Positions 1 to 37,971 of a DNA stretch of 37,971 nucleotides are shown piece after piece. Source of the DNA: Methanosarcinales archaeon (lineage in GTDB: Archaea; Halobacteriota; Methanosarcinia; Methanosarcinales; Methanogasteraceae). The stretch lies in assembly GCA_030625165.1 (NCBI GenBank), contig DAOURL010000005.1, forward strand, positions 1 through 37,971. The letters run 5' to 3'. Below the pieces are notes generated by a model, which saw only the letters and a program-made list of their open reading frames with translations, did no database searches and was not told the DNA's origin. A program made the translations under genes and the position numbers. How positions within the stretch are numbered: position 1 is the stretch's first letter; each line of letters opens with the position of its first letter.

Positions 1-2
1 AT

Positions 3-1409
3 ATTCCAGACCCCCAACTAATAGAAAATAAAGATTCAGAACTCCATGCAGCCTCTGAAGATTTATTAAAATTAAATGAATTTAATAAACAACGAGAAAC
101 GCTGGATCAAAGGTTGGAAAAACTCAGTGAGGAAGCAAATGTCGTAAAGAAGAAAATGGAAGAACTGAGAAAAGAAGAAGAAAAAGCTCAAAAGGAATGG
201 AAAAACTGGCTCAATGGAAAAGGATTAGAATTAGAACTAACTCCTGAAGGAGCGATCGACAGTTTTAGAATAATTAAGACGTGTATTGGAAAGAAAAAAT
301 CAATCGAGGAAACTAAAGCGCGAATTGAGTTAATCCAAGAATTCATTAAGGAATATGAAACCAAAATCTCTTCTGTTCTGGAAGAATGCGATAGAAAAAA
401 GGAAGAGATAAATGTAATCATGGAATTGGAGAAAATAGCTGAGGAATTGAATCAAGCCATAGAGGATAGCAAAACCTTGGAACAACTGGATATAAGCGAA
501 GAAAATCTGAAGCTTGAACTCCGAAATATAGAAGAAAAGCTTAAAGAGCGCCAAAGCTCAATTTCTGAACTCTTATCCCAAGGTTTTGCCGAATCTGAAA
601 CCGAGTTTAGAGAGAATGCAAGAAACTGGAAAGAACACAATAAACTAATGGCTGAAATTCTCCAATGGGAACAAAATATCAAGAGAATTAGCGGTGATGG
701 GAAATCCTATTCTGATTTTATCAACGAACTGGAGGGGGCAGCTCCTGAGGATTTGGAAGAAAAGAAATTACAGCTAAAAGATAGGCTTGAAGAGATAGAA
801 AATAATCTTTCAGAACTCATAGAAGAACGAGGTGGTATTGCTAAAGAAATCGAACAAATAGAGCGAAGAGAGCAGGGCTCTTCTTTACGAGTGGAAAAAA
901 CCGTAAAGATGCAAAAACTGAAGAAAAAGTCTGAGGAATGGTCAATACTTACTTTGGCAAGAACCATCATGGAAAAAGGGATCGAAAGATACGAACAGGA
1001 GAGGCAACCAGGAGTTATTAAGGAAGCTCAGTCTTTCTTTTCAAAGATGACTCTTGGGAGGTATCCACGGATTTATGCACCATTAAACGAAGCAAAAATC
1101 TATGTCGAAGATAAAGATGGCAGCCGAAAAGATATTCAGGATTTGAGCGGAGGAACCTCAGAGCAACTCTATTTATCATTGAGATTTGGGTTCATTCGTG
1201 AATTTAGTAAAAGATCTGAATCCTTGCCTATTGTTTTCGATGACATTCTTGTAAATTTTGACCCTGAAAGATTCCGAGCAGCATGCGAAGCCATCAAAGA
1301 ATTGGCAAAGACCAATCAGGTTCTTTACTTCACATGCCACCCTGAAAGTGCTGATTTGTTAACTAAAATAATCCCAGATTCAAAAATAATTGATATAAAT
1401 GCAGGATGA
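3..1409 (+). CDS. SMC/YhaN-like P-loop ATPase, C-terminal part (5' end outside window)
   Basis: Frame 3 is open from the window edge through the listed TTG start at 114; long coiled coil followed by ABC signature 'LSGGTSEQLYLSLRFG' and Walker B 'LPIVFDDILVNFD'. Confidence 0.75.
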   Translation: MPDPQLIENKDSELHAASEDLLKLNEFNKQRETLDQRLEKLSEEANVVKKKMEELRKEEEKAQKEWKNWLNGKGLELELTPEGAIDSFRIIKTCIGKKKSIEETKARIELIQEFIKEYETKISSVLEECDRKKEEINVIMELEKIAEELNQAIEDSKTLEQLDISEENLKLELRNIEEKLKERQSSISELLSQGFAESETEFRENARNWKEHNKLMAEILQWEQNIKRISGDGKSYSDFINELEGAAPEDLEEKKLQLKDRLEEIENNLSELIEERGGIAKEIEQIERREQGSSLRVEKTVKMQKLKKKSEEWSILTLARTIMEKGIERYEQERQPGVIKEAQSFFSKMTLGRYPRIYAPLNEAKIYVEDKDGSRKDIQDLSGGTSEQLYLSLRFGFIREFSKRSESLPIVFDDILVNFDPERFRAACEAIKELAKTNQVLYFTCHPESADLLTKIIPDSKIIDINAG

Positions 1410-1772
1410 TTAATCCGTTAATAGATAGAATCAATTACCAAAAACGACCACACTGACCTTTTACGGTGGCGTTGGCGAAATAGGCAGAAACAAAATCCTG
1501 CTGACAGATAACGAAAGCCATGTATTCATAGACTTCGGAACGAACTTCGAGAAAGAAGGAAGATACTACGAACCCCCATAGCTCCAGCCGAGAAACGAAG
1601 ATCATTTATTGGGATTGTTGATCTTAACGCCATTGAAAGGATTGTATAAAAACGATGAAAATGAACCGTCCGTCGATGCCGTCTTACTATCCCACCCACA
1701 TCTTGACCATTATGCCATCTCAAATGCGTCAAGGACGATATACCCATCATCTGTGGCGAAGCAATAGAGTAA
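1406..1772 (+). pseudogene. Decayed RNase J-like/metallo-beta-lactamase-fold gene
   Basis: Translation across frames: MINPLIDRINYQK[fs]TTTLTFYGGVGEIGRNKILL...EGRYYEPP*LQPRNEDHLLGLLILTPLKGLYKN...VDAVLLSHPHLDHYAISN[fs]VKDDIPIICGEAIE*. HxHxDH motif present; TAG at 1579-1581; frameshifts near 1439-1444 and near 1722-1728. Confidence 0.75.
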
Positions 1773-1800
1773 TAGTATGAGGTTTGAAGGTTGTCACTGA

Positions 1801-3282
1801 TCACGCCAGAGCCACCCAGATCGCGCCAGCCACGATGCCACCGATAGCGGTTGAGACCACGTTCACGCCATTATTAGAGAGGATTCCCCGCTGCTGCAGG
1901 GTTGCGCCGAGCAGACTGTCGATGTTCGTGCCGAGAAATCCGCTCACGGTAACGATCGATATCCCGAGGATATAGGCGGAGTCCATCCCGATCACCCCAA
2001 ATAAGAGCGCGAGAAGCGCGATCGCAAGAGATCCAAACAGCGCAGCAGCCTCGCCGAGTGAAGATACACCCCCATCGACGCCGGGGTCAACTTTCTTTAA
2101 GGTGGTGATCATGCGGGGGCTTCCCTCATACGTCTCGCCGATCTCGCTTGCAAGCGTGTCACCAGTCGCGGTCGCAACCGAGCCAAGGTACACATAAAGG
2201 ATCATGGTTGCTGCCTCCGGAAATATCGGATAGCAGATGCTTGCAGCGATCGCAACGATGCTGTTGCTGAAGACATTCTTATAGCCCCTTGCGCCTCCTT
2301 GCCCCTGCGCAATCCCGAGCGACTGCTTATACTTGTATTTGTACTTTGTAAATCCGCCTCCAAGCAAATAAAATGCCAGGAGAAGCAGAAACCACCAGAC
2401 ATCCGTGAATGCGATGATCAGAACCCCGACAAGGGTTGCGCTGAGCAGTCCTGAGATGTCTGCGATCCCTGCCCTGTATGCCAGATACCCGAGTATCAGT
2501 GCGAAAGCGAGCGCAAGCATCATTGATAGATACGAGACCGAATACCCGAAACTGAGGAAGAGCCACATCGCCATCGCAGAGCCGATCGGAACCGTGATGT
2601 TGTCGTGAACCCTTGTCGAGATGCATTCGAGAAGCGCGCCTGTTATGGCTCCTATGACCGAGATGAAGAAGACCAACTGGAGCGACACCGGGAACGATGT
2701 GGGCTCTGTCCAGTGCAGGATCCAGCATCCGATCAGGAATGAAAAGACGGTCCCGGTGAAGAGAAGCGTTAAACTGACCTTGATAGACTCAGGTTTTGTC
2801 CTTCCCTCGGAATACCCGCGTTCAGGGTACTTGATGTTGCCAAGTACCTCGTAACTTGCCTGATTGGCAACGCGCAAGATCGTCGCGATGCCGTCGCCGA
2901 AGGTGGTGATCGCTATCGCACCTCCAATGATGAAGACCGGAAACTCGTACTCTGTGAATGTGAGTATCCATGCGATCAGAAGCATGAGCAACATGCTCCC
3001 GCTGAGACAGATCGCGCCCATGGGTATTCTGATGGCTACATCTGACCCGTGATACGTCAGGATTCCAAAGAGTCTGCCTGACCGCGGCAGTAACAGGACA
3101 AAGAGGAATAAGAGAAGCGATAGCAGTACGAGATACTGCAGAGGCAGGAACGGAAACGCGAGGACGACCATCCCGATCAGGATATGGATCGTCTGTCTCT
3201 TATACTCGTGCTCGACATCGATGTGTGTGCTGGTCACCTTCGATTCCCCCCTACTAATGCCCGTTCCTGCTGGCTGTGGCAC
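1801..3282 (-). CDS. Membrane protein: N-terminal CTP-transferase/dolichol(phytol)-kinase-like domain fused to C-terminal DUF92 (TIGR00297/VTE6-like)
   Basis: 493 aa; N-terminal polytopic part with 'GGAIAITTFGDGIATILR'; C-terminal 'GGGFTKYKYKYKQSLGIAQGQGGARGYKNVFSN...ATGDTLASEIGETYEGSPRMITTLKKVDPGVDGGVSSLGEAAA' typical of DUF92. Confidence 0.75.
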   Translation of the reverse strand: MPQPAGTGISRGESKVTSTHIDVEHEYKRQTIHILIGMVVLAFPFLPLQYLVLLSLLLFLFVLLLPRSGRLFGILTYHGSDVAIRIPMGAICLSGSMLLMLLIAWILTFTEYEFPVFIIGGAIAITTFGDGIATILRVANQASYEVLGNIKYPERGYSEGRTKPESIKVSLTLLFTGTVFSFLIGCWILHWTEPTSFPVSLQLVFFISVIGAITGALLECISTRVHDNITVPIGSAMAMWLFLSFGYSVSYLSMMLALAFALILGYLAYRAGIADISGLLSATLVGVLIIAFTDVWWFLLLLAFYLLGGGFTKYKYKYKQSLGIAQGQGGARGYKNVFSNSIVAIAASICYPIFPEAATMILYVYLGSVATATGDTLASEIGETYEGSPRMITTLKKVDPGVDGGVSSLGEAAALFGSLAIALLALLFGVIGMDSAYILGISIVTVSGFLGTNIDSLLGATLQQRGILSNNGVNVVSTAIGGIVAGAIWVALA

Positions 3283-4057
3283 TGGTGGATCGCTCCTGGC
3301 GAGCTATCATACACTTCTCGGATATCATAGCCAGTTCGGCAGCAGGCAGTTCTTCCGGGCGTTTATCCAGCACCTCACCAGAGAGCCCAAGATTCTTAAG
3401 ATCCTTGACACCGGTAAACGCTGCAATCGAGTTCTTAAGTTTCTTTCTGCGATGCGAAAAGACTGCGGTTAAGAATCTCGAAAAGAAACCCGGATCCGAT
3501 ACCTCGTATTCAGGCGCACGCGGCGTCACGCGCACGATTGCTGACCGCACACCCGGCTCTGGCGAGAATGCTTCCGGGGGCACGATCTCGAGCAACTCCA
3601 CACGAGCGCGGTACTGGACACAGATCGAGAGTTTGCCATACTCCTTCGATCCATGAGAGGCTGCCATCCGCCTTGCAAACTCGTACTGGTACATCAGAAC
3701 CGCCATCTCGAACGGATACTTGAGTAACTTGAATGTGATCTCCGAAGAGATCGAATACGGAAGATTCGAAACGATTTTGTTGAAACTGGACCCGAACTCC
3801 GCAAACTCAATTTTGAGCGCATCGTCATGTATGACCTCCACATTCGTGTTCTCGAAGCGCTGGTTCAACAGTTCAGCAAATGTTGCGTCCGATTCGATTG
3901 CGATCACCGCCATCACGCGTTTCCTGAGTTCCTCTGTGAGAACGCCGGTCCCGGCGCCGATCTCCAGCACTACGTCACGATGATGGAGATCTGCGTACTC
4001 TACGATATTATGCAGAACCAGATCATCGATCAGGATGTGTTGATCGGATATTGCCAT
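3254..4057 (-). CDS. ksgA: SSU rRNA (adenine-N6)-dimethyltransferase KsgA/Dim1
   Basis: 'DVVLEIGAGTGVLTEELRKR', 'IVSNLPYSISSEITFKLL'; start trimmed to MAISDQHILIDD. Confidence 0.9.
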   Translation of the reverse strand: MAISDQHILIDDLVLHNIVEYADLHHRDVVLEIGAGTGVLTEELRKRVMAVIAIESDATFAELLNQRFENTNVEVIHDDALKIEFAEFGSSFNKIVSNLPYSISSEITFKLLKYPFEMAVLMYQYEFARRMAASHGSKEYGKLSICVQYRARVELLEIVPPEAFSPEPGVRSAIVRVTPRAPEYEVSDPGFFSRFLTAVFSHRRKKLKNSIAAFTGVKDLKNLGLSGEVLDKRPEELPAAELAMISEKCMIARQERSTSATASRNGH

Positions 4058-4064
4058 TATCGCT

Positions 4065-4691
4065 TCATCTTCTGCCTTTCTTTCGGGAGGGTTCTGGCGG
4101 TCTCGTAGTGAACAACCGGTACCTGACATTGCTCATGAGTTCGTTCTCGATCTGATGCGCAAAGATGGTTTCCGGTCTGTGTAAGCCCTTCACTCTTTGT
4201 GTTAATTCCTCGAAACTTTTGAAATTTCCGGCTTTCCGCTCTTCGAGTATCGCCCACATAAGTTTCTTCCCGATCCCTGGCAGCAGTTCGAGCATGTGCT
4301 GTCTGGTCGATATCGGATACGCATCGTTTATGAATTCGATAAAACGCGTTTCGTCGTTTAGAACGATCTTTTCCAGCACATAGATGAGTTCGCTCTGCGC
4401 ACCGTGCGTGAGGGATTTGTACTCCAGTCTGCGCTTCACGTGATCGATCACATCACGCTCTTTATCCCCGATACAGGCACGCTCACCAATCTGTGGTATC
4501 GCCCCTTCCTTGGGTACCATCTCGACCAGAACAAAGTATTTCTCACCTATCCCATGTACCGACGGCTTCTTCTGGTACACGGGTCTGTTATCGCTCGAAT
4601 CTCCATACGGGAGATAATCCAGAACCCACGCATACTCCTCCTTTCCAGGTCTCTTATCGCTGTTCGGCATCGGAATACCCCTGTCATCCAT
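4065..4691 (-). CDS. DUF655 family protein (HhH-containing, putative nucleic-acid binding)
   Basis: 'AWVLDYLPYG..', 'LELLPGIGKKLMWAILEERKAGNFKSFEELTQRVKGL'; conserved position between rpoF and ksgA. Confidence 0.85.
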   Translation of the reverse strand: MDDRGIPMPNSDKRPGKEEYAWVLDYLPYGDSSDNRPVYQKKPSVHGIGEKYFVLVEMVPKEGAIPQIGERACIGDKERDVIDHVKRRLEYKSLTHGAQSELIYVLEKIVLNDETRFIEFINDAYPISTRQHMLELLPGIGKKLMWAILEERKAGNFKSFEELTQRVKGLHRPETIFAHQIENELMSNVRYRLFTTRPPEPSRKKGRR

Positions 4692-4696
4692 TCGCC

Positions 4697-5050
4697 TTAT
4701 GTCACGTCAGCCACGAGATCCAGCATCTGATCCAGATCCTCGGTGGTCAGTATGAACCGCTCCTTCGCATAGATGCTGCGAAGTTCATCCCTCGTTTCAG
4801 GGAGAATGTCTGCAATCCTGATTGCGATTTCAGGCTTCATATTATCCCGTTTCAGCAGATTGGTAACTAAAGCGCGGGATTTTTCAGCATCGATCTTTGA
4901 GAAGGCGTCAACATGGCGGATCGCTTTCTTGAGTTCATAACCAAGTTCTTCCGATCCTTCTTCTGCTCTCTCGCTCTTGATACGATCCAGCAGTTCTTTC
5001 GCCTCTGGAATTGTCAGAAGATCCTCATTAATGACATTTTTTACGATCAT
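4697..5050 (-). CDS. rpoF: DNA-directed RNA polymerase subunit F (Rpb4)
   Basis: 117 aa, Rpb4-like; position between L21e and DUF655. Confidence 0.85.
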   Translation of the reverse strand: MIVKNVINEDLLTIPEAKELLDRIKSERAEEGSEELGYELKKAIRHVDAFSKIDAEKSRALVTNLLKRDNMKPEIAIRIADILPETRDELRSIYAKERFILTTEDLDQMLDLVADVT

Positions 5051-5082
5051 ATCAACCTCACTACTGTTACATACTGCTACTG

Positions 5083-5370
5083 CTACTGTGGACTTAAGTG
5101 CTGTGGATACACGATAACTTCTTTTGTGGCATTGCCATCGCGTACTGAAAGGAGGTATGCGCGACCGCGCCGCGCTGTGACCTTGCCAGTGCGTCCATGA
5201 AACTTGGGGTTCGGCATTCCCTTGTGTATGCTCGGATCGATGATGATATGAGCCATATCTCCCGTTTCGAACTCCTGAATCGCCTTACTGATCGCGGATA
5301 TCCCTCTTTTTCTCGATGATTTCTTTAATTTGTGTCGGGTCTTTCGCCGTTCACCATGTGACTTTGCCAT
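5083..5370 (-). CDS. rpl21e: 50S ribosomal protein L21e
   Basis: '[24 protein letters not shown]...[22 protein letters not shown]'. Confidence 0.93.
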
Positions 5371-5501
5371 ATTCATAACCATACAGGCTCTATGGATTTA
5401 AGTGTTGCGCAGAAAAACATATAAGCATCCGCACATAATTGAAAAGGTGCTAATTCCAATATTAGTTCAGATCAGAAATAAAGACAAGGATGTGATATGA
5501 G

Positions 5502-6461
5502 ATGACAAGTAAATCTTGTAATGCTCTTTTGGCGGTCGTAATCATGGTTGCATTGACTGTTACAGTAGCGTACGGCGCAGAGGTCGCTACAAATACCCAG
5601 TTCTCATCAGTGACACTGGAAGCCGCGGATGTCAACTGTGCAGACTGCCATGCCGGAAATCCACACGTCATCCATGAAGATGGCTTGGGTGCCGGGAGGG
5701 TGACCTGTGAGGCATGTCATGGAGAAGCGTTCGATATCGGTATACCACAGTGCATCAAGTGTCACGCAGGTCCGATACATGAGGTGCATGATGTCACGAA
5801 GGGCGCCGACTGCACAATCTGTCACACTGGCGAGCTTGATAACGTGCACTATGATCTTTTCGGAGGCAAGGAACTCGTATGTGCACACTGTCACGGAGAC
5901 ATCATTGCCGTGCACGGTGAGGGCATGGGCAGTTGTGAGAAGTGTCACAAGACTGCGCCTGACATCGTAGTGCCTACGAAATCAGCAGACATGACGATCA
6001 TGTGTCAGGCATGTCACGACTATGACGATGCTGCGAGCATACACGGAGATCTGTCTGACCCGCTCGGTTGCTACAAGTGTCACAGAACCGCACCGAACTC
6101 AACACCTATGGAGATCCCGCATAATCTGCATATTCCGATCAATGTGGGCTGCGACATGTGCCACCTTACGTCAGATGACAAGATCATCATTCCAGAGTGC
6201 GGCAACTGCCACGATGCAGTGAACATACACCTGCTCTCGAAGATCGGAGTCAGCGCTACTGCGTCAGCGTGTACGGTCTGCCATGGAACACCACCAGGGA
6301 AGGTTGTGAAAGAGACGCCGACTGCTGTGGTAACACAGACAGAGGAGGGTCCTGCAGAGGTGGAGGCGACACCGGCTGGCAAGAGTATTCCAGGATTCGG
6401 AGTGCTGCTTGCTGTGACTGCGCTGGTCATTGCGATGTACTGGCGACGAAGAGATGAGTAG
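5502..6461 (+). CDS. Undecaheme (11 x CxxCH) c-type cytochrome with signal peptide and PGF-CTERM-like C-terminus
   Basis: CADCH, CEACH, CIKCH, CTICH, CAHCH, CEKCH, CQACH, CYKCH, CDMCH, CGNCH, CTVCH; N-terminal hydrophobic signal; C-terminal 'SIPGFGVLLAVTALVIAMYWRRRDE'. Confidence 0.9.
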   Translation: MTSKSCNALLAVVIMVALTVTVAYGAEVATNTQFSSVTLEAADVNCADCHAGNPHVIHEDGLGAGRVTCEACHGEAFDIGIPQCIKCHAGPIHEVHDVTKGADCTICHTGELDNVHYDLFGGKELVCAHCHGDIIAVHGEGMGSCEKCHKTAPDIVVPTKSADMTIMCQACHDYDDAASIHGDLSDPLGCYKCHRTAPNSTPMEIPHNLHIPINVGCDMCHLTSDDKIIIPECGNCHDAVNIHLLSKIGVSATASACTVCHGTPPGKVVKETPTAVVTQTEEGPAEVEATPAGKSIPGFGVLLAVTALVIAMYWRRRDE

Positions 6462-6490
6462 GCGTAATGCCTACTTTTTATTTTATTTTG
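6457..6490 (+). terminator. Hairpin plus T-run after the multiheme cytochrome gene
   Basis: AGTAGGC-gtaat-GCCTACT perfect 7-bp stem followed by TTTTTATTTTATTTT; overlaps the TAG stop codon. Confidence 0.65.
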
Positions 6491-6595
6491 GCGTATGACG
6501 TTTTTCTTGTTTGTGAGGAAAGTCACTGAGCGAATCCTTTGGGCGCAGCGAGCCGCATATACGGTGTTATACGACACGGATTGAGATTTTTCAAA

Positions 6596-6684
6596 CTCGT
6601 GATATTGAATTCGTGTGATTCGTCCATTCGTGTAATTCGTGATAAAATCACGAATTCAGACGAATATCGCGAATTGCACGAATC
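6596..6684. repeat. ATTCGTG-rich palindromic intergenic element, copy 1
   Basis: attcgtgtgattcgtccattcgtgtaattcgtgat-aaa-atcacgaattcagacgaatatcgcgaattgcacgaat. Confidence 0.8.
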
Positions 6685-6718
6685 TGATCAATCCAATCGT
6701 TTCCATTTCGGTGCTGAT

Positions 6719-7630
6719 TCACCCCAACTCGCCGGGCACGTTCATCTCAGAAAGCCCAACCGACTGGTCAGGCATCGCGACATACGGGATCGCACCGAGT
6801 GCGCCGATGATGCCGTTTCCGTCGAGCCAGACATCAGCGCCCGCAGATCTGGCAGATTCGAGCGCATACTCCCGCAATAGCACCTTACTCTTGCATTCTC
6901 TCCCGTAATCCGCAAGAATCGATCCGTCGAAACCGGAGAGCGAAACCATGCCGGTCTCATCAGAGACCGAATACTCGATCAGGAGGTCGCGGATCTCGGA
7001 AAGCACGTGTTCTGCACCACCATCCAGACATGCGAACTCAAGAGCCGTCGAAACGCAGTTCTGCGTCTTTGCAGGCACCGGATGCAACTGCACGATCGAA
7101 TGGGACAGATACCGGGCAGCATCGCAGTCGACAGCGCATGCGATGTTGTGTGCAAGACACCATGTCGCACCGACCTCCTTTGAGTCGGTGTCATCGATCC
7201 CGATGATCAGCCGGCTCCGTGCGGGAAGAACGATCGTGCCACTCCCGACCTTCCCGCCGCCGGATTCGCTGACATCTGACCGGATCACGCCGCTTGCGCC
7301 AGCCCGGCAGGTGGTTGCACCGACCCCGCCGCCGCCAAGACCCGCGTAGGTGATCCGGATCTCGTCATCGTGCACCGTAATGGATTTGATGCCAGCGGCT
7401 GCACGTGACGGCTCAAGCACGAGATCGCACTCGCCGGTCTTGCAGAGATACCTGATCGTGTTCCCGATCACCTTTGTCTCGAGCACCAGTGGGCTCTTCT
7501 GGTAATGGTGCCGCGCCCATGCAGAGCCGCCATAGCAGCGAGAAAACTCGATGATCTCGACGAGGCTGCCATCGGCGTTTCCGACCGCATATATCGCCTG
7601 ATACGGCACATTATAGGGATCGTCGATCAC
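6719..7630 (-). CDS. Methanogenesis marker protein 11-like (TIGR03280-like)
   Basis: 303 aa; 'RLIIGIDDTDSKEVGATWCLAHNIA', 'SHSIVQLHPVPAKTQNCVSTALEFAC', C-terminal 'GIIGALGAIPYVAMPD'; recognised from family knowledge. Confidence 0.75.
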   Translation of the reverse strand: MIDDPYNVPYQAIYAVGNADGSLVEIIEFSRCYGGSAWARHHYQKSPLVLETKVIGNTIRYLCKTGECDLVLEPSRAAAGIKSITVHDDEIRITYAGLGGGGVGATTCRAGASGVIRSDVSESGGGKVGSGTIVLPARSRLIIGIDDTDSKEVGATWCLAHNIACAVDCDAARYLSHSIVQLHPVPAKTQNCVSTALEFACLDGGAEHVLSEIRDLLIEYSVSDETGMVSLSGFDGSILADYGRECKSKVLLREYALESARSAGADVWLDGNGIIGALGAIPYVAMPDQSVGLSEMNVPGELG

Positions 7631-8145
7631 TCGTATCCCCCTTTCTCCTTGAGATACCTCAGCAATCCTCCGGACTCGAGCAACTCCTGCATGAATTCCG
7701 GAATCGGGCTGAAACTGTACTCTTCTCCGGCAGTCACGTTCGTAATCGTTCCGTTCTCGAAATCGATCCGCAGTTCATCATCCTTGTGGACCTTTTCTGC
7801 GATCCCGGCGCATTCGATCAGCGGCAGCCCGATATTAAAACCGTTTCGGTAGAAGATGCGTGCAAACGACTCTGCGATCACGCATCCCACGCCACATGCC
7901 GCTATGACCTGCGGCGCCTGCTCTCTCGATGATCCGCATCCGAAATTCGATGCCGTAACGATGATCGGGTTTTCTGTGTGCTTGCTATCGGTGTAGAAAT
8001 CCGGATCGATCGATTCAAAGGTGTGAACTGCGAGTTTGTTCAGATCAAGTTCGTCGTACTTGTACTTTCCTGAGATTACCTCGTCTGTGTTCGTATCCTG
8101 TGGAAATATCCGCAGCACCTTGCCGGTTATCGGTTCCAGTGTCAT
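7627..8145 (-). CDS. leuD: 3-isopropylmalate dehydratase/homoaconitase small-subunit-like (aconitase swivel domain)
   Basis: '[16 protein letters not shown]', '[15 protein letters not shown]', '[19 protein letters not shown]'; stop overlaps the start of the downstream MMP11-like ORF. Confidence 0.75.
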
Positions 8146-8247
8146 GATATACTGCTTCCACTACAACCCTTTTATAGGTGCGGATTCGGGAGTGGTGACG
8201 CATCCAGAACGTATTTAAATGGTTGCGGTTCTTACATAACACCAACA

Positions 8248-9519
8248 ATGAATGCCGATATCGATCTCATCATGCGTGCCGCAGAGGCACACCATACCTG
8301 GTACCGCGACTCCCTCCCGATGATCGCAAGCAACAACCTCACAAGCAGGAAGGTGCGGCTGCTTGCGGCAAGCGATCTTGCTCACCGATATGCAGAGGGC
8401 GTGGTCGGGCACAGGTTCTATCAGGGCTGCAAATACATCGACGAGATCGAGGCAAAGACGATCGAACTCGCAAAGGAACTCTTCAGGGCAGAACACGTCA
8501 ATGTGCAGCCGACCTCAGGCGTAAACGCAAACATCGCTGCTTTTTTTGCACTCGCAAAGCCGGGCGACACGATAATGTCACTCGATGTTCCGTATGGCGG
8601 GCACATCAGCCACGTACAGTACTCTGCTGCCGGCGTCCGGGGACTTCGCGTGATGCCGCATCCATTCGATCCTGAGATCATGAACATCGATCCCGACCGC
8701 ATGACTGCCATGATCAGGGACGTAAAGCCACGCATCGTACTTCTCGGGGGAAGTCTCTTCCTGTTCCCGCATCCTGTTCGGGAGGCGGCTGATGCTGCCC
8801 GCGAAGTGGGAGCAACGCTTGTCTACGACGGCGCACATGTGCTCGGGCTCATCGCAGGAAAACGGTTTCAGGATCCGCTTCGGGAGGGGGCGGAAGTGGT
8901 TACCGGATCCACGCACAAGACATTTCCGGGACCGCAGGGCGCGATTATTATGTGTAAGAAGGAACTTTCAGACCGGATCGATGAAGCGGTCTTTCCTGGC
9001 ACGGTGAGCAACCACCATCTGCACCATCTTGCAGGACTCGGGGTCTCGCTTGCAGAGATGATCGAGTTTGGCGGGGATTACGCATCTGCCGTGATCGCAA
9101 ACGCAAAATCGCTTGCGCAGTCATTGTATGAGCGAGGATTCGACGTGCTTTGCGAGCCGCATGGGTTTACAGAGTCGCATCAGGTTGCAGTCGATGTAAC
9201 GAAGGTTGGTGGCAGTATCAGAGCCGCAACGAGACTCGAAGAGGCAAACATCATCGTAAACAAGAATCTTCTGCCAGGAGATACGGTCAGCGTCACAGAC
9301 GAACCGTCCGGAATCAGGATCGGGACGCAGGAACTGACCCGCATCGGGATGGGCACGTCAGAGATGGATGCGATCGCTGATTTCTTCAAACGGATCGTGC
9401 TCGACTCCGAATCGCCTGAAAGCGTCATAGACGATGTGATCGAGTTGAAGGGCGGGTACCAGAAGGTCTGCTACTGCTTCGATGAGACCGATGCGTACGG
9501 TCTTCCAGCCGGGATGTGA
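8248..9519 (+). CDS. glyA: Serine hydroxymethyltransferase-like PLP enzyme
   Basis: '[26 protein letters not shown]', '[23 protein letters not shown]', PLP lysine region '[18 protein letters not shown]'; TATA-like TATTTAAAT about 35 nt upstream. Confidence 0.9.
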
Positions 9520-9598
9520 GTCTTGCAGAGCCGGCAGATACCTTCCAGCCCCGATGCAGAGAAAGAATTTAATTAGATTCATCCGCAATCATAATCTC

Positions 9599-11092
9599 AT
9601 GTACTTTCATCTGATCGGCAACTTCAACACGAGCGCGCCCGCAGATCAGGCAGATGCAGACGTATCAGCCCTCGTAAGCGAGGCAAACGAGACGTTGCTG
9701 ACAAAGGGCGCGCCAGAAGGGAAAGGCGCAAGAATACTTGACTTCCGGATCGAAGATCAAAAGATAAGGGTCGAGATCGAGTCGGATCAGTACGTGCGCG
9801 CCCACGACGCGATTCTCAGGTTGAGAAAACCACTTGCAACCCTTCTTGGAAAGAAATACCGCATAGGGATCCGGGGAATCGAGATCGAGTCTTACGTTGC
9901 GAAGATACCGTCAAAAAATCCGGTTAAAGCAGAAAAAATCCCCTACGTCTCGAATATGGAGTTTGACGGCGACGAGATCACCATCGAGATGGAGATCGGG
10001 GAATCCGAGATCCAGAACAGGATACCCGATCGGATCATCACACTCATCACGGATAAGATCGCGGCAGAGGGGTATGGTGGGAAGGAAGAGCACTGGAACC
10101 TGCTCTGGGAGAGCGCAGAAAAGACCATCGCGTTTAGGGAAGACCCGACACCGGAATTGGTCAAGCGGAACTGGATCAAACACGGAGCATCCCGCGGGCA
10201 GTGGATATACGGTCCTGAGGCGACCCGAATCTTCCGCACCTTCGAACAGATCGTAAAAAAGGAGGTTCTCGATTTTCTCGGATACCAGGAGATGATCTTC
10301 CCGAAACTCGTGACGTGGGATGTCTGGAAGAAGTCAGGACATGCGAAAGGCGTCTATCCTGAGATCTACTACGTCTGCCCGCCAAAAACAAGGGATCCTG
10401 ACTTCTGGGTGGAGGTTTCTGACTACTACAAGGTCACTCACGAGATCCCGCTCGACCTGATCGCTGAGAAGATCGACAAGCCGATCGGAGGGCTGTGCTA
10501 TGCCCAGTGCCCGCCGTTCTGGCCCTTCCTGCAGGGAAAGACGATCGCGGATGATGCGTTTCCGCTTCAAGTATTCGACCGATCAGGGACGTCGCACCGG
10601 TACGAGAGCGGCGGCATTCACGGCATCGAGCGAGTGGACGAGTTTCACAGGATCGAGATCGTCTGGATGGGGGCGCCAGAACAGGTTGTAGAGGAGTCGG
10701 AGCGCATCCATGAGCGGTACAAGTACATCTTCGAGGAGATACTCGAACTTACGTGGCGGAAGGCATGGGTTACGCCGTGGTTCATGGCGCAGGAGGGTCT
10801 GACCGGAACCGCCGGGAGCGAGAAGGTCGGGACGACCGATTACGAGTCGTTCATGCCGTACCGGGACGATTGGCTTGAGTTCCAGAATGTGAGCGTGAAC
10901 GGAGACAAATATCCTCTTGGGTTCAACGTAAAAGCACAGAGCGGTGGTGAACTTTGGAGCGGATGTTCCGGAGTCGGGCTTGAGCGCTGGGCGAGCTCGT
11001 TCTTTGCGCAGAAGGGGCTTGATTACGAGAACTGGCCAGAATCGTTTAAGGAGATCGTAGGCGAACTGCCGAAAGGTTTTGCGTTTATGTAG
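9599..11092 (+). CDS. serS: Methanogen-type (type 2) seryl-tRNA synthetase
   Basis: Start trimmed to [16 protein letters not shown]; '[14 protein letters not shown]', '[19 protein letters not shown]', '[16 protein letters not shown]' match the Zn-dependent SerRS2 family (Cys/Glu/Cys ligands). Confidence 0.88.
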
Positions 11093-11342
11093 TGGCAGTC
11101 CGGGGTCAGATCTCGTCGGATGTTTCGGGTTTTAAATATCCAGAAAAACCAAAGTCCCAGTCCAGCACAGCGCGATGTGATCGCCACCCCGGCGGCTTTG
11201 AGATATTGCTGATAATCGAGCGAAGAAGCCATGCCTCCATCGCTCCTGCACCGGAAAACCCGGATGACGCGGATCAGTATAATCTCGTGATGCCGACACG
11301 CCACATAAAGTTTTATCTCCCGAACATCCCAAGTAGAGAGCA

Positions 11343-12839
11343 ATGCAGGAGTCACTGATAGTTGAGGAGTTTGCGAATGCGGGATACCAGGTCAGTCCGG
11401 ATGCGGTCGCGCTGATTGGCTCTTACAGCGCGCCTGATACGATCGTTTCTAAGGTGCTGCAATCGCTTGATGATTCGGTGCTTGTGGTGGGCAGGGAGCA
11501 TCTCAACCTCGATTGCGTGAAGATTCCTGAGAAGCCGACAGATAAATTGGCGGAGAAATTAGCAGAGAAATTATCGAAACCAGCCGATGCGCCGGCAGTG
11601 AACATACTCTCGGATATCAGCAATGAATCGACGTGCGTTGGCGAATACTCTGAGTTTGTACGATACTTCCGCGATCGTTACACGCGGTTAAGCGGCATCA
11701 TCAGGGGACGGATTACAGCACGCCCGATCGAGTCGCTGCGCGCGAGGCACAGCGGACGGGAGTATGACAGCGTCTCGATAATCGGCATGGTCTCTGATGT
11801 CAGGACGACATCAAACGGCAACAAACTGCTGGAGATCGAGGATCCTACCGGCTCGTTCCCTGTGCTGGTTCGCCCATCCGATCGCGATATATGGGCTATC
11901 GCATCCGGCATCGTTCATGATGAGGTGATCGGGGTCACAGGTTCGATCACCAGAGATGGGCATCTTATGATCGTAAAGAGCATCGTGCTGCCGGATCTGC
12001 CGAACAGGTACAACCAGACGCTCCCTGGTAGGGGACAGGGCATTAACGGCAGTGAACACGGTAACGGGGACGGTGCGGCTGGTTGCGCAGCACTGATCTC
12101 GGATGTGCATATCGGAAGCGATACGTTTCTTGGAGACGCGTTCTCTGATTTCATCGACTGGCTCGGCGACGGCTCTCTGCCGGTGCAGTACCTGATAATA
12201 GCAGGCGATCTCGTGGACGGGGTCGGGATATACCCAGGGCAAGAGTCTGAACTGGAGATCCCTGATGTCTACGACCAGTACCGATCTGCGGCAGAGTATC
12301 TCGGAAGGGTTCCAAAGAATATCAGGATCATAATAGCGCCCGGCAACCACGATGCGGTGAGACTGGCAGAACCGCAGCCAGCGCTACCCGAAAAGATCAG
12401 GTCGATGTTCTCTGATGATGTGATCTTTACTGGCAATCCCGCGCTTGTCGAGATCCGCGGCGTACGGATCCTGATCTACCATGGGCGGTCGATGGATGAC
12501 CTGATCGCAACCATCCCGAAGATGAGTTACCAGCGTCCGGAGCTGGTCATGATCGAGATGCTCAGGCGCAGGCATCTTGCGCCCATGTACGGCGGCAGGG
12601 TATCGATTGCGCCTGAGAACTCGGATCATTTCGTGATCGACCGGGTGCCGCACATCCTCCACTGCGGGCATGTCCATACCATCGGTATCGACCGCTACAA
12701 AGGCGTTACAGTGGTCAATTCCGGAACATGGCAGTCACAGACCGACTTTCAGAAGCGGATGAACCTCGATCCTGTGCCTGCCCATGCAACGATCGTCGAT
12801 CTTGCGACGCTTGGCACGAAGATGGTCAAGTTTGCGTGA
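11343..12839 (+). CDS. polB: DNA polymerase D small subunit DP1
   Basis: OB-like segment then calcineurin-like motifs 'LISDVHIGS', 'IAGDLVDG', 'PGNHDAVR', 'HCGHVHTIGI', 'NSGTWQSQT'. Confidence 0.9.
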   Translation: MQESLIVEEFANAGYQVSPDAVALIGSYSAPDTIVSKVLQSLDDSVLVVGREHLNLDCVKIPEKPTDKLAEKLAEKLSKPADAPAVNILSDISNESTCVGEYSEFVRYFRDRYTRLSGIIRGRITARPIESLRARHSGREYDSVSIIGMVSDVRTTSNGNKLLEIEDPTGSFPVLVRPSDRDIWAIASGIVHDEVIGVTGSITRDGHLMIVKSIVLPDLPNRYNQTLPGRGQGINGSEHGNGDGAAGCAALISDVHIGSDTFLGDAFSDFIDWLGDGSLPVQYLIIAGDLVDGVGIYPGQESELEIPDVYDQYRSAAEYLGRVPKNIRIIIAPGNHDAVRLAEPQPALPEKIRSMFSDDVIFTGNPALVEIRGVRILIYHGRSMDDLIATIPKMSYQRPELVMIEMLRRRHLAPMYGGRVSIAPENSDHFVIDRVPHILHCGHVHTIGIDRYKGVTVVNSGTWQSQTDFQKRMNLDPVPAHATIVDLATLGTKMVKFA

Positions 12840-12852
12840 TCGATCCATATCC

Positions 12853-13509
12853 CTATCGCCCATATCTCCGCTGGCGCTTCTGGTAGTCCCGCATGATCCT
12901 TAAGAAGTCCAGCCGCCTCATATCAGCGAAATTCACATCTGTGAAATACAGTTCGGAATATATCGTCTGCCAGATCAAAAAATCAGTCAGGTGCTTTCCA
13001 CCTGCACGGATGACCAGATCAGGATTGTGCCTGAAGAGGAGGTGTGATTCGATCATATCCGAATTGATATCATCGTAATCGATCTCTCCACGCTCCACCC
13101 TTCTTAGAATAGCCCTTATCGCATCGGTGAGTTCGAGTTTCCCACCATACCCGATCGAGATATCGAGTTTCACCTCCGGACGTCCCTTTCCGATCGGAAT
13201 CGTCCTCAACCCCTGATCGTCTTTTGTGTATATCCTTGCGATCAGATCGGTTCTCGCAAGTCTGTCGATGATCTGCGAAGCCGCATCCTCTCGCAGGGGT
13301 CCGTCCACGATCACAGCGATGTACACGATGAGCGATCCGATGCCGAGATCTGCGCACCACGAGACAAAGGATTGCAGTTGTTTAGCCCCGCTCGGTGCGA
13401 AGAGATCGCCCTCTGTAAGCGCAAGCGTGAGCCCGACTGGTAGTTCACGCTTTACGATCCGGGAGCGCAGTCGGTGCTCGTATATGCGTTCGTAGATGCG
13501 CTGGAGCAT
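12853..13509 (-). CDS. cis-prenyltransferase (UppS/NgBR-like) family, divergent and probably non-catalytic subunit
   Basis: C-terminal 'NPDLVIRAGGKHLTDFLIWQTIYSELYFTDVNFADMRRLDFLRIMRDYQKRQRRYGR' and 'LDISIGYGGKLELTDAIRAIL' are UppS family; N-terminal DGNxRWA motif absent. Confidence 0.8.
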   Translation of the reverse strand: MLQRIYERIYEHRLRSRIVKRELPVGLTLALTEGDLFAPSGAKQLQSFVSWCADLGIGSLIVYIAVIVDGPLREDAASQIIDRLARTDLIARIYTKDDQGLRTIPIGKGRPEVKLDISIGYGGKLELTDAIRAILRRVERGEIDYDDINSDMIESHLLFRHNPDLVIRAGGKHLTDFLIWQTIYSELYFTDVNFADMRRLDFLRIMRDYQKRQRRYGR

Positions 13510-13730
13510 GACTCGATATTGTGGCGGCGAAAGGGTTATTGGTTGTGCTGTGTGGCACAATCGAAAACTCGTGAAGTCATTTGATTTTTGGACAGTGGCA
13601 GAGGAAGCAAAAAAAAGTACGGATCGAAAATCCCATAAAGAACCGTGTAAGTCATACGCTGGCTGATATAATGAAGATAAGGAACGTTTCTTGGATATAA
13701 TCCAGAATATTCGATTGGAAATGGTATCAG

Positions 13731-13747
13731 GGAGCTTATTTAGCTCC
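13731..13747 (-). terminator. Small hairpin at the 3' end of the lipoprotein gene
   Basis: GGAGC-ttattta-GCTCC adjoining the minus-strand stop codon. Confidence 0.3.
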
Positions 13748-14181
13748 TAATCGCCCCATCTAAATTGTTTTGTTGCTTTTGCAAGCTTTACCTGACGTCC
13801 GGTTTCATCCATATCCTCGATGGTGATGATCACATCGATACGGTCCCCATCATCAGGTATCCTCTTGAGTTCGGATACCAACTCGTATTCACCGGGACCC
13901 GTGTAACTGGCAGACCTCCAGTAACCGATGAAAGATCCCATAGCTTGCGGGTTGTGGATGCATTTCATATAAACGCCCGGGGTATTCATCGGGACGTCCT
14001 GGTATTTCCGTAGTACGCTTGCGGTTTCGGTGGAAACATCGATGCTAACGATCTCCGGATTACCATCATCGTTCTCTGTGACGAGCACCTTTGCCTTTAT
14101 CACTGTTTTCCCATCGGATATGCACCCGGAAGCAGCGATCAGAAGAACAAATAGTATCACAACTGCTCCAGTTTGTCCCAT
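13747..14181 (-). CDS. Predicted secreted lipoprotein
   Basis: 144 aa; hydrophobic leader with lipobox 'LIAASGC'. Confidence 0.65.
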   Translation of the reverse strand: MGQTGAVVILFVLLIAASGCISDGKTVIKAKVLVTENDDGNPEIVSIDVSTETASVLRKYQDVPMNTPGVYMKCIHNPQAMGSFIGYWRSASYTGPGEYELVSELKRIPDDGDRIDVIITIEDMDETGRQVKLAKATKQFRWGD

Positions 14182-14285
14182 ACAAGAGTAAACAGTCTCA
14201 TATTGCTATTAAGTTTTTCGGTATTTGCGGCTTCGTGTAGTCCCAAAGGTGGGGAATAACCCAAAAAATAACATCGGGCTACCCA

Positions 14286-16193
14286 TCACCCTGCAGCCCG
14301 CATCATCTCCCGCACCCGCAGCCCGATTCCTGCGATCACAGCAACCACCAGAAGCCCGATCATCGAATAGACCGAGAGATGCGGAGCGACCACATAGATC
14401 ACCAGATACGCGAACAGAAAGACTGTTCCGAGCAAAACCGAGACCCCGATCGGATCTCTCCGCACAGGCTCTCCGGGATACTCTCGTATGCGGGTGTCAA
14501 GCATCGCTTTCGCACGCTCTCCAGCCGCAGACGCCCCCTCTGAGATGTTCAGAACCCCGAGACAGAGCTTATCCGCAATGATACTGAGCGCTTCAATCGG
14601 GTTCTTGCTGAACCAGACCGCGAAGTCCTTAACAGCCAGCGTTGCATCGATCGTCCATTGTGTGCCGCGTGCGAGCGGGTTGTGGAGGGCCCACATAAAG
14701 AGCACGGCACCTTTGCGGTAGAACCAGTCGGTATCAAGGCTGATCGTGGGCTCGCCTGCCAGTTTCTTGATGAGCAGCAGGAATGCCACATAAGTGAAGA
14801 GCAATAGTTGGATCGTTCCAATTACGTGTGCTGGTGCGTAAGGGTGATACTCAACAGATTGGAACGGCAGAATCCGGTACAGAATCTGTGGGTAGCAGCC
14901 AAGCAGCGTGCAAAGGAAAGCGGTAGCGCCCATCCCGAGCAGCATGTTCATCGGAGGATCCTTTGCTTTGATACCGGCGTCCTTACCAAAGAAGACAAAG
15001 TACGGCAGTTTCAGGCCGGTATGCAGAAACGTTCCGACAGCAGCGCATCCGAGCATCAGAAAGATGATAGCATTGTGATCGAGTGCTGCCGCATGGATGA
15101 TCATCGACTTGCTGATGAATCCGTTAAACAGCGGGAATCCTGATATGGAGAACGCCCCGACCATGTAGAGAATCATCGTCAGCGGCATCACCTTGTACAG
15201 CCCACCAAGCTCGGTCAGTTTGTTCTTACCAGTCATATAGATCACCGCACCCATGCCCATGAAGAGCAGTCCCTTGTAGAGGATGTGGCAGAATGCGTGT
15301 GCGGTTGTGCCGTTTAACGCCATTGCTGTGCCAAGCCCGATACCGCAGACCATATAACCAACCTGACTGATGATGTGGTATGCAAGAAGTCTTCTGATAT
15401 CGTTTTCAAGCACGGCGTACACAACACCATAGAGTGCCATGATCGCACCGAGCCACATCAGCAGTTCAACACCTGCAAAGCCTCTTGCAAGCACGTAGAC
15501 AGCGGTCTTTGTGGTGAACGCTGTCATGAAGACCGCTCCTGTGATCGTTGCCTCCGGATACGCATCAGGCAGCCACGCATGAAGCGGCGGGACTGCGGCA
15601 TTGATCAGGAAGCCGATCAGGATCAGGATCGTGCCAGGGCTGCCGTAGTCGAATGCATCAAAGGCGATCGATCCATCATTCCCCTGTATATACAGGATGA
15701 TCCCGCCGAGCAGGATGACGCCTCCTGCGACATGCACCATCAGGTACCGAAATCCCGCATCGATCGATGCCTTTCTGCGCCGGTACCAGACAAGGCAGAC
15801 CGAAGACCATGCCAGAAACTCCCAGAAGATGAAGAGTGTGAAGAGATCGCCTGCAAAGACGACGCCAAGCGCACTCCCAACATATATGAAAGCGGCAACG
15901 TGCTGTCCAGTCTCCTTTACATGCAGTGCATAGAGCGTCATACAGAATGCAGCGATTGTAAAGACGTATCCGAAGCACTTGCTGAGGAGATCCACCCTGC
16001 CAAGGACCAGATCGTACTCCATGAAATGATGAATCCAATATGTGCCTTCCTGCATGTACAGAAGATTGAAGAACGCCAGAGCGGGAATTGCAAGAAGGTA
16101 CAGCTGTTTCAGACGCCCCGGGATGAGCGGTATCAGAAGAGCCCCTATGATGAATATGGCGGCCGGTGGCACGGTTACGATATCATTTATCAT
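14286..16193 (-). CDS. Mrp/Mbh-type antiporter subunit D-like (NuoL/M/N family), D3
   Basis: 635 aa polytopic; 'FLINAAVPPLHAWLPDAYPEATITGAVFMTAFTTKTAVYVLARGF', 'LLAYHIISQVGYM'. Confidence 0.85.
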   Translation of the reverse strand: MINDIVTVPPAAIFIIGALLIPLIPGRLKQLYLLAIPALAFFNLLYMQEGTYWIHHFMEYDLVLGRVDLLSKCFGYVFTIAAFCMTLYALHVKETGQHVAAFIYVGSALGVVFAGDLFTLFIFWEFLAWSSVCLVWYRRRKASIDAGFRYLMVHVAGGVILLGGIILYIQGNDGSIAFDAFDYGSPGTILILIGFLINAAVPPLHAWLPDAYPEATITGAVFMTAFTTKTAVYVLARGFAGVELLMWLGAIMALYGVVYAVLENDIRRLLAYHIISQVGYMVCGIGLGTAMALNGTTAHAFCHILYKGLLFMGMGAVIYMTGKNKLTELGGLYKVMPLTMILYMVGAFSISGFPLFNGFISKSMIIHAAALDHNAIIFLMLGCAAVGTFLHTGLKLPYFVFFGKDAGIKAKDPPMNMLLGMGATAFLCTLLGCYPQILYRILPFQSVEYHPYAPAHVIGTIQLLLFTYVAFLLLIKKLAGEPTISLDTDWFYRKGAVLFMWALHNPLARGTQWTIDATLAVKDFAVWFSKNPIEALSIIADKLCLGVLNISEGASAAGERAKAMLDTRIREYPGEPVRRDPIGVSVLLGTVFLFAYLVIYVVAPHLSVYSMIGLLVVAVIAGIGLRVREMMRAAG

Positions 16194-16461
16194 AGTAATC
16201 CTCCTCTACCATGATTCCGGAATGCCCGAATGCTTTTGAGAGTATGATGATTAAGATGCAGCAGACAAATCCGTATATCGCACTGAATACCGGTATCTGC
16301 TCGAATGCGAAGCCCTCATGCTCCTCACCATGATCCGAGGCAGCCATCCCGTACTGTACGACAAAACCAAGCAGGCAGCTGATAATAAGACTGACATAGA
16401 GCAAATAAACCATCTTTTTCACAGTTTCTGGATTTTCCAGCCATCTTTCTAAGAACCACAT
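16183..16461 (-). CDS. Small 2-TM membrane protein in the antiporter operon
   Basis: 92 aa; overlaps start of D3 and abuts D2; two hydrophobic segments. Confidence 0.7.
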   Translation of the reverse strand: MWFLERWLENPETVKKMVYLLYVSLIISCLLGFVVQYGMAASDHGEEHEGFAFEQIPVFSAIYGFVCCILIIILSKAFGHSGIMVEEDYYDK

Positions 16462-16463
16462 CG

Positions 16464-17951
16464 TTAGATCCCTCCTGTAACATTTGCAACCGCTATCTCG
16501 ACGATATCAAGAAACATCATCGGCGCGTCTGGCCAGATCCCAATGATGATCGAGATGATCGCGGTCACCACGAGCGGCACCAGCATGGTTAGCGGCGCCT
16601 CCTTATACTTCAGTTCATGGTCCGGCTTCTTGAAGAACGCGACATATATGACCGGGAAGAAGTACGCAGCATTCAGAACCGCACTCACAAGCAGCACCCC
16701 GATAAGCACCATCTCATGCAGCTCAGCAGCACCCAGGAGCAGGAACCATTTGGTGACGTATCCGCCGACCGGCGGCATTCCGATCATGCCGAGAGCTCCA
16801 ACGGTAAACGCAATCATCGTGATCGGCATCTGTCTGGCGATTCCGTTCATATCGCTGATGTTTTCCTTCTTAGCAGTCACGATGAGAGCGCCTGCACACA
16901 TGAAGAGTGTGATCTTCATGAACGCGTGGTACGGGATATGCAGCATCCCGCCTGTGATCCCATGCGGGGTGATCAGGACCGCTCCGAGCACGATGTATGA
17001 CAACTGGCTCACTGTCGAGTACGCGAGCCGTTTCTTGAGGTTGTCCTGCATCAGTGCGTAGACCGAGGCGAGAATGATCGTTATCGATACGAAATACGCC
17101 ATGTAGAGCCAGATACCGCTGTCTTGCATCAGATCGACCCCGAAGACGTAGAGAATGACCCGTACCGCGGTGAAGACGCCCGCCTTCACAACTGCCACCG
17201 CATGGAGAAGTGCGCTCACCGGAGTCGGCGCAATCATCGCGGCGGGAAGCCACGCATGAAGCGGCATGAACGCGGCTTTTGCGCATCCGATCATGAACGT
17301 TATGAACAGGATGATGAGTGTCGTCTGCGGTATCGCGTCCATTCCCGCGATGCCAGCAAATGAGAACTCTGTTGTGCCGGTGTAGTGGTAGACCACAACA
17401 ATCGAGAATAGTAGTGCGACACCTGCGATCATCAGATACGTCAGGTACTTCCTGCCCGAGCTTATCGCCTCAGGCGTCTCAATATGCGCAACGAGCGGGT
17501 ATGTCGAGATCGTCAGTAGTTCATAGAACAAGAAGAGCGTGACGAGATTCGCTGAGAACGCGATTCCAACGGCTGAAGAGAGCGCTATTGCGAAGCAGAA
17601 GAAGTATCTGGTCTGCGCATGTTCCTTGAGCGACCGCATGTAACCGATGGAGTATGATGTCACGAATATCCACAAGAACGAGGAGGTGATCGCGAAGAGT
17701 ATTCCGAATGCGTCAACCTTGAATGCGATCGGAAGATTGGGGAGCATCTCAACAACCGTGTAGGTGATCACATTCCCTTTGAGTATCAGCGGAAGCATCG
17801 AGATCACGAGCCCGAACTTGATAAATGCCGCAACAAACGTCCAGCCCTCTCTCAGGTTCGGGTATCTGCCGGATGCGAGGATCAAGACGGATGCGATCAT
17901 CGATACGAGCACAGCAAGGAGTGGGGTTATTGAATTAATCTCTGTAACCAT
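16464..17951 (-). CDS. mrpD: Mrp/Mbh-type antiporter subunit D-like, D2
   Basis: 'CAKAAFMPLHAWLPAAMIAPTPVSALLHAVAVVKAGVF', 'RLAYSTVSQLSYIVLG'; start trimmed to MVTEINSITPLL. Confidence 0.87.
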   Translation of the reverse strand: MVTEINSITPLLAVLVSMIASVLILASGRYPNLREGWTFVAAFIKFGLVISMLPLILKGNVITYTVVEMLPNLPIAFKVDAFGILFAITSSFLWIFVTSYSIGYMRSLKEHAQTRYFFCFAIALSSAVGIAFSANLVTLFLFYELLTISTYPLVAHIETPEAISSGRKYLTYLMIAGVALLFSIVVVYHYTGTTEFSFAGIAGMDAIPQTTLIILFITFMIGCAKAAFMPLHAWLPAAMIAPTPVSALLHAVAVVKAGVFTAVRVILYVFGVDLMQDSGIWLYMAYFVSITIILASVYALMQDNLKKRLAYSTVSQLSYIVLGAVLITPHGITGGMLHIPYHAFMKITLFMCAGALIVTAKKENISDMNGIARQMPITMIAFTVGALGMIGMPPVGGYVTKWFLLLGAAELHEMVLIGVLLVSAVLNAAYFFPVIYVAFFKKPDHELKYKEAPLTMLVPLVVTAIISIIIGIWPDAPMMFLDIVEIAVANVTGGI

Positions 17952-17961
17952 CATGATCACC

Positions 17962-19473
17962 TCAGGGCACCCCGCCCAATCCAAGCAGTGCTTCTGATAG
18001 CGGTTCAATCACGTAGTGCACCGGATAGTACGCGAAGAATCCGAAGAATACGCAGAGAACAGCCAGTATCACCATCGGGACGAGCATCGTTAGCGGCGCC
18101 TCATCCCTCTTGATGTGCTCGATCTCGTGCGGGTGCCCGAACCAGATGTTGTCGAAGATCCGCCAGAAGTAGACGATGTTAAGCAGGCTTGAGAGCAGGA
18201 TGACAAAAACAAATATCCACTGACCTGCGTCCACCGATCCGAGTGCAAGGTACCACTTGCTCGTAAACCCTACAGTTCCGGGAACTCCGATCATCGAGAG
18301 GGCAGCGATCAGGAAGACGGTGGTTGTCACTGGCATCTTCTTTCCGAGACCTTTGAACTGGTAGAGGTTTCTGATGCCGGTCTTATAGAATATCGCGCCC
18401 GCCACAAGGAAGAGTGCGCACTTCATCAGCGCATGGTTTAAGATGTGCAAGAGTCCGCCCTCCATCCCGATCATGTTTGCAAGACCGACTCCCAGAAGGA
18501 TGTATCCGATCTGGCTGATGCTTGAGTATGCAAGCATTCGCTTGATGTCGCTCTGTGCAATCGCGAGAACTGAACCCACGATGATCGCAAGCGCTGCTGC
18601 CCATGCGAGGATGTTTGTCATCTGGGTCATATCGATCACGAAATCGGGTGTGAAGACGCCGAACATGAACCGGATCATCGCATACGCGCCGACCTTGGTC
18701 ATCAGTCCTGCGATGAGCGCGCTTGCTGTCGATGGTGCGTGTGTGTACGCATCAGGAAGCCACGCATGGAGCGGGAAGAGACCGACTTTGATGCTAAAGC
18801 CCACCATGAAGAATGCGAGTGCAGCAAGAACGACCTTACTCTCATAGACACCGGGGAGGATGTTTTGCATGTCCGCCATGTTCAGCGTGCCTGTGACCGC
18901 GTAGAGGTAGCCGATCCCTAGAAGGATGAACGATGCCGCAACAGTTCCCATGATCAGGTAGTTGAAGCTTGCGACAACGCCGTCCCCGCGGTCGCCCATC
19001 GCAATGAGCGCGTAAGCGGTGAGTGACGAGATCTCAAGGAATACGTAGAAGTTGAAGATGTCGCCCGTGATCGTCATTCCCATGAGTCCTGTTATCAGGA
19101 GCAGGAATACAGAATAGAACGGGGTTGTCTTTCCGGGAACTTCCTTTTTAACACTTTCTTTCGAGTATATCGAGACCATGAACGCGATGAACGCGATTAT
19201 CAGGCAGACAAACCCGTTTAAGAGGTCGATCACGTATTCGATTCCAAACGGCGGATCCCAGCCACCGAGTTTGTATTGGATCGTTCCTGAGTTGATTACG
19301 GTTACGAGGTTGTTTCCCGCGATTAAGAGAACCACAAACATCGCAAGCACCACCCAGTACCACGGGAGTCTGCGGTCGATCCATCCGATGATCGGCGTCA
19401 GGAAGCCCGCGATCAGCGGGACTACGACTGTGAGCACGGGCAGATGGGGTGCGATGAGGTCGAATCCGGTCAT
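17962..19473 (-). CDS. mrpD: Mrp/Mbh-type antiporter subunit D-like, D1
   Basis: 'SIKVGLFPLHAWLPDAYTHAPSTASALIAGLMTKVGAY', 'MLAYSSISQIGYILLG'. Confidence 0.87.
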   Translation of the reverse strand: MTGFDLIAPHLPVLTVVVPLIAGFLTPIIGWIDRRLPWYWVVLAMFVVLLIAGNNLVTVINSGTIQYKLGGWDPPFGIEYVIDLLNGFVCLIIAFIAFMVSIYSKESVKKEVPGKTTPFYSVFLLLITGLMGMTITGDIFNFYVFLEISSLTAYALIAMGDRGDGVVASFNYLIMGTVAASFILLGIGYLYAVTGTLNMADMQNILPGVYESKVVLAALAFFMVGFSIKVGLFPLHAWLPDAYTHAPSTASALIAGLMTKVGAYAMIRFMFGVFTPDFVIDMTQMTNILAWAAALAIIVGSVLAIAQSDIKRMLAYSSISQIGYILLGVGLANMIGMEGGLLHILNHALMKCALFLVAGAIFYKTGIRNLYQFKGLGKKMPVTTTVFLIAALSMIGVPGTVGFTSKWYLALGSVDAGQWIFVFVILLSSLLNIVYFWRIFDNIWFGHPHEIEHIKRDEAPLTMLVPMVILAVLCVFFGFFAYYPVHYVIEPLSEALLGLGGVP

Positions 19474-19495
19474 CGCCTGACCTCCTGTCCATCGT

Positions 19496-19607
19496 TAAAT
19501 TCGTGTGATTCGTTCAAACGTGCTATTCGTGATCCCGATGGGATTTCTATGGTGTGTTCTGGCACGTTTTTAACACGAATTTCACGAATAGACGAATGAC
19601 ACGAATA
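19496..19607. repeat. ATTCGTG-rich palindromic element, copy 2 (inside antiporter operon)
   Basis: aaattcgtgtgattcgttcaaacgtgctattcgtgat ... cacgaatttcacgaatagacgaatgacacgaat. Confidence 0.78.
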
Positions 19608-19645
19608 TATGGGCATCAGATTAGTGATAACTGCAATCGAACCCA

Positions 19646-20092
19646 TCATTGGCGACTCACCTCCGCGACTCCTTTCTGCCGTGCATGTTCCGAAAACTCG
19701 GGCTGGAGTTTCCTTCTTGCCGCAAGGATCACGTCCTCCTCGATCGACCCGTACTCATTATAGATTCTGATGATGAGCGCAAGTGCAACAGCGGTGGTGC
19801 TGACTGCAACCACAATCGCGGTCAGTATCAGGCAGTGCGGAACCGGGTTCGTGTAGATCACGTCAGCTGCGTGTTCTGCGCCGTGCCCGCCCACGAGAAT
19901 CGGCGCGGTGCCGCCTTTGACGTCTGAAAGTGATATGTAGAAGAGGAAGATTGCGGTCTGGAAGATGTTTGCGCCGATGACCTTCTTGATCAGGTTCTTC
20001 TTTGCGATCATCGCATAGAACCCGATCATCATCAGCGTTACGTATATCCAGTAATTGTACTCGGCATAGACGATATCGATTACTCCGCTCAT
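19646..20092 (-). CDS. mrpC: Antiporter subunit MrpC/MnhC (NuoK-like)
   Basis: 'MIAKKNLIKKVIGANIFQTAIFLFYIS', 'PHCLILTAIVVAVSTTAVALALIIRIY'. Confidence 0.85.
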   Translation of the reverse strand: MSGVIDIVYAEYNYWIYVTLMMIGFYAMIAKKNLIKKVIGANIFQTAIFLFYISLSDVKGGTAPILVGGHGAEHAADVIYTNPVPHCLILTAIVVAVSTTAVALALIIRIYNEYGSIEEDVILAARRKLQPEFSEHARQKGVAEVSRQ

Positions 20093-20541
20093 TCTTCTGC
20101 CCCCTCTGGCTCTGATTCAGGCGGCGATATGTCGAAGAAGAGCGAGATCATAACAGCAAGCACGGTGATCCCGATCCCGATCTCAACCAGATCGATCAGG
20201 TACTTGGAGACCTCGGCAGGATCCGGCAGGAGCGGGACTGCGCTGTACTGGAGAAACATCCCGCCAAAGATGATGCAGGCAAGTCCCGTCGCTGCATAGA
20301 TGACAAGCCCTGTGCTTGCAAGAATCTTGTCGAGAGCATCAGACATCTTCTTCTTCCCTTCAGCGATCCCGAAGATCATCGCATAGAGGATGATTGCTGC
20401 TCCGAAGATCACGCCGCCCTGAAAGCCGCCGCCAGGTCCGCTTGCGCCGTGCATGATCACGTAGAGCGCGAAGAGCTGGATGAACGGGACCGTGATCCGC
20501 ACGACCGTCCTGATGATCACGCTCTCCTGGATTCTGCTCAT
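20089..20541 (-). CDS. mrpB: Antiporter subunit MrpB/MnhB
   Basis: 'FIQLFALYVIMHGASGPGGGFQGGVIFGAAIILYAM'. Confidence 0.87.
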   Translation of the reverse strand: MSRIQESVIIRTVVRITVPFIQLFALYVIMHGASGPGGGFQGGVIFGAAIILYAMIFGIAEGKKKMSDALDKILASTGLVIYAATGLACIIFGGMFLQYSAVPLLPDPAEVSKYLIDLVEIGIGITVLAVMISLFFDISPPESEPEGAEE

Positions 20542-20813
20542 GTTTCACGCCTCCGTAAGAGCAGTATGACTGCCATTCCCGCGGTGAATATCACTGCAGT
20601 CTCCCCGAGCGTATCGTAGCCCCTGTAATTGGCGAGGAGGGCTGTTACGATGTTTGTTACGCCAGACTCTTCAAGAGAGTTCTCGATAAAGTACTGCGTC
20701 ATCGGAGCCTGGTACGATGGTGAGTTTATGTCGCCGAACGCAGGCAGGTCCTGCCCCGCGTAGATCAGCATCGCGCCTGTGATCACGACCACGAAAAGTG
20801 CAAGCGTCTTCAA
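20538..20813 (-). CDS. MbhE-like subunit (equivalent to part of the MrpA C-terminus)
   Basis: 'LEESGVTNIVTALLANYRGYDTLGETAVIFTAGMAVILLLRR'. Confidence 0.75.
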   Translation of the reverse strand: MKTLALFVVVITGAMLIYAGQDLPAFGDINSPSYQAPMTQYFIENSLEESGVTNIVTALLANYRGYDTLGETAVIFTAGMAVILLLRRRET

Positions 20814-21055
20814 TCCTCACTCCTCCCTTCGGTTCTTGCAAGCGTTGCGATGAAAAGAACAGTGGTGATCCCCGCGCCAACAGCAGCTTCTGTGAACCCG
20901 ACATCGACCGAGTGCATCTCGACCCAGACGATCGCCATTATCAGGCTGTAGGCTGAGAGGATGATAATCGATGAGAGAAGGTCTTTTATCGAGATTGCAG
21001 CGATTGCGCAGACTACGAGGAAGAATAACATCGTTATATCGAGTATCCAGATCAT
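20810..21055 (-). CDS. MbhD/DUF4040-like subunit (equivalent to part of the MrpA C-terminus)
   Basis: 'DLLSSIIILSAYSLIMAIVWVEMHSVDVGFTEAAVGAGITTVLFIATL'. Confidence 0.78.
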   Translation of the reverse strand: MIWILDITMLFFLVVCAIAAISIKDLLSSIIILSAYSLIMAIVWVEMHSVDVGFTEAAVGAGITTVLFIATLARTEGRSED

Positions 21056-21471
21056 CGTTCTTCACCTCCGTCTTGATCGTCTCCGCCGTCATCGGTGTTG
21101 CCAGTGTTGCTGGTATTGCCAGTATCGCCTGTGTTCATCCACTCCACCCGGTCGTCCAGTTTCCGCCATGGTTCGAGCCCGACGTCGTACGCGGCTTTCG
21201 CGATCGCGTGGGTCGAGGTCGGGTTCGCAAGGAGAATAAACATGATCAAGAACAGTATCTTCACGCTGACGAACGTCGCGCCCCCGTAGACGATCAGTCC
21301 GACCAGCATCAGTCCTTCGCCGAGCGTGTCGCACTTGCCTGTGGCATGCATCCTTGAGTAAAAATCAGGGAACCGCACGAACCCGATCGTTCCTGCGAGC
21401 ATGAAGAACGCGCCCACGAGCAGGAGCAGGATTGTAATCACATTTGTCAGGTTTATTATAGTGTCAGACAT
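21052..21471 (-). CDS. mrpG: Antiporter subunit MrpG/MnhG
   Basis: 'LVGAFFMLAGTIGFVRFPDFYSRMHATGKCDTLGEGLMLVGLIVY', 'NPTSTHAIAKAAY'. Confidence 0.88.
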   Translation of the reverse strand: MSDTIINLTNVITILLLLVGAFFMLAGTIGFVRFPDFYSRMHATGKCDTLGEGLMLVGLIVYGGATFVSVKILFLIMFILLANPTSTHAIAKAAYDVGLEPWRKLDDRVEWMNTGDTGNTSNTGNTDDGGDDQDGGEER

Positions 21472-21489
21472 TGTTTCTCCTCCTCTTTT

Positions 21490-21765
21490 TTAGTACCTCG
21501 TCGCTGCTATCGTCATAATAAAGTTAAGAATCGCATACAAAAGCGCGATATCAAAGAAATCCGGTCGTTCATAGATGAAACCGATCAAAACCAGAAGCAC
21601 GATCGTCTTTGTCCCGATCACGTTCACAGCGATGATCCGGTTGAAGATTCCGGGTCCCTCGATTCCGCGGTAGAGCGACACGAAGCTTGCTATGACTATC
21701 AGGAGTGCCATCGCCAGAAAGACATCCACCATCCCTATCGTTCCGAAGAGTAATGCGCCGGCCAT
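21490..21765 (-). CDS. mrpF: Antiporter subunit MrpF/MnhF
   Basis: 'YRGIEGPGIFNRIIAVNVIGTKTIVLLVLIGF...FFDIALLYAILNFI'. Confidence 0.85.
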   Translation of the reverse strand: MAGALLFGTIGMVDVFLAMALLIVIASFVSLYRGIEGPGIFNRIIAVNVIGTKTIVLLVLIGFIYERPDFFDIALLYAILNFIMTIAATRY

Positions 21766-21768
21766 ACA

Positions 21769-22251
21769 TCAGTCCTCCATGAAAATGTGAGCGATCCTCC
21801 GTTCCATCGCGCCCTCCAGGAGATCGTCAGCAGGCTCCTTTGCTATCGCGTGGACGTAGAAGACATCGTCCACGATGTCGATTGTGACCGTGCCCGGCGT
21901 GAGCGTTATCGAGTTTGCAAGCGCGGTGCGCGCCACATCGCTCCGGAGGATCGTCTTGAACGTGACCACCTGTGGGTCGATAGGCATCCTGGGCGAAAGA
22001 GCCCGTTTTGCGACATCGATGTTTGCAAGCACGATCTGGTAGATGAGCCACGGGAGATAAGCGATGAACCGCACGATCTTTGTCAGGGTGTGGTTTCCTG
22101 TGCCGGTGAACAGAAGATCGTGGGATGCATAAGCCACTATGCTCGAACACACGATTCCTGATCCCACATGGAACGTGTCGAAGTGCGCTGAGAGCAGTAT
22201 CCAGAAGGCGAACACGATGATGTACGTTGCTATGAAATGTTTTATGTTCAT
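21769..22251 (-). CDS. mrpE: Antiporter subunit MrpE/MnhE
   Basis: 'YLPWLIYQIVLANIDVAKRALSPRMPIDPQVVTF', 'LANSITLTPGTVTIDI'. Confidence 0.88.
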   Translation of the reverse strand: MNIKHFIATYIIVFAFWILLSAHFDTFHVGSGIVCSSIVAYASHDLLFTGTGNHTLTKIVRFIAYLPWLIYQIVLANIDVAKRALSPRMPIDPQVVTFKTILRSDVARTALANSITLTPGTVTIDIVDDVFYVHAIAKEPADDLLEGAMERRIAHIFMED

Positions 22252-22376
22252 GTTGGATCACCCGAGGTTGGTATCGTTTGGCATGGTGTTTGAGTAGTTC
22301 ATTCTCTCTCCACACCTACGAATGCACATTGATATATATTCTGTTGGCACTTAAATCAAGTGAATGCACACCGAGA

Positions 22377-22479
22377 CCGGAAAAGTGGGCGATCACACTG
22401 GAATGGTGTGTCACATACCCACTCCGGGACGATGATGGAGATATACCGGACTTAGGCACACCATCGCCAATGAGGCGAT
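22377..22479 (+). promoter_or_regulatory. Structured intergenic element (nested stem-loop plus second hairpin, with alternative pairing)
   Basis: CCGG/AGTGGG/CACAC pair with GTGTG/CCCACT/CCGG (22377-22427); ATCGCC-aatga-GGCGAT (22463-22479); ATGGTGTG (22403-22410) is complementary to CACACCAT (22457-22464). Confidence 0.45.
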
Positions 22480-22559
22480 CCCAAAAGATTTAATAAACCC
22501 AAATGATGCTTATAGAAAAGCAGTGGTTACGTCCGCACACACATAAGGAGGCGTTAAGG

Positions 22560-23276
22560 ATGGCACGAATGAAGAAAGTATCAAAGAAAGAGACAAGACC
22601 TGAGAGGGTTGCTGCCCTGGAGGCGCGGATCAGGGATATCTATGCAGAGTACCGTCATCTTCTCCCGGCGGATTATCGGTGGGAAGACGAAAGCTCCAGA
22701 TGGACTGAACTGGTCTACTGCATATTCGCAGAGCTTACGAAACATTCATACAGGGACGCGCGCAGACTGGCAAACGAGATTGCAGACTTAAACCTGCTGG
22801 ACGTCAAGGATCTGGCTGGAATACCGATAATGGACGATGGCATGGTCAATCCTGACAACTCGCGTGTGAGAACCATAACAGACATCCTTAAATCAAATGG
22901 CGTAAGTGAGGATGAGATTAACAGATCGCTCTCGGCAATCTGCAAGGTAGCCCAAGCTATCCAGGAGAATTACGACGGTAAGATACAGAAGTTCCTCAGG
23001 AAGTACGGTCACGAGATCGTCAATGATTTCGACTCGCACGTCTCGTTTTCGGAGGTGAGTAAAGGCACCCAGTCCAGAATCCTTGTGAAATGGATCCAGA
23101 ACACGCTTGCGATGCCTCTCACATTCTCAAACGTATATACAGTCAGGTTCTGCGAGAGGAAGGGTGCCAATTACTGGGAACTTGCAGAGGCGGCAGACAA
23201 TATCGGGATCAATGCAGCAGTGCTCGATGACCTGCTTGAGGTATACATCGTGGACATAGAAGGAAAGAAGATATAA
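22560..23276 (+). CDS. Hypothetical protein, possibly HhH-GPD/endonuclease III-fold-like
   Basis: Start at MARMKKVSKKE behind AGGAGG; helical 'RWTELVYCIFAELTKHSYRDARRLANEIADLNLLDVKDLAGI' resembles the EndoIII fold only weakly. Confidence 0.45.
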   Translation: MARMKKVSKKETRPERVAALEARIRDIYAEYRHLLPADYRWEDESSRWTELVYCIFAELTKHSYRDARRLANEIADLNLLDVKDLAGIPIMDDGMVNPDNSRVRTITDILKSNGVSEDEINRSLSAICKVAQAIQENYDGKIQKFLRKYGHEIVNDFDSHVSFSEVSKGTQSRILVKWIQNTLAMPLTFSNVYTVRFCERKGANYWELAEAADNIGINAAVLDDLLEVYIVDIEGKKI

Positions 23277-23280
23277 TCTG

Positions 23281-23433
23281 TAGTGGTCAGTTGGATGCAC
23301 AACACCGCGACTGACATAAATGACATTCAGTAGGAAATACAACCACATAGGACATCGAGGATCGATTTAAAAACTCTGTATTCTCTGCGGTTAAATCCGG
23401 TGACTTTTACCGCTTGTGTGGGATCGTTCAGAC
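23281..23433. repeat. Inverted repeat, left copy (about 150 bp, partner at 26706-26877)
   Basis: tggtcagttggatgcacaacaccgcgactgacataaatgacat... matches the reverse complement of the right copy. Confidence 0.85.
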
Positions 23434-23487
23434 CATCATCAGTCATACTTTAAGATTCTATGCAAACCCGGGTGTGGAACCGAAGGT

Positions 23488-23991
23488 TCACTCAACCACA
23501 AACTCGCAGTACGGATCGCCTGCGCACATCTTCTTTCGCCGGCTGATCGCAGATTTGCGGTCGATTGCATGTACCGTGCCTGCAAGATGGCACTCGCAGA
23601 TGGTATCGGACGAGCATAAGCCTGCAAGCACATCAGAGTATGGGCAGTCTATGAGTCTCAGCACAGGTTTTCCATGTATGTTGCGCAGTTCAGCATGTGT
23701 GCCAGAGAGCAGACACATCAGTTCGATCGTTGCCAATGGTGTCGCAGTCGCACCACCAAGCTCGCTCTGCAGCATCTCCCCATCCAGCAGTCCGGCTTCA
23801 TAGCAGGCATGACGGATGATTGCATCCCCTTGCTCTGACTTACTGATCCTTTCGAGTACGCGCCAGAGTACCTTATCCTGAATACTGCTCTTCTGCCATT
23901 TTTTCCTGGATGTTATCCCGATTAGTTTCCAGTTTCTGGCAAACGCCGAGTAACGATCCGGTTTGTGATAATCGCCACCCATGATGGTCAA
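23488..23991 (-). CDS. Cys-containing V4R-like/L-2-amino-thiazoline-4-carboxylate hydrolase-like sensor protein
   Basis: C-terminal 'KKMCAGDPYCEFVVE' and internal Cys residues ('LIDCPYSDVLAGLCSSDTICECHLAGTV') resemble V4R-related proteins. Confidence 0.5.
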   Translation of the reverse strand: MTIMGGDYHKPDRYSAFARNWKLIGITSRKKWQKSSIQDKVLWRVLERISKSEQGDAIIRHACYEAGLLDGEMLQSELGGATATPLATIELMCLLSGTHAELRNIHGKPVLRLIDCPYSDVLAGLCSSDTICECHLAGTVHAIDRKSAISRRKKMCAGDPYCEFVVE

Positions 23992-24263
23992 GACCTGATA
24001 GCCGAGTACAGCATAACCAGAATACCCGGTATTTCGATCAGTAATGCGATTGTGCGTGCCATCGGTTCCTCGACATAGTCGGATAGTACCAGTCCGACAA
24101 ATATGTCGAAATTGCTACCGAATATGAAGATGAACATTCCAATGGAAAGCATCAGAAGGTTTTTCTGGTGCGTATGGGTGTAAGCCTCGTATATGAACAG
24201 TATAAACGCGCCCCCGAGCAGATACACGGTTGCTGCCAGTATTGCCTCGATTGTTGTGATCAT
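23988..24263 (-). CDS. Small membrane protein, 3 predicted TM segments
   Basis: 91 aa, three hydrophobic stretches; overlaps the downstream V4R-like gene and lies 2 nt from the Lrp gene. Confidence 0.65.
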   Translation of the reverse strand: MITTIEAILAATVYLLGGAFILFIYEAYTHTHQKNLLMLSIGMFIFIFGSNFDIFVGLVLSDYVEEPMARTIALLIEIPGILVMLYSAIRS

Positions 24264-24264
24264 G

Positions 24265-24738
24265 TTAACCCCCCTTTATGATGGTTGAAGATGCCTCTTT
24301 ATGCCGTTTCGTGGTCAGGATGGTGCTCGAATCCAGAACCCCATTGAGATCGTTGATCGCATGTAGCACATGCTCCTTAAGCGAACTGATGTCATGGGTG
24401 CGCACCTTGATGAACAGGTCGTACGGCTCAAGCAGTTCGTATACCTCGACGACATCCTCGATCTTCTGCAACTGGTTGATGACCGCGATCCTCTTCGTGG
24501 ATTCGATATTGATCCCGATGTACGCTGTGACGTTCTGCCCGACAGCTGCCGGATCGAGGATGACTGTGAACCGCTCGATGATTCCTGACTCTTTCAGTCG
24601 ATTGATTCGCTTATGCACCGTCGAAGGTGCAACCCCCAGTTTCTGCGCGATCTCTGTGGTACTTGCCCTGCTGTTCTTGCAGAGGTGACAGAGAATCGAG
24701 CAATCGAGATCGTCCATCATTATATGATGGTTTGCCAT
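24265..24738 (-). CDS. Lrp/AsnC family transcriptional regulator
   Basis: 'LDCSILCHLCKNSRASTTEIAQKLGVAPSTVHKRINRLKESGIIERFTVILDPAAVG' plus RAM-like C-terminus. Confidence 0.9.
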   Translation of the reverse strand: MANHHIMMDDLDCSILCHLCKNSRASTTEIAQKLGVAPSTVHKRINRLKESGIIERFTVILDPAAVGQNVTAYIGINIESTKRIAVINQLQKIEDVVEVYELLEPYDLFIKVRTHDISSLKEHVLHAINDLNGVLDSSTILTTKRHKEASSTIIKGG

Positions 24739-24875
24739 ACATGATAAAAATTTGGGTCTCTGGTATCTCGCGTTGCAGTGACCAACACTTATAAGGAGAT
24801 TGCCCATTTTATCCAAATCGCTACACTTTAGTTCCAGGTGTTTATCGGGAATTTTATCGGGTTCTGTCAGTTTTT

Positions 24876-24960
24876 ATCACGAATTACACGAATGGACGAA
24901 TGCCACGAATTTATTCTGGTTTAGCATTCGTGAAATTCGTTTATTCGTGAAATTCGTGAT
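24876..24960. repeat. ATTCGTG-rich palindromic element, copy 3
   Basis: atcacgaattacacgaatggacgaatgccacgaattta...cattcgtgaaattcgtttattcgtgaaattcgtgat. Confidence 0.8.
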
Positions 24961-25264
24961 CTCCACGTCCCCAACACATCATGGACACAATTTATCTACG
25001 AGATGTTTGCAATGCGAATTACCAAAGAGCCAAAAATTTCGGAATAATGTGTAATTGAGTTCACTCAGGTTTCATTACGCAGTTTCGGTTCGGAGATACT
25101 GTCGCGAACCCTAACATTTATCTACCATTCGATCCAACTATAATCATGGAATTCGGGAAATCGGTTACAGGTTGTTTGAATTCACTCAGCCATCCATCCC
25201 CTCAAAATATACCGTCTCGAATTCCATTTCTTATTTTTAAACCTTTAGATGGAGATTGACATAT

Positions 25265-25675
25265 ATGGCTATTCGATTGGGATTTGTAGTATCTGAGTTC
25301 AATCGTGACTTGACATACCAGATGGAACTCCTTGGACGAGAACACGCAACGTTTCTTGGTGCGGAGGTCGTTGAGACTGTCATGGTTCCTGGCGTGTATG
25401 ACATGCCGCTTGCGATCAAGAAACTCGTATCTGACGAGGGGATCGATGCGGTGGTGACGATCGGTTGCGTGATCGAAGGTGCAACCGGGCACGATGAGAT
25501 CGTGGTGCAACATGCAGCGAGGAAGATCATGGACCTCTCGCTCGAATCCGGAAAGCCGGTCACGCTTGGCATATCAGGTCCAAAGATGACCCGCATGGAG
25601 GCGCATCAGCGTGTGGATTATGCGAAACGTGCGGTCGAAGCTGCGGTTAAGATGGTGAGCCGGATCGGCGAGTAA
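25265..25675 (+). CDS. ribH: 6,7-dimethyl-8-ribityllumazine synthase
   Basis: 'MAIRLGFVVSEFNRDLTYQM', 'VPGVYDMPLAIKKL', 'VVTIGCVIEGATGHDEIV'. Confidence 0.9.
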   Translation: MAIRLGFVVSEFNRDLTYQMELLGREHATFLGAEVVETVMVPGVYDMPLAIKKLVSDEGIDAVVTIGCVIEGATGHDEIVVQHAARKIMDLSLESGKPVTLGISGPKMTRMEAHQRVDYAKRAVEAAVKMVSRIGE

Positions 25676-25781
25676 TCATAGAAGCCAACCGCCCCGGGCT
25701 GCTTACAGCCGCACCGCCCAAGTACGATAGGTATAACTGGACTTGAATCAGTATTCTAACAATATGATAAGGTGGTAATCA

Positions 25782-26675
25782 ATGCACAACATCACACGCA
25801 CAGGACTAATATTCACACTCGTTGGTATGATAGCCATTGCGGTTGCAAGTACCATCGCTATACAGGATACGATGGTGCAGCTCGGGATATGGCTGGTTAC
25901 GCTGATTCTGATCAGTTATGCGGGGCTTAACGTGGAGCGGCGTGCTCCCGACGAAGAAGCCAGACTGATATCCGAGAACAGCGAACTAAAAGAGGCAGAA
26001 AGGGGGAAAAACGAGTTCTTTACAAGAACCGTTGAGGAACTGCGCATCCCGCTGACATCGATCGATGGGCATGTGGAACTACTTCTGGATCAGCATCTCG
26101 GCAAGATAACGAAACAGCAGAAGGACAGTCTGTATGCTGTAAAGCAGGAGATAAACCGCATCACACGGATGATCATCGATATCATCGAACTCGCAAATAT
26201 CGAGACCGGGGATATTGCACTTAAAAAAGAAGAGATTTCGTTTGGCGGCATCATACACGATGTGACTGACCGGATGCAGCAGACGGTCGAACTCAAAGGA
26301 TCCACGCTTACCATGGACGTACCGGAGGATCTTCCGGTGATCAGCGGTGATCATGATAGGCTGACCCGCGCCTTTGCAAACATCCTCATCAATGCAATAA
26401 AATTCACGTCAGAAGGACGTATCTCAGTAGCCGCGCATGCCAAGGACGGCGAGTTGCTGACATCGGTCTCGGACACAGGCATAGGAATTCCTGAGAATGC
26501 GATCGATAAGATATTCGATCGGTTCTATAAGGTGGATACCGCGTCGAGTGGGACCGGTCTCGGGCTCCCGATGGCAAAGGAGATTATCGAGATGCACGGC
26601 GGGAGAATCTGGGCAGAAAGTAAGGAAGGAAAGGGCAGCACCTTCTCGTTCACCATTCCGGTCAATGGGTTGTGA
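25782..26675 (+). CDS. Membrane sensor histidine kinase-like protein with non-His H-box
   Basis: Two N-terminal TM segments; 'NILINAIKFTSEGR', 'VSDTGIGIPENAIDKIFDRFYKVDTASSGTGLGLPMAKEIIEMHGG' ATPase; H-box reads VEELRIPL instead of SHELRTPL. Confidence 0.85.
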   Translation: MHNITRTGLIFTLVGMIAIAVASTIAIQDTMVQLGIWLVTLILISYAGLNVERRAPDEEARLISENSELKEAERGKNEFFTRTVEELRIPLTSIDGHVELLLDQHLGKITKQQKDSLYAVKQEINRITRMIIDIIELANIETGDIALKKEEISFGGIIHDVTDRMQQTVELKGSTLTMDVPEDLPVISGDHDRLTRAFANILINAIKFTSEGRISVAAHAKDGELLTSVSDTGIGIPENAIDKIFDRFYKVDTASSGTGLGLPMAKEIIEMHGGRIWAESKEGKGSTFSFTIPVNGL

Positions 26676-26705
26676 GGATGCTCTGACATTTTTACATTTT
26701 TTGTT

Positions 26706-26877
26706 GTGGTCAAATCAATCCCGCACAAGCGGTAAAATCCACCGGATTTAACCACAGAGGACACAGAGAGCACAGAGTTTTTAAATCAATCCTCTGCGTC
26801 CCTCTGTGCCCTTTGCGGTTGTATCTCCTATCGATGTCATTCATGTCAGTCGCGGTGTCGTGCATCCAACTGACCAT
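26706..26877. repeat. Inverted repeat, right copy, containing a CCACAGAGG palindrome
   Basis: Reverse complement matches 23281-23433; internal ccacagaggacacagagagcacagag...ctctgcgtccctctgtgccctttgcggtt. Confidence 0.85.
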
Positions 26878-26903
26878 TACACATTTTTACATTTTTTCGC
26901 AGA

Positions 26904-28370
26904 TCAGAAATCGAAGAGAGAGGTCTGCGGCTTCTTCTCCTCTTTTTCCTCTTTTTTTGGCTCCTTACGAGGCTTTTCGGGTTGCATACGAACCTCAGCC
27001 CGCACCGCTCCAGCCACCTCTTCGTAAGCGCCAAGTCTGCCGAACGTCTCGATGTGCTCTGACGTCTCGCTTTCGGTCATCTCCCGCGCTTCCTGGTGGA
27101 TCGTCTTCACCTTCTTTGTGCCCTTCTTGCTGCCGGTTATGTATGCAATCTCATCAAGGTCGAGATCCATCCGTGCTGCAAGGGGCACCGCATAATCGCT
27201 ATTGGAAAACAAGATCTTGATGAACGGAAGGACGTTTAACCGTGCGTATTTCTGGGAGACGTGACATGCCAGACCGATCTTTTCCGATACCGCATCCCTT
27301 ATCTGGCGGCTCGTTCGGGTGCTCCTGAGTCTGCGCCACCGCGATGGTGGCATGAACCGCGCTCCTGGGTATTCGCGGGATTTTGCGACCGCAACACCGG
27401 ATGACATGATCGCGCCTGCATACCGCCACATCCGGTAGTTCTGGCGGAGCTGGACCCTGCCGAGAAAGAGATCGGCACGTGAAAGCATGGCAAAGCCGCG
27501 TGCCATGTCGGCGCCGCGATACTGTGCAGGCAGGTTCTCATCGATCCACTGGATGAGGTCATCCGGGGTCTCATCTATGTTGTACGTTGCATTCAACGCC
27601 TCTTTGATGTCAGTTCCCTTGAATATCTTCTTTAATGCATCGAATATCGTGTCTCTTGGATCTCGTGAAGATGTGACCACGTCTTCGACGTGCAATTCGC
27701 TTTTCCCTGCCGCCACTGCCTGTAGATCGTTGATCGCACTCCTGACATCGCCATGCGCAGTCTCTGCGATCTTCTGAAGAACATCGATATCGCAGGAGAT
27801 CTCCTCGTTCTGGCATATCTTATTGAGTACCGGGATTAGCGACCTGCTCTGCATCGAACGAAAGGCGATTGGCAGGCACAGGTTCTTGATGCTCGGCGAA
27901 ACCCCGTACAAATCGTTTGCCGTCAGAAGAATCGGCTGCGACGTGTCTTTGATGATCCTGGCAAGCGCCTGCGCTCCGCCCCGGTCGGAATTGCCATGGA
28001 TGTTGTCTGCCTCATCGAGCACGATCAACCTGATGCCGCCGCAGAGCGCTGCCGTCCGGGAGGCGGATCCAGCGACCTTCTGGATCGCAGCCGCGGTCCG
28101 CTGGTCACTCGCGTTCAGTTCGATTACCTCCCAGTTAAAATCATGTGCAAGTGCATAAGCTGCCGTTGTTTTGCCAATTCCCGGCTTTCCGTACAGGATT
28201 ACCGCTTTCTTGTCAGGCATTCCGTGTTTCCACGCTTTAGCCCACGCGCAGAGGTCGCTCACTGGTTTGTTGTTGCCTGCGATTCCGGAGAGTGTTTTTG
28301 GTCTGTACTTCTCAGACCACTCGATACTCTCATCTGGTTTGTAGTCCTGTGCATCATCCGGTCTGCTCAT
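26904..28370 (-). CDS. rfcL: Replication factor C large subunit
   Basis: 'KAVILYGKPGIGKTTAAYALAHD', 'LIVLDEADNIHGNSDRGG'; C-terminal PIP-box 'QTSLFDF'. Confidence 0.92.
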   Translation of the reverse strand: MSRPDDAQDYKPDESIEWSEKYRPKTLSGIAGNNKPVSDLCAWAKAWKHGMPDKKAVILYGKPGIGKTTAAYALAHDFNWEVIELNASDQRTAAAIQKVAGSASRTAALCGGIRLIVLDEADNIHGNSDRGGAQALARIIKDTSQPILLTANDLYGVSPSIKNLCLPIAFRSMQSRSLIPVLNKICQNEEISCDIDVLQKIAETAHGDVRSAINDLQAVAAGKSELHVEDVVTSSRDPRDTIFDALKKIFKGTDIKEALNATYNIDETPDDLIQWIDENLPAQYRGADMARGFAMLSRADLFLGRVQLRQNYRMWRYAGAIMSSGVAVAKSREYPGARFMPPSRWRRLRSTRTSRQIRDAVSEKIGLACHVSQKYARLNVLPFIKILFSNSDYAVPLAARMDLDLDEIAYITGSKKGTKKVKTIHQEAREMTESETSEHIETFGRLGAYEEVAGAVRAEVRMQPEKPRKEPKKEEKEEKKPQTSLFDF

Positions 28371-28527
28371 CGATAGCCCCCGCTGCAACTTTTCCTGCGC
28401 TCAATCGCCCGAGATCGCGGTTCCAAACTCTCTGGTACACTCGTTTTGCTCTAACATCCATCAGGTGGATCGCTGGCGTCATCTTCTCTCTTTCCATCTT
28501 CTCTCTTTCCGATACTGCGAAGGACAT
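28354..28527 (-). CDS. 57-aa small ORF overlapping the rfcL start
   Basis: ATG at 28527; MSFAVSEREKMEREKMTPAIHLMDVRAKRVYQRVWNRDLGRLSAGKVAAGAIDEQTG*; absent from the ORF track because of length. Confidence 0.3.
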   Translation of the reverse strand: MSFAVSEREKMEREKMTPAIHLMDVRAKRVYQRVWNRDLGRLSAGKVAAGAIDEQTG

Positions 28528-28701
28528 TATGGCACCCCCGTCTCAGGTATGGCAAACTTATGTATGGCTGCGCCCTGATCAAAAAGATGTTGGTCACCAA
28601 TCACATCCGATCCGGCTGCACCAAGGTCTTGCATGTAATATAACCGAGCATCAGACAGTGTAGAAAGTTCCACGGTTTCCGGTCATCCGGTGTCAGCCCA
28701 C

Positions 28702-29790
28702 TCACCCGATCACGTGCACAGCAGCCGCCTTAAACGACACGCAGACCGGGCTGCCTGCAGTAAGCCCCATCGCTGCTGCGGATTGCTTCGTGATCAGCGC
28801 AACGATGACGACCCCGCAGTCGATCTTGACGCGTGTCAGCGCTCCGTACGGAGTCATCTGCGTAACCGTCCCGTGAAATGCGTTTCTCACACTGCTCTCG
28901 CGGTGATCACGGTCCCCGTGCCGGGTCTGGAAAGCCACAGCACCGACAGACACCGCAACATCCTCGGGACGCAGGCAGACGCGTACGTGTTCGCCCGCGC
29001 TGTAACCGGAAACTGCCTCCACGACATGCGCCCCAACCTCGATCGTGGCAAGCCCGCCCTCGTTAGAGGCGACGATCCCTGAAAGGATGTTCTCGGTGCC
29101 GACAAACTCGGCGATCTCGGCATTCGCGGGCGAATTGAATATCTCTTCAGGCGTTCCTGCCTGCACGATCCGCCCCTTTATCATCACAGCGATACGGTCA
29201 GCAAGCATCATCGCCTCGGCCTGGTCATGCGTGACATGGATCGTCGTGAGCCCTGCCTCGTGGTGGATCCTCTTTAGCTCGTCCCGAAGCATGTTCTGCG
29301 TCTGGTTGTCAAGCGCAGAGAGCGGTTCGTCAAGTAGGAGGATCTCAGGGTCCACAACGATTGCCCGCGCAAGCGCAACCCGCTGCTGCTCTCCGCCTGA
29401 TAGCGTCAGCGAATAACGGTGCGAGAGGTGGGATATGCCGAGGAGATCCATAATCTCCTGTACTCTTCTTCTTCGCTCATCGCGAGGGGTTTTTTTGAGC
29501 TTCAATCCGAATTCTATATTATCTCCCACGTTTAAATGCGGGAAAATCGAATAATCCTGATAAACAAATCCGATCTTCCGCTGTTCTGGCAGGAGGTCGG
29601 CAATGTCTGTTTTACCGATCATGATGCTGCCGCTGTCAGGATGGTAAAACCCCGCGATCAACTCGAGCAGCAGCGTCTTTCCGGATGCGGTCGGTCCCAG
29701 GATTACGAAGTACTCCCCCTCTTCGATATGCAGATCGATGTTGAGTGAAAACTCCTTCCAGTTTCTCGATAGGTTTTTGATCTCGATCAT
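28702..29790 (-). CDS. wtpC: Tungstate/molybdate ABC transporter ATP-binding protein
   Basis: 'ILGPTASGKTLLLELIAG', 'LSGGEQQRVALARAIVVDPEILLLDEPLSALD', C-terminal TOBE-like region. Confidence 0.85.
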   Translation of the reverse strand: MIEIKNLSRNWKEFSLNIDLHIEEGEYFVILGPTASGKTLLLELIAGFYHPDSGSIMIGKTDIADLLPEQRKIGFVYQDYSIFPHLNVGDNIEFGLKLKKTPRDERRRRVQEIMDLLGISHLSHRYSLTLSGGEQQRVALARAIVVDPEILLLDEPLSALDNQTQNMLRDELKRIHHEAGLTTIHVTHDQAEAMMLADRIAVMIKGRIVQAGTPEEIFNSPANAEIAEFVGTENILSGIVASNEGGLATIEVGAHVVEAVSGYSAGEHVRVCLRPEDVAVSVGAVAFQTRHGDRDHRESSVRNAFHGTVTQMTPYGALTRVKIDCGVVIVALITKQSAAAMGLTAGSPVCVSFKAAAVHVIG

Positions 29791-29915
29791 TGTTCGAACC
29801 AGAATAGTCTAAGCTGGTAACTCATCAGGCAACGGAAACTAGGTCTTTGTGTACCATCGCGTTGCGGTGACCAAAAACCCGAAGACTTTTTGATATTTTC
29901 GAAATAGGTTTTTCG

Positions 29916-30003
29916 GAAAACCACAGAGGACACAGAGTGACACAGAGGGGGCGAAAGATAAAAATAACAACTCTCTGCGATCCTCTGTGCTCTCTGTGGT
30001 TTA
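29916..30003. repeat. CCACAGAGG-type palindromic intergenic element
   Basis: aaaccacagaggacacagagtgacacagaggg ... ctctctgcgatcctctgtgctctctgtggttt. Confidence 0.8.
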
Positions 30004-30121
30004 ATCTTCTTTACCATAACCGGATCCTCCGGAAGAGTGAAAAAGTGCATGCACTCGCGAATTACCAGAGAGCCCGGAAACTTCCCTATACGGTACCAAC
30101 GATATGATGTCCGGTAATGCC

Positions 30122-30373
30122 CTACGCAATGACGCCTTCATAGACATAAGTCCTGCCGATTGGCGTATACAACTCCGTAGTCCTCTGTTTAAGCTCTGAC
30201 CGGATCTCTTCTATCTTTTTGTGGACTTCTTTCGTATACAACCTTTCGCCGCACTTTTCACATACACCGGCTTTAATTCTCAGGATCGCCACATCGTTTC
30301 CACCTTTAACAATCTTCTCCACATATTTTTCTACTACTTTTCCTCCGCAGATGGGGCAAATTGGAATTAACAT
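30122..30373 (-). CDS. YgiT-type zinc-finger (MqsA N-terminus-like) antitoxin
   Basis: 'CPICGGKVVEKYVEKIVKGGNDVAILRIKAGVCEKCGERLY'; start trimmed to MLIPICPICGG. Confidence 0.75.
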   Translation of the reverse strand: MLIPICPICGGKVVEKYVEKIVKGGNDVAILRIKAGVCEKCGERLYTKEVHKKIEEIRSELKQRTTELYTPIGRTYVYEGVIA

Positions 30374-30374
30374 C

Positions 30375-30509
30375 TTATCTACCACGTAAGACAGAATAAA
30401 ACAAATCATCGTCCAGTATCTCATCATTTGCAAGTTCCTCATCCGCATGGTCTGTCATGTTGATCCTCCCTTTTATTATCGCTGATTTTATCTTTTCTAA
30501 CATAGCCAT
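30375..30509 (-). pseudogene. Truncated DUF4258-like toxin of the YgiT pair
   Basis: 44 aa: MAMLEKIKSAIIKGRINMTDHADEELANDEILDDDLFYSVLRGR*; one base separates its stop from the antitoxin ATG. Confidence 0.55.
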
Positions 30510-30627
30510 CTCTCGTTTATCTCTACTAAAAAGATTTGTACCTTCTGTCTTTGCGGACTCTTTGGATATCTATGTTGTTTCGAAGTTTTTGTCCGGACTC
30601 CGACTTAAGGCAAAGTCCAGTTGCACC

Positions 30628-31449
30628 CTATTCTCGATCATACCGCCTCCATCCCGCGGAGATCATCCGCAGCACGATAAACACGACAAGACAGATCACG
30701 ATCAGCAGGACCGCGACCGGACTCGACGCAGAAAGCCCGTACGAGATGTAGCGCTCGTAGATCAGTGTTGGCGCAATCATCGGGTAGTATGCGATCACGA
30801 TGACGGCTCCGAACTCGCTCATCGCCCGCGCCCAGCATAGAATCGAGCCGACGAGGATGTGCCTGGCAGAGAGCGGAACCGTGACCCGCCGGAATGCGTC
30901 CCATGACGAGGCTCCGAGCGATCTGGCAACGTTCTCGAGGCGCGGGTCAACGCTCTGGAACCCCTCCCGCGCCGAATTGATCAGGAACGGCACAGAGACA
31001 AAGAGCATCGCAACCACAACTCCGGGGAGCGCATCCCTGAACCTGACGATCGATGATAAGGGGTCGCCGATCATTCCATGCGACCCGAAGACCGTGAGAA
31101 GCGCAATACCCGCCACCGTGTGCGGGATGATGATCGGGATATCGATGATGCTCTCGACGATTCCCTTGCCCGGAAAGTCGCGTCTTGCAAGGAAATATGC
31201 AAGCGGCACGCCGAATACGAATGCTATTGTGGTTGCGGCAAGTGCCGTGTACATCGTCAAGAGGATGGATTTGATTACCGCAGAATCGTTGACCGCCTCG
31301 ATCAAGCCCGACCGGTTGGAGATGAGTTGCCCGAAGACCATGTAGAGGAGCGGGGTCAGTATGAATGCGAGTATTACGAGACCGAACAGTAAGAAGACGG
31401 TGAGCATGCGGTCGTGTTTTGGGGTCAGGGTCTGCATTGTGATGCTCAA
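30628..31449 (-). CDS. wtpB: Tungstate/molybdate ABC transporter permease
   Basis: '[16 protein letters not shown]', EAA-like loop '[30 protein letters not shown]', '[17 protein letters not shown]'. Confidence 0.87.
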
Positions 31450-31949
31450 GCCATCCCACCCCCTAAATGAAATTCGGGGGCATCCACGAGAATCTCTTTA
31501 CCAACCATTTGTTTCAGTTCTTTTTCAAATTTTTTAGAATTCCTATCGTTTTCTTCGTTGAAATATTCTCCAAGAGCTATTACAACCTTTTTAAAATCAC
31601 CAAAAGGGATATCGGTTTTCATCTTGTTTATAATATTCAAAGAAACAACAAGTTCCTTACTATTACTATTGGGATTTTTATGGTCTAATGTCAATACTAA
31701 AGCATCATCGAAGGTACGAAGAGTTCCATCTTGAATATTAAATTTCCCAATTATTCCAGTGTATGCGCATTTAAAACAGCTTTCTTTTTTCTCCTCACTC
31801 TTGCTATAATAGGCACCCCTCAATGCTTTTCTTACTTCTGCCATTGGGTATTTTGGCTTATTCTGATATTTACTGACCACCTTATGGCATGCTTCGCATG
31901 AAAGCGATTCTCCAAAATGTTCATCACCGCAAATATCACATCGTTTCAT
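31446..31949 (-). CDS. Zinc-binding HNH-like endonuclease
   Basis: 'CDICG...CEACH', 'CFKCAYTG', '[11 protein letters not shown]', '[15 protein letters not shown]'; AT-rich relative to flanking wtp genes. Confidence 0.65.
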
Positions 31950-32012
31950 GCATATGAGAAGTCCGAACTAATCCTACATAGATATTCTCCAAAATCAGAA
32001 GCTCTTCGCCCC

Positions 32013-33158
<1,146 letters not shown>

Positions 33159-33204
33159 TCAAACAAAATAGATTGATACAATCGATACGCGCCAACCCTC
33201 CTGA

Positions 33205-33777
33205 TCAGTTGGCGCTCTGCATGATCGGTAGAGTCAGCTCCGGTATCTCGGACTCCTGTACCCGATACTCCCGCTGCATCCGGTTTCCACGCCGTTCAAG
33301 TAGCTCGCGGTTATACATCCTTGCAAGATACGTGGAGACTGTGCTCAGGTTGATCTGGCCGTAGATACGCCCGTAATGCGTCTTCACATCTGTTGATGTG
33401 AACCACACATGAGGATACTCGTATTTCAAGAACGATTCGAGGCGTTCCCTGACCGATAGCGGTGCGGACAGCGGGGCATGAGCGACAGATCGCTGATCGA
33501 CTGCGATCTTTGGTTTGGTCTCGGTCCCGGCTGAAAAGTCTTTGATGTACTGGATCATAGCGCCTGCCCAGTCATCACCTTCCCATTCCGTGGCATCATT
33601 ACCGCTGTCGGTTGTGATCTTCAGTCGGGACCTGATATAGGGCGGGTCATCTGACTCAGAAACACGTGCCGATACCGAACCTACGAAACGGATCAGTGCA
33701 TCCACCCAGTCGTCACCGCTTGGCTGGGTCGTGTACCGTCCATCTCTATCGGTCGTGATTTCAAGCCGGGACCTCAT
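33205..33777 (-). CDS. Putative winged-helix regulator with duplicated N-terminal module
   Basis: 'RSRLEITTDRDGRYTTQPSGDDWVDALIRFVGSVSA' and 'RSRLKITTDSGNDATEWEGDDWAGAMIQYIKDFSA' followed by a wHTH-like region. Confidence 0.6.
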   Translation of the reverse strand: MRSRLEITTDRDGRYTTQPSGDDWVDALIRFVGSVSARVSESDDPPYIRSRLKITTDSGNDATEWEGDDWAGAMIQYIKDFSAGTETKPKIAVDQRSVAHAPLSAPLSVRERLESFLKYEYPHVWFTSTDVKTHYGRIYGQINLSTVSTYLARMYNRELLERRGNRMQREYRVQESEIPELTLPIMQSAN

Positions 33778-33830
33778 GTTTTTTCCTCGATGATGTCACC
33801 ATCCATCCCCTCAGACGTCTGGTGCTGCAA

Positions 33831-33850
33831 CTGTGATCCAGTGATCACAG
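33831..33850. promoter_or_regulatory. Inverted-repeat operator candidate upstream of the wHTH gene
   Basis: CTGTGATC-CAGT-GATCACAG; extra half-site TGTGATC at 33880-33886; TATA-like TTTATATA (minus strand) near 33893-33900. Confidence 0.5.
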
Positions 33851-34393
33851 AACTGCGCGGGCCATTAACAGTGTGAATATGTGATCGCCTTGTATATAAA
33901 CTTTTGGGATGATTAATCCTGTAATTCTAAAATATTTATGATGAGCACAATGATACCCCAATATCAAGCCAAAAGTCGGTACAATAATCGACTTCATGAA
34001 CTTATACATCTTTTCACTCAAACAAATGCCTCTTCATCCTATGCTTATTGCAAAAGTACATTCGTAGCATTTACATCAGTATCTGGTACTAACCCCTACT
34101 TAAAGTTTGTTTGAGATTGCCATAGTTGCAATCCGGTTAAATGTAGAATAACGTAATTTCCATAGATTCCAATGGGTTTCACACTACGCCTATAAAACAT
34201 GCGTACATGTTCGAGTAAGTTGCTGCGATTAACGAGTATCGTGCGGAGTTTAAAAAAAAGGTCTATCGGTACAAAAGATCGGTAATCTGTGTAATCCATG
34301 TTAATCTGTGGTTAAAAACCCTTGCCAGCCACTGATTTTATCCACAAGTTAATCGAGCATGCTCAAACATGCACACGCATCACCAGCGTAAGT

Positions 34394-35500
34394 TCACAGA
34401 ATAACATCGCGCATTCTCTCAAGAGCGCGCATAATATCTGATTCACTCGTCGCATACGATATTCGGATATGCTCTCTGGCGTGCTCGCCGAATGCGGATC
34501 CAGGCACCGTGATCACGCCGTGCTCAGCAAGTTCCGATGCGACACGATCGCCATCACCGACGCGCGGGAAAGCATAGAACGCGCCAGCAGGGGTCGGGCA
34601 CTCGATACCCATCCCCAAAAGTCCCTTTATCAGGATGTCCCGCCTCGCCTTAAACGCCTTTCGCATATCCTCCACACAGTCCTGTGAACCTGTGATTGCC
34701 GCAAGCGCTGCTGCTTGTGCGACTGAGTTCGCACATGCCTGCACATACTGGTGCACCTTGTGAAACTGCTCGATGTATTCCATCCTCGCTGCAAGGTACC
34801 CGAGACGCCAGCCGGTCATGGAATACGTCTTTGATGCAGCGTTTACTGTAACTACATTGTCTGTGAACTCTGCAGGACTTGCGTGCTCGTTTTCGTAGAT
34901 GAAAAACTCATAGACCTCGTCAGATAGAATCGTGAAATCATAATCCTCGGCTAGTTCGGAAAGTGCCTGTATCTCCTTTCGCGACTGGACGGATCCGCAC
35001 GGGTTTGACGGCGAGTTCACAATGATAACCTTCGTATTTTGTGTGATGTGCTCAGCCACTACATCAGGATCGAGGACGAGATCAACGAGCGGAACGCCAA
35101 TCACCCTGCCACCTGCGATCTGTGAAAGCGCGCTGTACGAGACAAAACCCGGATCAGGGACCAAAACATCATCTCCCGGCTCAACCAGTGCTTGCATGGC
35201 TATGTGGAGCGCCTCGCTTGCGCCTGACGTAACCATGACTTCATCAGGGCTGACAGAGATGTTGTTGTCACGCAGGAACTTCTCAGAGAGCGCGTTTCTA
35301 AGTTCTGGGATGCCTGCGCCCGGTGTGTATTTGGTATGACCGCTCCTGATTGCGTCTATCGCAGCATCGCAGATATGACCCGGTGTCGGGAAGTCCGGCT
35401 CACCGAGTCCGAGATTGATGCTGTCCGTGCCTGCCGCCTCGAACATCTTCCGGATGCCAGAGATGTCGATCTCTGAAACCCGGTCTGTGAATGATCTCAA
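34394..35500 (-). CDS. Class I/II PLP aminotransferase (aspartate aminotransferase-like)
   Basis: 'LGLGEPDFPTPGHI', 'VNSPSNPCGSV', 'ILSDEVYEFFIYE', 'NAASKTYSMTGWRLGYL'. Confidence 0.9.
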   Translation of the reverse strand: MRSFTDRVSEIDISGIRKMFEAAGTDSINLGLGEPDFPTPGHICDAAIDAIRSGHTKYTPGAGIPELRNALSEKFLRDNNISVSPDEVMVTSGASEALHIAMQALVEPGDDVLVPDPGFVSYSALSQIAGGRVIGVPLVDLVLDPDVVAEHITQNTKVIIVNSPSNPCGSVQSRKEIQALSELAEDYDFTILSDEVYEFFIYENEHASPAEFTDNVVTVNAASKTYSMTGWRLGYLAARMEYIEQFHKVHQYVQACANSVAQAAALAAITGSQDCVEDMRKAFKARRDILIKGLLGMGIECPTPAGAFYAFPRVGDGDRVASELAEHGVITVPGSAFGEHAREHIRISYATSESDIMRALERMRDVIL

Positions 35501-35550
35501 TTGTTTACACCTCTCTTCTCAGGTCTCTGGTGACTGCCCGCGTTTATAAC

Positions 35551-36933
35551 CTACTCTGCCCGCAGAACTCCTCTTCCAACAAGCACCCCTGTTGCTGCGG
35601 CATTTACGATGTCTCTTGAAAGCCCGGTGCCATCGCCTGCGGCAAAGAGATTTTTGACACTGGTCTCCATATTCCGGTCAACATCGATCTCCATCGCATA
35701 GAACTTGATCTCTGGCGCGTACAGAAGCGTTGAATCGGACGCTACCCCGGGTATGATCTCATTTAGTACCTCAAGCCCTTCGATGATATCCATCACGATC
35801 CTGTGAGGAAGCGCCATCGAGATATCACCCGGTGTCACGTCCTTGAGCGTGTTTACGACCTGATTTCGCAAAATCCTATCCTCAGTCGATCTCCTGCCCC
35901 TCCTGAGATCGCCCATGCGCTGGAGTACGGGCTTTCCACCTCCGATAGTGGTTGCGAGTTTCGAGATCGAGATGCCGTATCTCGTCGTATTCTCGATTGG
36001 GTGGGTGAGACTGATCCTGACAAGGAATGCGAAATTCGTATTTTCAGATTGTTTGTTCTTCATAGAGTGCCCGTTCGTGGCTATGAATCCAGGATACTCC
36101 TCTTTGACGACAAAACCGTTTGCGTTTGTGCAAAACGTCCTTACAAAGTCGTCATACCGCTTGGTATGGATGTGGAACTTTGGATCGCGGTTGATGCGTG
36201 TGACCGGATCCATGATGATCGCGGGCACCTCAACACGTACACCGACATCGATGCTTCCGTAACTGGCAGCGATTCCGTGCTTGTCAACCATCTCATCCAC
36301 CCAGTTTGCACCGATCCTACCGGGTGCTGCGATCACGTATCCTGCCGTGATAGTCCTGCCGTCACCGAGAACGACTCCCTTGCACTCGTTATCGCTGATG
36401 ATAAGGTCAGAGACATTGGTATTCAACAGAAACTCGATCCCCCGCTCTACAAGACTCTCCTTGAAGTTTCTGATGACGATCGGAGCATTGTCCGATCCGA
36501 TGTGTCGCTGCGGTATATTGATGAATCGCGCCCCAACCGATGCAGCACGCCGCTTCAGCCGCTCCACAACCGCTCCAGTCGGATCGCTGATCTCATCGGG
36601 CGCCCCATATCTAAGAAAAACCTCATCCACATGATGGACGACCTCCCATGCCTCTTCCTTGCTGCCGGTCAGCATGGCAAGATCCCCTCCGATATCAGGA
36701 CGCAGATTCAGCGTGCCGTCAGAGAACGTTCCCGCGCCGCCGACCCCGCACATGATGCCACATGGCGTGCAGTGCACGCACACGCTGCTTCGTTTCATCG
36801 GACAAGCGCGCTCATCGATATCCTGCCCGCTGTCGATCACCAGCACACGAAGATCGGAATCTGCCAGTTCGTCTGCTGCGAACATACCAGCGGGACCTGC
36901 GCCGATGATCACTACGTCATAGTCATTGGTCAT
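35551..36933 (-). CDS. FAD-dependent oxidoreductase (COG2509-like)
   Basis: 'YDVVIIGAGPAGMFAADEL', Cys cluster 'VCVHCTPCGIMCGVGGAGTFSDGTLNL', C-terminal 'LFAAGDGTGLSRDIVNAAATGVLVGRGVL'; start trimmed to MTNDYDVV. Confidence 0.85.
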   Translation of the reverse strand: MTNDYDVVIIGAGPAGMFAADELADSDLRVLVIDSGQDIDERACPMKRSSVCVHCTPCGIMCGVGGAGTFSDGTLNLRPDIGGDLAMLTGSKEEAWEVVHHVDEVFLRYGAPDEISDPTGAVVERLKRRAASVGARFINIPQRHIGSDNAPIVIRNFKESLVERGIEFLLNTNVSDLIISDNECKGVVLGDGRTITAGYVIAAPGRIGANWVDEMVDKHGIAASYGSIDVGVRVEVPAIIMDPVTRINRDPKFHIHTKRYDDFVRTFCTNANGFVVKEEYPGFIATNGHSMKNKQSENTNFAFLVRISLTHPIENTTRYGISISKLATTIGGGKPVLQRMGDLRRGRRSTEDRILRNQVVNTLKDVTPGDISMALPHRIVMDIIEGLEVLNEIIPGVASDSTLLYAPEIKFYAMEIDVDRNMETSVKNLFAAGDGTGLSRDIVNAAATGVLVGRGVLRAE

Positions 36934-37121
36934 CACATCTCTTGTTGGCAGGAGGATATATATCTGTGATGGTGGGGTCGGTCCGGGCGCTGGTGCATCT
37001 CGTACTTGACTGATATCTTGCAGCGGGACTGTCACCTTGCAACGCCTGCCATAAGACCGGAAAAATGAAAAACAAAAGTGAAGGAATCGCTACCTTCGTT
37101 CGCCATCCCTGCACTATACGT

Positions 37122-37853
37122 CTACTCTCTGCGCCGCATCACCGCATACAGCGCCGCAAGCACTCCTGCTGCTGCGAAGACCGCGGTGAACCCGGGCGCA
37201 TCCTTCTTCGCCGTCCCTGCCATCGTGCCTTCCGCCGCCGGTGCAGTCGTCTCTGCCGCCGCGGGTTTCGCCTTCGTCTGTGCTGGAGTCGGTGTCACGT
37301 GCTCGCTCGGCGGCGCAGCTGTCGCGGTTGCTGTCGCCGATGCTGCCGGTGCTTCTGTCGCGGTCACAGTCGGTGTTGGGGTCTCGAACCATCCCGGCGG
37401 ATATGTGCCGCCTCCGCCGCCGGTTGGTATTGAACCGACGAGTCCGAAGGTACCCTCGAGTCCTTCCAGTGCCTGCTCATCGCTGACGCAATCTGCCGAG
37501 AGCGTTCCGGTGCCGGATGCATTCCACGCCCATACCGTGATGTTTACCCATCTGCCTGGATTGACGGTCTCATTTATGGACGTGTTTATGGACGTGTTTA
37601 TGGTGCCGTTGTACCAGACATCGTTTACGCTGACGTTGTATGAGTCTGTGACGTTCCCGAGGGGTTCGCCAGCAGTCCAGCTGTAGTTCACCCAGTCGCG
37701 GCATGTGGTGTTCGTAAGGTTTGTGGGGTCTGGCGGGATGTATGTTGCCGATGCCAGAGCAGGCGAGATGCAAACCGCAAGCATTGCAGCAGTAAAAGCG
37801 ATTAAGATCACGCTGTTGCACTCTTTCCGAATGCTTCTACTAACTTTCATCAT
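37122..37853 (-). CDS. PGF-CTERM cell-surface protein with one N-glycosylation-sequon-rich Fn3-like module
   Basis: Signal peptide; 'YIPPDPTNLTNTTCRDWVNYSWTAG...NITVWAWNASGTGTLS'; Thr/Pro/Ala-rich stalk; 'APGFTAVFAAAGVLAALYAVMRRRE'. Confidence 0.8.
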   Translation of the reverse strand: MMKVSRSIRKECNSVILIAFTAAMLAVCISPALASATYIPPDPTNLTNTTCRDWVNYSWTAGEPLGNVTDSYNVSVNDVWYNGTINTSINTSINETVNPGRWVNITVWAWNASGTGTLSADCVSDEQALEGLEGTFGLVGSIPTGGGGGTYPPGWFETPTPTVTATEAPAASATATATAAPPSEHVTPTPAQTKAKPAAAETTAPAAEGTMAGTAKKDAPGFTAVFAAAGVLAALYAVMRRRE

Positions 37854-37971
37854 CCCGCGCCCCTGTTTCCAATCATGCCCGCCCGCTGCTACCGCGGCGC
37901 AGACGGATGCCACAAGCGTGTGCGCACGAGTAAGCATGTCGGATGTAGCATTTGCAATCGTTTTATTCTGT

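What the first reader, a model, noticed from the sequence alone, without database searches (positions are those of the whole stretch)
5502..6461. 11-heme cytochrome c with a PGF-CTERM-like surface anchor
Seen: 11 CxxCH motifs in 319 aa, signal peptide and PGF + TM + RRR tail. PGF-CTERM proteins are archaeosortase A substrates (established), so this places a multiheme protein on the outer face or S-layer. Candidate for extracellular electron transfer; it stands alone, without adjacent cytochrome maturation genes in the window.
Basis: partly seen in the sequence, partly recalled or inferred. Interest (0 to 1): 0.7.

Follow-up and report, generated by a model that had tools for sequence, protein, structure and literature searches.

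The report
Lipid-anchored 11-heme cytochrome of ANME archaea
This gene encodes a membrane-anchored protein carrying a predicted chain of eleven hemes in a methane-eating archaeon (ANME-2c); it belongs to a family found here only in methane-oxidising lineages, and probably carries electrons from methane oxidation off the cell membrane towards the outside.

Summary
Window 5502-6461 (+) encodes 319 aa: Sec-type signal peptide, 11 CxxCH motifs at about 20 residues per heme, a Thr/Pro/Glu-rich linker, and a PGF-CTERM signal (PGF, transmembrane helix, RRR). The host is an ANME-2c archaeon. All 22 histidines (11 in CxxCH, 11 elsewhere) are invariant in 72 homologs, which predicts eleven bis-His hemes. 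The family occurs in ANME-2c and in genome groups I infer to be ANME-2a/b, Methanoperedens and ANME-3; it is absent from 103 of 103 Methanosarcinaceae genomes of other genera. In 15 of 15 testable ANME-2a/b-type genomes it directly follows a VhtC-type cytochrome b: the 'Mco' methanophenazine:cytochrome c oxidoreductase of Chadwick et al. 2022, who noted that the ANME-2c homolog lies elsewhere. The window gene is one of two such ANME-2c co-orthologs, apparently a single-gene unit beside ribosomal genes. Best reading: a lipid-anchored pseudoperiplasmic relay taking electrons from methanophenazine oxidation towards S-layer cytochromes. New member of a known kind. No expression, heme or structural proof; AlphaFold gave no usable model.

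The parts
5383..5501 (.). Intergenic region shared by two divergent genes (ribosomal L21e on -, the cytochrome on +); it is more conserved than the cytochrome coding sequence
   Evidence: Upstream 120 bp 96.7-99.2% identical to near relatives (CDS 90.3-96.2%) and 78-90% to far ones (CDS 73-77%); L21e at 5083-5382 -
5409..5425 (+). Probable archaeal promoter element, BRE/TATA GCAGAAAAACATATAAG
   Evidence: Conserved block in 13 ANME-2c upstream regions; recognised by eye, function not tested
5502..6461 (+). Gene for the 319-aa, 11-heme c-type cytochrome with C-terminal PGF-CTERM signal
   Evidence: 11 ANME-2c orthologs aligned; family of 72
5502..5579 (+). Probable Sec signal peptide (residues 1-26, AYGA before E27)
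   Evidence: Hydropathy and invariant A23, G25, E27 among orthologs; cleavage site placed by eye
5637..6284 (+). Heme core, residues 46-261: CxxCH at 5637, 5706, 5751, 5811, 5880, 5934, 6003, 6069, 6150, 6198 and 6270; five two-heme modules (1-2, 3-4, 5-6, 7-8, 10-11) plus single heme 9
   Evidence: Motif positions; all Cys and His invariant in 72 homologs; module layout
6297..6386 (+). Thr/Pro/Glu-rich linker between heme core and anchor (residues 266-295)
   Evidence: Sequence; variable in length among homologs
6387..6452 (+). PGF-CTERM archaeosortase A recognition region (residues 296-317)
   Evidence: Pfam PF18204 above cut-off; PGF in 62, PGY in 7, GGF in 1 of 72 homologs, two rows without these columns
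6456..6476 (+). Terminator-like hairpin followed by T-rich tail
   Evidence: 1 found against 1.3 expected in shuffles, fold z -2.4; hairpin plus T-run recurs with changed sequence in relatives

Best explanation
[quoted passage not shown] It is one of two ANME-2c co-orthologs of the cytochrome c subunit of Mco, the proposed methanophenazine:cytochrome c oxidoreductase of ANME-2a/b. Proposed mechanism: reduced methanophenazine is oxidised at a membrane cytochrome b (McoA/VhtC type, elsewhere in this genome) or another quinol-oxidising module; electrons pass to the heme core held close to the membrane by its flexible linker, run along the heme chain, and leave to other cytochromes and the giant S-layer cytochromes for transfer to a partner bacterium. 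Shown here by computation: motif content, histidine conservation, anchor signal, presence of artA/ccm/mcoA-like genes, phylogenetic distribution and gene linkage in relatives. Inferred: heme attachment, lipid anchoring, the McoA partnership in ANME-2c, and the direction of electron flow.
For: 11 CxxCH and 22 His invariant in 72 homologs. artA, CcmC/F-type genes and CcmE in the same genome. In the f2 genomes (inferred ANME-2a/b) the homolog directly follows a VhtC-type cytochrome b (PF01292) on the same strand in 15 of 15 testable genomes; [quoted passage not shown] 15 of 17 ANME-2c genomes hold an McoA-like cytochrome b; in the host it is at G000:C48 with no multiheme gene beside it. Within Methanosarcinaceae the family occurs in 8 of the 9 genomes of two genera that lack MtaB (inferred ANME-3) and in 0 of 103 genomes of the other genera. 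A divergent subclade lies beside NrfD and FeS genes in 5 of 5 loci, with a molybdoenzyme gene in the 4 whose contig reaches far enough.
Against: In ANME-2c neither paralog lies beside the cytochrome b. Neither paralog alone groups with the Mco-linked clade: holding either with it is mildly rejected (p-AU 0.02 each). The sampled f5 genomes (inferred Methanoperedens; G093 excepted) and the f4:g23 genome (inferred ANME-3) gave no McoA-like match although many carry the cytochrome, so the protein does not require McoA. No expression, heme or structure data; AlphaFold model unusable (pLDDT 38).
Confidence: 0.6

Rival explanations
1. It is a general pseudoperiplasmic electron hub that collects electrons from several membrane modules and smaller cytochromes, with no special tie to McoA.
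For: The family is more widespread than McoA (against 63); one subclade is linked to NrfD/FeS/molybdoenzyme genes instead of cytochrome b; in ANME-2c both paralogs are unlinked to cytochrome b.
Against: Strict linkage to the cytochrome b in 15 of 15 testable f2 genomes.
Confidence: 0.27
2. It is the subunit of a polymeric extracellular cytochrome nanowire.
For: High heme density (about 20 residues per heme) and a repeated two-heme module; nanowire-like structures are mentioned for ANME consortia (PMC12372872).
Against: The PGF-CTERM is conserved in almost all homologs and would tie each monomer to the membrane. No convincing match to a solved nanowire.
Confidence: 0.06
3. It is a catalytic multiheme enzyme, or a terminal reductase at the cell surface.
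For: Multiheme enzymes also carry CxxCH series (general knowledge).
Against: Eleven invariant non-CxxCH histidines for eleven hemes imply that all hemes are six-coordinate, leaving no open substrate site. No enzyme-family model reached its cut-off for the window protein.
Confidence: 0.04

Closest known systems
Mco multiheme cytochrome of ANME-2a/b (methanophenazine:cytochrome c oxidoreductase; Chadwick et al. 2022, PMC9012536)
   Same: Homologous over its full length at about 40% identity, same 11-heme/22-His pattern and PG[FY] C-terminus; the paper itself says a closely related ANME-2c homolog lies elsewhere in the genome.
   Different: Not adjacent to the cytochrome b; duplicated in ANME-2c; some f2 and f4 members have CxxxCH at heme 1, the window protein CxxCH. 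Identity with the paper's accession was not checked; its supplements could not be read.
Small ANME multiheme cytochromes with PGF-CTERM archaeosortase motifs (PMC9012536; also PMC5244752)
   Same: Heme-rich protein with a PGF-CTERM predicted to be lipid-linked; the class is described in both papers.
   Different: Those papers describe the class in general; this report defines one orthologous family within it and its distribution.
CymA-like quinol:cytochrome c step of Shewanella
   Different: Lipid anchor instead of a transmembrane helix, 11 hemes instead of 4; no homology claimed.
MtrA/DmsE decaheme and NrfB pentaheme families
   Same: Weak profile similarity (TIGR03508 in 30 of 36 members; NrfB 2ozy).
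   Different: Far below the family cut-off, and a shuffled control with C and H fixed scored better than the native window protein, so this is not evidence of homology.

Membership tests
Multiheme c-type cytochrome (class III / c7-like) | Multiple CxxCH heme-binding motifs and a match to cytochrome c profiles | tested here: met
   11 CxxCH; PF14522 44.7 bits against 24.8, PF14537 37.7 against 25, PF02085 26.2 against 22.9
Multiheme c-type cytochrome (class III / c7-like) | Export signal and a cytochrome c maturation system in the genome | tested here: met
   Signal peptide by hydropathy; PF01578 at four places, CcmE
Multiheme c-type cytochrome (class III / c7-like) | Covalently attached heme | not testable with these tools
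   Needs purified protein, heme stain or mass spectrometry
PGF-CTERM / archaeosortase A substrate | C-terminal PGF, transmembrane helix, basic tail | tested here: met
   PF18204 above cut-off; TIGR04126 22.8 against 24.5, just below; motif kept in 69 of 70 homologs with these columns, as PGF or PGY
PGF-CTERM / archaeosortase A substrate | Archaeosortase A encoded in the same genome | tested here: met
   TIGR04125, 253 bits, E 2.4e-75, G000:C16
PGF-CTERM / archaeosortase A substrate | Actual cleavage and lipid attachment | not testable with these tools
   Needs proteomics of the mature C-terminus
Mco multiheme subunit | Full-length homology to the cytochrome that follows the VhtC-type cytochrome b in ANME-2a/b | tested here: met
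   Profile E-values around 1e-66 to 1e-77 for the f2 members; alignment
Mco multiheme subunit | Gene adjacency to the VhtC-type cytochrome b | tested here: not met
   Window neighbours are L21e and a TiaS-like gene; the host's McoA-like gene is on contig C48, near ftsZ and a methyltransferase gene. The 2022 paper states the same for ANME-2c
Mco multiheme subunit | Single-copy ortholog of the Mco-linked gene | tested here: not met
   Two ANME-2c paralogs branch together, apart from the Mco-linked clade; joining either alone with it gives p-AU 0.02
Mco multiheme subunit | Physical or electron-transfer interaction with McoA | not testable with these tools
   Biochemistry needed
DmsE/MtrA decaheme family (TIGR03508) | Profile score over the curated cut-off | tested here: not met
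   20.3 bits against 192.2; shuffled control 28 bits
Extracellular cytochrome nanowires | Solved-structure similarity or filament formation | tested here: inconclusive
   No convincing PDB match by sequence; AlphaFold model unusable

The most novel reading that the evidence does not exclude
An 11-heme, all-bis-His, lipid-anchored cytochrome is a signature of the methane-oxidising members of Methanosarcinales (ANME-2a/b, 2c, 2d, 3). It works as a standard 'socket' that accepts electrons from interchangeable quinol- or methanophenazine-oxidising modules (VhtC-type cytochrome b, NrfD-type complexes, or an unlinked partner), and its presence separates methanotrophs from their methanogenic relatives.
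Probability: 0.35. Interest if true: 0.6.

Novelty: new member of a known kind. Interest (0 to 1): 0.42.

Why it matters
How ANME archaea move electrons from the membrane carrier to the outside is a central open question of the anaerobic oxidation of methane. A short cytochrome with an invariant heme-ligand set, predicted membrane anchoring, and presence in the methanotroph lineages but not in the methanogens searched is a tractable target: it could be matured in a host with a Ccm system and tested with McoA. The NrfD/molybdoenzyme linkage in the inferred ANME-3 suggests an electron route for a lineage in which no Mco was found (PMC9012536).

Tried and rejected
AlphaFold2 on the 11-sequence ANME-2c alignment: mean pLDDT 38, pTM 0.18, discarded; no fold search was run on it. 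Similarity to MtrA/DmsE and NrfB: rejected as evidence because a shuffled core with C and H fixed scored 28 bits against 18.8 for the native window core. Viral or Borg-like copies: no confirmed relative in viral contigs. Relatives outside the order: none in a sample of 393 genomes of the phylum, although this pass scored only five candidates per genome. Sigma-70-type promoters: none found, as expected for an archaeon. Transcript data of the ANME-2c E20 culture are in supplementary files that could not be read here. The copies counted as 10-heme by regex have CxxxCH at heme 1 and were not treated as heme losses.

Full report
Observation. The ORF at 5502-6461 (+) encodes 319 aa. It has 11 CxxCH motifs between residues 46 and 261, about 19.6 residues per heme; random shuffles of the same composition never exceeded 2. 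An N-terminal hydrophobic signal, a Thr/Pro/Glu-rich linker and a C-terminal PGF-helix-RRR complete it. Pfam calls cytochrome c7/c3-type domains and PGF-CTERM above their cut-offs; NCBIfam's PGF-CTERM model is just below its own.

Host. The closest named relatives are 'ANME-2 cluster archaeon' HMMV-459B1 and E20ANME2 and uncultured Methanosarcinales (88-95% identity), then UBA261 (68%), which NCBI places in Candidatus Methanogasteraceae. The window is therefore from an ANME-2c genome (G000, 2.30 Mb, 86% complete). It encodes archaeosortase A, four Cytochrom_C_asm matches, CcmE and eleven PGF-CTERM matches at E <= 0.001, all over the family cut-off.

Family. A profile search of the order found homologs in 56 of 150 genomes: 17 of f1 (ANME-2c), 16 of f2, 22 of f5, and one genome of f4 genus g23. 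Within f4 the split is sharp: 8 of 112 genomes have the cytochrome, all in g23 or g27, and all nine g23/g27 genomes lack the methanol methyltransferase MtaB, which 96 of the 112 have. A class-wide sample agrees. A sample of 393 genomes of the phylum gave no hit outside the order.

Heme ligands. The window protein has exactly 22 histidines, 11 in CxxCH and 11 elsewhere. All 22, and both cysteines of all 11 motifs, are invariant in 72 homologs although mean identity between clades is only 33-45%. Few other residues are. That is what eleven bis-His hemes would require. In 14 of 72 members heme 1 is CxxxCH. The heme region reads as five two-heme modules plus a single heme 9. The C-terminal motif is PGF in 62, PGY in 7 and GGF in 1; two rows lack those columns.

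Gene context. In f2 the homolog directly follows, on the same strand, a 265-290 aa membrane protein; the representative tested matches PF01292, the cytochrome b561/VhtC type. This order holds in 15 of 15 genomes whose contig allows a test. It reproduces the Mco cluster of Chadwick et al. 2022 (PMC9012536), including the remark that in ANME-2c the cytochrome lies elsewhere. In ANME-2c the window gene keeps a different, conserved place: divergent from ribosomal L21e, followed by Rpb4, DUF655 and KsgA. It has its own promoter-like BRE/TATA block, strongly conserved, and a terminator-like hairpin, so it looks like a single-gene unit. The host's single McoA-like gene is on contig C48 near ftsZ; 15 of 17 ANME-2c genomes have one.

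Paralogs. ANME-2c has a second copy (in the host at G000:C202, cut by the contig end). Copies A (window) and B form one branch, apart from the Mco-linked clade; grouping either alone with that clade is mildly rejected. They are best called co-orthologs. Long branches limit this. A third subclade (three f2 genomes, two f4 genomes) lies beside an NrfD-type membrane protein and a 4Fe-4S protein, with a Tat-signalled molybdopterin oxidoreductase in the four loci whose contig reaches far enough. So two kinds of membrane quinol-type module occur beside members of this family.

Mechanism. Together these support a lipid-anchored relay between membrane oxidation of methanophenazine and the outer cytochromes. 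Established or published: PGF-CTERM signals are recognised by archaeosortase A, and small ANME cytochromes with such motifs are predicted to be lipid-linked. Shown here: sequence features, conservation, gene presence, linkage, distribution. Inferred: heme loading, anchoring, donor and acceptor, direction.

Limits. No expression data, no structure. The AlphaFold model failed. Profile similarity to MtrA/DmsE is not meaningful: a shuffled control scored higher. Lineage names of f2, f5 and the f4 genera are inferences. I could not check whether this exact gene is the ANME-2c homolog listed in the 2022 paper, so priority may already lie there.

Verdict. A real, correctly described gene; a new member of a known kind, with a sharper family definition (invariant 22-His set, methanotroph-restricted distribution, two linkages to membrane modules) that is testable.

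Noticed in passing
window 37122-37937 (-): A second PGF-CTERM protein in the same window (271 aa, no Pfam match at E <= 0.001, Thr/Ala/Pro-rich linker, ends APGF-helix-MRRRE); profile hit at 37131-37196, 22.6 bits.
   Followed up: partly
window 5383-5501: The promoter/leader between L21e and the cytochrome is more conserved than the cytochrome coding sequence across ANME-2c; whether this reflects two overlapping promoters or a regulated leader was not tested.
   Followed up: partly
L051:3299-12709, L062:5468-15137, L152:5509-15180: In inferred ANME-2a and ANME-3 genomes, NrfD, 4Fe-4S and Tat-signalled molybdopterin oxidoreductase genes lie beside a divergent member of this family; the ANME-3 loci also hold 15-heme (NapC/NirT-like) and 9-heme cytochromes.
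   Followed up: partly
G000:C47:4363-8281: A 672-aa CcmF-type gene beside a long series of CxxCH motifs, resembling the published CcmF2 / ANME MHC-B pair.
   Followed up: no
L097, L098, L099, L041, L068, L101, L075 (ANME-2c paralog B): C-terminal motif is PGY instead of PGF in seven copies, while other copies of the same clade keep PGF; whether archaeosortase A accepts PGY is unknown.
   Followed up: no
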